Part shown: positions 1 to 64,000 of the stretch, piece after piece
Layout: each line of letters opens with the position of its first letter
Numbering within the stretch: position 1 is the first letter of the stretch
Source: Synechococcus elongatus PCC 11801
GTDB lineage: Bacteria; Cyanobacteriota; Cyanobacteriia; Synechococcales; Synechococcaceae
DNA: 64,000 nt
Direction: 5' to 3'
Assembly: GCF_003846445.2 (NCBI RefSeq)
Contig: NZ_CP030139.2
Coordinates: 992,001-1,056,000, forward strand
Program-made: the position numbers and the translations under genes
Notes under the pieces: generated by a model
Told to the model about the DNA's origin: nothing
Databases searched by the model: none
What the model saw: the letters and a program-made list of their open reading frames with translations, nothing else

Positions 1-74
1 TTGCCTTTCATAAAGACAACAATCTTGTCACCATTAACGATGGTGGTTAGCCGTTCTTGAAGTTCAGGAGTCAT
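1..74 (-). CDS. Monothiol glutaredoxin, Grx4/GrxD family (partial, N-terminus only)
   Basis: Only the first 24 codons lie in the window; the gene runs off the left edge. The N-terminus begins MTPELQERLTTIV and reaches VVFMKG, which is the typical start of CGFS monothiol glutaredoxins that bind a shared [2Fe-2S] cluster with glutathione. The CGFS active site would lie outside the window. The gene lies directly downstream of, and on the same strand as, a BolA-family gene (46 nt apart). This is the classic Grx-BolA pairing in iron-sulfur handling, so the two are probably co-transcribed. The family call rests on a short stretch and on this neighbour. Confidence 0.75.
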   Translation of the reverse strand, partial: MTPELQERLTTIVNGDKIVVFMKG

Positions 75-119
75 TATTAATCTCAATCGTCAAAGGGGAT
101 GAATCGCACTGATGACGGG

Positions 120-377
120 CTAAGCCTGAGCTTCAGCTAGCCAGCGATCGGGGGTGTAAGTCTTCAGCGCTAAGGCGTGAATTGCTTCAGTTGACATGGC
201 AGCTTTCACAGCGCCATAGACCAGCTGATGTTGCTGAATCAGGCTTTTCCCTGCAAAGACAGGCGAGACAACTGTCACCTGCAGGTGGTCACCTCCTCCA
301 GTGAGATCAGTCACCATGACCTGTGCATCAGGAATTTGGGCACAGATCATGGACTCTACTTGTTCAGGCGTGACCAT
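120..377 (-). CDS. BolA family protein
   Basis: A small protein (85 aa from the ATG at 377; an in-frame TTG lies three codons upstream). It begins [11 protein letters not shown] and has the BolA core: a central [15 protein letters not shown] strand region followed by [13 protein letters not shown] with the conserved H-x-x-V-Y pattern. BolA proteins form [2Fe-2S]-bridged heterodimers with monothiol glutaredoxins and act in iron-sulfur trafficking or sensing. Here the glutaredoxin gene lies immediately downstream on the same strand, supporting an operon. Length matches the short IbaG/BolA2-type members. The ATG start is preferred over the TTG. Confidence 0.85.
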
Positions 378-1138
378 AGGCTGCAACTGAAAACAACTCT
401 GTCGCTCCCTAGTCTGCCATGAGCGACTTCCTTCCTTGTCATTCGCTTGCGATGTGGTTCATCACTCAACGGCTACTTCCCCTAGGAGACTTCAATCCAT
501 CGGGTATGTCACGCAGCCATTCACAGGGTTGGTCAATCTAGCGACGCCTGCATGCCTCATCCTGAACGTCTTCACGCGATCGCAATTGTGCTGTCTCTTC
601 CTGATGGCAGTGATTGCTCAAGGGGATGCAGAAAGTGGAAGCCCAATCCTAGAGAGAGAATTGATAAAACTCTTGGCAGTCAATTGACTCTTCTAGATTT
701 TCTTTGATAAGACCTCTGACAAGGCTCCAAATTTGAACTTCTGCTGTCTAAGCACTGCTATGGATTATCAAGATTTGACCCAGTGTCTAACAGTCCATTG
801 GTTCAAATCATAGTGTTACGGAATCAGCAGTTCAGCAGTATTGAATTCATCTCTATTGAAATCGCCTCTGATTGCTGGATTTACTTTTGGCGATTTTTAG
901 TAGATTTTCCTCAGTCAAGATTTGCACTTTTTTATTATTTCTTTGGCTTGTACCAAGTTGAGATGTTCTCAGAGATACAGACAGCACAATTGACAGATAT
1001 AAATACTAAAAAAGCATTCAAGACTGCCAAGTGTTAGATTTTGGCAGCCAAGTCCTACAATGGCTACACTCTTGAGTAACCAGCCAGAGCTTTAGGGTTG
1101 ATAATTGGTTTACAGGCGCGTGAGGCATCTTCAGCAGA
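378..1138. other. Gene-free stretch between bolA and the HD-GYP gene
   Basis: About 760 bases without a convincing gene. The part from about 660 to 1080 is clearly richer in A and T than its surroundings. Two short open frames (436-687 and 783-1037, + strand) have no recognisable family, poor starts and atypical composition. A perfect 7-bp inverted repeat, CTGCCAA at 1024-1030 and TTGGCAG at 1041-1047, could form a hairpin but has no T-run after it. The divergent promoters of bolA and of the gene at 1139 should lie here. I cannot define a -10/-35 pair with confidence. Confidence 0.5.
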
Positions 1139-2329
1139 ATGGACACTGAAGACCTGCAGCAAAAACTGCATGCACAAGTCGCACTGGCCGAGCGCTCAGA
1201 GCACGCTTTCTTAACCCTGAAAGCTTGTAACGAGGCCTTGGTTCGTACTTCCAGTGAACAGGAGTTTCTGGCAGAGTTTTGTCGCCTCTGTGTGGTTGAG
1301 GCAGGGTATGCCCACGCTTTGGTGACGCTCGCCGGTCCTGATCCTCACGAAGTTCTTCAATCTTTTGCCAGCTACGGAAGCCTACAGTCCTACGTCGATA
1401 ATCTCCAAGTGACGTGGGACGATGCACCTACAGGGCAAGGACCCACCGGTCGAGCGATCAAAACAGGTCAAAGCCAATTGGCTGATTGGCGATCTCCTCA
1501 ACCCCGCCTCATGCCTTGGCAAGATCTCGCGCAGCATCATCACATTACGGCTAGTATTGCCTTGCCCATCAAGCAGAGCGATCGCGTGTTGGGGGCGCTG
1601 AATATTTACAGCACCGAACCCAATAGCTTCTCGCCAGCGGATCAAGAGTTGCTAGAGCAAGTCGCACAGCTATTGGCCTATGGACTGACCAGCCGTCAGA
1701 CTCTTGCAGCCCAAGATCGCCTCCTCGACCAAACAATTCAGGCGATTGTGAAGATGGTTGAGCTGCGCGATCCCTATACACAGGGTCATGAAAATCAAGT
1801 CGCACGGCTCGCCTACACGATCGCCCATCAGCTGCAGCTACCTGAAGATACTGCTCGTGGGATCTACGTGGCAGGGCTGCTGCACGATGTCGGTAAGTTG
1901 CGAGCCCCAGCTGAAATTCTCTCAAAGCCGGGTCGGCTTGATCCGATTGAATATGAACTGATTAAATTACACTCGCAAGCAAGCTACGACATTCTTAGAA
2001 ACATTCAGTTCCCGTGGCCAGTGGCAGAAATTGCGCTGCAACACCATGAGCGACTCGATGGCTCGGGTTATCCGCAGAAACTCAAAGGCGATCAAATCCT
2101 ACTCGGGGCTCGCATTATTGCTGTAGCCGATGTGATCGATGCCATGACCAGCCACCGTCCTTATCGACCGGGACTGGGGCTAGGGGCAGCGATCGCCGAG
2201 ATTGAAGCCAATCGCGGTCAGCTCTACGACCCCGATGTGGTGGATGCTTGTCTCGCCATTCTCCACGCACCGGGGTTAGTCTGGACAGATTTGCCGCGCC
2301 CGCCCCAAGCCAGTGATCCGATCGCCTAG
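1139..2329 (+). CDS. GAF domain plus HD-GYP domain protein (cyclic-di-GMP phosphodiesterase family)
   Basis: The 396-aa protein has a GAF sensor domain (about residues 28-178) followed by an HD-GYP domain (about 195-375). The HD pair is H249-D250 in LLHDVGK, and the second metal motif HHERLDGSGYP starts at H302, with GYP at 310-312. Family members with these motifs hydrolyse c-di-GMP to GMP, so an active enzyme is likely. There is no signal peptide or membrane segment, so it is cytoplasmic. It is a single gene with a long upstream region and points away from bolA. The ligand of the GAF domain cannot be read from sequence. The only visible PilZ c-di-GMP receptor in the window is on the cellulose synthase at 27060-29282. 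Confidence 0.9.
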   Translation: MDTEDLQQKLHAQVALAERSEHAFLTLKACNEALVRTSSEQEFLAEFCRLCVVEAGYAHALVTLAGPDPHEVLQSFASYGSLQSYVDNLQVTWDDAPTGQGPTGRAIKTGQSQLADWRSPQPRLMPWQDLAQHHHITASIALPIKQSDRVLGALNIYSTEPNSFSPADQELLEQVAQLLAYGLTSRQTLAAQDRLLDQTIQAIVKMVELRDPYTQGHENQVARLAYTIAHQLQLPEDTARGIYVAGLLHDVGKLRAPAEILSKPGRLDPIEYELIKLHSQASYDILRNIQFPWPVAEIALQHHERLDGSGYPQKLKGDQILLGARIIAVADVIDAMTSHRPYRPGLGLGAAIAEIEANRGQLYDPDVVDACLAILHAPGLVWTDLPRPPQASDPIA

Positions 2330-2348
2330 CGCGGGCAGGAACAGCAGG

Positions 2349-3311
2349 CTAACGCAGGCTACTTTCCGGGACTCGCTCTGCAGCTGCTTGCTGGCGATCG
2401 CGAAAGTCCGCGATCGTCCGGTCTAAACCCTCTTGCACCGAGACGGTGGGTTGCCAACCGAACCAAGCCTTTGCACGGCTGATATCTGGTCGGCGCTGTT
2501 GCGGATCATCCTGCGGCAAGGGTCGAAACTCGATCGGCAGGCTGGGATCAATGCGATCGCGGATCAGTTCGGCTAACTGCAGAATTGTGTACTCGCTGGG
2601 ATTACCGAGATTCACAGGGCCAATGCGATCGCCATTCATCAGGCAAATCAATCCCTCGACGAGATCGGCAACATAGCAAAAGCTGCGGGTTTGTTCCCCT
2701 TTTCCGTAGACCGTCAGCGGTTGACCTCGCAGGGCTTGGACAATGAAATTGCTAACCACGCGGCCATCGTTCTCGAGCATGCGCGGTCCATAGGTATTGA
2801 AAATTCGCGCTACCCGAATTTCAAGATTGTGTTGACGGTGATAGTCGAAGCAGAGAGTTTCTGCAACCCGTTTGCCTTCGTCATAGCAGGAACGAATGCC
2901 GATCGGGTTGACATTGCCCCAGTAGTCTTCGGTTTGCGGGTGAACGTGGGGATCGCCATACACTTCAGACGTAGAGGCCATCAGCAGTCGGGCTTTAACC
3001 CGCTTGGCCAAGCCCAACATATTAGCTGTGCCGATGAAGCTCGTCTTGGCCGTCTTGATCGGGTTGTACTGATAGTGCACCGGCGACGCAGGACAGGCGA
3101 GATGGTAGATTTGATCGACTTCGAGGCGGATGGGATCGGTGATGTCGTGCCGGATGAGTTCAAAGCGCGGATGACCGTGCCACTGGGCAACGTTTTGCTT
3201 TCGCCCGGTGAAGTAGTTATCTAGGCAAATCACCTCTGCACCTGCGTTCATCAGGCGATCGATGAGGTGCGATCCAATGAAACCGGCACCACCCGTGACT
3301 AAGATCCGCAT
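2349..3311 (-). CDS. UDP-glucuronic acid decarboxylase (UDP-xylose synthase), NAD-dependent SDR
   Basis: The 320-aa extended short-chain dehydrogenase has the N-terminal NAD motif [10 protein letters not shown] (residues 6-15). The catalytic set is T114/S115 in [11 protein letters not shown] and Y143-x3-K147 in SCYDEGKR. The segments [12 protein letters not shown] and [10 protein letters not shown] are signatures of UDP-xylose synthases, which convert UDP-glucuronate to UDP-xylose. The substrate would be supplied by the UDP-glucose 6-dehydrogenase encoded at 15604-16983, so the window holds both steps from UDP-glucose to UDP-xylose. It converges on the HD-GYP gene with 19 bp between stop codons. 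Confidence 0.92.
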
Positions 3312-3378
3312 CGTTCTGTCGCTATGCTTTTCAGCAGCATACCCGTTGCGGCAGTTTCAGGAAGTGCAAGCCCCTCGG

Positions 3379-3384
3379 TATAAT
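3379..3384 (+). promoter_or_regulatory. -10 box of the tRNA-Pro gene
   Basis: A perfect TATAAT lies 8 bases upstream of the first base of the tRNA. The expected -35 position (3356-3361) is a poor match to TTGACA. Given the strong -10 and its placement, this is the likely start signal for the tRNA. Confidence 0.6.
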
Positions 3385-3392
3385 AAGCAGAC

Positions 3393-3466
3393 CGGGATGT
3401 AGCGCAGCTTGGTAGCGCGCCTGCTTTGGGAGCAGGATGCCGCAGGTTCAAATCCTGTCATCCCGA
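3393..3466 (+). tRNA. tRNA-Pro (anticodon TGG)
   Basis: A 74-nt cloverleaf. The 7-bp acceptor stem is CGGGATG pairing with CATCCCG, with discriminator A at 3466. The D-arm GCGC...GCGC is present. The anticodon stem CCTGC/GCAGG encloses the loop TTTGGGA, giving anticodon TGG. The T-arm carries GGTTCAAATCC. CCA is not encoded. The gene stands alone between the UDP-xylose synthase and the DUF305 gene. Confidence 0.97.
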
Positions 3467-3549
3467 CTGAAACTCAAACGACTATCTCAAGGGGCGATCA
3501 GCCGATCGCTTATCTAAGTGTTTCGACTGCTTCTTAGCGCGATCGCAGT

Positions 3550-4218
3550 TTAGGGATACCACTGGCGATACCACTGCTGCATCTGGCGAATCTCCCGATT
3601 CTGAGCCGTGATGATGGCTTGGGCGAGCTGTTGAATTTCTGGCCGATCGCTGCGCATCAGAACCATTTGAGCCATTCGCACCCCCATTTGATGGTGGGGA
3701 ATCATCGCTTCGATGAAAGCGCGATCGAAGTCGGGTGCTGTGTTCAGGGCGTTCAGGTCTCCCGTCATGCCACCCATCGCCCCGCACCCCATGCCACCAC
3801 CAACCATGGATGAATTGCGCCAACCTCCCATCCCGCGATCGCCCCAGTCTGGGACTTCTATGCCATACCACTGGCGGTACCAGGTTTGCATTTCGCGGAT
3901 TTCTTGAGCCTGCGTTGTTTGAATCGCGCGAGCGAGGGCGCGAATCTCGGATCGCTGAGACTGCTTGATCGCGAGGTCAGCCATCGCGATCGCCCCTTCA
4001 TGGTGAGGAATCATCATCACAATGAAGTGTTGATCTGCATTGCCCATCCTGCCCGGCCAGCCAGGACGCCCCAGATTGTTGGGTGGTCCCATCCCTTGGG
4101 CGATCGCAGAAGATTCAACAGAACTAGCCTTCACGGGATCCGGTAAAGTTGCCGCGATCGCAGCGACTATCAAGGTGCTACTGACCGCTAATCCCCCAAG
4201 CAGCACAAGACGATTCAT
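3550..4218 (-). CDS. Secreted DUF305 family protein with two DUF305 units
   Basis: The 222-aa protein starts with a signal-like hydrophobic segment (about residues 4-25). It has two copies of the DUF305 signature: IVMMIPHHEGAIAMADLAI near residue 65 and FIEAMIPHHQMGVRMAQMV near residue 170. Each copy ends in EIR-QMQ-WYRQWY. The linker is rich in Gly, Met and Trp. DUF305 proteins are ferritin-like four-helix periplasmic proteins, often found with copper or metal resistance genes; the His-His and Met residues suggest metal binding, but the function is not established. The start is supported by an AGGAGG ribosome site 6 nt upstream. It is a single gene. Confidence 0.85.
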   Translation of the reverse strand: MNRLVLLGGLAVSSTLIVAAIAATLPDPVKASSVESSAIAQGMGPPNNLGRPGWPGRMGNADQHFIVMMIPHHEGAIAMADLAIKQSQRSEIRALARAIQTTQAQEIREMQTWYRQWYGIEVPDWGDRGMGGWRNSSMVGGGMGCGAMGGMTGDLNALNTAPDFDRAFIEAMIPHHQMGVRMAQMVLMRSDRPEIQQLAQAIITAQNREIRQMQQWYRQWYP

Positions 4219-4533
4219 CAGTTCCTCCTGTCAGCTGACAGAAGCTATGCTTTCATCATATTCATTAGTCTAAAATCACTCATCTTCATTCAATAAATAT
4301 TTCATATCCAGCGTGCTCATGTGTGTAGTTTTCACCGTTTAAATTTTGCAACAGATAGAACTCCAGATACCAATTTTTCCATGACATAGCTCAGCTCGTT
4401 TGAATGCAAGCTGACATCCATAATGCTCATAGATAGATTCAGCAGCACTAGGAATCTAGGCGGCCACATATTAACTATTTTTTAAACAAAAATTTGAGGT
4501 TAAGAGGATCTGAGCCATGAAGGCTAAAACATA
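4219..4533. other. Gene-free, AT-rich upstream region of the DUF305 gene
   Basis: A 315-bp AT-rich interval that must carry the leftward promoter of the DUF305 gene. A perfect 12-bp palindrome TGTCAGCTGACA lies at 4229-4240, directly upstream of and abutting the ribosome site. No RNA gene or open frame is convincing here. The neighbouring gene at 4534 ends into this region, and no strong terminator hairpin with a T-run was found. Confidence 0.5.
4229..4240. promoter_or_regulatory. 12-bp palindrome next to the DUF305 ribosome site (possible operator)
   Basis: TGTCAGCTGACA is a perfect inverted repeat ending where the AGGAGG ribosome site of the gene starting at 4218 begins. In mRNA it could only form a small hairpin, so a dimeric repressor site is the more natural reading. 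No regulator is identified and it may be chance. Confidence 0.3.
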
Positions 4534-5649
4534 TTACAGATCCTCGAAGTTCTCAGGGCAGAGCTGTGTGAAATTACGGGATAGAAATGTCGTAATTCCT
4601 GCTCGATTATCATTACGATCGTCTTCTAAGATCGTTTGATCAGGATTGGCAATAACCTCGATAAAGTTCTCACCGGGTCGTAGCGGTAATTTTGCGATCG
4701 GGTAAGCCAAATCTTCGCGATCGCCTTGGGCTAACCAAGGAAGCCGTAAGGCACGATGCCCTCGATAGCTGTTGTTGACCACGATCGCCACATCAGCATT
4801 ACTAACATCCATGCGACCTTGATTCGTCACGCTAAAGTGCAGCCAGTCTGACTCGATTCTGAGGTTTTCGATTGCTAGATCCGCTTTTAGAACCTCTACG
4901 GTGCTAATCGGATAGAGAATCAGTTCTTTGAACGAGACTAGTTGCGTATTGGGATGCTCGTGATGGACGTGACCTGCAAAGCGGAGATCGCTGGAACAGC
5001 CATGGATATGCAGATGGGCATTTGCACGGGGAACAGTCACTAAACCCGTTTCGGGATGGCGGGCATAGAAGCCGCTGAGATTCCAAATCGGAGCAGGCCC
5101 TAAAAGGTGGTGCAGCGGGTCACCAGCTTGATCAGCAAAATAAAAGTGTTTAAGACTTTCGTAGACGTTATCCTCTTGGCTATCACGCACCAAGCGGCGA
5201 CGTTGCCAAAGACAGAGCTTGGCAGCTACCGTCACAACTAACGTATGCCAGTGAGCTTGTAGTCGTACACCAAAGTAGTCTGCAGGGGAGTCAATTTGGG
5301 CGATCGCGGCAGCAATAATGGCCTGTAATCCGGCCTCTACGGAAGGGAGTTGAGCAGTATCAATCGGAATTCCTAGCCCACTGCCATTACTGGTAAAGCA
5401 GACATAGGGGAAATGGATCAGTTCTGAGCTTGGATCTTGGAGAATTGCAGCTCCTGCTTCAGGATCGCCTTTGTAGATAGCAGTGGTTCTACCCTCCGGC
5501 AAAAAACACAACTCGCCATTATCAATTTCTGTTGTTGTGCCAAGGCCAATCACCTCGCCTTGAAGGGGGATTTGACGAATCGGGTAGTGCTCGCTGATAT
5601 CCCCTTGAATTAATGCCGTAATCGTATTAGCAACAGTGAGCTTCAGCAT
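4534..5649 (-). CDS. Alpha-acetolactate decarboxylase-like domain fused to a CARDB domain
   Basis: In this 371-aa protein, residues 1 to about 245 follow the pattern of alpha-acetolactate decarboxylase. An early GLGTTTEIDNGEL block resembles the family's G-x-GTFN-x-LDGEL. The late zinc-site motif AHLHIHG followed by RFAGHVHH resembles HLHF...GGHV, so all three metal histidines are present. The C-terminal ~110 residues (LAIENLRIESDWLHFSVTNQG through ILEDDRNDN) look like a CARDB immunoglobulin-like adhesion domain. Bacterial decarboxylases normally consist of the first domain alone. No signal peptide is visible. Acetoin formation is inferred from family only. It is a single gene with unknown partners. 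Confidence 0.65.
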   Translation of the reverse strand: MLKLTVANTITALIQGDISEHYPIRQIPLQGEVIGLGTTTEIDNGELCFLPEGRTTAIYKGDPEAGAAILQDPSSELIHFPYVCFTSNGSGLGIPIDTAQLPSVEAGLQAIIAAAIAQIDSPADYFGVRLQAHWHTLVVTVAAKLCLWQRRRLVRDSQEDNVYESLKHFYFADQAGDPLHHLLGPAPIWNLSGFYARHPETGLVTVPRANAHLHIHGCSSDLRFAGHVHHEHPNTQLVSFKELILYPISTVEVLKADLAIENLRIESDWLHFSVTNQGRMDVSNADVAIVVNNSYRGHRALRLPWLAQGDREDLAYPIAKLPLRPGENFIEVIANPDQTILEDDRNDNRAGITTFLSRNFTQLCPENFEDL

Positions 5650-5750
5650 CGATTCATCTAGACAGAGGTTGGAGTCGAGAGACTGTTGCTAGCAGATGAG
5701 TCAGTTGCGTTGCTGATTCCTGCGATCGCAACTCAGTCTTCTACAGCTAT

Positions 5751-6164
5751 CTAAAAGGGAGCGGGGGTGAATGTCGTGTTGAAGATCGAGTTGATTTGAT
5801 TGATGGTTTCCACAGATTGCAGGTCAATTTGTGCGCCCTGCAGATAAGGCTGACTCTGAAGTTTTTGAGCGACCGCTTGATTGATTTGATTGCTTTCCTG
5901 CTTCAGTCGCGTTTGAATCGCAACCGTTTCTTCTGGGGTAATGGCCCCATCTTGGAGAGAGTTGCAGATTGGAAGCAGCGCATTATATTCGCCATCACTG
6001 AGGCTCGATAAATCTTGGCGAGTAATCGTGCCGTTGTTGAGATTAATGCAGGTCAGATAGATCAGTGTTGTGCCGTAGAGGGTGCTGGGGCTTGGTTGCG
6101 CCATGGCGGGGGTAGCCAGCAGACCAATCGCACTCACCACAACTGCGCCACTCAAAGCTCGCAT
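5751..6164 (-). CDS. Small secreted protein of unknown function
   Basis: The 137-aa protein has a clear signal peptide (MRALSGAVVVSAIGLLATPAMAQ, cleavage expected after AMA). The mature part has two cysteines (in YLTCINLNNG and LLPICNSL) that could form a disulfide, and many Asn and Gln residues. I do not recognise a family. It is likely periplasmic or exported. It lies alone on the minus strand and is divergent from the carbonic anhydrase gene at 6310, so the two may share the roughly 145-bp promoter region. Confidence 0.75.
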   Translation of the reverse strand: MRALSGAVVVSAIGLLATPAMAQPSPSTLYGTTLIYLTCINLNNGTITRQDLSSLSDGEYNALLPICNSLQDGAITPEETVAIQTRLKQESNQINQAVAQKLQSQPYLQGAQIDLQSVETINQINSIFNTTFTPAPF

Positions 6165-6309
6165 CCTGCACTCCTCAATTGCTGTCTGTGGCTATAGCCT
6201 ACCCAGCAGAAGGATTGTCTGCACTTATCGGCACCATTGGATTTTGCAAAGGCCGTGCGCTGCGATCGCTTCTCCGCGATAATGCTCCTCAGTCCCGAGT
6301 ATCACTGGC

Positions 6310-7119
6310 ATGCGCAAGCTCATCGAGGGGTTACGGCATTTCCGTACGTCTTACTATCCGTCCCATCGGGAGCTGTTTGAGCAGTTTGCCAAAGGCCAAC
6401 ACCCACGCGTGTTGTTCATTACCTGCTCCGACTCGCGCATTGACCCCAACCTCATCACCCAGTCGGGCATGGGTGAACTGTTTGTGATCCGCAATGCGGG
6501 CAATCTGATTCCGCCCTTTGGGGCAGCCAATGGCGGTGAGGGTGCATCGATTGAATATGCGATCGCAGCACTAAACATCGAGCATGTGGTGGTCTGTGGC
6601 CACTCGCACTGCGGCGCGATGAAGGGCTTGCTGAAGCTCAATCAGCTGCAAGAAAAAATGCCGCTGGTCTACAACTGGCTGCAGCATGCTGAGGCAACTC
6701 GCCGCTTGGTCTTGGACAACTACAGCGGCTACGACACCGATGATTTGGTCGAGATTCTGGTTGCCGAGAACGTCCTCACCCAAATCGAAAACCTCAAGAC
6801 CTATCCCGTGGTGCGATCGCGCCTCTTCCAAGGCAAGCTGCAAATCTTTGGCTGGATCTACGAAGTCGAAAGCGGTGAAGTCCTACAGATCAGCCGTACG
6901 AACAGTGACGACACCGGTATCGATGAATGTCCGGTGCGCCTGCCGGGTAGCCAAGAAAAATCAATTCTGGGGCGCTGTGTGGTGCCTTTGACTGAAGACT
7001 TGCCCGCAGAACCAGAACCCGCGATCGCTGCATCTGCGGCTCAACCCGCTAGCTATTCCAGCCGTGGCTGGCTCTCACCGGAACAACAACAACGCATTTA
7101 TCGCGGCAATGCTAGCTAG
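6310..7119 (+). CDS. ccaA: Beta-carbonic anhydrase, carboxysomal
   Basis: The 269-aa protein carries the beta-class zinc site C39-x-D41-x-R43 (ITCSDSRIDP) and H98-x2-C101 (CGHSHCGA). It is longer than the usual 200-220 aa beta enzymes. The C-terminal tail (about residues 220-269, ending SPEQQQRIYRGNAS) is the extension that, in the S. elongatus enzyme (IcfA/CcaA), targets the protein to the carboxysome through CcmM. It converts bicarbonate to CO2 for Rubisco. Compared with the PCC 7942 protein as I remember it, there are scattered substitutions and a few missing residues in the tail. The nadA gene follows 35 bp downstream on the same strand. Confidence 0.95.
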   Translation: MRKLIEGLRHFRTSYYPSHRELFEQFAKGQHPRVLFITCSDSRIDPNLITQSGMGELFVIRNAGNLIPPFGAANGGEGASIEYAIAALNIEHVVVCGHSHCGAMKGLLKLNQLQEKMPLVYNWLQHAEATRRLVLDNYSGYDTDDLVEILVAENVLTQIENLKTYPVVRSRLFQGKLQIFGWIYEVESGEVLQISRTNSDDTGIDECPVRLPGSQEKSILGRCVVPLTEDLPAEPEPAIAASAAQPASYSSRGWLSPEQQQRIYRGNAS

Positions 7120-7154
7120 GATCGAAGCATCTTCGACCTTGCTGAGATCTGCCT

Positions 7155-8117
7155 GTGTTCCTCGCCGCCGATCGCCCCACCACCGATCTTCCTACTGATT
7201 TGCCTGCCGCGATCGCAGCACTGAAGCAAGAGCTGAACGCGGTTATCTTGGCGCACTATTACCAAGAAGCAGCGATTCAAGATGTCGCAGACTACATTGG
7301 TGATTCGCTCGGATTGTCGCGTCAAGCAGCAGCAACGGATGCAGACGTGATTGTCTTTGCTGGCGTTCACTTCATGGCAGAAACGGCGAAAATTCTCAAT
7401 CCCAATCGGCAAGTCTTGCTGCCTGATTTGGCGGCAGGCTGCTCCTTAGCCGATAGCTGCCCACCCGAAGCGTTTGCAGCGTTTAAGGCCGCTCACCCCG
7501 GCCACATCGTCATTTCCTACATCAACTGCACCGCCGAGATTAAGGCACTCAGCGACATCATTTGCACCAGCTCCAATGCAGTAAAGATTGTCCAGCAAAT
7601 TCCGGCTGATCAGCCGATTATCTTTGCGCCCGATCGCAACTTGGGTCGCTATGTGATGCAGGAAACCGGACGCGATCTGGTGCTTTGGGACGGCAGTTGC
7701 ATCGTCCACGAGACGTTTTCAGAGCAGCGGTTGCTGGAGCTACAAGCCTGTCATCCCGAAGCCGAAATCATTGCGCATCCTGAGTGCGAAACACCGGTGC
7801 TCGACCATGCCCGCTTTATTGGTTCGACTACCGCGCTACTGAACTACAGCCTTAACAGTCCCAGTCGGGAATTCATCGTTGTCACTGAGCCGGGCATCAT
7901 CCACCAGATGCAGAAAGCGGCACCTGACAAGACCTTTATTCCGGCGCCGCCCCAAGACAACACCTGTGCCTGCAACGAATGTCCGTTCATGCGGCTCAAC
8001 ACGCTGGAGAAGCTCTATCTCTGTATGCGCGATCGCCAGCCTGAAATTCAAATTCCTGAAGAAATTCGCCTAGCGGCCCTTCGCCCAATTGAGCGGATGC
8101 TAGCGATGAGTGCTTGA
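7155..8117 (+). CDS. nadA: Quinolinate synthase NadA
   Basis: The 320-aa protein starts at GTG. It has three internally homologous domains and the [4Fe-4S] ligands expected of NadA: C125 in [11 protein letters not shown]211 in AHPECETP, and the cluster C271-x-C273-x2-C276 ([10 protein letters not shown]). Conserved LAHYYQ and WDGSCIVHE segments are also present. It condenses iminoaspartate with dihydroxyacetone phosphate to quinolinate in NAD biosynthesis. It follows ccaA by 35 bp and may be read through from it. Length is normal for the cyanobacterial type. Confidence 0.95.
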
Positions 8118-8226
8118 GTCCTAGCGTGCGGTTTCCGTAGTCCCTCAGTACAAGCCTCCAACGGCTGAGCCAGCAGGCATGGTGGCGATCGCAGGGCACA
8201 ATTCAAACAGCGATTTTGAAATCACT

Positions 8227-8448
8227 ATGTCCAAGACCCTGATCAATCTCATCTTTTGGGGCGCAATCGGCGCGATCGCCGTTTGGTTGGGCAGTGTCTA
8301 CTACAAGATGGCGATGATGCCTGCTGAAACGACTCAGCAGGGACTCGATACCATCGACACGGTCCAAACGGAAATGAATCGCATCACTGAACAACGTCAG
8401 CAAGCGATCGATCAATACACCAATCAGTACAGTAGTCCTAATAATTAG
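8227..8448 (+). CDS. Small single-pass membrane protein of unknown function
   Basis: From the ATG at 8227 the protein has 73 aa: one N-terminal transmembrane helix (LINLIFWGAIGAIAVWLGSVYY) followed by a polar, Gln-rich helix (TEMNRITEQRQQAIDQYTNQ). An upstream in-frame ATG at 8179 would add 16 polar residues, part of them encoded by a HIP1 site, so the shorter form is preferred. The family is not recognised. A hairpin overlapping the stop codon may end the transcript. Confidence 0.6.
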   Translation: MSKTLINLIFWGAIGAIAVWLGSVYYKMAMMPAETTQQGLDTIDTVQTEMNRITEQRQQAIDQYTNQYSSPNN

Positions 8449-8473
8449 CTCCCCCAAGTTTCCCTAGGGGAGC
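8448..8473 (+). terminator. Candidate terminator hairpin after the small membrane protein
   Basis: A perfect 7-bp GC-rich stem, GCTCCCC (8448-8454) with GGGGAGC (8467-8473), separated by 12 nt. No T-run follows on either strand, so this is a weak or Rho-assisted end signal at best. It sits between the convergent genes at 8227 and 8500. Confidence 0.4.
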
Positions 8474-8499
8474 AGGCTTACTGAACTCAAGCAGTGTCG

Positions 8500-8958
8500 T
8501 TAGGCTTGCAGGCCAATCCCGCGAGCCATCAAAGCAGCCAGTAGGGGCAGCACCACAAAGGCTGCAATTTCAATATTCAGCACCCAGCCGAGGCGTTTGG
8601 CGGCAGCTTCGCTAATCACCGGCGCTTTACCATCACGAATCGGGAAAGCCCAGCGAATAAAGCTGATCGTGGGATAGAGCGAGAGTCCCCCGATCGCGAG
8701 ATACAGACTGACTTTGGTCAGAAAAACCGGATTGTGCATGTAGAAGTCAACGCCTTGGCCAAAGTAGAGCACCCGCAGCACGCCGGTCACCAAAATTGTG
8801 AGCGCTGCCAAGCCGTAGACAATATCAGTGCCAATCATCAGCTTGGCCTCATTGATACTGGGTTCTGCCTTCAGCAAGCGCCGCTCCAGCACCAACGCTC
8901 CAAAGCTGAGCATGAAGCCCAAGTAATGCAGATAGGCCACGATCGCACTCGTCACCAT
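8500..8958 (-). CDS. DUF2214 family membrane protein
   Basis: From the ATG at 8958 the protein has 152 aa with four hydrophobic helices: near the N-terminus (IVAYLHYLGFMLSFGALVLE), LMIGTDIVYGLAALTILVTG, VFLTKVSLYLAIGGLSLYPT and IEIAAFVVLPLLAALMARG. This is the four-helix layout of DUF2214, a family of unknown function common in cyanobacteria. The ATG has a GAGGGG ribosome site; an upstream GTG (8997) would add 13 residues but lacks one. A conserved early His-Tyr pair (LHYLG) could bind a cofactor, but this is speculation. Confidence 0.75.
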   Translation of the reverse strand: MVTSAIVAYLHYLGFMLSFGALVLERRLLKAEPSINEAKLMIGTDIVYGLAALTILVTGVLRVLYFGQGVDFYMHNPVFLTKVSLYLAIGGLSLYPTISFIRWAFPIRDGKAPVISEAAAKRLGWVLNIEIAAFVVLPLLAALMARGIGLQA

Positions 8959-9081
8959 GCCCACACCCCTCAAAACTCGTAAAATTTCTTTACTCACCCT
9001 AGAGGAAAGTGGCTAAAAGACGGTATCGGCGACTGCTAGATGATCTACGTCCAAGACACCAGCCCCAAGACTGTAAGTAAG

Positions 9082-9669
9082 TCAGGATGGCTCCCGCGCA
9101 TCTAGTTCAACTTCTGGCCAGAGTCGTTCCAGTTGTTCGCGCCAGCGATCGAGGGTGAAACGTCGGATCTCAGGACCATTGCTGAGATCCCCCAAAACCC
9201 CCTCTTCGTAGAGATGGGTGAGGGTTTGCAGCGTGGCAGCCAAAGACTGACCCTGCTGTTTGGCCGCGTGCACAATTTGCCGCAGCTGTGTTTCTGCCAA
9301 AGCCGTGAAGAATGGATCCAATCCACGCTGAGCTAAATCGAAGAGACTAGCGATCGCTTGATAGAGATCACCGGTAGTCAAGCTAGCGAGGTCATGCTGA
9401 AAGACTCCCCAAAGGACGTTTTGATGGAGGGCGTAGCGCACTGGCCCCGTGGCATCGAAATTCGCCTCTAGGATTTGAGCGTGAAAGGGAGCAGCATCGA
9501 CTGCAGGCAACAGGGGCAACAGCACGCGGAGCCATTCACCGCTGGCCGATAACAGCAGCAACAGCCGACATTCCGGCGTCTGGATTTGCCAACTTTCGGG
9601 CGGATTGGCCTCGAGCCGATCAGCGCCGAACAGCTCGATCAATAGGGGGCTAATCTCCGCAACCTGCAT
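9082..9669 (-). CDS. Conserved hypothetical cytoplasmic protein
   Basis: The 195-aa acidic protein has no signal peptide or membrane helix. The N-terminal ~110 residues alternate strands and helices (SWQIQTPECRLLLLLS, WLRVLLPLLP, FHAQILEANF), a layout seen in type III chaperone-like (CesT/YbjN-type) folds. The C-terminal ~80 residues are helical (LRQIVHAAKQQGQSLAATL, YEEGVLGDLS). The fold comparison is a guess from pattern only, and I cannot name the family. It is divergent from hemC with about 160 bp between, which contain two HIP1 octamers. Confidence 0.6.
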   Translation of the reverse strand: MQVAEISPLLIELFGADRLEANPPESWQIQTPECRLLLLLSASGEWLRVLLPLLPAVDAAPFHAQILEANFDATGPVRYALHQNVLWGVFQHDLASLTTGDLYQAIASLFDLAQRGLDPFFTALAETQLRQIVHAAKQQGQSLAATLQTLTHLYEEGVLGDLSNGPEIRRFTLDRWREQLERLWPEVELDAREPS

Positions 9670-9833
9670 CCCAATCCCTCGTCTTTATCCTCGATCCTAA
9701 AAGGTTGCCCGGGTGGGGATGGTTGAAGGGCGATCGCTCAGCCTCTTCTCCAGCTTCTGAAGTGGGCGATCGCTCGAAACGGTAATCTGATTAAGGGCCT
9801 TGCTTGGCCGCTGCTCTCCACTGCTGATATTCC

Positions 9834-10796
9834 ATGGTCTCCAGCCCTGCCCGTCCGATTCGTATTGGCTCTCGCAAAAGCCAACTAGCCTTGGTGCAAA
9901 CCCACTGGGTGCAAGGCGAACTGCAACGGCTCTATCCCGAGCGCCAGTTCGACGTGCAGACGATGAGCACGCAAGGCGACATCATTCTGGATGTGGCACT
10001 GGCCAAGATTGGTGACAAAGGACTGTTCACCAAAGAACTGGAAGTCGCCATGCTGGCGGGCGAAGTCGACTTCGCTGTCCACTCCCTCAAAGATTTGCCG
10101 ACGCGCCTGCCCGAAGGCTTGATCCTTGGCTGCGTCACCGAGCGCGAAGATCCGGCCGATGCACTGGTCGTTCATGAGCGCTTCAAAGAGCACCAGCTTG
10201 AAACGCTGCCGGAAGGAACGGTGATTGGCACCTCGTCGCTGCGCCGTTTAGCTCAGCTGCGGCACCACTATCCGCATCTGCAGTTCAAGGATGTGCGCGG
10301 CAACCTCAACACTCGCCTCGCCAAACTGGATGCCGGTGAATATGACGCGCTGATTTTGGCTGCCGCAGGCTTACAACGCCTGAGCATGGCCGATCGCATT
10401 CACCAGTTGATTCCTGCAGAAGTCTCGCTCCATGCCGTTGGACAAGGGGCTTTGGGGATTGAATGCCGCGCCGAAGACCCAGAAATTCTGGAATTGCTGA
10501 AAGCCCTAGAGCACGAACCGACTTCTCAGCGTTGCTTGGCGGAACGGGCATTCCTGCGGGAATTGGAAGGCGGCTGCCAAGTCCCGATCGGTGTCAACAC
10601 CGCGATCGCAGATGGCGTACTGACGCTAACCGGGATGGTTGCTAGCTTGGACGGCCAACGCTTGCTGCGCGATCAGGTTAGTGGCCCCAGCAACGATCCA
10701 GAACCCCTCGGACTCGAACTGGCTGCCAAGCTGAAAGCCCAAGGTGCGAAGGAAATTCTCGACGAAATCTTTGCGACGGTTCGGCCGGAAGCTTAG
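9834..10796 (+). CDS. hemC: Hydroxymethylbilane synthase (porphobilinogen deaminase)
   Basis: The 320-aa protein begins [16 protein letters not shown], the conserved opening of HemC. It contains [19 protein letters not shown] and [12 protein letters not shown], and the dipyrromethane cofactor cysteine C248 in GGCQVPIG. It polymerises four porphobilinogen units into hydroxymethylbilane for chlorophyll, heme and phycobilin synthesis. All substrate and cofactor motifs are intact and the length is normal. It is followed 91 bp later by a small Cys-rich gene on the same strand. Confidence 0.97.
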
Positions 10797-10887
10797 TCTC
10801 AATCCGAGATCTAAACCTGTCTTCCACAAGGCGATCGCTGGTAGGACGGAGCTTCTAGACTGAGATCACTGCTGCGGGATTTCCAGA

Positions 10888-11178
10888 ATGGATGCCGCTG
10901 ATCTGAGTTGGAACGCACTGCCCAGACTACGCTATCGCCTCGAAAATCGCCGGCGTCTCCGCGATCGCCGGCAGCAAATTTTGCTGGCTCAAGCAGGGTT
11001 TCTGCGCCCCAGTGACGATCGCCCACCGAGTTGTCGCGGCTGCAGTCACTACTACGGACGGGTGCATGGTCGGGGCGATCGCCTGATCTGTGCCATGCAC
11101 CCCTACGGCCCTAACGCCGCCACTTGTCCTGACTGGGTAGCTGAACTGACAGTCGTTCAAGAGCCGCTGGCTGACTAG
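10888..11178 (+). CDS. Small Cys-rich cyanobacterial protein (DUF6464-like)
   Basis: The 96-aa protein has a very basic N-terminal half (RLRYRLENRRRLRDRRQQ). The C-terminal half has C-x2-C at SCRGCSHYYG, then CAMHPYGP and CPDW. Four spaced cysteines plus a histidine suggest a small metal-binding fold. The same order of motifs is found in the small protein at 31693-31950 (CPRC, CVHP, CRDF). The family resembles cyanobacterial DUF6464 as far as I recall; function unknown. It lies downstream of hemC. Confidence 0.7.
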   Translation: MDAADLSWNALPRLRYRLENRRRLRDRRQQILLAQAGFLRPSDDRPPSCRGCSHYYGRVHGRGDRLICAMHPYGPNAATCPDWVAELTVVQEPLAD

Positions 11179-11211
11179 GCAATCGCTTAACTCACGGTTC
11201 AGCTCGACACT

Positions 11212-12039
11212 CTAAACGCCGTGCTGCTGGAACCATGTCTGTAGCCGTTGCCATGCATCCTGCGCATCCGCTTGGCGATAGGACGGGCGATAGTCTGCAA
11301 AGAAGGCATGGGGTGCGCCTTCGTAGATGATGATGGCGGACTTGCTCTGTCCCGTCTTGAGGCGATCGCGCATCTGTTGAACGGTGTCTAACAGAATGCC
11401 TGTATCCTCGCCACCGTAGAGCCCTAGGACTGGAACCTTCAATTCGGCAGCGACATCGACTGGGTGTTTGGGTGTCAGTTCAGTCGAGTTTCCAACCAGT
11501 CGTCCGTACCAAGCTGCACCGGTTTTAACCTGCGGATTGTGAGCGGCATAGAGCCACGTAATCCGGCCGCCCCAGCAGAAACCTGTAATCGCGAGGCGAT
11601 CGCGATCGCCTTTTTGGGTCGCAGCCCAAGCCACTGTGGCATCGAGATCCGCCATCACCTGCGCATCCGGCACTTTGCTGACAATCTTGCGGATTTCGTC
11701 GATGCTTTCCAGCTTAGAAACATCGCCCTGCCGCACAAACATTTCTGGGGCGACTGCCAAGTAGCCCAACTTCGCTAGGCGACGGCAAACATCCTGAATA
11801 TGCTCGTGGACGCCAAAAATCTCCTGAACTACCAGCACGATCGGGAAGTCTTGACCACTGACGGGCCGCGCCCAATAGGCCGGAATCGATCCATCGGCAG
11901 TCGGAATTTGAGCTGTCCCGGTCTCGAGTCCCTTGCTATCTGTCGTGATGACAGCAGCAGCGATCGGGCGAGTTGCTAGGGCAAAGCCAGTCGCAAGGGT
12001 GGCAGTCGCCAAAAATTGGCGGCGTGTCAGGTTGTTCAT
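11212..12039 (-). CDS. Dienelactone hydrolase family protein with Tat signal
   Basis: From the ATG at 12039 the protein has 275 aa and starts [18 protein letters not shown], a twin-arginine signal, so it is exported folded, probably to the periplasm or lumen. The alpha/beta-hydrolase core has the dienelactone hydrolase nucleophile cysteine in GFCWGG and the catalytic His in GAPHAFF. The region [11 protein letters not shown] probably carries the acid. The natural substrate is unknown; many cyanobacterial members are annotated only as carboxymethylenebutenolidase-like. A GTG five codons upstream is a less likely start. Confidence 0.85.
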
Positions 12040-12154
12040 CGGGTCTGGAAGCACGGATTCGAGCTAATCCTAACGATTCCGTTACATCGATCGCTGCATT
12101 CTTCGCCCACCGCGATCGCTAGAGTAGGAAATGTAAAGTTTTCTAACTCTTGCC

Positions 12155-13720
12155 ATGCCTGTGGAGCGTCCCTCAGTTGCGGTCATTGGTGCAGGCATTG
12201 GTGGTTTAACAGCGGCCGCTCTCTTAGCTGCACGAGGCTTTGATGTCACGGTCTACGAACAGGCAGCGATCGCGGGCGGATGCGCGTCTACGTTTCGGCG
12301 GCGTGGCTTTACTTTTGATGTCGGCGCAACTCAGGTTGCCGGGCTCGAACCGGGTGGTATCCATGCTCAAATCTTTGCCGAACTAGGTCTAGAGCTACCG
12401 GCAGCAAAAATCTGCGATCCGGCCTGCGCGGTCTGGCTACCGGGTGAATCGGAACCTGTGCACGTTTGGCACGATCGCGATCGCTGGAAAGCGGAACGGG
12501 AGCGTTGGTTTCCTGGCAGTGAACCCTTTTGGGCGTTGATGCAGCAGCTCTTTCAGTTGGGCTGGCAATTCCAACAGCGTCAGCCAGTATTGCCCCCGCG
12601 CAATCTCTGGGATTTGCAGCAGCTGATCGGCGCGGTACGACCGGAGACTGTACTGACGGCACCCTACGCGCTGCTGACCGTGGGACAGGTTTTGAATCTG
12701 CTGGGCTTGGGGGGCGATCGCCGCCTCAAGACTTTTCTGGATATTCAACTCAAGCTCTATTCCCAGTGCGGTGCTGATGAAACGGCAGTACTTTATGCCG
12801 CGACTGCCTTAGCACTCTCGCAAGCGCCCTATGGGCTTTATCACCTCGAAGGCAGCATGCAAGTCCTCAGCGATCGCCTGCTGGAAGGGCTGGAGAAACA
12901 TGGCGGCCAGATTCGCTACCGGCAACGGGTAGAAGCGATCGAAACTGTGGGCGATCGCGTTCAGGGGATCCGAGTTCGCGATCAACGCACGCAGGCTGTA
13001 GAGGCGATCGCGGCCGATCACGTTGTTGCCAATGTCACGGCAGCTGATTTGTTGCGATTGCTCGGCTCAACCGTTGAAACCCTTCCAGCGTTGAAGGGCT
13101 ATCAACAGCGTCTCGCCAAAACTCCCACGCCTTCCGGTGCCTTTGTTCTTTATCTCGGGGTGGATGCTGCCGCTCTGCCAGCCGACTGTCCGCCCCATCT
13201 CCAATTCCTGTTTGATCCCGCAGGCCCCCTCGGCGAAAACAATTCCCTCTTCGTTTCTGTTAGTCGCCCCAACGATGGTCGTGCACCCACAGGTCAAGCC
13301 ACGATCGTTGCCTCGACTTTCACGGATCTCGATCACTGGAGCCAGACCGAGGACTACACCGCTCTCAAGCAGGACTACACCGAAACGATGCTGACGCGGC
13401 TGGGTCAATATTTCGACTTACGGCCTGAGCACCTCCGCCATGTGGAAGCCGGCACGCCCCGCACGTTTGCTCGCTACACCGATCGCGATCGCGGCAGTGT
13501 CGGTGGTTTGGGGATGCGCATCAGCACCTTTGGCCCCTTCGGCTTTGCCAACCGCACACCGGTCAAAAATCTCTGGTTAGTTGGCGACTCCACCCATCCC
13601 GGCGAAGGCACCGCTGGCGTCAGCTACTCGGCGCAAACGGTGATGCGACAAATTCTGGCGCAGCATCCCGAAGTCCAACCAGCAAAAACCCGCCAGCCAG
13701 AGCCAGCGGGTACGTTGTAG
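12155..13720 (+). CDS. Carotenoid desaturase/isomerase-type flavoprotein (CrtD-like)
   Basis: The 521-aa protein has an N-terminal FAD-binding motif (VIGAGIGGLTAAALLAARG, residues 10-28), then GGCASTFRRRGFTFDVGAT. The C-terminal flavin signature WLVGDSTHPGEGTAGVSYSAQ is typical of the CrtI/CrtH/CrtD carotenoid oxidoreductases. The overall pattern best resembles the cyanobacterial C-3',4' desaturase CrtD, but the isomerase CrtH is a close relative and substrate cannot be settled by eye. It is a single gene converging on the DUF4912 gene (26 bp apart). Confidence 0.75.
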   Translation: MPVERPSVAVIGAGIGGLTAAALLAARGFDVTVYEQAAIAGGCASTFRRRGFTFDVGATQVAGLEPGGIHAQIFAELGLELPAAKICDPACAVWLPGESEPVHVWHDRDRWKAERERWFPGSEPFWALMQQLFQLGWQFQQRQPVLPPRNLWDLQQLIGAVRPETVLTAPYALLTVGQVLNLLGLGGDRRLKTFLDIQLKLYSQCGADETAVLYAATALALSQAPYGLYHLEGSMQVLSDRLLEGLEKHGGQIRYRQRVEAIETVGDRVQGIRVRDQRTQAVEAIAADHVVANVTAADLLRLLGSTVETLPALKGYQQRLAKTPTPSGAFVLYLGVDAAALPADCPPHLQFLFDPAGPLGENNSLFVSVSRPNDGRAPTGQATIVASTFTDLDHWSQTEDYTALKQDYTETMLTRLGQYFDLRPEHLRHVEAGTPRTFARYTDRDRGSVGGLGMRISTFGPFGFANRTPVKNLWLVGDSTHPGEGTAGVSYSAQTVMRQILAQHPEVQPAKTRQPEPAGTL

Positions 13721-13746
13721 CGCTAGGGCTACGACTCAGGAGTGAC

Positions 13747-14997
13747 CTACTGGAACCATTCCAGTTGGGCTTCTTCCTTGGTGTTGGTGCGACGGTTGGT
13801 AGTTTCGCGATTGAAGGTCATGCGAATCGATCGCGTTTGTTCACCATCGACTGCAACGGCTTCGATCGGGAAGTCCAGCACACCGTCTTGGAAGGACATC
13901 TGGAAGCGGAAGGTGCCATCGGGGCTGAGCTTGATCTCTTTTCCGCCGATCGTGACCGTGGCATCTGGTTCCGTTGCCCCGTAGATAATCAGCTCAGCAT
14001 CCGCGACCAGCCAGAACTTGCGGGGTTGACGTTCCAGCGGCAGCGAAGCAGAGAAACCAACCATGCCGACGCCCGACTGAGTCAGACCCGAAGCGGTCGG
14101 CAGCGCCCACATGCCCACACCCGAAGGGAAGACGTAGGAGCTGAGGGTTTCTTCGTGGACGGGACGCATGTGTTGCGAACCGTAGAGGGAACCCGCCAAG
14201 CGCATCGACTCGGCCCCTTCCGACAAGGCAAAGATTTCGTCGCTGGCGGTTCCGGCCCCAGGAGCAGCACCGCCACTGCCGGCCAAACTGGCCTTTTGGC
14301 TGGGCGGCACCAACTGGAAAACGGTTTGACCGCGGAGGTCTTCGTCCCAGTTGACGGTGATGAAGTGGTCCTCGATCCAGTCGGAGGGATAGACCGGCGG
14401 CACGCGCACCGGGGCAGAGCGGGCTAGCAGCAACCAACGGCCGTCTGCTGCTCGGTAGCCGATTTCCACCAAATAGTCGCGATCGCTCACCGGTACGGGT
14501 AGGTACCAATCCCGCGCCAGCTCATCGCAGGGATATTCCTGCAGGCTGTGGGGCGATTGGTAATTGAGGTCGAGATCGGTAACGTCATAGAAACGCAGCG
14601 CCAGTAGCTGTCCACCTTGCGATTTGAGCGCTTGCTTGTGGTCGCCTGGCACATCCCAGTAGATATAGGCCCACTGCGGATCGCGAGGCAGCAAGACAAT
14701 GCGGCTTTCGCCATAGCCTTCCGGCAGATCGGGCAGCTCTGCATCTACACCCGTCAGTTCGATCGGTTCAACCGGCTGCGGTTGGCCCACATCGTATTTC
14801 GTAGCTTCGACTTCTTCTTGGCGATCGCTGCTGGGGGAAGGGCTAGTATGCACGGCGCTATTTGCCTCAATTTTTTGAATGGCGGCAATTAACTCGGACT
14901 TGCGCATGCGGCTGTAGCGCGACACGCCATATTCACTGGCAACGCGTCGCAACTGTCGCAGAGTCATCTGCTCCAGCGGATAGGGCGGTTTAGACAT
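13747..14997 (-). CDS. DUF4912 protein with N-terminal Rho-N/SAP-like domain
   Basis: From the ATG at 14997 the protein has 416 aa. Residues about 5-42 (LEQMTLRQLRRVASEYGVSR, then KSELIAAIQ) form a SAP/Rho-N helix-extension-helix often found in nucleic-acid-binding proteins. The rest is the DUF4912 fold, with RIVLLPRDPQWAYIYWDVP, a family hallmark, and a C-terminal beta-rich domain (AELIIYGATEPDATVTIGGK). Function is unknown; the family is widespread in cyanobacteria. Alternative starts lie at 15003 (ATG) and further upstream. No good ribosome site decides between them. Confidence 0.85.
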   Translation of the reverse strand: MSKPPYPLEQMTLRQLRRVASEYGVSRYSRMRKSELIAAIQKIEANSAVHTSPSPSSDRQEEVEATKYDVGQPQPVEPIELTGVDAELPDLPEGYGESRIVLLPRDPQWAYIYWDVPGDHKQALKSQGGQLLALRFYDVTDLDLNYQSPHSLQEYPCDELARDWYLPVPVSDRDYLVEIGYRAADGRWLLLARSAPVRVPPVYPSDWIEDHFITVNWDEDLRGQTVFQLVPPSQKASLAGSGGAAPGAGTASDEIFALSEGAESMRLAGSLYGSQHMRPVHEETLSSYVFPSGVGMWALPTASGLTQSGVGMVGFSASLPLERQPRKFWLVADAELIIYGATEPDATVTIGGKEIKLSPDGTFRFQMSFQDGVLDFPIEAVAVDGEQTRSIRMTFNRETTNRRTNTKEEAQLEWFQ

Positions 14998-15214
14998 AAC
15001 CATTCGAGATGCGACGCTTCTACCTTGCCTCAGTTCAGAGGCGGGGATCAAGCAAAAATCCAGTCCAGAAAAGACTTTTTGACCAAATTAGTCGTTTTCA
15101 AGGACTATATGTCATGGATTTTTGACATTTGATCTCGGCAACAAGCGATCGCTCTAGTCGAACGGCGGCAACGTCAAACGAGACAATGGCAAAGCAAGTT
15201 TCAGCAATGACGGC

Positions 15215-15607
15215 ATGACGCGCGAAGTTTTCTACACCGACCAAGCTCCCGCCCCGGTCGGCCCCTATAGCCAAGCGATCGCAGCCAGCGGGCGGATGTT
15301 GTTTGTCTCGGGGCAAATCGCTCTCGATCCTGTGACCGGTGTGATGGTCGGTGGTGACGATGTAGAAGCACAAACCCACCAAGTTTTGAGCAACCTTAAA
15401 GCAGTGTTGGCAGCAGCAGGGGCTAGCTTTGCTGATGTGGTGCGCACCACCGTCTTTCTGGCAGATATGGAAGACTTCGCCCGCGTCAATGCTATCTACG
15501 CGACGGTCTTCGACGAGGCAACTGCACCGGCTCGGGCTTGTGTGCAGGCGGCGCGGCTGCCCAAGGATGCCAAAGTTGAAATTGACTGTATTGCAGTGCT
15601 GCCCTAA
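15215..15607 (+). CDS. ridA: RidA family 2-iminobutanoate/2-iminopropanoate deaminase
   Basis: The 130-aa protein has all RidA marks: [12 protein letters not shown] near the start, [31 protein letters not shown], and [20 protein letters not shown] with the substrate-binding Arg. RidA trimers hydrolyse reactive enamines and imines formed by PLP enzymes. The stop codon overlaps the stop of the convergent ugd gene: the bases CTAA at 15604-15607 serve both. Confidence 0.95.
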
Positions 15608-16983
15608 CGACCAATACCGATATAGCGGAAGCCCTGGGCTTGCAGGCGATCGCGATCGAGGCAGTTACGGCCATCAATGATCAGCGGTCGCCGCATCCGG
15701 GCAGCTAAGGGCAGGTAGTCCAGCTCCTGGAATTCTTGCCATTCCGTCACGAGGGCTAGGGCATCACAGCCGCTGGCGAGGTCCAGAGCGGAGGTCGTGA
15801 TCTCTAGACCTGTGATCGGTGCAGCACTCACGATGGGGTCGTAAGCTTTGACTTTGGCACCAAGGCGTAATAGCTGTTCGGCCAAGGTCAAGGCTGGCGC
15901 ATCACGCAGGTCATCGGTGTCGGGCTTGAACGTTAGCCCGAGTAAGCCGATCGTTTTGCCTTTGAGAATTTTCAGTTCCTGCTGCAGCTTCTCCAACAGA
16001 ATCAGCCGCTGGCGCTGGTTGACGGCGATCGTGGCCTCTAGCAGGGTTGCGGGATAGCCATAGTCTTGGGCGATATGCACCAAGGCCGAAACATCCTTGG
16101 GAAAACAGGAGCCACCCCAGCCCAAACCGGCATTGAGAAAGCGGCTGCCAATCCGCGCATCTAGTCCCATGCCCTTCGCCACTTGGACAACGTCCGCGCC
16201 GACGCGATCGCAGATGTTGGCGACTTCATTGATGAAACTGATCTTGGTCGCAAGGAAGGCATTGGCTGCATATTTGATCATTTCGGCCGAGCCTAGATCT
16301 GTCCGAAGAACCGGCACTGGTGGGCGATCGCGATCGACAGCAAATTGACGCTGAACAATCGGCTCGTAGAGTTCTTGCATGCGGGCAAAGGCGCGATCGC
16401 TGCTGCCTCCCAAGACAATGCGATCGGGATTAAACGTGTCGTGGATTGCTGTGCCTTCTCGCAGGAACTCTGGGTTGCTAACCACATCAAAACAGTCTTG
16501 GGGTAAGTCCTCGCTATCGGCGATCGCAGCCCCAACCGGCACCAATGCCTGTCGCCGCGCCAGCATGCCATCGAGGATCAGCATCCGTACCCAGTCACCC
16601 GACCCAATCGGCACCGTCGATTTGTTGACGATTACCCGATAGGTCTTGCCATCTAAATGCTCGCCAATCCCGCGAGCCACCGCCTCGACAAAGCGCATAT
16701 CGGCTTCGCCATTGGGAAGCGGCGGCGTTCCAACGGCAATAAACAAAATTTCTGCATGGGCAACCCCAGCCGCGAGGTCTGTGCTGAACTGCAACCGTCC
16801 CGCCGCTGTTGAGGACTGAATCAGCTCGTCCAGTCCCGGTTCGTAGATGGGGGATTGACCGGCCTGCAGTTGCTCAACCTTGGTGGCGTTGTTATCGATG
16901 CAGAGCACGTCATGACCAATGTGCGCCAGACAGGTTCCTGTAACCAAACCGACATAGCCAGTACCAATAACGCTTACTTTCAT
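15604..16983 (-). CDS. ugd: UDP-glucose 6-dehydrogenase
   Basis: The 459-aa protein has an N-terminal NAD motif [12 protein letters not shown] and a [10 protein letters not shown] strand. The middle segment has E172 in SNPEFLREG and K247. The catalytic cysteine is C293 in [10 protein letters not shown], and the C-terminal NAD/UDP domain contains [16 protein letters not shown]. It oxidises UDP-glucose to UDP-glucuronate. Together with the UDP-xylose synthase at 2349-3311 it gives a route to UDP-xylose for exopolysaccharide or glycan synthesis. It overlaps the convergent ridA stop by four bases. Confidence 0.96.
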
Positions 16984-17117
16984 GGCGAAGTTAGGGGGAA
17001 CTGCAAAGCTGTCGATGCAGTGTACGACAGAGGACGTGATTCTGACAGTTCCTCCCTGCAGGCAGAACGGTGATTCTTTCCAGCGCCCAACCTTGCTGCA
17101 GTGATTGTCAGCAGCAG

Positions 17118-18002
17118 TTAATCAGCAACTCGCTCCGCAATTCGCAGCTTGGCCGATCGCGATCGCGGGTTGGCTTCAATCTCGGCTTCGCTGGGTAAGA
17201 GTGGTTTACGGGTGATCACGGTCAGGCGATCGTCGCCGCGCAGGGCATGTTTGATAATCCGGTCTTCCAAGCTGTGGAAGCTGATCAGGGCAATGCGGCC
17301 ACCCGGTGCCAACCAATCGGGCGCGCGATCGAGAAAGGTTTGCAACGCGTCCAGTTCGCCATTGACCGCAATCCGCAGCGCCTGAAACGTACGAGTTGCC
17401 GGATGAATGCGGCCATAACGGTAGCTGCGCGGGACGGCTCCAGCAATCGCTTCCGATAGTTCCAGTGTGCGATCGAAGGGACGCCGCTCCACAATCCGGC
17501 GAGCAATGCGGCGCGACAGTCGCTCTTCGCCGTACTGATAGATCAGGTTGGCGAGATCCGTTTCATCCCATTCGTTAACGATCTCGGCAGCAGTCAATTC
17601 CGCCGTAGGGTCCATGCGCATATCCAACGGCGCATCCTGCCGGAAGCTAAAACCGCGCTCCGCCTCATCCAACTGTGGGGAACTGACGCCAAGGTCCGCC
17701 ATGATCCCCTGAAACTGGCGATCGCCCGGCTGATAGTCAGCAAAGTTGACGTGCTGAAACTGAGCGCGATCGCCGTAGGGCTGCAGTCGGCTCTGACTCG
17801 CGGCGATCGCCGCCGGATCGCGATCGAGGCCAATCACCTGCGTATTGGCCCAGCTAGAAAGCAACAACTCACTATGACCGCCACCACCCAAGGTTGCATC
17901 CAAAAACCAACCGCCGCGATCGGGCAGTAATCCCTCCACTAACTCCTTTTGGAGAACCGTGACGTGGTGGAATGACGACGGCTGCGAAGAATCAGCGAGC
18001 AT
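17118..18002 (-). CDS. rsmH: 16S rRNA (cytosine-1402-N4)-methyltransferase RsmH
   Basis: The 294-aa protein begins with the family segment [17 protein letters not shown], then the SAM motif [15 protein letters not shown]. It also has [31 protein letters not shown] and [16 protein letters not shown]. It methylates N4 of C1402 in the ribosomal P site. In many bacteria it heads the cell-division (dcw) cluster; here it stands alone. Only 23 bp separate its start from the divergent gene at 18026. Confidence 0.96.
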
Positions 18003-18025
18003 GAAAGGGTGGCCTAGGGCATTGC

Positions 18026-20755
18026 ATGGATCTGATTCTCTGTCACGGCACGGCCGACTTTGACACGTTGGGCGCGGCGGTTGGCCTCAGTCGTCTGCTG
18101 CCGGGGTCGCGCATTGTGCTGACGGGCGGGGCTCATCCAGCCGTGCGAGACTTTTTGGCACTTTATCGCGATGAGTATCCGCTGATTGAACGGCGATCGG
18201 TTGATCCCAAGCGGCTGCGGCGAATTCACTTAGTGGATGCCCAAGAGCGGCTGCGCTTTGGCAAGGCGGCAGAATGGCTGGACCTACCGCAGTTGGAGGC
18301 GATCGCAGTCTACGACCACCACCTACAAAGTCCCTGCGATATTGCGGCAAGCGATCGCCAAGTGGAAGCCGTAGGTGCGACGGCCACTTTAATGTGTGAA
18401 CGATTGCAAGCAGCCCAGATTCAACTCGCACCTGCTGAGGCGACGGTGTTAGCTCTTGGCATTCACGTCGATACAGGTTCCCTCAGCTACGACCAAAGCA
18501 CCCCTCGTGATGCTCAAGCACTGGCCTGGCTGATGACTCAAGGGGCAAATCTACGAGTCTTGCGGGAGTATGTGGAACCCGGACTGTCTGCACCGCTGCA
18601 AGCGCTTTTGAGTCAGTCCCTCGAGGTCTTGGAGTTGGAGGAACGACGGGGCAAAACCCTCGCGCGAGTTTTGCTGCCCGTGGATGGCTATTTGACCGGC
18701 CTCTCCAGCCTTGCCGCTCAGTTATTTGCCCTAACCGAAGCCGATTTACTGCTGCTGGGCGTTCACTATCCGGTGGAAGGCAGTACCGATCGCCGCTTGA
18801 CCGTGATCGGGCGATCGCGGATTGAAGGACCGGATCTGGGTCAAACCTTTCGGCAGTGGGGCGGTGGTGGGCATGCCCGTGCTGCTTCGCTGAATTGGCG
18901 AGGTACCGCAATCGCAGCAACGTGGGCAGCGATCGGGGCTGCAGTTTTGGAGCAACTGCCTGCTCCGCTGTTGGCTCGCGATTTGATGTCCTCGCCAGTG
19001 CGAACGGTGCGCCCCGAAATTGCGATCGCGGAAGCCGAACGGATCCTGCTGCGCTACGGTCATTCCGGCCTGTCGGTCGTGGACGAACAGGATCAACTCG
19101 TTGGCATCATCTCCCGCCGCGACTTGGATTTAGCGCTGCACCATGGTTTTGGCCATGCACCGGTCAAGGGCTACATGACTCTTAATCCCAAGACGATCAG
19201 CCCCGAAACGAGTCTGCCGGAAATTGAAGACCTGATGGTCACCTACGACATTGGCCGTCTACCGGTGCTCGATCGCGACCAACTCGTCGGCATCGTTACT
19301 CGCACGGATGTGCTACGCCAACTGCATCAGGATCAACAGCGCCAAACACCGCCGCTGAATGCGCCTGCTTGCCTGCTACCCGGCACACCCCGCGATTGGC
19401 TCCGCCAGCGCTTGATTCCTGCGCAATGGGAGCTCCTAGAAACGGCGGCGCACTTTGCTGAAGAACGGGGCTGGCATCTCTATCTCGTCGGCGGTGGTGT
19501 GCGTGATCTCTTCCTTGCTCAGACCGATGCACCGTTGCTAATCAGCGATATCGATCTGGTCGTCGATGGGTTTCACCGCGCTCTGTCCGAAGCAGCGGGA
19601 GTCGAACTAGCGCAATTGCTGCGCGATCGCTATCCGCAGGCGCGGCTGGAAGTGCATGGACGGTTCCAAACGGCGGCGCTGCTCTGGCACGAAGATCCGG
19701 TGTTTGAGTCGCTCTGGGTAGATATCGCCACGGCGCGCACGGAGTTCTATCCCTACCCAGCAGCCAACCCCGAAGTCGAAGCCAGCTCAATCCGCCAAGA
19801 CCTCTACCGGCGCGACTTTACGATTAATGCCCTTGCAATTCGTCTGACCGAACCTCACGCTGGCGAACTCCTCGACTTTTTTGGGGGACGGCTCGATCTC
19901 GAAGCCCGTCAGGTGCGCGTTCTCCATGTCAACAGCTTCATCGAAGATCCAACGCGTATTTTTCGAGCGGTGCGCTTTGCCGTGCGCCTCAGCTTTGCGA
20001 TCGAAGACCAAACGCGGCGACAAATTCGCTATGCCCTCGACAGTGGCGTCTATCAGCGTACTCAAGGGGAAAACAGCATTACGCCCGCGCTGCAAACCCG
20101 TCTGCGGGCAGAACTACAACTGATTTTGGAGGCGCAATATTGGCTGCCCGCCCTGCGGGAACTTGGCTCTCTGCAAGCCTTCCGTTGTCTGCACAGTGAT
20201 TGTTGGTGGACGCGATCGCTCGAAGCCCAGCTCCGTCGCTGCGATCGCCTTAATCGGCGCTGGCAACAGCAAGCTCATCCGTCACTCAAACCCGTACCGC
20301 CTTGGCTGCTACGGCTGCAAAGTCTGCTGACCAGCCTGCCAGAGCCGGGGCCGATCGCCCAACGCTTGCAACTGCCACAGGAAGTGATTCAACGCTTGCA
20401 ACAGTGGCCGGAAGCGATCGCTCAGCTCACCCAACTGGATTCTGCACAACTCCCGAGTCAGCTCTATCGCCAGCTAGCGGACTACGACCCGATCACTCTA
20501 CTGTTAGCTGCGGCTGTCTTACCGCGATCGCAGCGCCGCGTGATCAGCCGCTATCTCTGGGAGTGGCTGCCGCTGGAATTACCGATTAGCGGCCATGATC
20601 TCAAAACGCTGGGCTATCGGCCTGGCCCTCAATTCCGTGAGATTCTCGAGGCTCTGCACGGTGCGGTTCTGGATGGCAAAGTACCGGCTGGCAGCGATGA
20701 AGCGGCTCGACAGCGGGTTCTCCATTGGCTGAGCGATCGCTATCCCCATCCTTAG
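18026..20755 (+). CDS. DHH phosphoesterase - tandem CBS - tRNA nucleotidyltransferase fusion (probably A-adding)
   Basis: The 909-aa fusion begins with a DHH-type phosphoesterase (about residues 1-310: DHH in [16 protein letters not shown], and the DHHA1 motif [10 protein letters not shown]). Two CBS motifs follow (about 315-435: [12 protein letters not shown]...GIISRRDL and [12 protein letters not shown]...GIVTRTDVL). The rest is a class II tRNA nucleotidyltransferase/poly(A) polymerase (about 455-900: [39 protein letters not shown]). This architecture is known from bacteria with split CCA- and A-adding enzymes, where the fusion usually adds the terminal A. A separate CC-adding enzyme is not in this window. 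Confidence 0.9.
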
Positions 20756-20878
20756 ATTGCAGAAAAAAGACTACTCCCAATGGTGAGAGGAATCCGCCCA
20801 GCTTCAATTAGATCGAGGCAATCGCGGCAGTCCCAGCAAGGCGCGATCATAGAAGTTGTCATGACTGCACCCTGAATC

Positions 20879-21568
20879 ATGCGAATTCTGCTTGTGGATG
20901 ACGAAGAAGCTCTGACTGCGCCTCTCCATCGCATGCTCTGTCGTGAGGGATATGAAGTTGATGTCGCTAGCGACGGTCAGACAGGGGAGCAGATGGCAAC
21001 GCAACAGGTTTACGACTTATTGATCTTGGATTGGATGCTCCCAGAGCGATCGGGCTTGGAGCTCTGTCGGTCGGTACGGAGTCGCGATCGCCAAGTGCCA
21101 GTTCTCTTCCTGACCGCTCGCGATACGGTAGATGACCGCGTTCAAGGCTTGGATGCGGGGGCGGATGACTATTTGGTCAAACCCTTTGAGCTAAAAGAAT
21201 TACTGGCTCGCGTGCGTGCCTTGCTGCGGCGATCGCCTCGGCAAGAGTCCCCAGAAGTCCCTCGTCTCTGCTGTGGTGACCTTGCGCTCGATGTCCCCAA
21301 TCAACTGGCCTATCGTCAAGGTCGTTGCATTGAACTGTCGGAAAAGGAAACACAACTACTAGCCGTGCTCATGCAACATCCCGGTCAGCTCGTGAGCCAC
21401 CAAGCGTTGCAATCTCAAGTCTGGGGATTGGCAAATCCTCCCAGTAGTAATGTTTTGGCTGCTCAAATCCGATTACTGCGCCGAAAACTCGAAGCCCCTG
21501 GTGAGACACCGCTCATTTTCAGCGTCTATGGCAAGGGCTATCGTTTCCAAGCTGCCGATTCTGTCTAA
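20879..21568 (+). CDS. OmpR/PhoB-family response regulator
   Basis: The 229-aa protein has a receiver domain (1-118) with acidic pocket D7-D8, the phosphorylation site D51 in LILDWMLPERSG and the conserved Lys in DYLVKPFELKEL. It also has a winged-helix DNA-binding domain (about 125-226: ALDVPNQLAYRQG, LSEKETQLLAVLM, VYGKGYRF). It resembles copper/PhoP-type regulators. No histidine kinase gene is adjacent, so its partner and targets are unknown. gloB begins 25 bp downstream. Confidence 0.93.
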   Translation: MRILLVDDEEALTAPLHRMLCREGYEVDVASDGQTGEQMATQQVYDLLILDWMLPERSGLELCRSVRSRDRQVPVLFLTARDTVDDRVQGLDAGADDYLVKPFELKELLARVRALLRRSPRQESPEVPRLCCGDLALDVPNQLAYRQGRCIELSEKETQLLAVLMQHPGQLVSHQALQSQVWGLANPPSSNVLAAQIRLLRRKLEAPGETPLIFSVYGKGYRFQAADSV

Positions 21569-21593
21569 ATCGCCCTAATTGGATCTCTTTCCT

Positions 21594-22370
21594 ATGCGGA
21601 TTGATTGCCTGCCCGCTCTCCAAGACAACTACATCTTTCTGCTGGTTGACCCCGAGCAACACGAAGCCGCTGTTGTCGATCCGGCTGAAGCTGAGCCGGT
21701 TCTTGCTGCCCTCGATGCCGAGGGACTGACCTTGACGGCGATTCTCAACACTCACCACCACGGCGATCATGTGGGTGGCAACCGTCAGTTGCTGCAGCAT
21801 TTCCCCACTGTGACTGTCTATGCCAGTGCAGTCGATCGCGATCGCATTCCTGGCCAAACAGTTTTGCTCCAAGCGGGCGATCGCATCCAAGTCTGTGGAC
21901 AGACAGCAGAAGTTTTCTTTGTGCCCGGCCATACTCGTGGCCATGTGGCCTACTACTTTGAGCAGGTTGCTGGTGCAGAAGCAAGGGGTGCTTTGTTTTG
22001 CGGAGATACGTTATTTGCCGGTGGCTGCGGCCGTCTGTTTGAAGGGACGCCTGCTCAAATGCTGGACTCCCTCCAACAGCTACGATCGCTCCCCGATGAC
22101 ACTGCCGTCTATTGCGCCCATGAGTACACCTTGAATAATCTGCGGTTTGCGCTGACGGTGGATCCTGACAATCTTGAGCTGCGAGAACGCTATCAAGCCG
22201 TCGCGATCGCTCGACAGCAAGGACTCGCCACGATTCCCAGCCGAATTGACCTCGAAAAAGCGACGAATCCTTTTTTGCGCTGGGATCAACCAGCAGTCCA
22301 AGCTACTGTTCACAGCGTCAATCCCGTTCAGACCTTTGCCAGACTTCGCGGTCTGAAAGATCAGTTTTAA
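21594..22370 (+). CDS. gloB: Hydroxyacylglutathione hydrolase (glyoxalase II)
   Basis: From the ATG at 21594 the protein has 258 aa and starts [17 protein letters not shown], the usual GloB opening. The metallo-beta-lactamase metal motif [10 protein letters not shown] is intact. Further ligands lie in [26 protein letters not shown] and [14 protein letters not shown], and the glutathione-binding C-terminus is present. It hydrolyses S-lactoylglutathione to lactate and glutathione. A possible glyoxalase I-like partner (VOC family) is at 23906. A TTG five codons upstream is a less likely start. Confidence 0.95.
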
Positions 22371-22433
22371 CGAGACCAGAGGGATCGACTATTCCGTGTG
22401 AACCGGATGGGCCTCGAGTAGCTGCAAAGGAAA

Positions 22434-23696
22434 TTAACGCGATCGCTGTGCTGATCCGCAGGCACGACAATAGGGCAAGTACTGATAAGTCAGTTGATGA
22501 CAGTGACTGCATTCAACATACTGATAATGACCACAGTGAGGGCAGTGCGCCTCTTGATTGGGGAGACGTTTAGCACATTTAATACATCGAGATTTTTGAA
22601 CTCGATTAGCAGCCTGTAGACGAGGATTAAAGATCCAAGCTTGGGCAATTTTGATAATACCAAAGCCGATCGCAGGAATTAGGAAGATATAGAGATAATT
22701 AACGAGAAAAAGCAGACGGCCAAAAAGTAGCTGTACTACCTGAGAGAGAGCATCAAAAATGAGATTGATGCGAAGCAGCTCAAAGGCTTTAAAGATGAGC
22801 GGTAGCGAGAAGATGACTAACAGATGCCAGCTCAGCAAAGCCAGCAATCCATAGCCTCTCTGCTGAGCATAACGATGGATACCACCCGCGATCGCGAGCA
22901 GAGGAGCAAGAAAGAGAATCTGCAGTAATAGTTGCAGAGCAGGATACCAAAATCCAGCCTGCTGATAGCCCTGTAATACGGCCTGAAAACGGCTCTGATC
23001 GGCGAGGAAACTGAGAAAAGACTGACTTATGGGTTGTGTTAGGAGCCTGTTCTCAAAATCTGAAATTTCACGACGAAGGGTTTGAATCTTCGCTTGATTG
23101 GCCTCTAGCGTTTGACGCGCCTGTGCTGCACTCACATCTGTGATTGCCTGATCGGGAGCCTGCCCAGCAATTTCCTCTAGCAAGGACGAATCATACTGTT
23201 CGCGAATTTTTCGATTTTGATCTTCTAGCCGACTAATCCCAACTCGTCTCTCATCGATGGAAGTCAGCAAGTTAGAGTAGTTCGCTTTTGAAATCTTGTC
23301 GTATCGCTCTGCATATTGCCAACACAACGGTGCAACTTCACCCAAGCGATCGCTTTGTAACTGTTTATATTGTTCTGTGAGTAAAAGTTGTGGGTTAGAT
23401 CCATCGATGGTTTTCATGCCCACTTTCACAGCTGATGAAACTAGCACAAAACCTTGATTTTTCTCTTGACGCAATTGTGGATCTTGATAAATCTGCCAGT
23501 CCTGATAGCAAGGGTAAGACTCACTAGCTGTTAGCGGCCATCGACTAACTTCAGCTAAACCAGAAAAGACATTCGAAAGAATAAAAATATCGATAATAAT
23601 GATGACAACGAGACTAACTTTATTAAGTGGTTCATTATTGATTGTTCTAGACTTACGAAATGCTGATGAGAACCACTGTCTGAGACGTGACCACAT
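22434..23696 (-). CDS. Membrane protein with C-terminal double zinc ribbon, unknown function
   Basis: The 420-aa protein has a first membrane helix at about 29-48 (SLVVIIIIDIFILSNVFSGL) and a long extracytoplasmic or coiled region (about 50-235, with REQYDSSLLEEIAG and LRREISDFENRLL). Three to four hydrophobic helices follow (about 240-350). The C-terminal tail has five C-x2-C pairs (CIKC, CPHC, CSHC, CRAC and their spacing), forming two zinc ribbons. The domain order suggests a membrane protein with a cytoplasmic zinc-ribbon module. I do not recognise the family. AT content is somewhat higher than in the neighbours. Confidence 0.75.
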   Translation of the reverse strand: MWSRLRQWFSSAFRKSRTINNEPLNKVSLVVIIIIDIFILSNVFSGLAEVSRWPLTASESYPCYQDWQIYQDPQLRQEKNQGFVLVSSAVKVGMKTIDGSNPQLLLTEQYKQLQSDRLGEVAPLCWQYAERYDKISKANYSNLLTSIDERRVGISRLEDQNRKIREQYDSSLLEEIAGQAPDQAITDVSAAQARQTLEANQAKIQTLRREISDFENRLLTQPISQSFLSFLADQSRFQAVLQGYQQAGFWYPALQLLLQILFLAPLLAIAGGIHRYAQQRGYGLLALLSWHLLVIFSLPLIFKAFELLRINLIFDALSQVVQLLFGRLLFLVNYLYIFLIPAIGFGIIKIAQAWIFNPRLQAANRVQKSRCIKCAKRLPNQEAHCPHCGHYQYVECSHCHQLTYQYLPYCRACGSAQRSR

Positions 23697-23905
23697 GATT
23701 CAGACTCCTCTCCATCAATTGCTGGCAGCTGACTCAAGCTTTTAAGATGTCATCTCTGGTGAGTTCAACTGACAATTCACCAAAATTTCTTTTTATTGAG
23801 GAAGACTGGACTCAAGCAGGCGACAACTGGGAGAAGTGGGTAGGCTTCCAGCGAGTGGATCAGCCACAAGCGGCACAATAGAGGAGTACTGCTGCTCGTA
23901 CTGGT

Positions 23906-24283
23906 ATGACTCTTAAACGTCTCGGCCACGTCGCCATTTGTGTCAAAGATATCGAAGCTGCGGCTGTGTTTTACCAAGGATTAGGCCTAGAGCTGGTTTG
24001 GAAGGATGCCGACTGGGCGTACCTCAAGGCCGGTGAGGATGGATTGGCCCTGTTAGGACCGAGCTACAAGCAAGCAGGTCCCCACTTTGGCTTTATCTTC
24101 CACGATCGCGCTGAAATCGACACAGCCTATGAGCAACTGAAAGCTCAAGGAGTGGAACTCACCCGCATCCACGAGCATCGGGATGGCACGGCTTCTTTCT
24201 ATGGAAAAGATCTTGATGGTAACTGGTTTGAATATCTCTATGAACCTGCCACCCAAGCAGTCAAAACACCTATAGCCGTTTAA
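23906..24283 (+). CDS. VOC superfamily (glyoxalase/bleomycin resistance-type) protein
   Basis: The 125-aa protein has two beta-alpha-beta-beta-beta units. The first begins LGHVAICVKDIEAAAVFYQG; the second has GPHFGFIFHDRAEIDTAYEQL and ends in SFYGKDLDGNWFEYLYEP. The metal-ligand pattern (an early His, GLAL, then H of the second unit and the late E) fits glyoxalase I or methylmalonyl-CoA epimerase relatives. Substrate is unknown. gloB nearby makes a methylglyoxal role conceivable but unproven. Confidence 0.82.
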   Translation: MTLKRLGHVAICVKDIEAAAVFYQGLGLELVWKDADWAYLKAGEDGLALLGPSYKQAGPHFGFIFHDRAEIDTAYEQLKAQGVELTRIHEHRDGTASFYGKDLDGNWFEYLYEPATQAVKTPIAV

Positions 24284-24313
24284 TGAATAACTGGACTATC
24301 AGTTTCAAGACGA

Positions 24314-24345
24314 TAGTTTTGGTCAGTAAATTCTGACCAAAACTA
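24314..24345 (+). terminator. Strong stem-loop after the VOC gene
   Basis: A perfect 13-bp inverted repeat (24314-24326 with 24333-24345) around a 6-nt loop TAAATT. The arms read TAGTTTTGGTCAG and CTGACCAAAACTA. There is no downstream T-run, but the stability and position 30 bp after the stop codon suggest a transcription end or mRNA 3'-protecting hairpin. Confidence 0.6.
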
Positions 24346-24752
24346 GCCCCTCTCGCCTGAGCTTATCTTGTCGAGATTTGTGCTGTAACAATCTCAGAAC
24401 TCTTCAAGAATAGTTCCGTTCAACTTAGGCTCTCCGCTCCCTCACTGGGAAGAATGCCTAGAGAAGAGGGGCAAGTGGTCTCTCGAATCATGTTTCTGAA
24501 ATCCTCGAGGGTTCTTCCGCTGGGAGAGCCAAGCAGCAACCATAGCCACTACCTTCCCAATCAGCTTGCATACTTAAAGTAATTTTCAAAGTAATCACTG
24601 CAAGTGATTATTGGTGTGCGCCTTCTAGTCCAAGAGACCAGAATGAGAACTATCAGCTGCAGACATCAAAATGGTCATCTTGGTTGATGATTGAAAGATT
24701 AAATCCACTTATGGGAATCTTGTGATCCAGTGAATCTGGATAACAGTCTTAC
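24346..24752. other. Gene-free leader region before the GH10-HlyD-cellulose synthase unit
   Basis: About 400 bases with no coding signal. A perfect 8-bp inverted repeat, GGCTCTCC (24428-24435) with GGAGAGCC (24523-24530), encloses about 87 nt that include shorter complementary pieces. A structured leader RNA or small RNA is therefore possible. The region should also carry the promoter of the downstream unit. I could not match it to a known riboswitch class by eye. Confidence 0.4.
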
Positions 24753-25853
24753 TTGACTCGTTTTGCACTTAAACGACGGCAGTTTTTGCTGGGAATTGGA
24801 GGTCTCTCTGCAGCATTGCTGACGGGTCAGCCGCTGCGGGTTGAAGCACAGCAGCCATCACTGGCTGAGCTCGCAAAACAGCGGTCGCTGCTCTGGGGGG
24901 CGGCCATCAGCACAGAGATGCTGACGATCCCTGACTGGGCCGGCCTCTACCGGCAACAGACTCGTCTCCTAGTGCCGGAGTGGGAAATGAAATGGGCGGT
25001 TTTGCAGCCCGATCGCGATCGCTTTGACTTCAGCCGTCCCGATCGCCTGCTAACTTTTGCCCGCTCCTACCAAGCTCAGTTACGAGGGCACACCTTACTC
25101 TGGCACCAGCAGCTGCCAACTTGGCTCAATAATCTGACGGCCACAGAAACCGCAACAGCACTGCAACGCTACATCGACACCGTTGTTGGCCACTACCGAG
25201 GCCAGTTGCAGTCTTGGGATGTGATCAATGAACCAATCGCAGAAGATGGGTATGGTTTGCGGCCGAATCGTTGGTTGCAACAGCTTGGCCCCAACTATCT
25301 TGAGCAAGCTCTGCGCTGGGCACGGGTGGCTGATGCCCAAGTTCCATTGGTGATTAATGACTATGGCCTAGAGCCCGACAGCCCCCTAGCAACCCGTAAG
25401 CGTCAGCAGTTGTTGCAACTGGTGGAGACCCTGCGCGATCGCGATGCTCCCCTGCAGGCGATCGGGTTTCAGGCACACTTAGTCGCCAATCCCCAAGCAC
25501 CCCCAAGTTTTACAGGGTTTGCAGAGTTTTTGGCGGAGCTTAGTCGCTTTGATCTGGACTTTTATATCACGGAGCTTGATGTCAATGACCGAGCTTTGCC
25601 TGCCAACTTTGCCGAACGCGATCGAGAGGTGGCCCACCTCTATCAACGCTTTTTAACGGCAGTGCTCCCCACCCCTCGCCTCAAGTTGGTGACCACTTGG
25701 GGACTCAGCGATCGCTTGAGTTGGCTCAATCAATTCGCTCCCCGCGCAGACGGGCTACCGCAGCGTCCTCTTCCATTCGACTTCAACTTTCAACCCACCG
25801 AGACCTATGGCATCCTCGTCAGCCTCCTCCAATCCCAATCGGTTTCAAACTGA
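24753..25853 (+). CDS. Glycoside hydrolase family 10 (endo-1,4-beta-xylanase type), Tat-exported
   Basis: The 366-aa protein begins at TTG; an upstream ATG at 24711 is blocked by an in-frame stop. The N-terminus LKRRQFLLGIGGLSAALL is a twin-arginine signal. The GH10 catalytic pair is visible: acid/base E160 in WDVINEPI and nucleophile E274 in YITELDVN. The segments EMKWAVLQPD, GHTLLWHQQLP and VTTWGLSDRLSWL also fit. GH10 enzymes cut beta-1,4-xylan and some related glucans. It overlaps the HlyD gene by 47 nt and lies two genes from a cellulose synthase, so processing of the exported polysaccharide is likely. Confidence 0.9.
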   Translation: MTRFALKRRQFLLGIGGLSAALLTGQPLRVEAQQPSLAELAKQRSLLWGAAISTEMLTIPDWAGLYRQQTRLLVPEWEMKWAVLQPDRDRFDFSRPDRLLTFARSYQAQLRGHTLLWHQQLPTWLNNLTATETATALQRYIDTVVGHYRGQLQSWDVINEPIAEDGYGLRPNRWLQQLGPNYLEQALRWARVADAQVPLVINDYGLEPDSPLATRKRQQLLQLVETLRDRDAPLQAIGFQAHLVANPQAPPSFTGFAEFLAELSRFDLDFYITELDVNDRALPANFAERDREVAHLYQRFLTAVLPTPRLKLVTTWGLSDRLSWLNQFAPRADGLPQRPLPFDFNFQPTETYGILVSLLQSQSVSN

Positions 25854-27048
25854 TTTGACCACAAAACCTCAACGGAGTAATGCCGCTAACTTTGTGGTCA
25901 TTAGTCTCGGTATTTTGATCCTCCTCAGCGGCGTCGGCTTATTGTTTTATGCATTGGTGACAACCCGAGGACGCGATGCCATTATCAATGCCAAAGTCAT
26001 TACACTCCAAGCCCCAGACGATGGCATTGTGACTGATTTTCAAATCAGGCCTGGGGAAGAAGTCCCTGCAAATCAGCCACTCTTACGGATTGAGAATGCT
26101 CGCGCCAGCACCTTTGATCAAGCACGCTTACAAACACAACTGAACACCGAGCAGCAAAAGCTAAAACTCCAACAGGATCAATTGGCAGCTATCGTCCAAC
26201 TCCGTCAACAGGTAGAGCTTGATAGCCGCAATCAGCAGCGTCTAGAAATTACAAAGTTTACCGAGCTTCGTCGCAAGCTCCAAGCAGACATCAGTGCAGC
26301 ACGAGAGCAATTGGCACTCGCACAAAGAATCTATCAGCGACGACAAGCCTTAGCAGCAACCGGTGCAGTCTCAGTTGAAGTTGCTGATCAAGCAGAAACA
26401 GAGTATCTGCGACAGCGAGATATTCTCAATGCCTTAACCAAGGAACTCGCTAGCCGCGAGCAAGATCTCCAAGCCGCAAGATTAGGACTGACTCTAGTCA
26501 ATACGCGCAGTAACTATGATCCGGGCGTACGGCTGCAGGAACTCAAGCTACAAGAGAGTCAGCTGCGATCGCAGGTGGCTGCGCAAACTGCTCAAGTCAA
26601 TGGACTGAAAAATCAATTGCAAGAAATTACTCGCAACACGCGATCGCGCCAGGAGATTCCGCTAGCCAGTCCTGTTCCCACGGTTTTATGGCAAGCATCG
26701 GTGAGCAATGGCGATGTTGTAACACGGGGTCAAACATTAGCCAAAACGATTGACTGCCGCGATCGCTGGGTTGATGTCTACATTGGTGAAACTGCTTTGC
26801 GTAAGATTCGAGTAGGTGAACCAGCTCGAGTCGATTTAATTGGCAAAGATAGATCTTTAGAAGGAAAAGTTATTTTTATCCGATCTGGCGTTGGTCGGTT
26901 GCGAGTAGGCGAAGATGTTTTGCCCTCAATTCCTATTAATCTTGCCCGAGAAAGTCAGGTTCGTATTCAGCTCAATCCTGACAAGATACAACCCTCTGAG
27001 TTCTGTGATGTTGGCTTTACAGGCCGTGTCACCTTCCAGAACCTTTAG
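25807..27048 (+). CDS. HlyD-family membrane fusion protein of the cellulose-type unit
   Basis: The 413-aa protein has one N-terminal transmembrane helix (NFVVISLGILILLSGVGLLFYALV, about 28-52) and a biotinyl-lipoyl-like half motif (VITLQAPDDGIVTDFQIRPGEEVPANQPLLRIEN). A long coiled-coil hairpin follows (about 105-255, rich in Gln, Leu and Arg), then the second half of the beta-barrel. It would span the periplasm as an adaptor to an outer-membrane channel. The start lies 47 nt inside the GH10 gene; cellulose synthase starts 11 bp after its stop. In Thermosynechococcus a HlyD-like protein partners a cellulose synthase in the proposed Xcs export system. Confidence 0.88.
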   Translation: MASSSASSNPNRFQTDLTTKPQRSNAANFVVISLGILILLSGVGLLFYALVTTRGRDAIINAKVITLQAPDDGIVTDFQIRPGEEVPANQPLLRIENARASTFDQARLQTQLNTEQQKLKLQQDQLAAIVQLRQQVELDSRNQQRLEITKFTELRRKLQADISAAREQLALAQRIYQRRQALAATGAVSVEVADQAETEYLRQRDILNALTKELASREQDLQAARLGLTLVNTRSNYDPGVRLQELKLQESQLRSQVAAQTAQVNGLKNQLQEITRNTRSRQEIPLASPVPTVLWQASVSNGDVVTRGQTLAKTIDCRDRWVDVYIGETALRKIRVGEPARVDLIGKDRSLEGKVIFIRSGVGRLRVGEDVLPSIPINLARESQVRIQLNPDKIQPSEFCDVGFTGRVTFQNL

Positions 27049-27059
27049 GGAACAGAATC

Positions 27060-29282
27060 ATGTCATTCCCTAATCTCTTGCGGCGAACGCAGCAGTCTAG
27101 CTTGCCACCCAATCCTATTTCGCCATGGACCTGGGGATTTTTATGTCTGAGTCTTGCTGTCTTTGTTATTGCCCTGCTCAGCCTCAATTTAAGCTGGTTC
27201 CAAAATCTACCTACTTATCTCAATCCTCAGCTGACTCGAGATTTACCTGAATCTCTACAGTTTCCAGACGAGCCGAGCAAGCTACTTCAACCCCTTTTGA
27301 TAGCAACAGCATTGCTACTCTTATTAACCGTCTTTCCCCATCATCCAGTTAGTCACTTAATCGTTCTTGTTTTCCTTTTAATTTATGGATTTAGGTACTT
27401 TATTTGGCGTTTATTTGCACTCAATTCAGGGCATTGGATTAGCCTAACTTTTAGTATTATTTTTCTGCTAGCCGAGAGTCTTTATGTCTTAAGCTTACTA
27501 GTACAGTTTTATCCTACGCTTGTTTTTGATCCTCAACGGCGATCGCGACAGGCTGATGAGCAAGAAGATATCCTGCATGAGTTCTCGCCTAGTGTCGCTA
27601 TTTGGATTCCGATTTACAATGAAGACCCTCGCATCATTCGGCGAACCATTCTCGCCTGCCAGCTAATTAACTATGACAACAAAGAAATTTACGTCTTAGA
27701 TGATGGGCATCGACCAATTATTCAAGCAATTACTGAAGAACTCAATGTTCATTACCTTAGTCGACCCGATAATACACATCGAAAAGCTGGAAATCTCAAC
27801 TATGCATTAGCTCATACAGAAAGTGATTTAATCGCTGTTTTCGACTGTGACTTCTTACCCTTTCATAATTTTCTGCAGCGGACTGTTGGTTTCTTTATTG
27901 ATGATGACATCGCTCTCGTTCAAACACCACAACACTATTACAATAGTGACTTTCATAATCGGAACCTAGGTTTAGACTATGTCTTGCCCAATGATATGGA
28001 TTACTTTTTTCACTATATCCAACCTCTTCGTGATCAATTTAATTCAGTTATTTGCTGTGGAACGTCGTATGTCGCTCGTCGCTCAGCACTTGAAGAGGTT
28101 GGTGGCTACTACACCGATTGTATTGTTGAAGATTTTCAAACTGGAACGAAGTTGCTTCTCAATCGTTGGCGGGTTGTTTATCTCAATGAGGTTTTAAGTA
28201 TAGGAGAGGTGCCTCGCCATTTTTCAGAATATCTCCAGCAACGCTTGCGCTGGATGCAAGGAAACATTCAACTTTATTGCAGTGGAGAAAAGCTACCCAT
28301 TTGGTCTCAACGTCTGACCACTTGGCAGCGGCTCTTTTATTTCAGTCTGCTGATCTACTGCTTAACACCATTGATGCGGGCAGTGTATATCCTCTTTCCA
28401 CTGCTGAGCTTCCTCTTTGGCTTCACACTCATCGCGGCACCGCCTATTGAATACTTACATTACGGCCTTCCTTTTGTCTTATTAATCTATGGCGCAACAA
28501 GTTGGTTAGCTTACAAGCACTACTTTCTCTATTGGACAGAGGTCTATGAATCCATTATGTGCTGGCCTAGCTTGCATCGACTGGTGCAGGTTCTCCTGAA
28601 TCCCTTCGGTCATTTTGGATCACTAGTGACTGCCAAGGGAGAGTTAGACAATCGCAAACGCTTCAACTGGCATATGTCTTGGCCGTTTGTTGCCTATCTC
28701 ATTTTATTTAGCCTTGGTTTCTGTCTACGCTATCTTGCCCCCTTGCTATCTCCCAACTTTGTGCGATCGCCGTTTGAAGGGGAAGGATTAATGATTGTCT
28801 GGAATTTCTACAATGCCATGTTGATGTTGGTCTGTTTATTTGCCTGTATTGATCAACCAATTCGACGGCAATTTGAGCGCTATCCCTATCAAACAGTGGC
28901 CTGTCTTGAAGTTGACGGTCGCAAACTTTGGGGAGTGACTCAAGATCTTTCAGAAGGCGGAGCCAGTTTTGTCTTACGCAATGAGCGAGACCTGCAATTG
29001 ATCTATGGACAGGCAGAGCTTGTCTTGTTGAGAGAAGAGCTACGAATACCCGTCAATGTCTTACGGATTAGTCGGAAAGCCATCAATGGACATCGCCAAA
29101 TTGGCCTTGAGTTCAAAATTCCTGACAAAGCTGCCGAACAAATGCTCATTCGCTTGCTCTATGTAGATTCAGGGTTATGGTGGCATCAAGTACGTCGGAC
29201 AAGCGCACTCGATGCTTTCTTGCTGCTGATTCGTTCTGCCTTAAATCCACATGCACTCTTAACACGCTACAGAGATGGCTAA
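27060..29282 (+). CDS. Cellulose synthase catalytic subunit-like glycosyltransferase (GT2) with PilZ domain
   Basis: The 740-aa protein has several N-terminal helices, then the GT2 domain. Its residues are D214-D215 (VLDDGHRP), D262-C-D264 (FDCDFLP), the TED-like VEDFQTG and Q394-x2-R397-W398 (QRLRWMQG). This full D,D,D,QxxRW set marks a processive beta-glycan synthase. More membrane helices follow, then a PilZ domain with c-di-GMP site R602-R603...R607 and D629-x-S631-x2-G634 (DLSEGGASF). Cellulose is the likely product, made and exported under c-di-GMP control. It has an AGGGA ribosome site and is the last gene of the unit. Confidence 0.93.
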   Translation: MSFPNLLRRTQQSSLPPNPISPWTWGFLCLSLAVFVIALLSLNLSWFQNLPTYLNPQLTRDLPESLQFPDEPSKLLQPLLIATALLLLLTVFPHHPVSHLIVLVFLLIYGFRYFIWRLFALNSGHWISLTFSIIFLLAESLYVLSLLVQFYPTLVFDPQRRSRQADEQEDILHEFSPSVAIWIPIYNEDPRIIRRTILACQLINYDNKEIYVLDDGHRPIIQAITEELNVHYLSRPDNTHRKAGNLNYALAHTESDLIAVFDCDFLPFHNFLQRTVGFFIDDDIALVQTPQHYYNSDFHNRNLGLDYVLPNDMDYFFHYIQPLRDQFNSVICCGTSYVARRSALEEVGGYYTDCIVEDFQTGTKLLLNRWRVVYLNEVLSIGEVPRHFSEYLQQRLRWMQGNIQLYCSGEKLPIWSQRLTTWQRLFYFSLLIYCLTPLMRAVYILFPLLSFLFGFTLIAAPPIEYLHYGLPFVLLIYGATSWLAYKHYFLYWTEVYESIMCWPSLHRLVQVLLNPFGHFGSLVTAKGELDNRKRFNWHMSWPFVAYLILFSLGFCLRYLAPLLSPNFVRSPFEGEGLMIVWNFYNAMLMLVCLFACIDQPIRRQFERYPYQTVACLEVDGRKLWGVTQDLSEGGASFVLRNERDLQLIYGQAELVLLREELRIPVNVLRISRKAINGHRQIGLEFKIPDKAAEQMLIRLLYVDSGLWWHQVRRTSALDAFLLLIRSALNPHALLTRYRDG

Positions 29283-29327
29283 AGCTGCTAGATAGCAAGC
29301 CTGTTTAGTCCTTGATGATGATTTATT

Positions 29328-29402
29328 AGGAATCTCTTGCGATAGCATTCAGTTTTGAATCGCACGGTTTTTTGATGTCAGGGCTTCGCGGATGAGATTC
29401 CT
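29328..29402 (+). other. Nested stem-loop in the 3' region of the cellulose synthase gene
   Basis: Outer arms AGGAATCTC (29328-29336) and GAGATTCCT (29394-29402) are perfectly complementary. Inside lies a smaller hairpin of ATTCA pairing with TGAAT around position 29350. A T-run (six Ts) lies inside the loop rather than after it. It may be an RNA 3'-end structure; function unknown. Confidence 0.35.
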
Positions 29403-29494
29403 GTCTCAGAAGTATTCTTTGCTACAGGGATTTACGATTTCCCTTGCTACGGTATGACCCATCCAAGCTTTATGAAAGCTGTTATAGACAGCAA

Positions 29495-29520
29495 CGCACT
29501 AGCAGAGCTCTGCTAGTGCG
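29495..29520. terminator. Perfect 26-bp palindrome between convergent genes
   Basis: A 26-bp perfect palindrome centred on GAGCTC lies between the convergent cellulose synthase and repeat-protein genes. As RNA it would form an 11-bp stem with a 4-nt loop in either direction, making it a plausible bidirectional terminator. T-richness after it is weak on both strands. A smaller hairpin GCTGT/ACAGC sits just to its left (29479-29493). Confidence 0.5.
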
Positions 29521-29550
29521 CTATCTTGTATCCTGACTTTGACTCAGACT

Positions 29551-31500
29551 TTAGCCAAACAGCTTTCTGAAAAAGCCCTTGATTTTGCACAGTAAACGAC
29601 TGAAGAGACTGGGCTTCGGTGCTTCACTGGCCAATTGAAGTGATCCTTGGGGAGCTGCTGGTTGCATGCGATCGCCAAGGATCTGGCTTGGAACGGCAGC
29701 AGCAGTAAGGTTCTCTTGAGCAGCGGTTTCTGGCGGAGCTTCTGGGGCTGGTAGCACTTCTGGCACAGGCGCTAGTTCTGGAATTTCAGCTTCAATCGCT
29801 GCTGGGGTACTTTCCTGAGCTGTTTCCAGTGGATCAGCTGCGATTGTGGGTAAATCTACTACTGGCTGGCTGACTGTTTCTGTTGTTTCAGTTGCAATCG
29901 CGGACACAGCCTCCAAAGTCTCACCAATCGGCTCTTGGAGGGCAGCCTGCCAATCTTCAGCAGGCGTTGGTGTTGGCAAAGATTCCACTGACTCTTCTGC
30001 TGCAGTAGCAGTAAGGTCCTCTAAGGGCGTCTCATCCGTAGTGACATCATCAGTCACTTCCGGATCTGGGAATGCTGCGAGGAGTGGCTCAGCCTCAGCC
30101 TGAGGAGGATCGACCAAGCTACTAAATTTCTCTTGAGCATTGGCGGCTAATTCCGCAGCCCCTGCTTGCAAGTTGCTCAGGGTTTCTGACGCTGCATCAC
30201 GCAGATCACCCAAGCGATCGCTCGCAGCTTCACCCAAACTTGCAGCTTTTTCTTGGGCTGTTGTCCATACCCCACTCAGATCATCTTGGCGATCTTCAAC
30301 AAATGCACCAAATTTTTCTTGGGCGCCCGCAGCCAAGTCAGTTGCACCCTCCTGTAAGTTCCCAACTCCCTCTGCTACTGAAGCCCCCAGATCAGCCGCT
30401 GTATCGGCAACCGATTGCAAGGCCGTGGTAAAGGGATTCGCGGCATCTTCTGATGCCGGTTCAACAGCAGTGTCTGTAGGCAGATCTGCCAAGATCTCAT
30501 CGACCGTATCGCTAGGGGACGCTGGCTGCTCAGACACCGGCGGCTGCAACCAGTCCTCATTGGAGGCTGGATCAGCTTCAGGAAGGTCGGGCGAAGTAGC
30601 CGTAAAGTCACTGAACTTCTCACGAGCGCCAGCTGCGAGCTCCGCAACTTTCTCTTGAGCAGCACCGGTCAGACCACTGGCCCCTTCTTGCAAGTTGCTG
30701 AAAACATCCGAGGCAGAATCGCGCAGATTGCCGAAGCGATCGCCAACAGCTTCGCCAAAACTTGCAGCTTTCTCTTGAGTCGTTTCCGCAAGGTCGCTTA
30801 ACTTTTCCTGACCTGCTTCTGCAAAAGCTCCAAACTTCTCTTGCGCGCCTGCAGCGAATCCAGAAGCACTCTCCTGCAGATTACTCAGTCCTTCAGTGGC
30901 TGATTCGCGGAGATCACTGAAGCGATCGCTCGCAGCCTCTCCAAAACTTGCAGCTTTCTCCTGGGCTGTGGTCAAGAGATCACTGAGATCATCCTTGTGA
31001 GCTTCTGCAAAGGTGCCAAACTTTTCTTGAGTCTCAGAAGCTAAGTCAGCTGCGCTTTCTCGCAAGTTACCGAGACTTTCTGAAGCAGAATCGCGTAGGC
31101 CACCCAATCGATCGCTGATAACTTCACCGAAACTGGCCGCTTTTTCCTGAGCGCCGGCAAAGAGATCACCCAAGTCATCTTTACGGGCTTCCGTAAAATC
31201 GCCCAACGTTTCTTTGGCACCTGCGGCTAAGTCTGCAGCATTTTCCCTTAGATTGCTGAGACCTTCTGCGGCTGCCGATCCAAGCTCAGAAGCTTTATCG
31301 GTCACAGACTGAAAAACTGCCGAGAAGGGATTCTCAGGATCTGTGGGTGTTGGCTCGGAGGCAAGTTCTACTAAAAAATCACCGGCTGCTGGCTCTGCAG
31401 GAGGGTCAGTCGCAAGGTCTGCGAGGAGCTCATCGAGCGAAATCTCTTCACCTTCAGAGGGCGTGTTGCCTGAACTATTTGGCGCGTTGTTGTTAGTCAT
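29551..31500 (-). CDS. Large repetitive amphipathic-helix protein, unknown function
   Basis: The 649-aa protein starts at the ATG at 31500, with GAGGG upstream. Most of it is built from Ala/Glu/Lys-rich units of about 60 residues that repeat SNLRESAADLAAGAQEKFG, FAEAxxDDLSDL and AQEKAASFGEAASDRFGxL. Four full units are visible plus partial ones. Two blocks each open with a similar cap (NPFSAVFQSVTD and NPFTTALQSVAD), indicating an internal duplication. The last ~20 residues (SLFSRLLCKIKGFFRKLF) form a basic amphipathic helix. The pattern resembles LEA or apolipoprotein-type helices that lie on membranes. There is no signal peptide. Confidence 0.85.
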   Translation of the reverse strand: MTNNNAPNSSGNTPSEGEEISLDELLADLATDPPAEPAAGDFLVELASEPTPTDPENPFSAVFQSVTDKASELGSAAAEGLSNLRENAADLAAGAKETLGDFTEARKDDLGDLFAGAQEKAASFGEVISDRLGGLRDSASESLGNLRESAADLASETQEKFGTFAEAHKDDLSDLLTTAQEKAASFGEAASDRFSDLRESATEGLSNLQESASGFAAGAQEKFGAFAEAGQEKLSDLAETTQEKAASFGEAVGDRFGNLRDSASDVFSNLQEGASGLTGAAQEKVAELAAGAREKFSDFTATSPDLPEADPASNEDWLQPPVSEQPASPSDTVDEILADLPTDTAVEPASEDAANPFTTALQSVADTAADLGASVAEGVGNLQEGATDLAAGAQEKFGAFVEDRQDDLSGVWTTAQEKAASLGEAASDRLGDLRDAASETLSNLQAGAAELAANAQEKFSSLVDPPQAEAEPLLAAFPDPEVTDDVTTDETPLEDLTATAAEESVESLPTPTPAEDWQAALQEPIGETLEAVSAIATETTETVSQPVVDLPTIAADPLETAQESTPAAIEAEIPELAPVPEVLPAPEAPPETAAQENLTAAAVPSQILGDRMQPAAPQGSLQLASEAPKPSLFSRLLCKIKGFFRKLFG

Positions 31501-31692
31501 GGGGTTTCCCTCTGCAGAACACCGTGGCCCAGTGACAGGCATTGCTCAAATTCTGGCTAGATTTGACGCCTATGACCACAATTGCAACGATTCATTGACG
31601 ATCGCCAAGGGTAATTTTGGGTGTGTGTTGGCTACAAGCTCAGGGTTTAGCTAGCGTAGAGGGAGCACGTCAGCGATCGCGATCGCAGTTGA

Positions 31693-31950
31693 ATGGAAGC
31701 CCTCTTTGTCGCCGTTGCGATGATTTTGAGCTGGGTCTTAATCCTGCTGACGGTTTGGAGTTTACTCAGTGCGGCCCGAGATGCGCTCCGGCAAGCGCGG
31801 CGCATGTATGCGATTCCCTGTCCGCGCTGTCGTTTTTTTAGCAACAACACCCACCTCAAATGCTGTGTACATCCCCATCTCGCGATGACAGATGCCGCCG
31901 TCAACTGCCGCGATTTCGAGCCGCAGACCAAACCGATGCGCCTGTCTTAA
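31693..31950 (+). CDS. Small membrane-anchored Cys-rich protein
   Basis: The 85-aa protein has one N-terminal transmembrane helix (LFVAVAMILSWVLILLTVWSLL), a basic stretch (ARDALRQARRMYAIP) and a Cys cluster: CPRC, then CCVHP and CRDF. The same motif order (C-x2-C, C-x-H/M-P, C-x-D) occurs in the gene at 10888-11178, suggesting a shared small metal-binding fold. Function unknown. It converges on the lipoprotein gene at 31977. Confidence 0.7.
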   Translation: MEALFVAVAMILSWVLILLTVWSLLSAARDALRQARRMYAIPCPRCRFFSNNTHLKCCVHPHLAMTDAAVNCRDFEPQTKPMRLS

Positions 31951-31976
31951 CTGGCTGAACTGAGTCAAGCGTTGTT

Positions 31977-32396
31977 CTAGGGCCAGGCTTCTGGTGGGCA
32001 GTAGCGCCGCATCAGATCACTGACCCAGGCAGGGGGTTGTGGATCCGCCAGACTAATGACTGTTCCCAGACCAGCTCGAGGCGTGCGTTGCTGCAGCAGT
32101 TCATCCACATCATTGACGCGCTCAAGTCCTAGAAAAGACTGTTGGGGATTTTGGCGATCGCACTCTCCGTAAATCTCAATGAGCAAATAACGACTGGTTG
32201 TTTCTGGATCCTCAATGCGCACCTGTCCCCGAATCAGCGTTTTGGTCGCACTTGCTGCATCGAGAGTTGGCTCAGCCAGCAAAGCCACGCGGCGATCGGC
32301 GTAGACACCCAGTTCCAAATCAGGTGATGTCGAGGTGTGGCGATCGCAGGCGATGAGGGCAATCGCCAGCAGTCCGACCGCGATCGCCTTGGTCAT
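31977..32396 (-). CDS. Putative lipoprotein of unknown function
   Basis: The 139-aa protein starts MTKAIAVGLLAIALIACDRH; the LIAC box fits a lipoprotein signal with Cys17 as the lipidated residue. Two further cysteines (YGECDRQ and RRYCPPE) could pair. The family is not recognised. Its start overlaps the stop of the M61 peptidase gene by four bases (ATGA), so the two are translationally coupled and probably act together in the envelope or periplasm. Confidence 0.75.
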   Translation of the reverse strand: MTKAIAVGLLAIALIACDRHTSTSPDLELGVYADRRVALLAEPTLDAASATKTLIRGQVRIEDPETTSRYLLIEIYGECDRQNPQQSFLGLERVNDVDELLQQRTPRAGLGTVISLADPQPPAWVSDLMRRYCPPEAWP

Positions 32397-34156
32397 GATT
32401 GGCTCTCCAAACCCAGCCAGCGCTGAAAGCGATCGCGTTGTTCAGGTGTCGCTTCGGAGGAGAGTCGGAGTGTATAGCTCTGGGGTTGTGGTTCTGCCAG
32501 CGTGAGCCAGCGCGACTGGAGTTGATCATCGTGAAAAATGGTCAGCTCTAGGGTTTGCCCCGCTTGGCAACTGCCGAGGCGGCGAGTGAAACTCTCAGCC
32601 GTGACCCGCAGTCCATTGAGGGCAACCAGTTCATCGCCAATCATTAACCCTGCCTGCTCACCGGGACTGTTGCTCGCTACAAATTTGACTTGGCAACGTC
32701 CCTGCTCGTCCGCCAACCGCAAGCCATGGCTGGGATGCTCGGAACTCTGTGGTTGTAGTTTCAGCCCTACAGACTCTATTGCTTTAGCAATCGGCAGTTC
32801 TTCAAGCCCATCGACATAGCGATCGAAGAAACTGGTGAGATCCACACCCGCAACTTCACTGAAAATCTGCCGTAGCTCCGCCTCTTCAAACCCCACTTCC
32901 TGCGGCTGGCCATAGCGCTGCCAGAGGAGCCGCAACACATCATCGAAGCTGCGATCGGGCTGATGATGACGAATCTCCAAATCCAATAACCAGCAGACCA
33001 GCTGCCCTTTCAAGTAGTAGGACATCTGCTGGTTATCGCTGTAAGCATCGCGACGATAGAGCTTGACCCAAGCATCAAAGCTGGACTCGGAGAGGGGCTG
33101 TACGGCACGACCAGGCGTTGTCAGATAGCGGCTGAGATCTTTGCTCAGGGCTTCCAAAAAGGTATTGACGCCGTAGAGTCCCGCCCGCAGTGGAAGCAGC
33201 AAATCGTAGTAACTTGTGGCCCCTTCACTAAACCAGAGCGAAGGGGTGTAGTTTTCAGCCTCGTAATCAAACTGCTCGAGTGCTTTGGGTCGGATGCGCT
33301 TGACATTCCAGAGATGGAAAAACTCGTGGGCAACCAGTTGCAGGAAGCGTCGGTAGCCTTCGGGTTCAGTGATGGTGTGGCGATCGAAGGCCAGCACGGT
33401 ACTGTCGCGATGCTCGAGCCCGCCATAGCCACCGCTACTGAGATGGAGGATAAACCAGTAGTGGTCGTAGGGAAGACCACCAAAGATCTGAGCCTCGGTT
33501 TCAATCAGTCGGGTGGTATCGGCCACGAGGCGATCGCTATTGAGGCTGCCGCCCCAAATGCGCCAGTAGTGCTTTTTGCCCAGAACTGTGAACGCTTGGG
33601 TCTGCTCTGGCCCCAGTTCAAAGGGACTATCGACGAGGGTGTCGTAGTCAGCTGCTTGGAACCGATTAGAGGCGATCGCAGGCAGTGCCGTGGCAATCGT
33701 CCAGTCTTCAGGGGCAATAATTTCAACCTGACAGGGGCGATCGCGCCAGTCTTCGATATACAGACAAAGAGCGGCAGGGGTGAAGAAGCCGTGACTGCGA
33801 TCGAGGTGATTGGTGCGGACGGTTAATTCCGTGGCCAGCACTTGATAGCTCACTTGCAGATCGCAATATCCCTGCGTCTCAATCTGCCAAGCGTTCTTGC
33901 GGAGTTTACGCCAGGGTAGTGGTTGGCCTGTTGTCGTCTGCGCCTGAAAGCCTTGGAGATGGCGAACGTATTCCCGCAGCAGGTAAGAACCAGGTGTCCA
34001 AGCTGGTAGCTGCACAGTCACCCTGTCGGCCTGCCAATCGCTGATCTGCAGAGTCACTTCAAATAAGTGGTTGCAGGGATTGGGCATGGCCACACGATAG
34101 GTGAGGCCTTGGGCAGCGATCGCCAGGAAATCAGCAGTAGCTTGCGCGAGCGTCAT
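32393..34156 (-). CDS. M61 family glycyl aminopeptidase with PDZ domain
   Basis: The 587-aa protein has an N-terminal beta-rich M61 domain (CNHLFEVTLQISDWQADRVTVQLPAWTPGSYLLREY, read in parts). The zinc motif HEFFH is followed by LWNVKRIRP, and GYGGLEHRDS and SLWFSEGATSYY are also conserved. A C-terminal PDZ domain (about 480-560, with ASNSPGEQAGLMIGDELVAL) completes the fold. No signal peptide is visible. M61 enzymes remove N-terminal Gly or Ala residues. The lipoprotein gene follows with a 4-nt overlap. Confidence 0.92.
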   Translation of the reverse strand: MTLAQATADFLAIAAQGLTYRVAMPNPCNHLFEVTLQISDWQADRVTVQLPAWTPGSYLLREYVRHLQGFQAQTTTGQPLPWRKLRKNAWQIETQGYCDLQVSYQVLATELTVRTNHLDRSHGFFTPAALCLYIEDWRDRPCQVEIIAPEDWTIATALPAIASNRFQAADYDTLVDSPFELGPEQTQAFTVLGKKHYWRIWGGSLNSDRLVADTTRLIETEAQIFGGLPYDHYWFILHLSSGGYGGLEHRDSTVLAFDRHTITEPEGYRRFLQLVAHEFFHLWNVKRIRPKALEQFDYEAENYTPSLWFSEGATSYYDLLLPLRAGLYGVNTFLEALSKDLSRYLTTPGRAVQPLSESSFDAWVKLYRRDAYSDNQQMSYYLKGQLVCWLLDLEIRHHQPDRSFDDVLRLLWQRYGQPQEVGFEEAELRQIFSEVAGVDLTSFFDRYVDGLEELPIAKAIESVGLKLQPQSSEHPSHGLRLADEQGRCQVKFVASNSPGEQAGLMIGDELVALNGLRVTAESFTRRLGSCQAGQTLELTIFHDDQLQSRWLTLAEPQPQSYTLRLSSEATPEQRDRFQRWLGLESQS

Positions 34157-34243
34157 CAGCCACGGGGGAGGAAACTGCTCTCCATTGTGCGGCTTGTCAC
34201 CCGTTGCGTAGGTATCGATTTGCTGGCAGGAACGGCTTCGAGG

Positions 34244-35158
34244 TTAGGCCGCTGTCCGATAAACATCACTCGCCGCCCGCTGGCACAGGGAATGGCGATA
34301 GACCAGCGCGTCAAAGTCTTCGCAATAGCCGCCGCCCAGCACTGAGGCAACGGGATAACCCTGCCGCACACAGGTTTCTAGCACTTGCATTTCCCGACGA
34401 AAGAGGCCGGTATCTGTCAGCGCCAGTTTGCCGAGGCGATCGCCTGCGTGCGGATCGACTCCAGCATTATAGATCACCAAATCTGGCCGAAACTGACTCA
34501 GCAGATCGGGTAGGTAGTGGGCCAGCTTCTGGAGGTAGGCATCGTCTTCCATACCTTCCGCTAGGGCAACATCACAATCGCTCTGCTGCTTCCGTGCCGG
34601 GAAGTTGGCTTCGCAGTGCATCGAAAAGGTAAAGACTCGGGGCTCATCTCGAAAAATCCAAGCGGTGCCATCGCCCTGATGGACATCGAGGTCAACAATC
34701 AAAATTCGCTCAACCAGTTCTTCCTGTAGCAGGAGTTTGGCCGCGATCGCGCAGTCATTAAAAATGCAAAAGCCAGAGCCATAGTCTGGGAAAGCATGAT
34801 GAGTCCCGCCAGCGAGATTGCAGGCTAATCCGTGCTGGAGCGCTAACCGCGCTGTCAGGATGGTGCCCCCAACGGCAATCCAAGTCCGCTCGACCAGAGC
34901 CGGACTCCAAGGCAGACCAATCCGTCGCAGCGATCGCTCATCGAGCTGCCCCTCGCTGTAGGACTGGATGTAGTCCAAGCTGTGAACGAGAGCTAGCCAC
35001 TCCAACGGCGGGCGATCGGGCTGTTGGAACTGCTGTGGACTGACCACGCGATCGTGCAAGAGGCGATCGTACAGAAGCCGAAATTTGGCCATCGGGAAGC
35101 GATGGGTTGAAGGCAAGGGAGCGGAATAACTGGGGTGATAGACCAGGGGAAGGTCCAC
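34244..35158 (-). CDS. Histone deacetylase/acetoin-utilisation family deacetylase
   Basis: The 304-aa protein starts at GTG, which keeps the conserved opening VYHPSYSAPLPSTHRFPM. Active-site features of class I/IV-type HDACs are present: GGTHHAFPDYGSGFCIFND with the His-His pair, DLDVHQGDGTA as zinc ligands, and YNAGVDPHAGDRLG. The family acts on acetyl-lysine, acetylpolyamines or related amides; the bacterial substrate is not known. It lies upstream of the M61 gene on the same strand (87 bp) and may share a transcript. Confidence 0.9.
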   Translation of the reverse strand: MDLPLVYHPSYSAPLPSTHRFPMAKFRLLYDRLLHDRVVSPQQFQQPDRPPLEWLALVHSLDYIQSYSEGQLDERSLRRIGLPWSPALVERTWIAVGGTILTARLALQHGLACNLAGGTHHAFPDYGSGFCIFNDCAIAAKLLLQEELVERILIVDLDVHQGDGTAWIFRDEPRVFTFSMHCEANFPARKQQSDCDVALAEGMEDDAYLQKLAHYLPDLLSQFRPDLVIYNAGVDPHAGDRLGKLALTDTGLFRREMQVLETCVRQGYPVASVLGGGYCEDFDALVYRHSLCQRAASDVYRTAA

Positions 35159-35286
35159 AGTGATGGGTTAAAAGCAGTGCTCTCTGAAGCTAGCAAGGTT
35201 GAGAATTGCGATCGCTGGTCAAAGAGAGAGAACAGTCACCCTCCACGGCTCAGAATGACCATAAAAATGAAGAAAACAAGAATTTG

Positions 35287-35329
35287 CAAAAAGAAAAAAT
35301 TTCTATTGACTTCCTGAGAGTCAACAGAA
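35287..35329 (-). terminator. Orphan minus-strand intrinsic terminator
   Basis: Inverted repeat TTCTATTGACT (35301-35311) with AGTCAACAGAA (35319-35329), one mismatch, 7-nt loop. Read leftward, the stem is followed at once by ATTTTTTCTTTTT (35288-35300 complement). This is a textbook intrinsic terminator shape on the minus strand, although the stem is not GC-rich. No coding gene on that strand precedes it within the gap. Confidence 0.55.
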
Positions 35330-35414
35330 TCCCCAAAAACCCACGAGTAATTCCGCTATCGAAGACCTAGATCTTGATGAAGAATTGAGAAAACAAAGCC
35401 AGTCATTGAATATT

Positions 35415-35458
35415 TTTAACTTTAACAAGATCTCAAATAAGTTTAACCATTCCATAAC
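35415..35458 (+). promoter_or_regulatory. Possible PHO-box-like repeats upstream of the nucleotidase gene
   Basis: Three TTTAAC hexamers (35415, 35421, 35442) and a CATAAC (35453) occur on the coding strand. The last two are 11 bp apart, and 35421 to 35442 is 21 bp. Cyanobacterial PHO boxes bound by SphR/PhoB are 11-bp-spaced repeats of the type CTTAACCT. The match is partial and about 215 bp upstream of the start codon, so this is tentative. Confidence 0.3.
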
Positions 35459-35672
35459 TTGCTCTGAATCTTCTGTAAACCCAAGCCGCCTACTTTGGTT
35501 TAGGTGTATCAGCAGCAAGCATTGAAGAGTCATGCTGATCTTTTAAATCAGTGACTGTATCAGGATTTGCCGCTGACCCTTGGCAATGATGATCAAGACG
35601 TAACTTGGCTTGCGACCAAGTAGACATCATCTTGGCAGAAGTGCCGAACAGTGTCCCAAAGCCACCAAGACA

Positions 35673-38600
35673 ATGTCTCAATTTACTCTTCAGCTTCTGC
35701 ATTTCTCAGACCAAGAAGCCGGTATTCCCGCCTTAGAAGATGCTCCAAATTTATCAGCAGTTCTTAAGGCTCTAAAAGATCAAGATGGAGATGACGCAGA
35801 TACTAATCCTGACTATCAGAACACATTAATCCTATCTTCGGGTGATGCCTACATTCCAGGCACCTTTCTGGATGCTAGTGTCCAAGCATACGGTGGGCAA
35901 GGACGAGCAGATATTCTTATCCAGAATGAGTTGGGTGTACAAGCCATCTCTTTTGGCAACCACGAGTTTGACTTGGGAACTGGCCTGATTGCAAATTTAT
36001 TAAAGCCTTCTGAAGATGGAAGCTATTTAGGTGCTGCCTTCCCTTATCTCAGTGGTAATCTTAACTTTTCTGCTGATCCTAATTTAGCCCCCCTCGTTAC
36101 TATCGATGGGCAAGAAGCAAGTACAATCGCTGGCAAAATTGCGGCGAGCACCATCATTACTGTCAATGGTGAAAAAATAGGCGTCGTTGGAGCCACAACC
36201 CCGATTCTTCGCACAATCTCTAGCCCAGGTGCAGTGCAGATTGAACCTGTACCCTTTGGTGGGGTTCCAACTGCCCAAGAACTAGATGCCCTGGCTGCAA
36301 TTATTCAAGCAGATGTCGATGCACTCCTTGCTAATAACTCTGATCTCAACAAGGTAGTGCTGCTGTCACACATGCAGCAGATCTCAATCGAACAAGAAAT
36401 TGCAAAGCGTTTAAGAAACGTTGACATTATCGTTGCTGGCGGTTCCAATACTCGTTTGCTTGACAGCAATGACGTTTTGAGAGCAGGTGATACTAAGCAG
36501 GGCGAGTATCCATTCTTTACAAATGACGCTGATGGAAAGCCGATCGCTGTCGTTAATACCGATGGTAACTATAAGTATGTCGGTCGCCTAGTGATTAACT
36601 TTGATGAAAACGGCAATATTATTGCAGATAGTTATGACCCAGAGATAAGCGGTGTGTATGCAACTGATGATGCTGGAGTTGCTGCACTCAATGCCCAAGA
36701 CTTAGTCGATCCTGAAATACAAGAAATCGTCGATAACCTGAGTGGTGTAATTGCCAGCTTAGATGGCTCAATTTTTGGAAGTACTGACGTCTTCTTGAAT
36801 GGTCTGCGAGGTGATGTTCGCATTCAAGAGACCAATCTCGGTAACCTATCAGCAGATGCTAATCTCGCCTATGCAAAGTCAGTTGATTCAACTGTAACTC
36901 TCTCTCTTAAGAACGGTGGTGGTATTCGCAATAATATTGGTTTCATTACTTTCCCAGAGGGATCAACCGATCCTAATGACGCTCTTAGACTGCCACCAGC
37001 AGCCAACCCACTAGCCAACAAAGACGAGGGTGATGTCTCGCAGCTCGACATCACGAATTCTCTGAGTTTCAACAATGGCCTGACACTTATCACTCTAACA
37101 GCTGAAGAATTGCTAGAGATTGTTGAGTATGGCTTTGCGGCCAGCAGTCTCAACGACAGTAATACTCAAGGCCGCTTCCCTCAGATTGGTGGTTTCTCTG
37201 TTGCAATTGATTTGACGCGTGATCCAGGCGATCGCGTCATTTCATTAGCCATCAAAGATGAAGAAGGACGCGATATTGACGTCGTGGTCCGAAATGGTGA
37301 GATTGTCGGCAACCCCGCACGAACTTTCCGAATGGTAACCCTCAGCTTTCTAGCAGATGGGGGCGATGGATATCCCTTCCCCACTGGTGAGGCAACCAAC
37401 CGAATTGATCTTGCTCAACCCACAGAAGCTGAACGTACCGGTTTGGCGCAGTTTGCACCAGACGGTTCAGAACAAGATGCATTAGCGGAGTATCTTGCCA
37501 ATCGCTTTTCGGAAAGTCCTTTTGACAAACTCGACTCTAGTCGTGACTTCGATACTCGGATTCAGAACGTTAGCTTCCGTGATAATACGGTCATCAACTC
37601 TCAAATTCAGCTAAGTGTGCTAGGGACTTTTGAAACAGGAAGCTTTGATGAGGGTGCTGCAGAAATTCCTGCCTACGACCCCATCAGCCAACGTGTCTTC
37701 ATCGTTAATGCCAAAAACAGCCGCGTTGATGTTCTTGATATCAGCAATCCTAGTCAACCAACTTTAGTTGGATTTATTGACACTTCAAGCTTTGGCTCTC
37801 CGAATAGTATCGCGATTCAAAATGGGTTGGTTGCGATCGCTGTTCAAAATGTAAATCCGCAGGAAAATGGTCAGGTATTCTTCTACCAGTCCACTGCCAG
37901 TTCATTCAATGCACCGCTGCGAGCGATTGAAGTTGGTGCATTACCCGATATGCTCACCTTCACACCTGATGGCTCTAAAGTATTAGTTGCTAATGAAGGT
38001 GAGCCCAATGAGGATTACACAGTTGATCCTGAAGGTTCTGTTAGCATCATTGATCTCAGTCTTGGGCTACAAAATGCTCAAGTCAGAACTGCAACTTTCA
38101 CCGCTTTCAACGAACGTAAGGCAGAACTACAGGCTGCTGGCGTTCGGATTTTGAAAGATGATGCAACAGTTGCCGAGGATGTAGAACCAGAGTACATTGC
38201 TGTCTCTCCAGATGGCAAAACTGCAGTGGTGACTCTCCAAGAAGCCAATGCAGTTGCCTTCATTGATCTGGCAACTGCAACGGTTACCGATATCAAGCCA
38301 CTCGGTCTGAAAGACTTCAGTCTCCCAGGCAATGCACTGGATCCCAGCGATCGTGATGGAGGTATTAACCTCCGTAATGTCCCTGTTTTCGGACTTTATC
38401 AACCTGATGCGATCGCTTCTTTCGTAGGAGCTGATGGAAAGACCTACTACATCACAGCGAATGAAGGTGATAGCCGCATCCGTCCTACAGGGGATGATAT
38501 CCTTCCTGACGTGGGCGAAGGCGATATCTTCAACGAAGAAGTTCGAGTAGGTAGTAATAGCTACGTCCTTGACCCAACGATCTTCCCCAATGCTGCTGAA

Positions 38601-39740
38601 CTCAAGCAGAATTCAAATCTTGGTCGCTTGACCGTAACCAACAAATCGGGTGATTTGGATGGTGATGGCGATTTCGATCAAATTGTTACTTTTGGAGCTC
38701 GCTCCTTCTCAATCCTCAATTCAGAAGGTGAGCTTGTCTTTGACAGTGGCGATCAGCTAGAGCGTATTACAGCTAGTTTCTTCCCTCAAAACTTTAACGC
38801 GAGCAATGATAACAACGATCTAGACAATCGAAGCGACAACAAAGGGCCTGAGCCAGAAGGCGTCGTGACTGGTCAAATCAATGATCGTGTCTATGCCTTT
38901 GTGGGGCTCGAAAGAACAGGTGGCGTCATTGTTTATGACGTGACGAGTCCAACGAGTCCCACTTTTGTTCAGTATCTCAACAACCGCAATTTTAATGCTG
39001 ACGTTGAGACAGCTGAAGCAGGTGATTTGGGCCCAGAAGGTCTCGCTTTCATCTCTGCTGAAGATAGCCCCAACGGCAAACCTCTACTCGTTGTTGGCAA
39101 TGAAATCAGTGGAACCACGACTATCTACGAGATTAATGTGGATTCCAACCCTGATTTGATCAAGTTAGACAATAGCGCCCAGATTGCCTATATCACTCTC
39201 TTGGGTCGGCCTGGCGATCGCGAAGGTTTAGCCTTCTGGAACCAAGTTTTGAGAGACACCGAGATCAGCTATGATCCTCTAGCTGGTGACTTTCTTTTAG
39301 GTGGTGAAATTCAAGCTTTTGATGCATTTATCAATAGCTTTGGAAGCTCTCCTGAGGTTTCTCAAATCTATGGTCAGAAAACGGCGGCTGAGCAGGTTGA
39401 CTTAATCTACAACTTTGCCTTTAATCGTAGTGCTGAGGATGCTGGCAAAGCCTTCTGGGTCAACCAGTTGAGTAGTCAGCAGTTGAACCTAGCTGAGCTT
39501 GCTTTCGAAATAGGTCTGAATGCAGTTGGGAATGATGCCGTTATTCTCAATAATAAAATCAGAAGTGCTACCCTCTTCTCAGATTCAATTGACACAGGTA
39601 TTGAGCTAACTGCCTACCAAGGGACTCAAGCTGATAGTTTTGGTCGTCAATGGCTTAGTCAGTTTGATTTTACCCAAAGTAGTCAAGCCCAAGTGGATAG
39701 TGCTCTCAACACACTAGTTGATGGTTTGTCACTATTCTAG
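35673..39740 (+). CDS. Giant 5'-nucleotidase/alkaline phosphatase-like exoprotein with beta-propeller and DUF4214 domains
   Basis: From the ATG at 35673 the protein has 1355 aa. Domains: metallophosphoesterase (1-330; FSDQEAG, GDAYIPG, GNHEFDLG at 95-102, LLSHMQQ); 5'-nucleotidase C-terminal domain (about 370-640; NGGGIRNN); a choice-of-anchor-I/YVTN-like propeller (about 660-1150; VANEGEPNEDYT, ITANEGDSRIRP); and DUF4214 modules (about 1165-1355; LGRPGDREGLAFWNQV, FNRSAEDAGKAFWVNQ). There is no classical signal peptide, so secretion through a C-terminal signal is likely. The architecture recalls the atypical 145-kDa alkaline phosphatase reported from PCC 7942. Usual metal-ligand histidines are replaced (DQE for DxH, GGSNT for GHSHT). 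Confidence 0.85.
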   Translation: MSQFTLQLLHFSDQEAGIPALEDAPNLSAVLKALKDQDGDDADTNPDYQNTLILSSGDAYIPGTFLDASVQAYGGQGRADILIQNELGVQAISFGNHEFDLGTGLIANLLKPSEDGSYLGAAFPYLSGNLNFSADPNLAPLVTIDGQEASTIAGKIAASTIITVNGEKIGVVGATTPILRTISSPGAVQIEPVPFGGVPTAQELDALAAIIQADVDALLANNSDLNKVVLLSHMQQISIEQEIAKRLRNVDIIVAGGSNTRLLDSNDVLRAGDTKQGEYPFFTNDADGKPIAVVNTDGNYKYVGRLVINFDENGNIIADSYDPEISGVYATDDAGVAALNAQDLVDPEIQEIVDNLSGVIASLDGSIFGSTDVFLNGLRGDVRIQETNLGNLSADANLAYAKSVDSTVTLSLKNGGGIRNNIGFITFPEGSTDPNDALRLPPAANPLANKDEGDVSQLDITNSLSFNNGLTLITLTAEELLEIVEYGFAASSLNDSNTQGRFPQIGGFSVAIDLTRDPGDRVISLAIKDEEGRDIDVVVRNGEIVGNPARTFRMVTLSFLADGGDGYPFPTGEATNRIDLAQPTEAERTGLAQFAPDGSEQDALAEYLANRFSESPFDKLDSSRDFDTRIQNVSFRDNTVINSQIQLSVLGTFETGSFDEGAAEIPAYDPISQRVFIVNAKNSRVDVLDISNPSQPTLVGFIDTSSFGSPNSIAIQNGLVAIAVQNVNPQENGQVFFYQSTASSFNAPLRAIEVGALPDMLTFTPDGSKVLVANEGEPNEDYTVDPEGSVSIIDLSLGLQNAQVRTATFTAFNERKAELQAAGVRILKDDATVAEDVEPEYIAVSPDGKTAVVTLQEANAVAFIDLATATVTDIKPLGLKDFSLPGNALDPSDRDGGINLRNVPVFGLYQPDAIASFVGADGKTYYITANEGDSRIRPTGDDILPDVGEGDIFNEEVRVGSNSYVLDPTIFPNAAELKQNSNLGRLTVTNKSGDLDGDGDFDQIVTFGARSFSILNSEGELVFDSGDQLERITASFFPQNFNASNDNNDLDNRSDNKGPEPEGVVTGQINDRVYAFVGLERTGGVIVYDVTSPTSPTFVQYLNNRNFNADVETAEAGDLGPEGLAFISAEDSPNGKPLLVVGNEISGTTTIYEINVDSNPDLIKLDNSAQIAYITLLGRPGDREGLAFWNQVLRDTEISYDPLAGDFLLGGEIQAFDAFINSFGSSPEVSQIYGQKTAAEQVDLIYNFAFNRSAEDAGKAFWVNQLSSQQLNLAELAFEIGLNAVGNDAVILNNKIRSATLFSDSIDTGIELTAYQGTQADSFGRQWLSQFDFTQSSQAQVDSALNTLVDGLSLF

Positions 39741-40043
39741 GAAATTCTAGATCATCTGCCTTTTAATCTTCTTAACACCAAGCAGAGAGGTAATCTTTTA
39801 GCACTTATCTCTCTGCTTTTGTTTCCCATCTATTAGATAGACTCCATAGTTTTAGTACAAATATCCTGGTCAAATTAATTTACCTTAATCAACAAAGACA
39901 ACAACGAAATTTCATATAGAACAAAGATCAAATTTATTGGTTTTTAAACCATTGTAGATTTCAAGTCAGTCTGAGTCTCATCACTGCGGCATCCATGTTT
40001 TTGACTGTGTTGTCTATTCTGGAATCAGTGACGAGGGTTACTC
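39741..40043. other. Gene-free interval after the nucleotidase gene
   Basis: About 300 AT-rich bases. The left part holds an intrinsic terminator (39781-39824, listed separately). The remainder should carry the promoter of the HTH gene at 40044; no clear operator or RNA gene was found. Confidence 0.5.
39781..39824 (+). terminator. Intrinsic terminator of the nucleotidase gene
   Basis: Arms AGCAGAGAG (39781-39789) and CTCTCTGCT (39809-39817) are perfectly complementary, with a 19-nt loop, and are followed directly by TTTGTTT. It lies 41 bp after the stop codon. Confidence 0.75.
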
Positions 40044-40412
40044 ATGTCTGATCTGTTTTCTACAACTGCAGAACAAAGGGCTACCCAATTCGCTGCACTC
40101 TTGCAGGAATTTCGCGACCAATTTCACCAACCGCTGTTTGACTCTGTCGGTGTTGCAGCGCCACCACTCTCGAAGCGACAACTGGCACTCTTGTTAGGGG
40201 TTTCCCCAACGCTCATTGTCAAATATGAAAATGCTGAGATTGACCCCTTCGATATTCGTTGGGGCGTCATGAATCGCATCTCAGTGGTCTTGGGACTGTC
40301 CCTAGATGAGCTGAATGCAGTCTTGGCATGTCAACAAAACCCATCAGCACTCCTGCGATCGCAGCAGCCTAATCTCTCTAAAAAGCGAGGTCGCCGTTCT
40401 ATCTCAGACTAA
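40044..40412 (+). CDS. XRE-type helix-turn-helix protein
   Basis: The 122-aa protein has a central helix-turn-helix (LSKRQLALLLGVSPTLIVKYEN) followed by a family-typical third segment (MNRISVVLGLSLDELNAVL). The C-terminal tail is basic (KKRGRRSISD). It is probably a DNA-binding regulator. The target is unknown; it faces away from the nucleotidase gene and converges on cysC. The start has a GAGG ribosome site. Confidence 0.75.
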   Translation: MSDLFSTTAEQRATQFAALLQEFRDQFHQPLFDSVGVAAPPLSKRQLALLLGVSPTLIVKYENAEIDPFDIRWGVMNRISVVLGLSLDELNAVLACQQNPSALLRSQQPNLSKKRGRRSISD

Positions 40413-40434
40413 GGAGCGATAATCCAGCATTGAC

Positions 40435-41061
40435 TTAACCGCGATCGCTGGCTGAAATGATCCCTTGCTGCACCAGATAATTGAGCACCTGAGCAACACA
40501 GTCATCGAGCGATCGGCTACCCGTGTCAATTTTTAGCTCTGCCGCTTCCGGCGCTTCGTAGGGTGACGAGATTCCCGTAAATTCCGGAATTTGACCGGCA
40601 CGTGCCTTGGCATAGAGGCCTTTGACATCGCGTTGCTCACAGACATCCAGCGAGGCTTGGCAATAGACCTCAATGTATTCACCGTCTGCAACTAAAGCGC
40701 GGACGCGATCGCGATCAGCACGGAACGGTGAGACGAACGCAGCCAGCGTGATCACGCCCGCTTCCGTAAACAGCTTGGCCACCTCGCCGATGCGACGGAT
40801 ATTTTCTTGGCGATCGCGATCGGAAAAACCCAGATCGGCACAAAGTCCATGCCGGACGTTATCGCCATCGAGAACAAAGGTTCGGCAGCCTCGCTCAAAT
40901 AGCTGAGCTTCAACCGCATGAGCCAAGGTCGATTTACCCGACCCCGACAACCCTGTGAACCACAGAATCACGCCTCGGTGCCCATTGAGCCGCTCGCGAT
41001 CGCTGCGGGTAATCGTCGCTTCATGCCAGACGACGTTCCGACTTGCGGGATCAGCGATCAT
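40435..41061 (-). CDS. cysC: Adenylylsulfate (APS) kinase
   Basis: The 208-aa protein has Walker [10 protein letters not shown] (about 37-45), [21 protein letters not shown], and [11 protein letters not shown] plus [14 protein letters not shown]. All are APS kinase hallmarks (DGDN for APS binding). It phosphorylates APS to PAPS. Length is normal for stand-alone CysC. The next genes to the right (41207-43681) form a persulfide-oxidation cluster, so this part of the chromosome concentrates sulfur metabolism, though cysC lies on the other strand from the oxidation genes. Confidence 0.95.
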
Positions 41062-41206
41062 TCCCAGTGCCTCAATGGATCATGCAGCGGTTCTAGCCTA
41101 CCAGCAAGCGACTGCGGCTTCTGAGATCCTCCACAGTGCCCAAGACTGCTAAACCTGTGGGGGTTCTCTCTTCACTCCGAGACTTGACTGGCGATCGCTC
41201 ACTCCA

Positions 41207-41527
41207 TCAACGCCAATGACTCAAAACCGCCTGTTGTTCGGCAAGATGCTGCGCGAGTCGCTGACTGACCACCTCGCAGAGTTCAAAGATAGTGGAGTCA
41301 CAAATTTCGTAGTAGACGCAGCCCTGCCGAGGGGTTCGACGCAACACACCCGCTTGGTGGAGGAGCTTGAGGTGCTTCGAAACATTGGCTTGTCCTAACC
41401 CCGATGCAGCCACAATCTCGGAGACTGAGCGTGCACCTTCCTTGAGCGTGCAGAGCACTTGTAGCCGACTGGGCTCAGACAGCAACTTGAAGTAGTCAGC
41501 AACTTGCGCCAGAGCAGCAGGGTTCAT
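41207..41527 (-). CDS. ArsR-family regulator, likely thiol/persulfide-responsive
   Basis: From the ATG at 41527 the protein has 106 aa (a GTG two codons upstream is possible). It is a winged helix of the ArsR type: KLLSEPSRLQVLCTL, then SVSEIVAASGLGQANVSKHLKLLHQAG and RQGCVYYEI. The cysteine in VLCTLKEGARSV aligns with the reactive Cys of SqrR/BigR persulfide sensors, and more cysteines follow in QGCVYYEICDSTIFELCE. There is no arsenic-type CVC motif. It is divergent from the persulfide dioxygenase operon and separated by 93 bp, so repression of that operon relieved by persulfide is the likely job. Confidence 0.85.
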   Translation of the reverse strand: MNPAALAQVADYFKLLSEPSRLQVLCTLKEGARSVSEIVAASGLGQANVSKHLKLLHQAGVLRRTPRQGCVYYEICDSTIFELCEVVSQRLAQHLAEQQAVLSHWR

Positions 41528-41562
41528 GGTCACAACGAAAAACGAACTTTTCTTAATCTTAT

Positions 41563-41584
41563 TATATTACTATTTGGCAATATA
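41563..41584. promoter_or_regulatory. Candidate operator: inverted repeat between arsR and the persulfide dioxygenase operon
   Basis: TATATT (41563-41568) and AATATA (41579-41584) form an inverted repeat with a 10-bp spacer in an AT-rich stretch between the divergent genes. ArsR-family dimers typically bind such 20-22 bp AT-rich imperfect palindromes. The element sits 36 bp from each start codon, so binding could block both promoters. Confidence 0.4.
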
Positions 41585-41620
41585 GCGATAAACTCAGAAT
41601 GTCAGTCAAGGAGACCGACC

Positions 41621-42313
41621 ATGCTTTTTCGTCAGCTCTTCGATTACGACACCTGGACCTACACCTATCTGATTGCTGATGAAGCCAGTGGTGAAACTGC
41701 ACTGGTTGATCCTGTTCTGGAGCGGCGCGATCGCGATTTAGCGCTGCTGAAAGAACTGGGACTCACGCTGAAGTTTTGCCTAGAAACCCATCTCCATGCC
41801 GACCACATCACGGCGGCTGGACAGCTACGGGAATTGACCGGCTGCCAAACCGTTGTGCCGGCTGGGGCCAATGCAGCCTGCGCCAATCGCTTTGTAGCTG
41901 AGGGCGATCGCCTCCAGCTCGGCGCGATTGAGATTCAGGCGATCGAAACGCACGGCCACACCGATAGCCATGTCGCCTATCTCGTCAATCAGACTGAGTT
42001 ACTGACCGGCGACTCCCTGTTTATTCGCGGCTGTGGACGCACGGACTTCCAAAGTGGCGATGCGGGGCAACTGTTTGACTCCATTCAGCGACTGTTCCAG
42101 ATGCCGGACAGCACCCGTGTTTGGCCCGGCCATGACTACAAAGGCCACACCGTCTCCACGATCGGCGAAGAGAAACGCCTCAATCCTCGCTTTGCGGGTC
42201 GCGATCGCCAGGGCTTTATCGAGTTTATGAACAGCCTGGATCTGCCCGATCCCAAGCGGATTATGGAGGCGGTTCCCGCCAATGAGCGCTGCGGCCGCGC
42301 TGCAACTGTCTAG
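41621..42313 (+). CDS. Persulfide dioxygenase-type metallo-beta-lactamase fold protein
   Basis: From the ATG at 41621 (AAGGAGA ribosome site 6 nt upstream) the protein has 230 aa and starts MLFRQLFDYDTWTYTYLIAD. The metal motif THLHADHITAAG matches ETHE1/PDO enzymes (T-H-x-H-A-D-H). Also present are IETHGHTDSHVAYLV, FIRGCGRTDFQSGDA and WPGHDYKGHTVSTIGEEKRLNPR, the last being the ETHE1 signature. These mononuclear iron enzymes oxidise glutathione persulfide to sulfite. It is followed by a rhodanese (47 bp) and a TauE/SafE exporter in one operon. Confidence 0.92.
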   Translation: MLFRQLFDYDTWTYTYLIADEASGETALVDPVLERRDRDLALLKELGLTLKFCLETHLHADHITAAGQLRELTGCQTVVPAGANAACANRFVAEGDRLQLGAIEIQAIETHGHTDSHVAYLVNQTELLTGDSLFIRGCGRTDFQSGDAGQLFDSIQRLFQMPDSTRVWPGHDYKGHTVSTIGEEKRLNPRFAGRDRQGFIEFMNSLDLPDPKRIMEAVPANERCGRAATV

Positions 42314-42360
42314 TTTGCCTCACCTCTGATTTTTCAATCGAACTTGCCAAGGAACCAGTC

Positions 42361-42906
42361 ATGACATCACTTTCAACGCCCACGGATAGCCAGAAAAAAT
42401 CGTTTCTTAGCCCCAACCAGTTACAAACCCTGCTCGAACGCGAGGAAGTGCTGCTACTCGACGTTCGCGAAGTCGCGGAGTACCAAGCCGAGCATGTTGC
42501 TGGGGCACATCTCTATCCGCTTAGCCAAATTGCGCAGTTGCCGTTGCCAGCCAGCGATCGCCCAATCGTGCTGACCTGTCAATCTGGCATGCGATCGCAG
42601 AAAGCCGCCGCTAAACTGCGCCAGCACGGGCTGACCATTACCGAGCTGCAAGGAGGCCTCAATGCCTGGAAGCAGCAAGGCTTGCCGACGGTGGGTCAAA
42701 CAGCCAAAGCACCAATCAGCCTCATGCGGCAGGTGCAAATTGTTGCTGGCTCCCTCGTACTCCTAGGCGTCATTCTCAGCTTGACGGTGGCACCCGCTTG
42801 GATCGGGCTCAGTGGTTTTGTCGGTGCTGGATTGTTGTTTGCCGGTGTCAGTGGCACTTGTCTGATGGCGAATCTGCTGGCGGAATTGCCCTGGAATCGG
42901 GGTTAG
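42361..42906 (+). CDS. Rhodanese domain fused to a DUF2892-type membrane segment
   Basis: The 181-aa protein has a rhodanese domain (about 15-110) with the catalytic Cys in VLTCQSGMRSQKAA, preceded by LLDVREVAEYQAEHVAGA. The C-terminal part has two transmembrane helices (VQIVAGSLVLLGVILSLTVAP and FVGAGLLFAGVSGTCLMANLL), the DUF2892 layout. It transfers sulfane sulfur, here likely between thiosulfate, sulfite and glutathione persulfide at the membrane. It lies inside the persulfide operon, one base before the exporter start. Confidence 0.92.
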   Translation: MTSLSTPTDSQKKSFLSPNQLQTLLEREEVLLLDVREVAEYQAEHVAGAHLYPLSQIAQLPLPASDRPIVLTCQSGMRSQKAAAKLRQHGLTITELQGGLNAWKQQGLPTVGQTAKAPISLMRQVQIVAGSLVLLGVILSLTVAPAWIGLSGFVGAGLLFAGVSGTCLMANLLAELPWNRG

Positions 42907-42907
42907 A

Positions 42908-43681
42908 ATGATGCGGTTTTTTGCGCTTGTCTTGGCGCTGCTAATTGGCCTCAGTCTGGGATTGCTGGGGGGCGGTGGCGCTGTGCTTGCCCTTCCCGTT
43001 TTTGTCTACGTGCTGGGCATTGACCCTAAAACAGCGATCGCGATGACCTTAGTCGTCGTGGGCAGTGCTAGTTTGCTCGGTGCGATTCCCCATGCGCGGC
43101 GTGGCAATATCGATTGGCTACGAACAGTGGTGTTTGGCAGCTCCACCATGCTTGGTGCCTTTTTGGGCGCTCGGCTCGCCCTTTTGCCTTGGGTAACAGC
43201 GCAGCTACAGATGGGGCTGTTTGCTGTGGCGATTTTGGCAGCCGCTAGCTTTATGCTGCGGCGTCAGCCGCCCAAAGCCGAAGATCCCGTGTTGAACTAT
43301 CCGCGGCCCTTTTGTCTGAGTTGCTGGACTTGGCTGGTCAGCGAAGGCATTGGTGTCGGGGTCCTGACGGGGTTGGTCGGTGTAGGTGGCGGTTTTGCGA
43401 TTGTTCCCGCTTTGGTGCTGCTGGGCAAAGTGCCAATGCGCAAGGCGATCGGCACCTCCTTGGTGATTATTGGCCTGAATGCGATCGCCGGTCTCGCTGG
43501 CTATTGGGGTCGCCTCAGTTTGCCCTGGGATTTAACCCTCAGCTTCACGGCCTTTGCTTGTCTCGGTACGCTGCTAGGGAGCGTGGTATCGCAGCGGATG
43601 AGTACCCACAAGCTGCAAAAAAGCTTTGCGATTTTCCTGCTGGCGATCGGGGGATTTGTGTTGGCACGCAGTGTCCTTTAG
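42908..43681 (+). CDS. TauE/SafE family sulfite/organosulfur exporter
   Basis: The 257-aa protein has about eight transmembrane helices arranged in two related halves, each with a glycine-rich entry (LSLGLLGGGGAVLALPVFVYVLG and GVGVLTGLVGVGGGFAIVPALVLLG, read in parts). This internal duplication is the TauE/SafE hallmark. In sulfide-oxidising operons these proteins export sulfite, the product of persulfide dioxygenase. It starts one base after the rhodanese stop, so it is translationally coupled. Confidence 0.9.
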   Translation: MMRFFALVLALLIGLSLGLLGGGGAVLALPVFVYVLGIDPKTAIAMTLVVVGSASLLGAIPHARRGNIDWLRTVVFGSSTMLGAFLGARLALLPWVTAQLQMGLFAVAILAAASFMLRRQPPKAEDPVLNYPRPFCLSCWTWLVSEGIGVGVLTGLVGVGGGFAIVPALVLLGKVPMRKAIGTSLVIIGLNAIAGLAGYWGRLSLPWDLTLSFTAFACLGTLLGSVVSQRMSTHKLQKSFAIFLLAIGGFVLARSVL

Positions 43682-43692
43682 CTCGCCTGCTT

Positions 43693-44754
43693 TCAAGACA
43701 ATGTGAGGTCAGGCACAGGTTCAAGGAGCTGCTGGAGGCGATCGCGCTGTTGCTGCAACGCCCCGGTTTTCAGAAATTGATCCACCTGAGCGAGGCCAGC
43801 AGGCACCGATTCCACCAGCCCCAGCAGCCAGAGATAGACCGCTCCATTCCAGCGCAGCAACGGTTCAAGAACAGAGGGCTGGCGCATCAGCATCGCCTGC
43901 GCAGCTTCTGTCCAAGCGGCTTCCCCCATCCAGGGCAGTTCCGAGTCACCCAAATCCCAATCGCGAGCATGCAGGATCTGGCGATCGCAGTTGCCCGCCT
44001 GCCAGCGACCGACAATGGCGGCGCGATCGCGGGGGAGTTCAGGACTCCCCTCCAACCCCTTGATTGTGAAGAAGCGAGTGATCCCCCGCAGCTCTAACGC
44101 CTCTTGAATCATCAACTCCGTCGGCGGATGGACAAAGCCACAGATCGGCAGGGCTGCACCTTGGACAGGGACGATCATCAGCTCAGCAGTCGCCAAGGGG
44201 GGGCGTTTGCCCAGTTCCGAACGATAGCCATTGAGGACCTCTGCTGCCGGACACAGGCTGGGTTGATGCAATTGGGCTAAGCCTGCCTGCTCCAAGCAGC
44301 GGTTCAGCTCGGGAATGGAACGCGATCGCCAATTCACCCCGATCGCCTCCCACAGTTCAATCAGGGGAACGCCGTATTTCGTTGCGACGCGATCGCTGCC
44401 ATGCAGAACCACTGGCTGCCCTGCCGCCGCAAGCAACAGCGCAAGCAACGGCCCCAGCGGAGCGGTGCGATCGCGGCCATCGTAGGGATAGCCCAAAACC
44501 ACGGGTGGCCGAGTTGTACTGGGCGCCAGCACTGACGGTAGCCAGTTGGCATAGGTGTCTAAAAAACCAGCCAGTTCAGTTCCCGTGGGGCGGCGAATCC
44601 GATGGGCAATCAAAAAAGCCCCGATTTGCGCTGGGGTCGCTGTGGCCGACAGCATCAACTGCAAAGCCTCGGCTGCCTCAGCCCGAGTCAACACTTGGCT
44701 CGTATGGCGTCCACTGCCAACCTTGCGAATTAGTTCTCGGAAGCGCTCGCTCAT
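43693..44754 (-). CDS. Anthranilate phosphoribosyltransferase-like protein (TrpD2/YbiB type)
   Basis: The 353-aa protein has an N-terminal helical domain (LTRAEAAEALQLMLSATATPAQIGAFLIAHRIR) and a nucleoside phosphorylase/TrpD fold. The usual anthranilate-site motif and the KHGNR-type loop of true TrpD are not evident (here VLHGSDRVATKYG). This points to the TrpD2/YbiB group, some of which bind DNA rather than acting in tryptophan synthesis. It converges on the exporter gene with 11 bp between stops, and is divergent from narM. Confidence 0.8.
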   Translation of the reverse strand: MSERFRELIRKVGSGRHTSQVLTRAEAAEALQLMLSATATPAQIGAFLIAHRIRRPTGTELAGFLDTYANWLPSVLAPSTTRPPVVLGYPYDGRDRTAPLGPLLALLLAAAGQPVVLHGSDRVATKYGVPLIELWEAIGVNWRSRSIPELNRCLEQAGLAQLHQPSLCPAAEVLNGYRSELGKRPPLATAELMIVPVQGAALPICGFVHPPTELMIQEALELRGITRFFTIKGLEGSPELPRDRAAIVGRWQAGNCDRQILHARDWDLGDSELPWMGEAAWTEAAQAMLMRQPSVLEPLLRWNGAVYLWLLGLVESVPAGLAQVDQFLKTGALQQQRDRLQQLLEPVPDLTLS

Positions 44755-44853
44755 TGCCAGAACAGTAAACTTTTATGATCTCATCCCCGTTTCTGCAAAC
44801 CGTTCACTGGGAACTTCTCGGGGGCTCATGCTGTTTCGCTCGGCCTGCTTGCC

Positions 44854-45342
44854 ATGACCGCTCCGGGTCCGTTTTTTCAATTCGAGGCTGACTTTGTCCT
44901 TGGCCTGCGCTGTATTCCCATGAGCGTGCGCCGCAAGCTGGATGACTGTGGGGTCAAGCTCAAACTCGAGCACTGGCACCGTCTTGCAGAGTCAGAGCGC
45001 CAGTGGCTCGTCGATCAGCCCTGTGAAAGCGATCGCGATCGCCAAGCCTACCGAGAGCAGCTCCGCACTTGGACACAGCGTGACTGGGGAGAACCGGCGA
45101 AGGATTTACCCATCGACCCGCAACCAGCTTGGCTGCGGTCTGAGATCCCCGAGGCAGTTCAGACGGCCTGTCATGTCCTGCAGGTCCACCTCAGCCCGGC
45201 TGACTGGCAGGCCCTAGACCCTCTCCAACGCTTTGCGCTGATCAAGCTGGCGCGCCCCGGACACGAACACCGCAACCTCTATCCCGCCCTGCAGGAATTT
45301 GGGCTGGCAGACCGATCGCCTGAGTCATCACCAGACATCTGA
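44854..45342 (+). CDS. narM: Nitrate reductase-associated protein NarM
   Basis: The 162-aa protein begins with FFQFEADFVLGLRCIPMSVR, then LDDCGVKLKLEHW, the family signature of cyanobacterial NarM. The C-terminal block FALIKLARPGHEHRNLYPALQEFGL is also typical. NarM is required for active ferredoxin-nitrate reductase in S. elongatus, probably in maturation of the enzyme. No narB, nrtABCD or nirA genes are near. An NtcA-type GTA-N8-TAC site is not visible upstream. Confidence 0.88.
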   Translation: MTAPGPFFQFEADFVLGLRCIPMSVRRKLDDCGVKLKLEHWHRLAESERQWLVDQPCESDRDRQAYREQLRTWTQRDWGEPAKDLPIDPQPAWLRSEIPEAVQTACHVLQVHLSPADWQALDPLQRFALIKLARPGHEHRNLYPALQEFGLADRSPESSPDI

Positions 45343-45409
45343 CATCAGGCTCAGAAGATTAACCTACAGCTATTTCCAACCCTTATCCGACGTCCTGTAA
45401 AAACCACTG

Positions 45410-45937
45410 CTAAGTCGAGGGAGAGACGCGCTGCTGCAAGCTCTGCGATCGCCGTTGGGCGGTGCGATTCCCCGGCTCAAGACTCAAGACTGATTCATAG
45501 GTGGCGATCGCCTGGCTCAGGAGTTGTTTTTTCTCGTAGGCAAACCCAAGGTTATTCAGCGCCGTCACATAGTCGGGTTGCTGCTCCAGCGCTTCCTTGT
45601 ATTGGCGAATCGCCAAGTCGTACTGCTCCTGAGCCGCGTAGGCATACCCCAAAGCGTTATGGATGAGGGCTAGCCCAGCAGGATCAGTCAGCTCCTTATC
45701 TTTCAGAGCCAGTTGAAACTGAGCGATCGCAGGAGCGTAAAGCTTTTTCTCCAGGAAAATGCTGCCGAGCCGGTAGCGATCTTCTGCGGAACCTCGGCTT
45801 TGACTCAATTGCTGCTGCAGTCGGCTGAAGTCCACCTCAGTGCGTCGAGTCTTGAGCACCTGACGAAATACAAACCAAGCAGCTGTCCCCAACAGGCCAA
45901 TCAGCGCAAATAGGTAGAGAGTCGGGGTCCCGTCCAT
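45410..45937 (-). CDS. ycf37: Membrane-anchored TPR protein, Ycf37 homologue
   Basis: The 175-aa protein has an N-terminal transmembrane helix (LYLFALIGLLGTAAWFVFRQVL) and about three tetratricopeptide repeats (FLEKKLYAPAIAQFQLAL, YAAQEQYDLAIRQYKEALEQ, YEKKQLLSQAIATYESVLSL). Length and layout fit Ycf37, a thylakoid protein that assists photosystem I assembly and stability. It is a single gene. The call to Ycf37 rather than another TPR protein rests on domain order and size. Confidence 0.72.
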   Translation of the reverse strand: MDGTPTLYLFALIGLLGTAAWFVFRQVLKTRRTEVDFSRLQQQLSQSRGSAEDRYRLGSIFLEKKLYAPAIAQFQLALKDKELTDPAGLALIHNALGYAYAAQEQYDLAIRQYKEALEQQPDYVTALNNLGFAYEKKQLLSQAIATYESVLSLEPGNRTAQRRSQSLQQRVSPST

Positions 45938-46407
45938 GAGCGATCGCAGCAGTGTAGGTCCGTTCCCTACGGTACCTCAGAAGCTGTCAGGGCTCTCATT
46001 CTGGCATGAGCGTTAGCTTTAGGAGCTCTTCATCCTACTCCGATAACGACGGAGGACAGCTCCAATAGCCCGTATCTAATCGGTTATTCACAACACTTGG
46101 CAATCGTCATTTCCTCAGCGTCTATCATCAAATCCAATTTTCCAAGTATTTAACTGATATCTAGACAGATCAAACAGCAATCCCAACCCAAACCATTGAG
46201 ATCTAAAAGCATCAAATGAAATCATAAAAAATAGACATCTAATTACACGTTCTCAAGCATCAATCTAGGAAGGACAATAGCAATCAAACAAGATGCACCG
46301 ACAAGAGTCTTTGGCGAAAAATAACTATTGGAATTGCTTGATCCTAGGTTCTTCTTTCGGATTTCTTTGCAACTGTCTGTCACCTCATAAATTTCAAGAT
46401 AGGAACA
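45938..46407. other. Gene-free interval upstream of ycf37 and the DUF4214-RTX gene
   Basis: About 470 bp, AT-rich in the right half. A nested stem-loop lies at 46022-46063: outer arms GGAGCT and AGCTCC, inner hairpin CTCCG/CGGAG with a 7-nt loop. The divergent promoters of ycf37 and the gene at 46408 should lie here. No convincing open frame; a small RNA around the stem-loop is possible. Confidence 0.45.
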
Positions 46408-47502
46408 ATGGCTTTTCTACGAATCACTTCTGCCCAGCAGCTTTACGTTGCTTTCTACGGTCGCCCTGCAGATGTTGAAGGACGGAGCTTTTGGGACTCT
46501 GCGGTGCAGGCAATACCAGGTGCCATAGACTACGCTGCGATCGCTGAAGCCTTTGGTGAATCAGCAGAAGCTCAAATTCGATTTGGCAATTTATCCCTTG
46601 CGGAGGCGGTCAACACGCTCTATCGCTCCATTCTCAACCGTGAGGCTGATCCAGTAGGGAGAGACTTTTATGTCAAGGCATTGGAGTCAGGACAAATCAG
46701 TCTGGCCAACCTCGCGATTGCGATCGTGGAGGGTATTCAAACTGACAGTCTTGATGCTCAAACCTTTCTCAATAAAGTCCTTGCTGCCGATTGGTTGACG
46801 AATGCACTGGACACCCTAGAGGAAATTCAGGCCTATGACTTTTCAACAAATGCGATCGCCTTGCCAACCGTGCAAGATTTCATTGCCAAGGTCACTGCTG
46901 ATGCTGGCAGTGTGCCGAACTCCAATCAAGTTACAGCCATCGTGGAACAAATTGTGGTGACTTCTGGCACGCCAGCTACTGCAACTGCGATCGCTGAAGC
47001 ACGTATCGTCGTTCAAGGCGGCGATGGCAATGATCAGTTGAATGGGAGTGGAGGACAGGCAACCCTGATCGGTGCTGGCGGTCATGACACCCTGCTGGCA
47101 GGCAGTAGCGACGACAGGCTTACTGGAGGACTGGGTGCAGATGTTTTGACGGGAGGTGCAGGCCGCGATCGCTTTGTTTACACGGCACTCACTGATTCAC
47201 TGCTCTCGGGCTTTGATCGAATTACTGACTTTCAAATCGGCCTTGATAGCTTCGAAGGGCCCAATCCTACCAGTGCCATGGCGATCAACAACCTCGGGAC
47301 TGTCAGCAGCCTAGATCCCTCAGCACTAGCAGCTGTGCTAACCGCGAGCAATTTTCTGTCGAATGGAGCCGCAACCTTCCAGTTTGAGCAACGGACTTTT
47401 ATCGTTCTGAATGATGATGTTGCTGGCTTTCAAGCCAATCGCGATGCTCTGATCGAAATCACCGGCTTTCAGGGCGATCTCGCTAATCTCTCCATTGTCT
47501 AG
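46408..47502 (+). CDS. Secreted DUF4214 and RTX (haemolysin-type calcium-binding) repeat protein
   Basis: The 364-aa protein has an N-terminal DUF4214 module (LYVAFYGRPADVEGRSFWDS, LYRSILNREADPVGRDFYVKAL). RTX nonapeptide repeats follow (about 208-255: GGDGNDQLNG, GAGGHDTLLAG, GGLGADVLTGGAGRDRF), then a C-terminal part ending in alternating hydrophobics. RTX repeats bind calcium outside the cell and mark type I secretion substrates; no N-terminal signal peptide is present. The same DUF4214 family occurs at the C-terminus of the nucleotidase at 35673. The start has an AGGA ribosome site. Confidence 0.87.
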   Translation: MAFLRITSAQQLYVAFYGRPADVEGRSFWDSAVQAIPGAIDYAAIAEAFGESAEAQIRFGNLSLAEAVNTLYRSILNREADPVGRDFYVKALESGQISLANLAIAIVEGIQTDSLDAQTFLNKVLAADWLTNALDTLEEIQAYDFSTNAIALPTVQDFIAKVTADAGSVPNSNQVTAIVEQIVVTSGTPATATAIAEARIVVQGGDGNDQLNGSGGQATLIGAGGHDTLLAGSSDDRLTGGLGADVLTGGAGRDRFVYTALTDSLLSGFDRITDFQIGLDSFEGPNPTSAMAINNLGTVSSLDPSALAAVLTASNFLSNGAATFQFEQRTFIVLNDDVAGFQANRDALIEITGFQGDLANLSIV

Positions 47503-47600
47503 CGCAGGACTGCTCAAGAATAGCGATCGCAGTTGACTAGAAGAGGACGCGAATCAGTGCCAGAAATCGCTAAGCTGCCTGTTGGCAGTCTGGGTGCAAA

Positions 47601-48449
47601 ATGATGGTCCTTTCTCGGTATCGCTGGTCCATCAGCCTGCTAATTGTGGCGATCGCGGTTCCGGCAAGCTGGTGGGGCTGGCAAAACTGGCAACAGCGGC
47701 GCATTCTCTCCCAAGCGCAACAGGCTTTGGCTACCGGTGATGTTGTCACTTGTCTCGATCAGTTGGCAAAGCTCAGTACCACTCAACAACCTCCAGCTTT
47801 ACTCAATGACTGTCGCTGGCAGCGATCGCAACAGCTTGCCGCCCAGGGTAATTTTCCTGAGGCACTGCAATTAGCCCTCTTGATTCCGGCTAGCGATCGC
47901 CAAGCAGCGGCGGCCCAAGCAGCAGCACGACGGTGGGGTGAGCAGGTACGCGCTCAAGCAGAGCAGCAGTTCCTAGCCGGTAACTGGCCCGCTGCCCAAA
48001 AGTTGCTGAATGCTCTCCCCGCTCAGACACCTTTAGATCCAGCACCATCGGTTCTGTTATCTCGATGGCAGCAACAATGGCAACAAGATAGCCAAGCGAT
48101 CACCCAAGCGCGAGCCGCCCTTGAACAAGCCCGTTGGTGGGATGTTGATCGGGCTTTAGCCAAGCTGAGTGACCATCCCTACTGGCAACCCCAAGCCCAA
48201 GCGCTACGTCAGCAAGCACAACAATCCATTCAACAACTGGCTCAGCAACGACCCAATGCAACTACCGTCGCAGAAGATGGCACCGTGATTGATTCAGTAG
48301 CGGAGGCTGACCTCGAGCCTCGCTATCGGCAGTATCTCGCCCAAGGGCTCTCAGACTATGAAGCGTGGCAACGAGCCTGTCAGGATCTGGGCGGACAGGT
48401 GATCGATCGCGGTCCAGAAGCTTTTTGTAGTCGCAATGAGCCATCGTAA
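47601..48449 (+). CDS. Membrane-anchored Gln/Ala-rich helical protein of unknown function
   Basis: The 282-aa protein has one N-terminal transmembrane helix (WSISLLIVAIAVPASWWGW), then a long helical region very rich in Gln, Ala and Trp (WQQQWQQDSQAITQARAALEQ). Its repeat-like units resemble degenerate TPRs (LSQAQQALATGDVVTCLDQL, FLAGNWPAAQKLLNAL). Cysteines near the C-terminus (RACQDLGG and AFCSRN) may pair. I do not recognise a family. It precedes the PP2C gene by 66 bp on the same strand. Confidence 0.7.
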   Translation: MMVLSRYRWSISLLIVAIAVPASWWGWQNWQQRRILSQAQQALATGDVVTCLDQLAKLSTTQQPPALLNDCRWQRSQQLAAQGNFPEALQLALLIPASDRQAAAAQAAARRWGEQVRAQAEQQFLAGNWPAAQKLLNALPAQTPLDPAPSVLLSRWQQQWQQDSQAITQARAALEQARWWDVDRALAKLSDHPYWQPQAQALRQQAQQSIQQLAQQRPNATTVAEDGTVIDSVAEADLEPRYRQYLAQGLSDYEAWQRACQDLGGQVIDRGPEAFCSRNEPS

Positions 48450-48515
48450 ATCGCTCGTAAACGACCTTGAATGAGCCTGCTACAGTGAATCCAGCTTCTT
48501 GGCTCGCTGCTGTTC

Positions 48516-50342
48516 ATGACCCAAAATTTTCTTGCAGAACACTACACGCTGCCACGCCAAGTTGAGCCACTCATCAACCGTTTTCTTTGGGTCAGCGGTA
48601 CGGCAGCAGCTCAAATTCCTGCTGGAACGCGGGTCAACGATCGCTATCAGGTAGTTGCTCCACAAATTTGGTTTGACCTCGATCCCGATCGCCCGCCCCA
48701 GCTGCCCGAGGTCATTCCCGAATCTCTTCAGCCTTACCTCTGGCTCTTTGAGCACCATCGACATCTCCCTACGCTCTATGGCCTAGAGCCCTTAGAGAAA
48801 GGCGAGACGGCTATTCTCCTGGAGCGAGTCCCCCTCGATCGCGAAGGTCATCTCTGGCCAAGCTTGGTCAGTGCCCTCAAGGCTGCCTCGGCAGCCCTGC
48901 AAATCCACTGGCTTGAGCAGATCTTGCTACTTTGGGAACCTTTGACTGCGCAGGGAGTCGCTGCCAGCCTTTTGAGATTGATGAACATCCGCGTTTGCGC
49001 AGGCGAGTTACGGCTGATTGAACTGCTGGATGACAATGAGGATCCACTAGACGTTCATGTTTCAGTGGAGACCATGCCTGTCAGTTTGCACCGCTTGGGA
49101 CAGGTTCTGCACAGCTTGGAGCCGCTCCTACATCGGGAAGTCGCAGCTGCGATCGCACCCGCTTTGCAAGCCTTACAAGCAGAAGAAGCCGACTTAGTCC
49201 AGAGCCAAGCGATTCTTCATCAAGCTTGGCAGTACTACAGTCAACGTCAAGCCCTGACTGTACAAGGGATTGCCCTGACAGATCCCGGTTGGCGCGGTGG
49301 GGAGAACGAAGATAGTTGCTATCCCTTGGCGGCAGACCTTGCGCAAGCAGCTCAGCCAGACTGGATTGCTGTCTGTGATGGTTTGGGTGGTCATGCAGGG
49401 GGTGAAATTGCCAGCCAGACTGCGATCGCGGGATTGAAACTGCAGCTCCAGCAACTGCTCAATCATCGTCAAAGCAACGATAGTCCAGCGGCAAGTTTGG
49501 ATGACCAACTGCGAGCGAGCCTATGTGTTGTCAATGATCTGATTGCCAACAGAAACGAGCGAGGCGCAGAAGTATTGGCACGAATGGGAACGACTTTGGT
49601 GCTGGCCTTGAAAACCCCAGGCCCTCAGCCAGAGCTGACCCTGACTCACATTGGTGATAGTCGAGCCTACTGGTTGACGCCTCGCAGTACAGAACGCCTC
49701 ACACTCGATCACGATGTGGCGACACAGACTGTCTGCCAGGGGCATTTAGCCTACCGAGCAGCCCTCCGATTGCCCCAAGGTGCCGCACTCTCGCAGGCAA
49801 TGGGAGTGATGGCGTCGTCTGGACTCCACATTCCCATTCAGGAGTTTCGAGTTTTAGAACCTGGGATCTTACTGCTGTGTTCAGATGGCTTGAGTGACTA
49901 TGGCCTCGTTGAGACCTTTGGTCACGTGGATGTGGGAGCGGTCCTCAGCGGTGAGTTGTCCCTTAGCGCTTGGAGCCAACGCTGGATCGAGCGAGCGCGG
50001 CAGTTGACGGGACACGACAATATTTCAGTAGCAGCGTTCTACTGTCAGCTCACTGCGCGAGATACCAGCCCCATTGAGCCGCCGCCAATCGTTCGCGAGT
50101 CTGCCGCTCTGCCGGCTAGGGAGCCCGAGCCAGTAGCGGTTTCAACGCAGCCTACGCAACTCCCTGAAACGATCGCAGATTCGGCACCTGAGCCAGCTGC
50201 CAGTTTCAGTTTCTCTTGGCAAATTTGGATAGGTGCCATTGCCTTGGCTACGCTTTTGGGAGCTGGTATCGGCCTCATTGTGCCAGCACCTTCTCAGAGC
50301 GGTCCTAATCTTGGTGTTCCAGCACAGCCAAGTGATCGCTGA
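48516..50342 (+). CDS. PP2C-type serine/threonine phosphatase with N-terminal extension and membrane tail
   Basis: The 608-aa protein has an N-terminal ~240 residues with two short Cys-free ribbons and helical parts. They resemble regulatory extensions of cyanobacterial phosphatases. The PP2C domain is about 245-510: GGENEDSCYP, AVCDGLGGHAGGEIASQ, THIGDSRAYWL, LLCSDGLSDYG and GHDNISVAAF. All metal-binding aspartates are present, so it should be active. A Pro/Glu-rich linker precedes a C-terminal transmembrane helix (IWIGAIALATLLGAGIGLIVP), anchoring it with the catalytic part in the cytoplasm. Confidence 0.9.
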   Translation: MTQNFLAEHYTLPRQVEPLINRFLWVSGTAAAQIPAGTRVNDRYQVVAPQIWFDLDPDRPPQLPEVIPESLQPYLWLFEHHRHLPTLYGLEPLEKGETAILLERVPLDREGHLWPSLVSALKAASAALQIHWLEQILLLWEPLTAQGVAASLLRLMNIRVCAGELRLIELLDDNEDPLDVHVSVETMPVSLHRLGQVLHSLEPLLHREVAAAIAPALQALQAEEADLVQSQAILHQAWQYYSQRQALTVQGIALTDPGWRGGENEDSCYPLAADLAQAAQPDWIAVCDGLGGHAGGEIASQTAIAGLKLQLQQLLNHRQSNDSPAASLDDQLRASLCVVNDLIANRNERGAEVLARMGTTLVLALKTPGPQPELTLTHIGDSRAYWLTPRSTERLTLDHDVATQTVCQGHLAYRAALRLPQGAALSQAMGVMASSGLHIPIQEFRVLEPGILLLCSDGLSDYGLVETFGHVDVGAVLSGELSLSAWSQRWIERARQLTGHDNISVAAFYCQLTARDTSPIEPPPIVRESAALPAREPEPVAVSTQPTQLPETIADSAPEPAASFSFSWQIWIGAIALATLLGAGIGLIVPAPSQSGPNLGVPAQPSDR

Positions 50343-50491
50343 AGCGGTCTGAACCGTAGAGCATTTCAACGACGGGCATCCATCCGCCGCCAGCAGGCCC
50401 AGAGTCTATGGGAAGATAAAGAGTGCTTTTCGCAGTGCCCCGATCCTTGAGGTCCTGAGCTGCGGTGTCGTTTCTGCCTGACCAATCTGTT

Positions 50492-50716
50492 ATGAACGTT
50501 GGCGATCGCGTACGAGTCAAAGAATCAGTTGTGGTGTATCACCATCCTGAGCATCGAAATCAAGCCTTTGACTTAAAAAACGCGGAAGGCGAAATTGCAG
50601 CAATTCTAACTGAGTGGAATGGCAAGCCAATCAGCGCAAACTTTCCCTACCTTGTCAACTTTCCGAATAAGTTTCGCGCCCATCTGCGTGATTTCGAACT
50701 AGAGGTTCTTGCCTAA
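50492..50716 (+). CDS. ftrV: Ferredoxin-thioredoxin reductase, variable chain
   Basis: The 74-aa protein starts MNVGDRVRVKESVVVYHHPEH and contains LKNAEGEIAAILTEWNGKPI and KFRAHLRDFELE, the SH3-like beta-barrel of the FTR variable subunit. With the catalytic subunit (not in the window) it passes electrons from ferredoxin to thioredoxin in light regulation. The ATG at 50492 is preferred over a GTG nine codons upstream. It converges on the HlyD gene of the EbfG operon. Confidence 0.92.
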   Translation: MNVGDRVRVKESVVVYHHPEHRNQAFDLKNAEGEIAAILTEWNGKPISANFPYLVNFPNKFRAHLRDFELEVLA

Positions 50717-50732
50717 ATGATATTTTCCAGTG

Positions 50733-50762
50733 ACTCTAGCTCTTAACTCATGTGGCTAGAGT
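50733..50762. terminator. Stem-loop between ftrV and the exporter operon
   Basis: Perfect 8-bp arms ACTCTAGC (50733-50740) and GCTAGAGT (50755-50762) around a 14-nt loop, filling the 46-bp gap between the convergent genes. No long T-run on either side. A shared bidirectional terminator is likely from the position. Confidence 0.5.
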
Positions 50763-52481
50763 TCACGACTGCCAGAGAAGTCGAGCCTTTCTCAGCATGA
50801 ATTTGAGCACTGTTTCTTCATTTGTAATAATGTCTGCCTGAGCTTCCATCCCCGGACGAATCTTACAAATTCGCTGGCCATCTGTTAGCGGCTTCTCTTG
50901 AGGTTTAATCGTAACTTCAAAAGCTTGACTACTAGTAGATTCTGAGGGAGCAGTTGCTGCTCCAACCTGAGGTATCGAATTACCAAGGCTGCCTGCATCT
51001 GGAGCGATCGCTTGGACTCTGGCCTCTAAGGTTCCAAAATCAGGATAGGGACAGGCTGCAATACGCAATTGAACGCGCTGACCCACTGCCACTGGCAAAA
51101 TATCTTGGGATGGCACTAGGGCTTTGATCACCAAGCCACTCTGGGTGGGAGAGATACGAGCGATTTCTTGACCCACACCAACCATCTGATCTGGATTCCG
51201 TAAGTTCATCGACTGAATTATGCCTGCGATCGGAGCACGAATAATCGTATTCGCTAGGTCAATATTCATCTGCTGGAGTTCTTTTTGTTCTACTTTAATC
51301 TGTTGTAAGACATCAAACTCTTGTTGAGCCAATTGATCCTGCATTTGTCTCAGTCTTGCCTGAGTCGCTAAACCTTGTTCTTGCGTTTGTGCAGTCATTT
51401 CTTGAGCACGGTTCAAATTAGCCTGTGCAATCCGATAGCTAGCCAGTTTTTCTTGGACGATGAGATCCGCGATCGCTCCTGCAGAAGCCAATGCCTGAAA
51501 TCGTGAATATTCTTCTGCAGCCAGTGCTAGGCTAGCCTCCGCTGTCTGGAGCTCGGCCTGATTGATGTCAACTCCCCTTGCTGCTTTGTTAGACTCAGCA
51601 AGCATTTCCTCTTCAACAGCCAGTTTTTGGGACTGAATCTGCTGAAGCTTTTGCCGATTTTTAGCGATACTTTCAACTAGTTGAGCTTTTCTAGTTAATT
51701 GACGAGAGTCATCTAACAGAACAATTGGATCCCCTTGTTTGACCTCTTGATTAGATCGAGCAATAATTTGGCGCACCTTGCCCTCTACTGCAGCCTGGAC
51801 CAGTCGAGTTTCACCGATAGGGCGAATGACAGCTGGTGCTTTGACAACAACTTGATATTTTAGGATGGAGCTTAAAATTGCTGTCCCAACAAAACCTAAA
51901 ACTAAAATAATTCCAGCTATTTGAAACCAATGGTTCACAGGAGGTAAAAACTCATCTGCCTGTAAAACGTGGAGGTGTTCAGGAATTTCATCATCACTAA
52001 CAACTTGAATAGAATGCAAAACATCCTGAGAAATGCTAGGTGGGATACAAGGTTCTGCATTATCAGAGTGTTGAGTGAGCATTTGAGCGTCAGGACTTAG
52101 CTGTTCATTTTTATGGGTCAAAAGGGATTGCTCTAATTGAGAAGCTGCTAATACAGCATGGCTAGGAAAAATAATTGTTGCATCACTCTGTAACTCAGTT
52201 TTATTCTGCTGGATACTATCGCATCGTTCCAAGCCGTTGAGAGACTGATCGATAATTTCTTCATCTATTGTCAGTCCTCTTGTTAGCTCATATTCATAAC
52301 GGGCTTTTTTAAGCTCACCAAGACTATAGTAAATATGTCCTCTTAGAAGTCTCAGCCTAGGATCTTGTGGAAGACTTTTCACTAATTGATCAGCTAATTC
52401 CTCAGCGACTTCTAGATATCCATTCAAGTAGTTTTTTTCTATTTCAAAATAACAATTCTCTGACTGATCAGATGTATACAT
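50763..52481 (-). CDS. HlyD-family membrane fusion protein of the EbfG/PteB export operon, with N-terminal TPR-like region
   Basis: From the ATG at 52481 (GGAG ribosome site) the protein has 572 aa. Residues 1-85 are helical and TPR-like (YLEVAEELADQLVKSLPQDP, RGHIYYSLGELKKARYEYEL). A spacer leads to the transmembrane helix (about 186-206: FQIAGIILVLGFVGTAILSS). Then come the HlyD lipoyl halves (PIGETRLVQAAVEGKVRQII, and later IIRAPIAGIIQSM), a long coiled coil and the C-terminal beta-barrel. It is the periplasmic adaptor for the C39 ABC exporter encoded 44 bp upstream. TPR fusion to an HlyD protein is uncommon. Confidence 0.88.
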   Translation of the reverse strand: MYTSDQSENCYFEIEKNYLNGYLEVAEELADQLVKSLPQDPRLRLLRGHIYYSLGELKKARYEYELTRGLTIDEEIIDQSLNGLERCDSIQQNKTELQSDATIIFPSHAVLAASQLEQSLLTHKNEQLSPDAQMLTQHSDNAEPCIPPSISQDVLHSIQVVSDDEIPEHLHVLQADEFLPPVNHWFQIAGIILVLGFVGTAILSSILKYQVVVKAPAVIRPIGETRLVQAAVEGKVRQIIARSNQEVKQGDPIVLLDDSRQLTRKAQLVESIAKNRQKLQQIQSQKLAVEEEMLAESNKAARGVDINQAELQTAEASLALAAEEYSRFQALASAGAIADLIVQEKLASYRIAQANLNRAQEMTAQTQEQGLATQARLRQMQDQLAQQEFDVLQQIKVEQKELQQMNIDLANTIIRAPIAGIIQSMNLRNPDQMVGVGQEIARISPTQSGLVIKALVPSQDILPVAVGQRVQLRIAACPYPDFGTLEARVQAIAPDAGSLGNSIPQVGAATAPSESTSSQAFEVTIKPQEKPLTDGQRICKIRPGMEAQADIITNEETVLKFMLRKARLLWQS

Positions 52482-52525
52482 AACAGATACTCCAGAGATC
52501 ACAAGGACAATCTCAACTCAAAGAC

Positions 52526-54670
52526 TTAAGGAGCAATAAACTTAAGATGGTCACCCATTAAAGCCTGTAAATCATTGGGCCGTCCCTGAGCTTTCAGCTC
52601 TCCTTTCTCGAGAAAAGCAACCCAGTCTGAACGCTGAATCACTCTTGGTCTATGGCTAATAATAATTGTCGTTTTCCCCTTCCTAAAAGTGAGCAACCTA
52701 TCAAGGATTTGACTTTCCATGACAGGATCAAGAGCACTGGTAGATTCATCTAAAATTAAAACTGGAGGATTGTTAACAATTGCTCTAGCCAAAGCAAGTC
52801 GTTGCCTTTGACCTCCGGACAAATTTGCGCCAAACTCACCCAAAACTGTTTGATATTTATCAGGTAGATCATCAATAAATTCATCTGCCATAGTCATTCT
52901 GCAAGCTTTTACAACATTTTCAAAAGAAACATTAGGGTGAGAGAATTTAAAATTTTCTATTATTGAGCGGCTCCAGAAATGAGCATCTTGAGGTACTAAC
53001 ACAACTTGCTGACGCAGACAATCTAAGGCGATATCTTGCTGATTATAGATATCAAACTGAATATTACCTGAGTCTAATTGATAGAGACCAGAAATCAGTT
53101 TTGCTAGAGTGCTTTTTCCGCACCCAGACTGACCAATTAAGGCAGTTACTAATCCACCAGGAATCGTCAAGTCAAAATCCTTTAGCAAATCAACACGACC
53201 GGGATGATGAAAAGTTATTTTCTTGCAAAAGATATTAGTGTTGCCCGAAATAGCAATCCATGGCTTTTGAGCGGATATTGTATTTTCAGGAGTCGTTCCT
53301 AAAACTTCTGATAAACGCTGAATAACTACTTGTGAAATTAAAAATTCATCTGCAAGAGCGACAGTCCCACCAAGAAAGCCAAGCAAATTCCCGCTAAATC
53401 CATTAAATGCTAGCAGTTGGCCAATACTCATTGTTCCATCAATGACTAAACGGCTACCTAGCCAAAGAATTCCAACATTAGTAATTGTTGAGAGAAAATC
53501 TGTTGCTGTTCCAGCATAAAGATCGAGCTTTAATGCACCCCAAGACAGATACGATAACCGACCAAAGTTTTGTTGATACTCTTCCCATGCTTGGTGAATA
53601 GCCTGAGTCGTTTTGAGTAAAACTGCACCTCTAAATGTCTCTACTAGAAAACCTTGATTCTCAGAGGATTCAGAAATTAGTTGTTTATTTTTCTGTCGTA
53701 GAAAAGGTAAAAAGACTAAATTAGCGATTGTGACTATAAAGAAAGCAATAATTGCAGCTGCTGTTAGAACAGAGCTATAGCGAAGCATTACAGCCAAAGA
53801 AATTAGAGCAATAAAGAACTGACTGGGGAGTCCCAAAACAACTTGCGAGACTAAATCATTAATTCGTCGGATGTCACCGATACGACTTACGACTTCCCCA
53901 CTTCGATGATTATCGAAATACGACATCGGCAAATGAAGCAGTCGATGACCATACTCCAAAATGAGATCTAACTGCAGTTTTTGGCCAAAATAGCCAACCA
54001 AATGTGATTGAACAAGACTAATAATATTACGGAAAAAGTTCATGGCGATAACTGCGATCGCCACTGTAAAGAGCAAATGTGTATCTTTTCTGATTAAGAC
54101 ATCATCAGTCAAAAACTGCATCATAAGAGGCATCGCTAAAGCTAAGATGCCAATCACGATATTAATTAGAATAACTTGTAAAAGTAATGCTTTAAAACCC
54201 CAGACTCTCCGAATAATTCGGCTCCAGCTGTCATTTCTATCATTAGCTTGGCTATAAAATTTTTCATTATCAGGCTGGAGAAGGAGCATCACTCCATTAC
54301 TCCAACTTGTTACTAGTTCCTGCCGATCAATATACCGAATACCTACGCCAGGATCAGCAATGATATAACGCTTTCCTTTTTGCCCATATAAAGTAACCCA
54401 GTGATAGCCTTTCCAATGGATGATTGCCGGTAGTGGAGCCTCTTTTAAATGATCAATCAGTTCTAGAGAAGCTCTGACTTGGCGTGCATTAAATCCAAGG
54501 GCTTCAGCACCTCTCCGTAGTCCCAGTAGCGATGTTCCCCGAGACCCAGTACCCACTATCTCTCGGACGCGATTGAGAGAAAAACTACGGCCATAGTACT
54601 TTGCAACTGTTGCAATGCAAGCTGCTCCGCAGTCTTCTTCACTTTGTTGTCGAATACACTTGAATTTCAC
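52526..54670 (-). CDS. pteB: C39-peptidase ABC exporter (PteB-like), processes and exports double-glycine peptides
   Basis: The 714-aa protein has an N-terminal C39 peptidase with Cys14 (QSEEDCGAACIATVAKYY), His90 (WKGYHWVTLYG) and Asp106 (IIADPGVG). Six transmembrane helices follow (about 150-440). The nucleotide-binding domain has Walker A GQSGCGKST (about 515-523), VPQDAHFW, signature LSGGQRQR and VLILDEST. It cleaves leaders after GG and exports the products. The four small genes just upstream encode such substrates. It matches PteB of S. elongatus, which is needed for biofilm formation. Confidence 0.93.
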   Translation of the reverse strand: MKFKCIRQQSEEDCGAACIATVAKYYGRSFSLNRVREIVGTGSRGTSLLGLRRGAEALGFNARQVRASLELIDHLKEAPLPAIIHWKGYHWVTLYGQKGKRYIIADPGVGIRYIDRQELVTSWSNGVMLLLQPDNEKFYSQANDRNDSWSRIIRRVWGFKALLLQVILINIVIGILALAMPLMMQFLTDDVLIRKDTHLLFTVAIAVIAMNFFRNIISLVQSHLVGYFGQKLQLDLILEYGHRLLHLPMSYFDNHRSGEVVSRIGDIRRINDLVSQVVLGLPSQFFIALISLAVMLRYSSVLTAAAIIAFFIVTIANLVFLPFLRQKNKQLISESSENQGFLVETFRGAVLLKTTQAIHQAWEEYQQNFGRLSYLSWGALKLDLYAGTATDFLSTITNVGILWLGSRLVIDGTMSIGQLLAFNGFSGNLLGFLGGTVALADEFLISQVVIQRLSEVLGTTPENTISAQKPWIAISGNTNIFCKKITFHHPGRVDLLKDFDLTIPGGLVTALIGQSGCGKSTLAKLISGLYQLDSGNIQFDIYNQQDIALDCLRQQVVLVPQDAHFWSRSIIENFKFSHPNVSFENVVKACRMTMADEFIDDLPDKYQTVLGEFGANLSGGQRQRLALARAIVNNPPVLILDESTSALDPVMESQILDRLLTFRKGKTTIIISHRPRVIQRSDWVAFLEKGELKAQGRPNDLQALMGDHLKFIAP

Positions 54671-54697
54671 AACAGTTCAGAGCTGAACAACAGGGAT

Positions 54698-54731
54698 AAA
54701 AAGGACTGAGAGTGAGGTGAACTCACTCTCA
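54698..54731 (-). terminator. Terminator-like hairpin between the ebfG genes and the exporter
   Basis: A perfect 10-bp stem (54707-54716 with 54722-54731; arms TGAGAGTGAG and CTCACTCTCA) with a 5-nt loop. Reading leftward, GTCC then TTTTT follows. It lies in the 93-bp gap after the last ebfG gene and before pteB, so it could partly stop transcription and lower exporter expression relative to the peptides. A second small hairpin (GTTCAG/CTGAAC, 54674-54687) lies just before pteB. Confidence 0.65.
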
Positions 54732-54763
54732 CAGAAAAAGCTCTCAACCAGTCAACAAGTCTA

Positions 54764-55015
54764 TTAAAGATTGACAGCAATATTAATTGGCACCTGTACA
54801 GAAGGAGAAGTGATTGTACTAATCCCTATATTCTGAGCAAGCGATAATGCATTCGCAACAGTTCCAGCACTAATTGCAAATCCAGAGGGGCTAGCGATCG
54901 CAGTCGATAGAGCGATCGCAGAAGCGCCTGAATTAGCAGACTGAAAGAGTGACCCAGTTACTAGTTCAGCCTGGTGATCAGAGAGATCCGCTACCAAGTC
55001 AAATTCAAGTTGCAT
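54764..55015 (-). CDS. ebfG4: Small secreted biofilm protein, EbfG family (fourth gene of operon)
   Basis: The 83-aa protein has a leader-like start with ADLSDHQAELVTGS, where the usual GG of C39 leaders is GS. The mature part is rich in Ala, Ser and Ile (SAIALSTAIASPSGFAISAG, SLAQNIGISTITSPSVQVP) with a hydrophobic, beta-prone character shared with the other three. EbfG proteins are secreted matrix proteins required for biofilm; at least one is reported to form amyloid-like fibres. Its ATG has a GAGG ribosome site. The numbering follows gene order here and may differ from the literature. Confidence 0.8.
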   Translation of the reverse strand: MQLEFDLVADLSDHQAELVTGSLFQSANSGASAIALSTAIASPSGFAISAGTVANALSLAQNIGISTITSPSVQVPINIAVNL

Positions 55016-55148
55016 CTTTCTTACCTCATCAAGTGAGAATGAACAAACATCAGATAGAAGTTTTTATTAGATAGCAGAATAAGAATTCATGAAAAATTTA
55101 ATCGGGTAGTCTTCTAAGAGCATAGAGATACAAGAACTTAGCATTTGA

Positions 55149-55424
55149 TCATGCTAATATCGAGTTGCCCTCTACCAGAGAAGCTGCATTAGAAACAGCA
55201 GTTGCTGTTGCAACTTGAGGACTATTTACACTGAAGATAGAAATATTAATTGCGATCGCATTTGAAGTGCTTATTGCACTCGATCGAATAGGTGAAACAA
55301 TATTTTGAATATTACCTAGTTTACGATTTTTAGGTTTGTCAATGCCCCAGTTCTTTCCCCAGGCTTTACCGCCAACAAGTTGCTGTGCACTATCATCACT
55401 AATGACTTCAATGAGCTGACTCAC
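55149..55424 (-). CDS. ebfG3: Small secreted biofilm protein, EbfG family (third gene of operon)
   Basis: The 91-aa protein starts at GTG with a GAGGA ribosome site. The leader MSQLIEVISDDSAQQLVGG ends in a clear double glycine, the C39 cleavage site. The mature part begins KAWGKNWGIDKPKNRK and then has the family core SAIS-TSNAIAINISIFSVNSPQVATATAVS (split here for reading). The core motif with N-I-x-x-x-x-x-x-S-P-Q recurs in the other EbfG proteins. It is probably exported by the transporter encoded at 52526. A 7-bp hairpin overlaps its stop codon (55138-55157). Confidence 0.85.
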   Translation of the reverse strand: MSQLIEVISDDSAQQLVGGKAWGKNWGIDKPKNRKLGNIQNIVSPIRSSAISTSNAIAINISIFSVNSPQVATATAVSNAASLVEGNSILA

Positions 55425-55440
55425 AATAGATTCCTCATTA

Positions 55441-55482
55441 GTAAAAAAGAAATTGAAATGCTCATTAATTAATGAGCATTTC
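55441..55482 (-). terminator. Terminator-like hairpin between the second and third ebfG genes
   Basis: A 28-bp perfect palindrome (55455-55482), which as RNA gives a 12-bp stem with AATT loop. Reading leftward it is followed by AATTTC and TTTTTT (55443-55448). It lies after the second ebfG gene and just before the ribosome site of the third. It could reduce transcription into the rest of the operon or serve as a processing and stability hairpin. Confidence 0.65.
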
Positions 55483-55496
55483 CTGACTAAATTTAT

Positions 55497-55763
55497 CTAG
55501 GCTGAGACAATCCCACCTAGAACTGTCGAGTTGGCTTCCGAGGTCGCAATTGCTGTAGCGAACTGAGGGCTTTTAATATTGAAGGATCCAATGTTAAGAG
55601 CGGTTGCGCTAGCACTGCTGACAGATACTGATTTAATAGGTGCAAAAACGGACTGCTTAATCGTAGATGTTGGCTTTTTATAGCTTGGATATTGAGTATA
55701 ACCTGAACCACCTAGGAGAGATTCGGCTTGATTGTCATTGACAGTAACAAGAAATTGAGACAT
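55497..55763 (-). CDS. ebfG2: Small secreted biofilm protein, EbfG family (second gene of operon)
   Basis: The 88-aa protein has leader MSQFLVTVNDNQAESLLGG with the double-glycine cleavage site. The mature part starts SGYTQYPSYKKP and has the family core (KSVSVSSASATALNIGSFN, then KSPQFATAIATSEAN). It is very similar to the first gene of the operon in both protein and DNA, suggesting tandem duplication. AGGAG lies upstream of the ATG, right after a small hairpin (TTTTCT/AGAAAA). Expected role: secreted matrix component. Confidence 0.87.
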   Translation of the reverse strand: MSQFLVTVNDNQAESLLGGSGYTQYPSYKKPTSTIKQSVFAPIKSVSVSSASATALNIGSFNIKSPQFATAIATSEANSTVLGGIVSA

Positions 55764-55848
55764 GACAAACTCCTATTTTCTAGTTAGAAAAAGATGTAGG
55801 TATGATGCAGTCAAGATAAGTGATCCTAGCTGCTTCAAAGTGAGGGCT

Positions 55849-56127
55849 TTAGGCAGAAACCCTACCGCCCCAAACTGTTGATGTAGCGCTAGAACCTGCA
55901 CCAGCCGTCGCTGTTTGAGGACTAAAGACGTTTTTGAAGCCGATATTTAGAGCGGTTGCATCAGCACTGCTGATAGAAACCGATTTAATTGGTGCAATGA
56001 CAGTCTGCGAAACAGACGATGGATGCTTCTTCGGATGCATCGGATACGGATGCGATGGAGGGGTATATGTACCACCAACTAGTTCCTGAGCATTTTGATC
56101 GTTGAGCAAGTTAATGAACTGAGACAT
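55849..56127 (-). CDS. ebfG1: Small secreted biofilm protein, EbfG family (first gene of operon)
   Basis: From the ATG at 56127 (GGAG ribosome site; an in-frame upstream start at 56139 is less likely) the protein has 92 aa. Leader MSQFINLLNDQNAQELVGG has the double-glycine site. The mature part starts TYTPPSHPYPMHPKKHP and ends in the family core (KSVSISSADATALNIGFKN, SPQTATAGAGSSATS, GGRVSA). It is the promoter-proximal gene of the leftward operon. High similarity to the second gene points to duplication. Confidence 0.87.
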   Translation of the reverse strand: MSQFINLLNDQNAQELVGGTYTPPSHPYPMHPKKHPSSVSQTVIAPIKSVSISSADATALNIGFKNVFSPQTATAGAGSSATSTVWGGRVSA

Positions 56128-56716
56128 GACAGACTCCAATTAAGTTTTTTAACTCTCAAGAGCAACTTTTGATGCGCTCTTGATTCATAAGCTATCCCTC
56201 TGAAATCAAAATGGATCACTTGACTTATTAAGGAAATCTTGTAGTCATTCAATTCATTTTGATAACATCAACAATGTTGATTTTTATCGAATTGTATTTC
56301 AGGGTATTTTTTAAGCTTTCACCTAAAATCCTCATTAGGAAATGGCTATAAGCAATGATTGGGTAGCTTCTTGGAACTTTCTTCTGCAGCTACTTCCCAA
56401 CGAGTTGGGAGAATTAATCAAAAATGTACAAGTGTTCTCAATTTTCACCCGAGAGTTTAGGTTTCCATTGGTTAACTCGTGCTTAACAAAAAATTATCGT
56501 TCTGTTGGTTGTGCCTTTGGGCTCAGAGAGCTTTGAAGAAATAGTCCCAATGAGAAGGAGAGAACCTTCTAGAGTGCTTGTGAGCTGTGATTTTGTGGAC
56601 TTCCGAATTGATCACGTGCAGCTGACTCAGTCAATATCCATAGCGCTTCTTTTGCCAAAAGCAGTTCACTCCGTAATCGCTACCGTCACAATGGAGCGGT
56701 CTTCCAGCCAAGGGTT
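56128..56716. other. Gene-free AT-rich region between the ebfG operon and the CorA-type gene
   Basis: About 590 bp holding two divergent promoters. A perfect 8-bp stem (TCAAGAGC 56156-56163 with GCTCTTGA 56176-56183) lies in the likely ebfG leader. To the right are small hairpins, TCCCAA-CGAG-TTGGGA around 56394-56409 and GAAGG/CCTTC near 56555-56570. No open reading frame has a recognisable family. The AT-rich stretch 56190-56340 is the best place for ebfG control sites. Confidence 0.5.
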
Positions 56717-57883
56717 ATGGGTTCCCGCCGCACCAACAACCGACACCATCGCAAAAGTAGACGCCGCAGTTTTCGTCATCGACTCACCAGTACAGTCCAC
56801 CAAGCGCCAGGTACACTGCAGCGGCCTCCAGATGCTAGTCCCACACAGCTACGACAGATTGAATACAGTGCTACAAGGGTCGTTAGCCGCGTGATTTCTG
56901 ACCCTCTTGACCTCGTTTCAGCTCGGATGGAGGAGACCGGGATTACTTGGTTGCAGCTGCAGGGTTTTTCGGATCTGGGACAACTGCGCAGCCTTGGGGA
57001 GGTGTTTGAGTTAGATCCGCTGACCTTGGAGGATTTAATCGGACATCCTCAGCGCCCTAAGCAGGAACGCTATCCGCACTACCTTGAGGTGATTCTCTAC
57101 CGGCCAGATCTCCAGCGAGGCGATCGCCTTCGTCTTGAACAAGTAGGACTGATCTTGGGCGATCGCTGGCTGCTGACGGCGGAGGCAGATGATACGAGTG
57201 CAGGATTTCAGCCATTAGAACGACGTCTAGAAGGAAGTCGTATAGTTGATCCCCCGATTGAGGCCGATACCCTTGCTTACTGGGTGATTGACTGGATTGT
57301 TGATAGCTACTTCCCCGTACTGGAGACCTTTGGAGAGGAACTCGAGCAATTGGAAGATGCTGTCGTTGCTCGTCCGACTCAAGCGCTGCTCTCAGCAATT
57401 TACGAGCTCAGGCGCGAGCTGATGGTACTGCGACGGGTAGTTTGGCCATTGCGGGATGTGATCAACGCTCTGATCCGCGATCGCACCACGCTGATTCGCG
57501 ATGAGGTGCGCATGGATCTTCGTGATTGTGCAGACCACGCCTACTTCCTAATGGACACCTTGGAGACCTACCGCGATTTGGCTAATAACCTGATGGAGGT
57601 CTATCTGTCATCAATTAGTAATCGCCTCAATCAAGTTATGAAACTGTTGGCGATCCTGTCGACCGTGTTCATGCCCCTCACCTTGATTGCAGGCATCTAC
57701 GGCATGAACTTCAACACCCAGGCCTCTCGCTGGAATATGCCGGAGTTGAACTGGCCCTACGGCTATCCCCTCGTGCTGATGGCAATGGTGGCGATCGCTG
57801 TTGTCCTACTCTGGCTGTTTTGGCAGCGGGGCTGGTTGGAAGACTGGAGCAAACCAAGCCGGCGCGTAGAACATGAACCCTGA
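56717..57883 (+). CDS. CorA-type magnesium/divalent-cation transporter
   Basis: The 388-aa protein has a very basic N-terminal tail (NNRHHRKSRRRSFRHRL) and a long cytoplasmic funnel domain (LGEVFELDPLTLEDLIGHPQRPK, ERYPHYLEVILY). Two C-terminal transmembrane helices follow, the first with the YGMNF signature (TLIAGIYGMNFNTQ) and the second LVLMAMVAIAVVLLWLFW. All CorA hallmarks are present, so magnesium uptake is likely. The gene is divergent from the ebfG operon. Confidence 0.92.
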   Translation: MGSRRTNNRHHRKSRRRSFRHRLTSTVHQAPGTLQRPPDASPTQLRQIEYSATRVVSRVISDPLDLVSARMEETGITWLQLQGFSDLGQLRSLGEVFELDPLTLEDLIGHPQRPKQERYPHYLEVILYRPDLQRGDRLRLEQVGLILGDRWLLTAEADDTSAGFQPLERRLEGSRIVDPPIEADTLAYWVIDWIVDSYFPVLETFGEELEQLEDAVVARPTQALLSAIYELRRELMVLRRVVWPLRDVINALIRDRTTLIRDEVRMDLRDCADHAYFLMDTLETYRDLANNLMEVYLSSISNRLNQVMKLLAILSTVFMPLTLIAGIYGMNFNTQASRWNMPELNWPYGYPLVLMAMVAIAVVLLWLFWQRGWLEDWSKPSRRVEHEP

Positions 57884-57934
57884 TGGTGCACTGCTCGGAT
57901 AGGGCACCCTGCGTGTAGCGCGACACAATTGCTC

Positions 57935-58426
57935 ATGTCTCAGCCCCCGATTCAATCTGCGGCACTGGCAACAGCCTTGGATGCAGCGCTTGAGCAGGCA
58001 GAGAAAAGCTGGCGAGAAGGCGGTATCCCCATTGGCAGTACTTTGGTCAACCAGCGCGGGACGATTCTTGCAGTCGGGCATAACCGTCGCGTGCAGCGAG
58101 GGAGTGTGGTGCTGCATGCCGAGATGGATTGTCTGGAAAATGCGGGGCGTCGCCGAGACTGGTCACTCTGTACCCTAGTCTCGACCCTGTCACCTTGCCC
58201 GATGTGTTCAGGGGCTGTGCTGCTCTATCGCATTCCCCGAGTGGTGATCGGCGAGAATCGAACCTATCTTGGGGCAGAAGACTGGCTGCGATCGCAGGGC
58301 GTTGATCTGCAGATCGTTGACGATCCTCGCTGCATTGCATGGATGGAACGACTTCAGCAAGAACGACCTGATCTGTGGGCGGAAGATATCGGTGACTCTC
58401 CCTGTCACTGCGATCGCGGGTCTTGA
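57935..58426 (+). CDS. Cytosine deaminase-like (Fcy1-type) nucleobase deaminase
   Basis: From the ATG at 57935 the protein has 163 aa. The zinc-deaminase motifs are HAEMD (His-x-Glu) and SPCPMCSGA (P-C-x2-C). The segments GGIPIGSTLVN, LENAGRR, YRIPRVVIGEN and VDDPRCIAWM follow yeast cytosine deaminase closely, more so than TadA tRNA deaminases. The C-terminal block ERPDLWAEDIGDSP also matches the yeast enzyme. Likely reaction: cytosine to uracil for pyrimidine salvage. It follows the CorA gene by about 50 bp. Confidence 0.88.
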   Translation: MSQPPIQSAALATALDAALEQAEKSWREGGIPIGSTLVNQRGTILAVGHNRRVQRGSVVLHAEMDCLENAGRRRDWSLCTLVSTLSPCPMCSGAVLLYRIPRVVIGENRTYLGAEDWLRSQGVDLQIVDDPRCIAWMERLQQERPDLWAEDIGDSPCHCDRGS

Positions 58427-58439
58427 TTGGTACCCAGCC

Positions 58440-58478
58440 GGTACACAGTGAGTCAGGCACCTTGGACCTTAGTGTACC
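58440..58478 (+). other. Inverted repeat after the deaminase gene
   Basis: Perfect 7-bp arms GGTACAC (58440-58446) and GTGTACC (58472-58478) with a 25-nt loop, starting 13 bp after the deaminase stop codon. No T-run follows. It may be a transcription end structure. The rest of the stretch to 58676 shows nothing I can name. Confidence 0.35.
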
Positions 58479-58676
58479 CGAGTCTTCACTCCACCCCAGA
58501 CAACGACTGCTCCTGTCTCGACTCCAGCCAGACTCGACAGCCACGGTACGGTGAGTGCGGAACTTGGGCGGATGGCATCCGTCAACAGTGGCTGAAATCT
58601 AGGATTTCGTATCCTGTGTGCCAACCAAGCCTGTGTTCTTGGTCTACAACAATGGCAGGGTCACTTACGGTCCCCT

Positions 58677-58877
58677 ATGCAAAATAAATCTGTTCATCAA
58701 GGTGATTGTGTTCGGCTGCAAGATTCAGCTGCACATCTCTATCAGGTCATTAGTGTTCAAGAAGAAGGTGGTATCTGTTGGGTCCGTCAGTGGCCCCTAC
58801 AACCGAAACGTAACCCTGTCTTTCCAGTCACACTCAGCCACATCCGTCAGGTTGAGTCCTGTCTGTTACCAGGCTAG
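58677..58877 (+). CDS. Small basic protein of unknown function
   Basis: The 66-aa protein MQNKSVHQGDCVRLQDSAA... has a pattern of short strands (GDCVRLQD, HLYQVISVQEEGGICWVRQW) like a small SH3 or KOW-type barrel, and the motif WPLQPKRNPVFPV. The composition looks like a real protein, in contrast to other short frames in this gap. The ribosome site is weak. It precedes the HHL1-like gene at 58924 by 46 bp on the same strand. Confidence 0.5.
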   Translation: MQNKSVHQGDCVRLQDSAAHLYQVISVQEEGGICWVRQWPLQPKRNPVFPVTLSHIRQVESCLLPG

Positions 58878-58923
58878 GGAAGCCACGCGATAGGATCAGA
58901 TCCAGTTGCGACAGGATCGATGC

Positions 58924-59337
58924 GTGGCCAAAGGATTTGCGCCGGAACAGCCGAAGAAGCAGCCGTCTAAGGCTTCGCGCAAGCGAACCGAAGCCGCGCA
59001 AACTTACGATCGCATGACCCGTGAGGGCACTCCAGACTTTGAAATCTACGTGCGGATTCCCGGCCAAGAGCGCTGGTTTCCCGTTGGCGTAATTGCCGTG
59101 AAGCGGGTTGATTTGGTCAACTACGCCATTCGAGATAACCGATCGCAACTGCAAGAGGCGGCAGGTCGTCTCTTCCCGCCACTGCGCAAGCAAGAGACAC
59201 TTGAGTTTGGTTACCGGCTGAAAGAATTCAAGGACGAACCGATCAAGCCCTACGAAGAGCCGAAGTTGAAAGTCCCTAACCCGTTCACTGCGATCGGTGA
59301 AAAGATTGCCCAAGTCTTCAACCCCAGAAAATACTGA
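58924..59337 (+). CDS. HHL1-like conserved photosynthesis-lineage protein
   Basis: From the GTG at 58924 the protein has 137 aa (a TTG at 58906 would add six residues). It starts VAKGFAPEQPKKQPSKASRKR and has TPDFEIYVRIPGQERWFPVGVIAV, then LFPPLRKQETLEFGYRLKEF. The pattern matches the cyanobacterial relatives of plant HHL1, which takes part in photosystem II protection under high light. Function in this organism is not established. No signal peptide or membrane helix. Confidence 0.75.
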   Translation: MAKGFAPEQPKKQPSKASRKRTEAAQTYDRMTREGTPDFEIYVRIPGQERWFPVGVIAVKRVDLVNYAIRDNRSQLQEAAGRLFPPLRKQETLEFGYRLKEFKDEPIKPYEEPKLKVPNPFTAIGEKIAQVFNPRKY

Positions 59338-59411
59338 GGGTGGCTGAGTGCTGTGTGGGCGCGATTGCTCATGCTAGTAACCAGTGGCACTAATTCTCAT
59401 CACTGGGTCTG

Positions 59412-60665
59412 ATGACTTATCGCATCCTCCACTGTGGCAAGTCACTGCAGAACTACCGCCTTTGTGTTGAGCATCAGGTTGCAGGCTTCACCACAAGAGA
59501 GCCTGCGCCAGGCGATGTCATTTTTCTGGCTGTGAACTTGCGAAAGCAAACGCTATGTGGTTTGCGGGCCAAGCTTGGGCAGCCCACCGATCAAAAACCG
59601 TGGGACGATTCGGATCGTTACGTTGCTACTTATCAACTCATTGAAGTGGAGTATGCAGCACCCTTTGATTTGCGCTTTTTAGCAGACTATGGCGGACGAT
59701 ATTGGTCCTTGAAATTTCTGCAGTTAGCAAAGGCTATTCAGGATGAAGCTGCCATCCAAGCATTAAATCAAGCCTTTGATCAACATCGCTCAGTGCAGCC
59801 AATTGATTTCGATGAATCTCTGCCTGAGGAAGCTCTCGGGACTGATGATTCGTCACCGGATATCTCTGAGCAAGAATTGCAGCAAGTCCTGCAAGAAGTG
59901 CCAGATGCCAAAGTTAAGATAACTGGTACTTTTCAAACAGTTCGTTTCAAAAATGAAACAGATGCTCTTCGCGGCTTAGAGGCTCTCGTCAGTGAGAATT
60001 TTTATCAACTCTTCCCTCGTTATCAGCCAACACATTCTCTACTAATCCCAGAAAACCGTCTCTTTTTAGCCGCTGGTGTTGAAGCCCGTGGCGAGAAGCC
60101 GATTAAGGGCATTCGCTCAATCCCTGATGCACTCCTCATCATCTACAGCGGTCTTGCTCAACAGCCGTTCACAATCGCTTTGATTGAATATGAGTGCTTT
60201 GGCGAAAGTAAGACGCGATCGCAGGACAAATCAAGTTATCTCAATGGCCAGATCATTCCTCAGCTGATGCGCTTTGCTGCAGCCTTCAGTATCGTCACGG
60301 ACAAGCAGATTCGCGATCAGACTATCAAAACATGGGTCAATAAAATTATTGGGTATATTTACGCCAACCCCGATTACATACAACTCGTTTCAGGCTGGTT
60401 TAAGCAACTCTATCCTGACCTTCCTGATCAACTCGTAGGTCGAGAAATCGATCGAGCGTTGACCCTTGCTTTCCGACAGGCAATTCAAGTGGTTCTCATC
60501 ATCGATGACCTAAGCAATGAGCAAAAAGATACGATCAGCAACGTGATTCAGTCTTTCAAATTAGAAACGGGTGATAGCATCCAGTTCATTGCTTATATTG
60601 TGCGATTGGAACAACGCATTCGACTGTTGGATGCTGAAGCTGAATATGCTCTTGCGGTCCAGTAG
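59412..60665 (+). CDS. Protein of unknown function, EVE/PUA-like N-terminus and possible nuclease-like core
   Basis: In this 417-aa protein, the N-terminal ~125 residues (APGDVIFLAVNLRKQTLCGL, PWDDSDRYVATYQLIEVEY) have the look of an EVE/PUA-type domain, which binds modified bases. The middle and C-terminal part has RSIPDALLIIYSG and FTIALIEYECFGESKTRSQD, a D...E-x-E arrangement reminiscent of PD-(D/E)XK nucleases. Helical segments follow (SSYLNGQIIPQLMRFAAAF). Both comparisons are by pattern only. The codon and base use looks more AT-rich than the neighbours, as for an accessory gene. No signal or membrane segment. Confidence 0.6.
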   Translation: MTYRILHCGKSLQNYRLCVEHQVAGFTTREPAPGDVIFLAVNLRKQTLCGLRAKLGQPTDQKPWDDSDRYVATYQLIEVEYAAPFDLRFLADYGGRYWSLKFLQLAKAIQDEAAIQALNQAFDQHRSVQPIDFDESLPEEALGTDDSSPDISEQELQQVLQEVPDAKVKITGTFQTVRFKNETDALRGLEALVSENFYQLFPRYQPTHSLLIPENRLFLAAGVEARGEKPIKGIRSIPDALLIIYSGLAQQPFTIALIEYECFGESKTRSQDKSSYLNGQIIPQLMRFAAAFSIVTDKQIRDQTIKTWVNKIIGYIYANPDYIQLVSGWFKQLYPDLPDQLVGREIDRALTLAFRQAIQVVLIIDDLSNEQKDTISNVIQSFKLETGDSIQFIAYIVRLEQRIRLLDAEAEYALAVQ

Positions 60666-60695
60666 CTTTTGATTACCCAACACAAGTTTTTCGCT

Positions 60696-61592
60696 TCAGC
60701 GGAGATCAGCTCGGCGCAGGAAGAGGAGTAAGGCTTGATTGAGTTTCTCGGGCCAATCCTCCTGTGGATAGTGACCTGTTTCTTCAAAACGAACGAACTC
60801 AGCCGACGGGAGTTTTGCGGCAGCGGCCTCAGCAGCTTCCCAGGGCAGCCACGGATCGCGATCGCCCCAGGCCACCAAGACAGGTTTGCTTCGCTGGGCT
60901 AGTGCAGTTGCGATTTCACTACTGACTCGTGCTTGATCCAATTGCCGCACGGTGGCTAGAAGCGCCCGTCCGGCTGCTGAACTCGAGAGATAGGGCCGGC
61001 GATAGACATCCAGATCCGCATCTTCGACGCGATAACCGCCACCACCCTCCAGCACGCGATCGACGGTTAGTGGATCCTGGCAAAGCATTTCTCCAGCTAG
61101 GGGCAGACCCAACTGCCGAATTTTCCAGGGAACAGTGGCCCCGGTGTAGAACGGCGTGTTGACGAGAGCAATGCGCTCGACGCGATCGGGATACTGCGCT
61201 GCCCAGAGCAATCCTGCCGCTCCCAAGTAGCCTTGGACGACCAAGTGCAGTCGTTCTAAGCCAAGGGCTGCTCGCCAAGCCTCAAAAGCATTTACAAAGG
61301 CTTCGGGAGTGTAGGCAAAATCACGCCGTTCCGGCTGACTGGAGAAGCCTGCACCAATCCAGTCTGGTGCGATCGCCCGAAACCCAGCGTCAGCGATCGC
61401 AGGTAACACCTGTCGCCAGCCATAGCTCTGACTGACCAAGCCATGCAAGCAGACCACAGGCAGCTTGGCGGGATCAGCAGTGGATGCGGCAGCCTCACGA
61501 TAGAACCACTGCAACGGCCCAACCGTCAGTGTTTGTTCCTGTATCGTCACCGAATTTCCCCTGACCAGCTTGAGCCAAACGGCTTTGAGCAT
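60696..61592 (-). CDS. Alpha/beta hydrolase-fold protein with altered nucleophile elbow
   Basis: From the ATG at 61592 the protein has 298 aa (a TTG at 61619 would add nine residues). The fold marks are LPVVCLHGLVSQSYGWRQVLP (oxyanion HG) and APDWIGAGFS. The late catalytic pair region is WGDRDPW and ETGHYPQEDWP (acid and His). The nucleophile elbow, which should read like G-x-S-x-G or VQDWGG, is instead VVQGYLGAAG, with glycine where the Asp or Ser should be. It may be a non-hydrolytic member or use another residue. It resembles haloalkane-dehalogenase-like plant and cyanobacterial proteins. Confidence 0.8.
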   Translation of the reverse strand: MLKAVWLKLVRGNSVTIQEQTLTVGPLQWFYREAAASTADPAKLPVVCLHGLVSQSYGWRQVLPAIADAGFRAIAPDWIGAGFSSQPERRDFAYTPEAFVNAFEAWRAALGLERLHLVVQGYLGAAGLLWAAQYPDRVERIALVNTPFYTGATVPWKIRQLGLPLAGEMLCQDPLTVDRVLEGGGGYRVEDADLDVYRRPYLSSSAAGRALLATVRQLDQARVSSEIATALAQRSKPVLVAWGDRDPWLPWEAAEAAAAKLPSAEFVRFEETGHYPQEDWPEKLNQALLLFLRRADLR

Positions 61593-61638
61593 ACCGCGCA
61601 AGCGAGTGTTGGCTCGCAAGACTCTTCACAATTGTTTT

Positions 61639-61656
61639 GACGTAACGATGTATAAC
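61639..61656 (-). promoter_or_regulatory. HLR1-like (RpaB) site upstream of the small protein gene
   Basis: On the minus strand, GTTATACATCGTTACGTC resembles the HLR1 consensus of two GTTACAWW blocks separated by 2 bp: about 12 of 16 positions match. RpaB uses HLR1 to control light-stress genes in cyanobacteria. The site lies about 75 bp upstream of the gene at 61729 and 50 bp from the divergent hydrolase start. Tentative. Confidence 0.3.
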
Positions 61657-61728
61657 GGTAGCAATTTATACAGAAAAATTCTGTTAGATTTAGATCGAGC
61701 TTAATTTTGCTTGCTGGAGGGATTGACC

Positions 61729-61932
61729 ATGAACACCACCACTCAATCGCGTGAACTGGTGATGCGCCATCAGCAGGCAATCAAAAACCGCCAGCAATCG
61801 ATGCTGGGACGCGCCAATGTTGAGATTGGCATGCCGCTGAACCAAATGCGGCGCTACAACGGCACTATCCAAGGCAAAGTGCATTCCGACTTTCGGACTG
61901 CCTACGATCGCAGTAGCGCATCCCTTAGCTAG
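61729..61932 (+). CDS. Small conserved-looking basic protein of unknown function
   Basis: The 67-aa protein begins at an ATG with a perfect GGAGG ribosome site 8 nt upstream. Sequence features: a basic helix (RELVMRHQQAIKNRQQSML), GRANVEIGMPLNQMRRYNG and a C-terminal stretch HSDFRTAYDRSS. No cysteines, no membrane segment. It is framed by a separate upstream control region and its own strong terminator (62032-62060), so it is a single-gene transcript. I do not recognise a family. Confidence 0.75.
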   Translation: MNTTTQSRELVMRHQQAIKNRQQSMLGRANVEIGMPLNQMRRYNGTIQGKVHSDFRTAYDRSSASLS

Positions 61933-62031
61933 TTGTCTGAAGTCCTAGCCTGCTGACAACCTTGGCTGGATCACCATACCCTAACCGTCCTTGAGTCTCA
62001 TCTCTCCAAGTCCTCTATCGTCTCGACGGAT

Positions 62032-62060
62032 ATCGCTCTGGAATTCCAGGGCGATTTTTG
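62032..62060 (+). terminator. Strong intrinsic terminator of the small protein gene
   Basis: A 10-bp stem (ATCGCTCTGG with CCAGGGCGAT, one G-T wobble) with an AATT loop, followed at once by TTTTGTTG. This is the clearest intrinsic terminator in the window. Confidence 0.85.
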
Positions 62061-62121
62061 TTGTCCGTCACCCTAATTGAGCGATCGCGGAAGATAAAGG
62101 CTGATTTCTGGCTAGCTGCTC

Positions 62122-62934
62122 GTGCCTGTTGTTCCTGTTGGGTTACTGCGATCGCTGTTAATCGGAGCGATCGCGATCGGCTGTTGGTTGACGATTGTCG
62201 CGCCAGCACAGGCAGCAACCTTGAGCGATCGCGTCGCCAGCTATCCGAACTGGTCGAGTCTGCCGGGACTAAAAGCTAAGGCGCCGGATCTTCCATACCC
62301 CGACTGGATGGCGGGAACGTGGCGGGTTACTAGCACCTTGGTGGATTTGCAAGCGCCCTTAGCGCCGGACATCGTCACACCGGGCTTTGAAAGCAATCGC
62401 CGCTGGCTCGATCAGCCGCTGGAGTTTCCGGTCCGCTTTGGACCGCCCACTTATTCTGCTGGGCCTAAGCCATTACCGGATTTGCGCCCTCAGACACCTC
62501 CCGTCGTCGCCGATCGCGCTTTTAATGGTCTGGCGATCGCCCGCGCCTATCTTGGAGAAGCGGTGGTGGCCGTCCAAGCCCCCGACCCTAATCAACAGTT
62601 GGTGCAGTTGGCCAATGGCGACAGTCTGTTGATGCGGACAACAGGCCGTGCTTGGGAACAACCGACGGACCCCATTTTTGTCGCGAGCGAATTCAGCCGC
62701 CAAATTTTTCGCGGGCAGGGTCGCCCCCAGTTCAACAGCGTGGAAACCACGTCTCGCTACAAACTACGATCGCCCGATCTGATTACGGCAGACCAAATCA
62801 CCGCGATTTATCTAACGCCACAGGACCCTAACTACTTTCAAGTCGGCGATCGCCCAGTCGCGCTCTATCGCTATGCTCTGACCCTGACGCGTACTGATGC
62901 GGCTGACAGAACTGGACCGGCAGGCAATCTGTGA
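62122..62934 (+). CDS. DUF6816-type exported protein (probable thylakoid lumen or periplasm)
   Basis: The 270-aa protein begins at GTG. The signal peptide has hydrophobic core LLIGAIAIGCWLTIVAP and cleavage site AQA. The mature part has YPDWMAGTWRVTSTLVDLQAPLAP, NRRWLDQPLEFPVRFGPPTY and VETTSRYKLRSPDLITADQITAIYL, a beta-rich lipocalin-like pattern. It matches a family conserved from cyanobacteria to plant chloroplast lumen proteins. Function unknown. It ends before a shared terminator at 62971. Confidence 0.78.
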   Translation: MPVVPVGLLRSLLIGAIAIGCWLTIVAPAQAATLSDRVASYPNWSSLPGLKAKAPDLPYPDWMAGTWRVTSTLVDLQAPLAPDIVTPGFESNRRWLDQPLEFPVRFGPPTYSAGPKPLPDLRPQTPPVVADRAFNGLAIARAYLGEAVVAVQAPDPNQQLVQLANGDSLLMRTTGRAWEQPTDPIFVASEFSRQIFRGQGRPQFNSVETTSRYKLRSPDLITADQITAIYLTPQDPNYFQVGDRPVALYRYALTLTRTDAADRTGPAGNL

Positions 62935-62970
62935 TCTCGTCGGAACGTTTCTAGTCAGCCCAAGCAAACA

Positions 62971-63003
62971 AAAACCCAGCCTCCAACAAGAAGACTGGGT
63001 TTT
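62971..63003. terminator. Bidirectional intrinsic terminator
   Basis: AAAACCCAG (62971-62979) pairs with CTGGGTTTT (62995-63003) around a 15-nt loop. On the plus strand it ends in TTTT; on the minus strand it also ends in TTTT. It separates the DUF6816 gene from the leftward tRNA-Thr gene and can serve both. Confidence 0.8.
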
Positions 63004-63010
63004 AGCTCAG

Positions 63011-63082
63011 AGCCGGTGACCGGATTCGAACCTGCGACCGGCTGTTTACAAAACAGCTGCTCTACCCCTGAGCTACACCGGC
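63011..63082 (-). tRNA. tRNA-Thr (anticodon TGT)
   Basis: A 72-nt cloverleaf on the minus strand. The acceptor stem is GCCGGTG with CACCGGC and discriminator T. The D-arm GCTC...GAGC is present. The anticodon stem GCTGT/ACAGC encloses loop TTTGTAA, giving anticodon TGT. The T-arm carries GGTTCGAATCC. CCA is not encoded. Confidence 0.97.
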
Positions 63083-63095
63083 AAGGCATTAATTA

Positions 63096-63488
63096 CTATA
63101 GCGGATCGACTGCTGGCAGCGCATGTTGATGCAAGATCAAGTCCTGCACGGGTTGGCCACCCAGCAAATGCTCCTGCAAAATCCGCTCGATCGCTTCGGG
63201 GGTGGCGCGACCGTACCAAATGCCCTCGGGATAGACCAAGAGAATCGGGCCTTCTTGGCAGACACGCAGGCAGTTGGCCTTGGTTCGAAACACCAAGGGC
63301 TTGCCGGTATCGGGGCGATCGAGATCCAGCTCCCGTAGGCGGCGCTTCAGATACTCCCAGCTTTCGAGACTGCGATCGCGATCGCAGCAGAGCGGCTTGG
63401 TTTGATCAGCGCAGAGAAAGAGGTGGCGATCGATCTGATCGAGACCGAGACTGCGCACCCGCACCGACAGGGTTTCAGCGAGGGTCAT
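63096..63488 (-). CDS. Thioredoxin-like [2Fe-2S] ferredoxin domain protein
   Basis: In this 130-aa protein, the cysteines ([14 protein letters not shown] near residue 25-35 and [18 protein letters not shown] near 75) follow the thioredoxin-like 2Fe-2S ferredoxin pattern, C-x8-C...C-x3-C. The last part [19 protein letters not shown] is also typical. It overlaps the end of minE by four bases (ATGA), so it is translated with the min genes. A link to division is not established. Confidence 0.88.
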
Positions 63489-63760
63489 CCTTCGGCAGTT
63501 GCGGGTTTGACACGACGAATCGGTAGGTTGGCAACCAGTGCAGTGACTCGCTGGTCATTCTCCAGCGAAAGTTCCATGGCCTCTTGGTCTAGCTCAACGT
63601 AGCGAGAGACCACTTCCAAAATCTCCTGTCGCATCTTCTGCAACAGCTCAGGGCTGAGGTCGGCGCGATCGTGGGCCAGCACTAGCTTGAGACGCTGCTT
63701 CACGGTGTCTCGACTGGCCTGCTGCCGAGGGAACAAGCGTTCAAATAAGTCAGCCAGCAT
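63485..63760 (-). CDS. minE: Cell division topological specificity factor MinE
   Basis: The 91-aa protein has a membrane-targeting helix ([23 protein letters not shown]), the MinD-interacting segment [25 protein letters not shown] and the topological domain ([19 protein letters not shown]). It stimulates MinD ATPase and sets the division site at midcell. It lies 14 bp after minD and overlaps the downstream ferredoxin gene. Confidence 0.97.
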
Positions 63761-63774
63761 TGCTGAATCAACCC

Positions 63775-64000
63775 CTAGAGAATTTTTTTATTGAGGATGC
63801 GGCGAATCTTACTGAGAACGCCGCTTTGGGGTTCCTCTAGGTTGAGGAAGTCCACGCTTTCACCACTCAGCCGTCGCGCCACATTGGTGAAGGCTTTGGC
63901 TGCCATGGAGGGCGTCTCGGCTAGCACCAACGGCTCGCCACGGTTGGTGGAAATGATCACCTGTTCATCGTCGGGAATGATGCCGACGAGGGAGATCGCC
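63775..64000 (-). CDS. minD: Septum site-determining ATPase MinD (partial, C-terminal part)
   Basis: The last 75 codons of the gene; it continues past the right edge. The visible part begins with residues of the [21 protein letters not shown] stretch, conserved near the C-terminal third of MinD, and ends with [12 protein letters not shown], an amphipathic membrane-targeting helix. The MinD Walker motif lies outside the window. minE follows directly, supporting the call. Confidence 0.95.

Follow-up and report, generated by a model that had tools for sequence, protein, structure and literature searches.

A compact operon in the window, the whole 64,000-nucleotide stretch of Synechococcus elongatus PCC 11801 DNA analysed here, probably encodes an Xcs-type unit for cellulose synthesis and export within which the c-di-GMP switch is altered; we assign this reading a rough probability of 0.72. 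The ORF calls place three forward-strand genes in a row, for a GH10 hydrolase, an HlyD-like adaptor and a GT2-PilZ synthase:

24753..25853, + strand: GH10 endo-β-1,4-glycanase of the alpha type with a Tat-like signal (366 aa, TTG start; PF00331, catalytic motifs, trees)
25807..27048, + strand: XcsB, a periplasmic adaptor resembling HlyD/EmrA, with a single TM helix at its N terminus (413 aa; PF13437/PF16576, structure model, Foldseek best match EmrA)
27060..29282, + strand: XcsA, a GT2 cellulose-synthase-like protein with a PilZ domain (740 aa; Pfam, NCBIfam; Tll0007 orthologue by tree)

In Pfam, the hydrolase matches PF00331 (E 1.7e-79), the adaptor matches PF13437 HlyD_3 (E 6.4e-18), and the synthase matches GT2 families and PilZ PF07238 (E 9.6e-13). 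The synthase also scores 395 bits against NCBIfam TIGR03030 CelA, under the equivalog cut-off of 699. The TTG start of the GH10 gene is followed by a Tat-like KRRQFLLG signal, a sub-cut-off match to Pfam TAT_signal. GH10 and adaptor genes overlap by 47 nt, and 11 bp separate the adaptor from the synthase; the coordinates and domains proposed in an earlier sequence-only reading are thus borne out by the ORF calls and Pfam. The overlap is a function of start choice: it holds for the adaptor ATG at 25807 and is abolished by an in-frame TTG at 25855, and relatives have a 4-nt overlap or a gap of ~70–145 nt at this junction. The order GH10-HlyD-synthase recurs in six other loci (L049, L050, L163, L164, L165 and L167), so the arrangement is not due to chance. 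Directly beyond the operon, a reverse-strand gene (29551–31542) encodes a repeat-rich protein of 663 aa, whose apolipoprotein-like and YtxH-like matches stay below threshold.

The clustering itself is not new, as the operon has already been published for S. elongatus PCC 7942. Excerpts of a 2025 review (PMC12430437) name it XcsA (1398), XcsB (1399) and XcsC (1400), report a similar operon in N. punctiforme (F6499–F6501), note a second pair, 2151/2152, in PCC 7942, and call the XcsA-XcsB-TolC model unvalidated. In T. vulcanus, tll0007, tlr0903, tlr1902 and the TolC-like tlr1605 are described as required for cellulose-mediated aggregation or cellulose production (excerpts of PMC7582838), and the PilZ domain of Tll0007 binds c-di-GMP in an R605-dependent manner with a Kd of 63.9 µM (excerpts of PMC5871770). 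Genes 1398 and 2151 appear in a table headed as horizontally transferred genes (excerpts of PMC3025956). The present analysis adds a tip motif, a strict synthase-adaptor pairing, two GH10 lineages, and an altered gate and lock.

A search of genome contigs with the single synthase protein gave no relatives, and one with an alignment as the query gave matches. In 386 genomes sampled from the phylum, 123 genome matches were listed, and wider stretches were examined for part of them. A tree of 61 synthases comprises clade I (11 rows), clade II (11 rows) and clade III (39 rows). Clade I consists of the window synthase, four f19 rows, five f18 rows and one f7 row, and clade II includes the second pair of the window genome itself. 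When seven named loci are added and a degenerate row is excluded, clade I is still one group (17 rows, SH-aLRT 100). An HlyD-like gene lies nearby in 6/11 clade-I, 10/11 clade-II and 0/39 clade-III rows among the examined loci. L054 lies at a chromosome start, and its RXXXR motif is R601–R605, in the numbering reported for Tll0007 R605. With L054 equated with Tll0007 by position and by this numbering, the window synthase can be assigned as the Tll0007 orthologue. The XcsB profile (A1) finds a gene at G081 C1:919182-920453 with 435 bits, which its place identifies as the presumed tlr0903, and the window adaptor can likewise be taken as the Tlr0903 orthologue. Identities of the window proteins are 43% for the synthase to L054, 35% for the adaptor to L148 and 28% for the GH10 to L143. 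The scattering of these genes in Thermosynechococcus, noted in the sequence-only reading, is confirmed in G081, where they lie near 5.4, 919 and 1,989 kb of contig C1.

The clade-I synthase and its adaptor are strictly paired. The XcsB(I) profile reaches at least 430 bits in 10/386 genomes; these are 10 of the 11 that carry a clade-I synthase, against 0/375 others (Fisher 6e-19, kinship ignored). The profile was built from 6 of these 10 genomes, and the other 4 were recovered independently. GH10 matches occur in 9/10 XcsB-positive genomes versus 22/376 others, the exception being G314, which has no GH10 match; BcsB occurs in 21/386 genomes and in 0/10 XcsB-positive ones. In the eleventh clade-I genome, G262, the profile search gives no XcsB match, and its clade-I-like synthase (L075, 6880–9108) has no QxxRW or FDxDF motif, sits on a very long branch (3.35) and looks degenerate. 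Other arrangements were also observed. In L055 (G272), another ORF lies between the clade-I synthase and the adaptor, with a clade-II adaptor nearby and a clade-II synthase elsewhere. In L065 (7208–12061, G239), a tandem pair of clade-II synthases lies behind one HlyD gene. Outside the cyanobacteria, too, HlyD-like genes adjoin CesA-like synthases, chiefly in alphaproteobacteria (L209, L212, L213, L220, L221, L224, L232, L233, L234, L235 and L239), and in two Verrucomicrobia MAGs (L198 and L199).

The monomer model of XcsB (mean pLDDT 78.6, pTM 0.42) comprises a TM helix (25–46) and a long hairpin (103–184/190–225+239–282) with a turn at residues 185–189. Its top Foldseek match is EmrA (1.6e-18), with PDB TM-scores of ~0.3. 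The modelled hairpin tip carries one defined motif:

26338..26373, + strand: TolC-tip motif R178-x3-L182-x6-S189 at the modelled tip (turn 185–189), as defined in PMC3391258

According to excerpts of that paper (PMC3391258), RxxxLxxxxxxS binds TolC in MacA, AcrA and HlyD, and its third position is more permissive. Over 17 clade-I adaptors, Arg and Leu are each present in 17/17, and the third residue is Ser in 4, Ala in 8 and Pro in 5. Residues 228–245 form a break in the return helix (LTLxNTRSNYDPxxRLQE) that is conserved in clade-I adaptors.

The window GH10 has the catalytic residues Glu160 (WDVINE) and Glu274 (ITELD). GH10s linked to clade I are of two types, which are located at opposite ends of the cluster. 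The alpha type (7 rows: the window, L049, L050, L163, L164, L165 and L167) lies 5´ of the adaptor and synthase. The beta type (8 rows) lies 3´ of both genes in L056, L166 and L168, whereas the f18 genomes have it at an unlinked site (L143–L147). Mean BLAST scores are 114 between alpha and beta, 218 between alpha and other cyanobacterial GH10s, and 254 between beta and the solved xylanase 7d88. Of 44 GH10 matches, 29 entered the first tree; the GH10 trees left out L160 and L161 (long branches) and L115 (the same gene as L049). A single clade for all 15 linked GH10s is rejected (p 3.6e-9) in a 37-row set anchored by solved xylanases and Marinococcus, a value that depends mainly on the placement of the solved chain 7d88 with the beta GH10s. 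Without anchors, the one-clade test gives p 0.033 (27 rows, 9 linked) and p 0.12 (33 rows, 15 linked). Orthology of the window GH10 with XcsC (Tlr1902, matched to L143 solely by its position) was rejected, as the two fall in different lineages in the trees. Since beta-bearing rows surround the alpha group on the synthase tree, replacement of a beta GH10 by an alpha GH10 in the window lineage appears the favoured course. A further GH10-synthase pairing was seen in two Marinococcus species, with a GH10 immediately 5´ of a CesA-like synthase (L217 189–1247 and L241 6908–7966).

The synthase retains its catalytic motifs (DDG, DxD, ED and QxxRW) and its PilZ motifs (RxxxR and DxSxxG), and it differs from BcsA at the gate and the lock:

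28206..28217, + strand: E383-V-P-R386, a charge reversal at the resting-state lock, R386 corresponding to R. sphaeroides BcsA E371 (alignment, column scan, phmmer)
28620..28637, + strand: gating loop SLVTAK (S521–K526), replacing FxVTxK (alignment, phmmer)
28866..28880, + strand: PilZ c-di-GMP motif RQFER (R603–R607) (alignment)
28944..28961, + strand: PilZ motif DLSEGG (D629–G634) (alignment)

The alignment holds 18 clade-I, 11 clade-II, 39 clade-III and 73 other synthases, and the clade-I residue counts left out L075 (degenerate) and L057 (truncated). In the 16 intact clade-I rows, the S521 position is Ser in 14 and Gly in 2, versus Phe in 122/122 of the others with a letter there. R386 is Arg in 16/16 clade-I rows and elsewhere Glu in 111, Asp in 11 and Thr in 1 of 123; E383 is Glu in 16/16 and elsewhere Leu in 109, Met in 11 and Ala in 3. 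A column scan of clade I against the rest yields four separating columns: D312, E383, R386 and S521. In phmmer alignments to solved BcsA, S521 falls on the Phe of RFAVTAK (F503), and R386 falls on the Glu eleven residues ahead of the QxxRW Arg; because this Arg is R382, the Glu is E371. The c-di-GMP residues R603, R607, S631 and G634 are present in 17/17 clade-I rows with letters, and position 629 is Asp in 13, Asn in 3 and Glu in 1.

Published work on BcsA covers both replaced residues. As quoted in excerpts of PMC10592267, F503A and F503I abolish activity, and Ser and Gly are absent among the mutants quoted. A salt bridge between E371 and R580 keeps the enzyme at rest, and the R580A mutant shows constitutive activity (excerpts of PMC5567048). 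The FxVTxK motif was fully conserved in an earlier β-glucan synthase set (excerpts of PMC6821405). The activity of a Ser-bearing XcsA is deduced solely from the genetics of Tll0007, since F503A and F503I inactivate BcsA. The literature searched, in part as excerpts and with the primary 2018 Xcs paper outside its range, holds no mention of gate or lock changes in cyanobacteria. Clade II, which is also HlyD-linked, keeps Phe (11/11) and Glu (11/11); working with an HlyD adaptor therefore does not in general bring about the change. The changed rows form one clade, and the changes probably represent one evolutionary event and not 16. With Ser for Phe at 521, Arg for Glu at 386 and a new Glu at 383, both the lock and the gate of BcsA are altered, which suggests that the c-di-GMP switch of XcsA probably works via different contacts. 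A bolder proposal, which we hold only tentatively and consider possible but doubtful, is a re-engineered switch: the gate would operate without Phe, the lock would have moved from Glu371 to the acid at 383 together with Arg386, and other contacts would govern activity, perhaps those made on engaging the HlyD-type adaptor. Such a synthase would fire only once it is joined to its exit channel.

In the Xcs reading, XcsA would polymerise β-1,4-glucan, most plausibly cellulose, from UDP-glucose and extrude it across the inner membrane when its PilZ domain holds c-di-GMP. XcsB, held beside XcsA by its one TM helix, would lead the polymer through the periplasm inside a barrel of long hairpins and dock tip-to-tip on the single TolC-type channel of the genome; the physical XcsA-XcsB-TolC complex is inferred. 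The GH10, exported through its Tat-like signal, may trim or clear misplaced periplasmic chains, as BcsZ does in Bcs systems. The degenerate G262 synthase without XcsB, G314 without GH10, the Ala or Pro at the third tip-motif position in 13/17 adaptors, the pTM of 0.42 and TM-scores of ~0.3 for the monomer model, and the inactivation of BcsA by F503A and F503I count against this reading.

Domain searches of the genome (2.80 Mb, 7 contigs) bear on two other explanations of export. BcsB, BcsC_C and GH8 each gave 0 matches, and 16 GGDEF matches were found. Ordinary Bcs-type export through a BcsB/BcsC pair encoded elsewhere would suit a CelA/BcsA homologue with a PilZ domain; it is very improbable and largely refuted by these absences unless BcsB is highly diverged, and a cyanobacterial BcsB can adjoin another, 30–33% identical synthase (G292 C32 and G330). 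Alternatively, the adaptor may serve another transporter or export a protein, its place beside the synthase being incidental. The usual partners of adaptors with this fold are MFS, ABC or RND pumps, and the genome has about nine adaptor genes (ten HlyD_3 matches) and a single OEP/TolC-type gene (two OEP domains). This explanation is unlikely, as the adaptor tightly co-occurs with XcsA by lineage even where the genes are scattered, and no transporter gene was seen among the neighbouring window ORFs. A TolC-type gene is present, as the sequence-only reading anticipated; it was dropped as evidence because OEP genes occur in 385/386 genomes and its presence says little. The proposal of a dedicated export machine not of the BcsB/BcsC type is supported by orthology and the missing Bcs partners, and it stays the preferred reading of an operon already published.

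The product might instead be another β-1,4-polymer and not plain cellulose, reflected in a xylanase-type hydrolase and the altered gate. Among solved structures the GH10 comes closest to xylanases, and the switch and further residues differ; against this, exo-β-1,4-glucanase/xylanase (Cex) GH10s are also close, DDG, DxD, ED and QxxRW are intact, and reviews link the T. vulcanus orthologue with cellulose (excerpts of PMC12430437 and PMC7582838). We regard this as improbable and retain cellulose as the probable product.

In structure-function studies the FxVTxK gate counts as fully conserved, and E371 belongs to the lock that c-di-GMP opens. A lineage in which both are changed, one of its synthases being tied to cellulose by genetics, implies hidden compensation or a different switch, and the change is testable by a three-residue swap. 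For the unproven XcsA-XcsB-TolC model, the genes now offer a compact operon and the adaptor a defined docking motif; the hydrolase slot is filled by two different GH10 lineages.

Compared with BcsA-BcsB-BcsC, XcsA shares the synthase fold, the catalytic motifs, and the PilZ RxxxR and DxSxxG motifs, whereas BcsB, BcsC and BcsZ (GH8) are missing from the window genome. Relative to the canonical BcsA switch, Phe503 and E371 (the R580 partner) are replaced in XcsA and the c-di-GMP motifs are kept. XcsB shares its fold and tip motif with EmrA, MacA and HlyD, but those adaptors serve a pump, whereas the partner of XcsB would be a polysaccharide synthase. Two more synthases in the genome exceed 30% identity and 200 bits, one with an HlyD neighbour (L046) and one without (L047). 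The L046 pair, of the 2151/2152 type, resembles the operon in that HlyD adjoins a PilZ synthase; unlike the operon, it belongs to the separate clade II, keeps Phe and Glu, and has no GH10 match alongside. Neither this pair nor the altered switch residues figured in the sequence-only reading. The PCC 7942 operon (1400-1399-1398) and N. punctiforme F6499–F6501 have the same gene content as the window operon, and the window order fits the former; the Nostoc-type loci L056 and L168 differ in their adaptor-synthase-GH10 order and beta-type GH10. T. vulcanus Xcs (XcsA Tll0007, XcsB Tlr0903, XcsC Tlr1902, TolC-like Tlr1605) shares with the window an orthologous synthase and adaptor, the PilZ motifs and the altered gate residues, but its genes are scattered whereas those of the window are clustered, with a GH10 of the other lineage at the 5´ end of the operon.

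Follow-up and report, generated by a model that had tools for sequence, protein, structure and literature searches.

The closest described counterpart of the locus analysed here is the ebfG1-4/pteB system of Synechococcus elongatus PCC 7942, which consists of Synpcc7942_1134 with the three ORFs upstream of it, and Synpcc7942_1133, with hlyD as the next gene. The EbfG proteins of PCC 7942 have been shown to be secreted and to play a role in biofilm formation, and three of them form amyloids (PMC4997328, PMC9981879). An amyloid hotspot of the form A-hydrophobic-N-I-small is present in EbfG1-3, and EbfG4 carries AQNIG, which goes along with absent amyloid behaviour (PMC9981879). In the description of 2016, the EbfG proteins were without homologues in other cyanobacteria.

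Layout and orthology of the operon

The window, i.e. the whole stretch of 64,000 nucleotides that was analysed, contains six ORFs at positions 50763-56127, all on the minus strand: four small genes with double-glycine leaders, a gene for a C39-peptidase ABC exporter and one for a HlyD adaptor, just as an earlier note on this DNA had given them with respect to gene content, place and strand. The same note had read the locus as an EbfG/PteB-type biofilm operon. The comparison with PCC 7942 was made via G001, the sole other genome of the genus in the collection (n = 2), in which EbfG1, EbfG2 and EbfG4 read GG/TTYNPPSYPYPSYPK, GG/SGYSIPTYPK and GA/LLQTANSVAAAIAK at the cut site; these peptides exactly match non-tryptic peptides that were identified by mass spectrometry in the medium of PCC 7942 (PMC4997328). 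With G001 as reference, the protein comparison proposed in the note yielded identities of 74, 58, 59, 77, 89 and 74% for EbfG1-4, PteB and HlyD, respectively. The reading as an EbfG/PteB-type operon is thus supported: the small proteins, for which a lack of similarity to EbfG proteins would have spoken against it, are 58-77% identical to the EbfGs of G001, the gene order matches, and the six genes are orthologous to ebfG1-4, pteB and hlyD by position as well. We consider it very probable that 50763-56127 represents the ebfG1-4/pteB/hlyD operon as found in a second species of the Synechococcus elongatus type, with the export and matrix mechanism as proposed below. By analogy with PCC 7942, the genes would be co-transcribed in this strain as well, and their products secreted, processed and involved in biofilm formation.

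The pteB gene (52526..54670, minus strand) encodes a protein of 714 amino acids with the Pfam domains Peptidase_C39 (E 4e-36), ABC_membrane (5e-36) and ABC_tran (6e-31), and the adaptor matches HlyD_3 (1e-15), which bears out the assignment of the two proteins as C39-peptidase ABC exporter and HlyD adaptor. The C39 and ABC motifs of PteB are complete, with DCGAAC at residue 13 (containing the catalytic Cys of C39), Walker A at 513, LSGGQ at 617 and LILDE at 638, and its closest solved relatives are PCAT1 structures, e.g. 4ry2. The TolC-like partner, which the note had placed outside the window, was located by a genome search as a single protein with two OEP domains (G000:C1:123495-124760), so that the type I secretion trio of ABC exporter, HlyD adaptor and TolC-type outer-membrane protein is complete in the genome. 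Four PF01523 proteins are also encoded, i.e. members of the candidate family to which the processing peptidase EbfE presumably belongs. We propose that the GG leaders of the EbfG1-4 precursors would guide them to PteB, the C39 domain of which would cut them, and that PteB would export the mature EbfGs by way of the HlyD adaptor and the only TolC-type channel of the genome. Outside the cell, judging from PCC 7942, EbfG1-3 would serve as matrix proteins prone to amyloid formation and EbfG4 would be a surface or matrix protein, giving rise to a biofilm.

At a distance of about 3 kb from hlyD, positions 46408-47502 (plus strand) encode a DUF4214 protein of 364 amino acids with RTX calcium-binding repeats, which is likely a type I secretion substrate. 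A tblastx match of the HlyD N-terminus at window positions 46475-46600 is antisense to this RTX protein and was discarded as spurious.

The gaps between the ebfG genes measure 72-133 bp and contain conserved hairpins. A perfect hairpin of 12 bp, the stem sequence of which is kept in G001, lies between ebfG2 and ebfG3 (55455..55482, minus strand), and a terminator-like hairpin of 10 bp with a T run lies between ebfG4 and pteB (54707..54731, minus strand), where G001 has a hairpin of other sequence at the same place. Perfect stems of at least 10 bp occur five times in the 64 kb, including these two, vs 0-1 times in simple shuffles. The hairpins, one of them terminator-like and located before pteB, probably make expression stepped and would raise the cargo over the exporter. 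Simkovsky et al. called pteB cistronic with ebfG (PMC9260433), in line with incomplete rather than full termination at the hairpin.

Upstream of ebfG1, a putative leader/promoter region of the operon (56128..56247, minus strand; 120 nt) is 87% identical between the two species, compared with 47% further up; a scan for sigma-70 promoters found nothing. This region includes the hairpin TCAAGAGC...GCTCTTGA (56156..56183, minus strand), located 29-56 nt before ebfG1, in which one A-U pair is changed to G-U in G001, a change that keeps the RNA pair. The next gene upstream is a divergent gene for a CorA-type transporter (about 56250-56720). Here synteny with G001 breaks, since a different ORF of 172 amino acids takes this place in that genome; despite the break, a conserved dyad stays with ebfG. 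This dyad, TCCCAAC-N-CGTTGGGA (56395..56410, without strand), is found ~270 bp ahead of ebfG1 in either species; it is rare in the two genomes and occurs at a single place in that of this strain.

The N-terminal TPR module of the HlyD adaptor

The hlyD gene (50763..52481, minus strand) encodes a periplasmic adaptor of 572 amino acids if read from the ATG at 52481, which is most likely the start rather than the GTG at 52502 of the ORF listing, because it is preceded by GGAG and aligns with the start of the sister gene. The adaptor carries an extra N-terminal domain, which had been missed in the earlier note. The transmembrane segment starts near residue 190 in the adaptors of this genus. Among the PteB-linked adaptors examined from other cyanobacteria, it usually begins near residue 27 and at most at residue 66; in one of these the front is long and rich in proline.

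The N-terminus of the adaptor aligns with that of a protein of ~840 amino acids present in both genomes (46-47% identity over ~115 residues, E about 1e-28; the adaptor N-termini match the genus's own PilJ with E 8e-28 and 3.5e-28). This protein contains HAMP and MCP signalling domains, its gene is located between a CheW gene and a gene for a CheA-receiver hybrid, and by these features it is classified as a PilJ-type receptor. Both genomes encode exactly two MCPs, the second of which, with five or six GAF domains, is by domain content a PixJ-type photoreceptor. Since the other MCP is assigned to this type, the donor of the module would be the non-photoreceptor MCP and thus, by exclusion, the receptor of the tax2 operon. 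The photoreceptor itself has six GAF domains in G000 (L156:3339-8150) and five in G001 (L155:3755-7975), which is possibly a difference in light sensing.

The cytosolic module (52218..52478, minus strand; ~86 residues) is 51-52% identical to that of the genus's PilJ and 36-44% identical to other PilJ modules, and Pfam TPR models alone match it weakly; at the sequence level the homology between the N-termini of the adaptor and of PilJ thus exceeds a generic resemblance among TPRs. For residues 11-90, AlphaFold2 predicts a five-helix TPR fold (pLDDT 94-98), which is followed by a disordered linker, and Foldseek matches the predicted module to the designed TPR 1na3 (1.4 Å over 85 columns).

The module was detected in 308 of 390 cyanobacterial genomes, and every case opened was a PilJ gene, whole or broken; the second copies of the module were sized as well. 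Short module-bearing ORFs of other genomes were considered as other fusions and rejected, each case opened being a truncated, frame-broken or short PilJ gene. Among the matches listed and opened, which covered part of the weakest ones, the module was seen on HlyD in this genus only, in both of its genomes. Phylogenetically, the adaptor modules group with the PilJ modules of the genus itself at a support of 100/99 (the program warns of long branches), and a topology placing them with the nearest foreign PilJs was rejected (p 0.0098), the mirror test being weaker (p 0.099). From these results we conclude that the fusion most likely took place within this lineage and predates the separation of the two species. 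Judging from its conservation, the module is under selection, since it is kept at 80% identity between the species while the synonymous sites of the gene are saturated, vs 67% over the whole 182-residue front of the adaptor. A description of the fusion was not found in the literature searched, in which the biofilm papers mention neither HlyD nor PilJ and Synpcc7942_1132, by position the adaptor gene of PCC 7942, is named only in a genome-conservation survey; the domain share between adaptor and PilJ is apparently unreported.

Biofilm suppression in PCC 7942 requires the pilus-assembly proteins PilB, EbsA and Hfq (PMC9981879, PMC9260433), flask biofilms in conditioned medium showed a specific enrichment of transposon mutants in three tax2 genes that are co-transcribed, the function of the tax2 operon being otherwise unknown (PMC9260433), and HmpF of Synechocystis pulls down PilJ, another MCP and PilB (PMC7002697). 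The most likely role of the module, which we put forward tentatively, would be to tether the exporter to a partner that the adaptor and PilJ have in common, and thereby to couple matrix export to the pilus/chemosensory apparatus. In this way a physical link might exist between the EbfG exporter and the chemosensory apparatus of the type IV pilus, with the common partner gating or positioning export, a possibility that we consider less likely than not. If true, this would provide a protein-level explanation for the changed biofilm formation of pilus and tax2 mutants; the domain share makes the bearing of the pilus machinery and tax2 on biofilms experimentally testable. A genetic link through hmpF, which is adjacent to ebfG in G001, was rejected because the two are ~0.87 Mb apart in the genome of this strain.

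It is possible, if doubtful, that the module serves instead as a receptor for the EbfG precursors, i.e. in cargo recruitment, which would suit its cytosolic location, its origin in the same genus that has the EbfG cargo and the ability of TPR folds to bind peptides, secretion chaperones being among its fold neighbours. However, PilJ as the source of the module has no known export cargo, and PteB relatives elsewhere work with adaptors that do not have the module. That the module is a by-product of gene fusion which is tolerated but lacks a specific role appears improbable: its function is a prediction from homology and the linker behind it has diverged (the front of the adaptor as a whole reaching the lower identity given above), but the conservation of the module against saturated synonymous sites speaks for selection.

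The EbfG proteins and their distribution

All four ebfG genes lie on the minus strand and encode precursors of 83-92 amino acids with N-terminal leaders of the ...D..A..L.GG type: ebfG1 (55849..56127) encodes 92, ebfG2 (55497..55763) 88, ebfG3 (55149..55424; GTG start, likewise in the sister species) 91 and ebfG4 (54764..55015) 83 amino acids, the last with TG-S in the leader and a predicted cut after TGS. The hotspot pentapeptides are ALNIG (in the mature core of EbfG1), ALNIG, AINIS and AQNIG in order, the last replacing the amyloid hotspot, so that the published hotspot and the leaders are conserved in the EbfGs of this strain. None of the four proteins has a significant Pfam or NCBIfam family. 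The NI-x(6)-SP core motif described in the earlier note is shared by the four EbfGs of this strain and the four of the sister species, and the tandem duplication it had suggested for the first two genes is plausible given the 61% identity of EbfG1 and EbfG2; EbfG3 is 36-40% identical to these two, and EbfG4 is the outlier (23-26%). Between the two species, dN/dS ranges from 0.11 (EbfG1) to 0.24 with synonymous sites at or near saturation, from which we conclude that the EbfG sequences have diverged but are under purifying selection. Such a diverged orthologue set reveals the residues held by selection, namely the leader, PI-x-S, A-hydrophobic-NI and SP. An AlphaFold2 model of EbfG2 from six sequences reached a pLDDT of 48 and was set aside.

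In a six-frame profile search, true EbfG members were present in 2 of 390 cyanobacterial genomes, both of this genus; the profile was built from eight EbfGs and few candidates were scored per genome, such that very diverged relatives may escape. Marginal matches outside the genus were rejected, those read being chance frames or leader-only matches, and scans of genome contigs, viral contigs and plasmids returned no EbfG relatives. Relatives of PteB (E below 1e-130) occur in 104 of the 390 genomes, and most of the 22 loci scanned have small GG-leader genes nearby with cores unrelated to EbfG. With PteB relatives this widespread and their neighbouring cargo cores unrelated, the sequences indicate that a general exporter-adaptor pair carries lineage-specific cargo, EbfG being the cargo of this genus. 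At one such locus (L035:1323-2637), the cores of two GG-leader proteins upstream of the PteB relative contain an internal repeat (INxTNPxxxDGxIVxF twice), and the two proteins are perhaps another matrix-like cargo; at another (L092:2779-5722), the cargo array upstream of the PteB relative is expanded and comprises five GG-leader proteins in tandem, the cores of which are similar.

That the EbfGs are microcin-like bacteriocins and the operon an antagonism rather than a matrix system is highly improbable, for although bacteriocins typically have GG leaders and C39 exporters and the EbfG4 leader weakly matches the cyanobacterial CTB bacteriocin family, this match (NF038167) reaches 14 bits vs a cut-off of 32 bits, lies mostly over the leader and concerns only EbfG4, the orthologues have a demonstrated role in biofilms and include three that form amyloids (PMC4997328, PMC9981879), and the operon contains no further gene able to give immunity.

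Comparison with known systems

Known structures of the PCAT1/ComA type come from Gram-positive bacteria. These peptidase-containing ABC transporters have the same full-length domain order as PteB, but the solved systems work without HlyD and TolC partners. The PteB-like exporters of other cyanobacteria are C39 ABC exporters that are 43-66% identical to PteB over most of its length and are likewise followed by a HlyD adaptor, whereas their cargo is unrelated to EbfG and their adaptors have no TPR module. The PilJ-type chemoreceptor of the CheW-MCP-CheA cluster shares the N-terminal TPR module with the adaptor, and in this receptor the module is followed by HAMP and MCP signalling domains instead of a HlyD adaptor. 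With the system of PCC 7942, compared via G001, the locus shares gene order, strand, the four GG-type cargo genes, PteB and the amyloid hotspot, as well as the PilJ module on the adaptor and hairpins at the same junctions. It differs in the cargo, which is 58-77% identical, in a shorter proline/tyrosine-rich region of EbfG2, in GS instead of GA in EbfG4 and in the upstream neighbour, which is CorA here. The operon is an ordinary and convincing orthologue of the known system, and its adaptor has one apparently unreported oddity.
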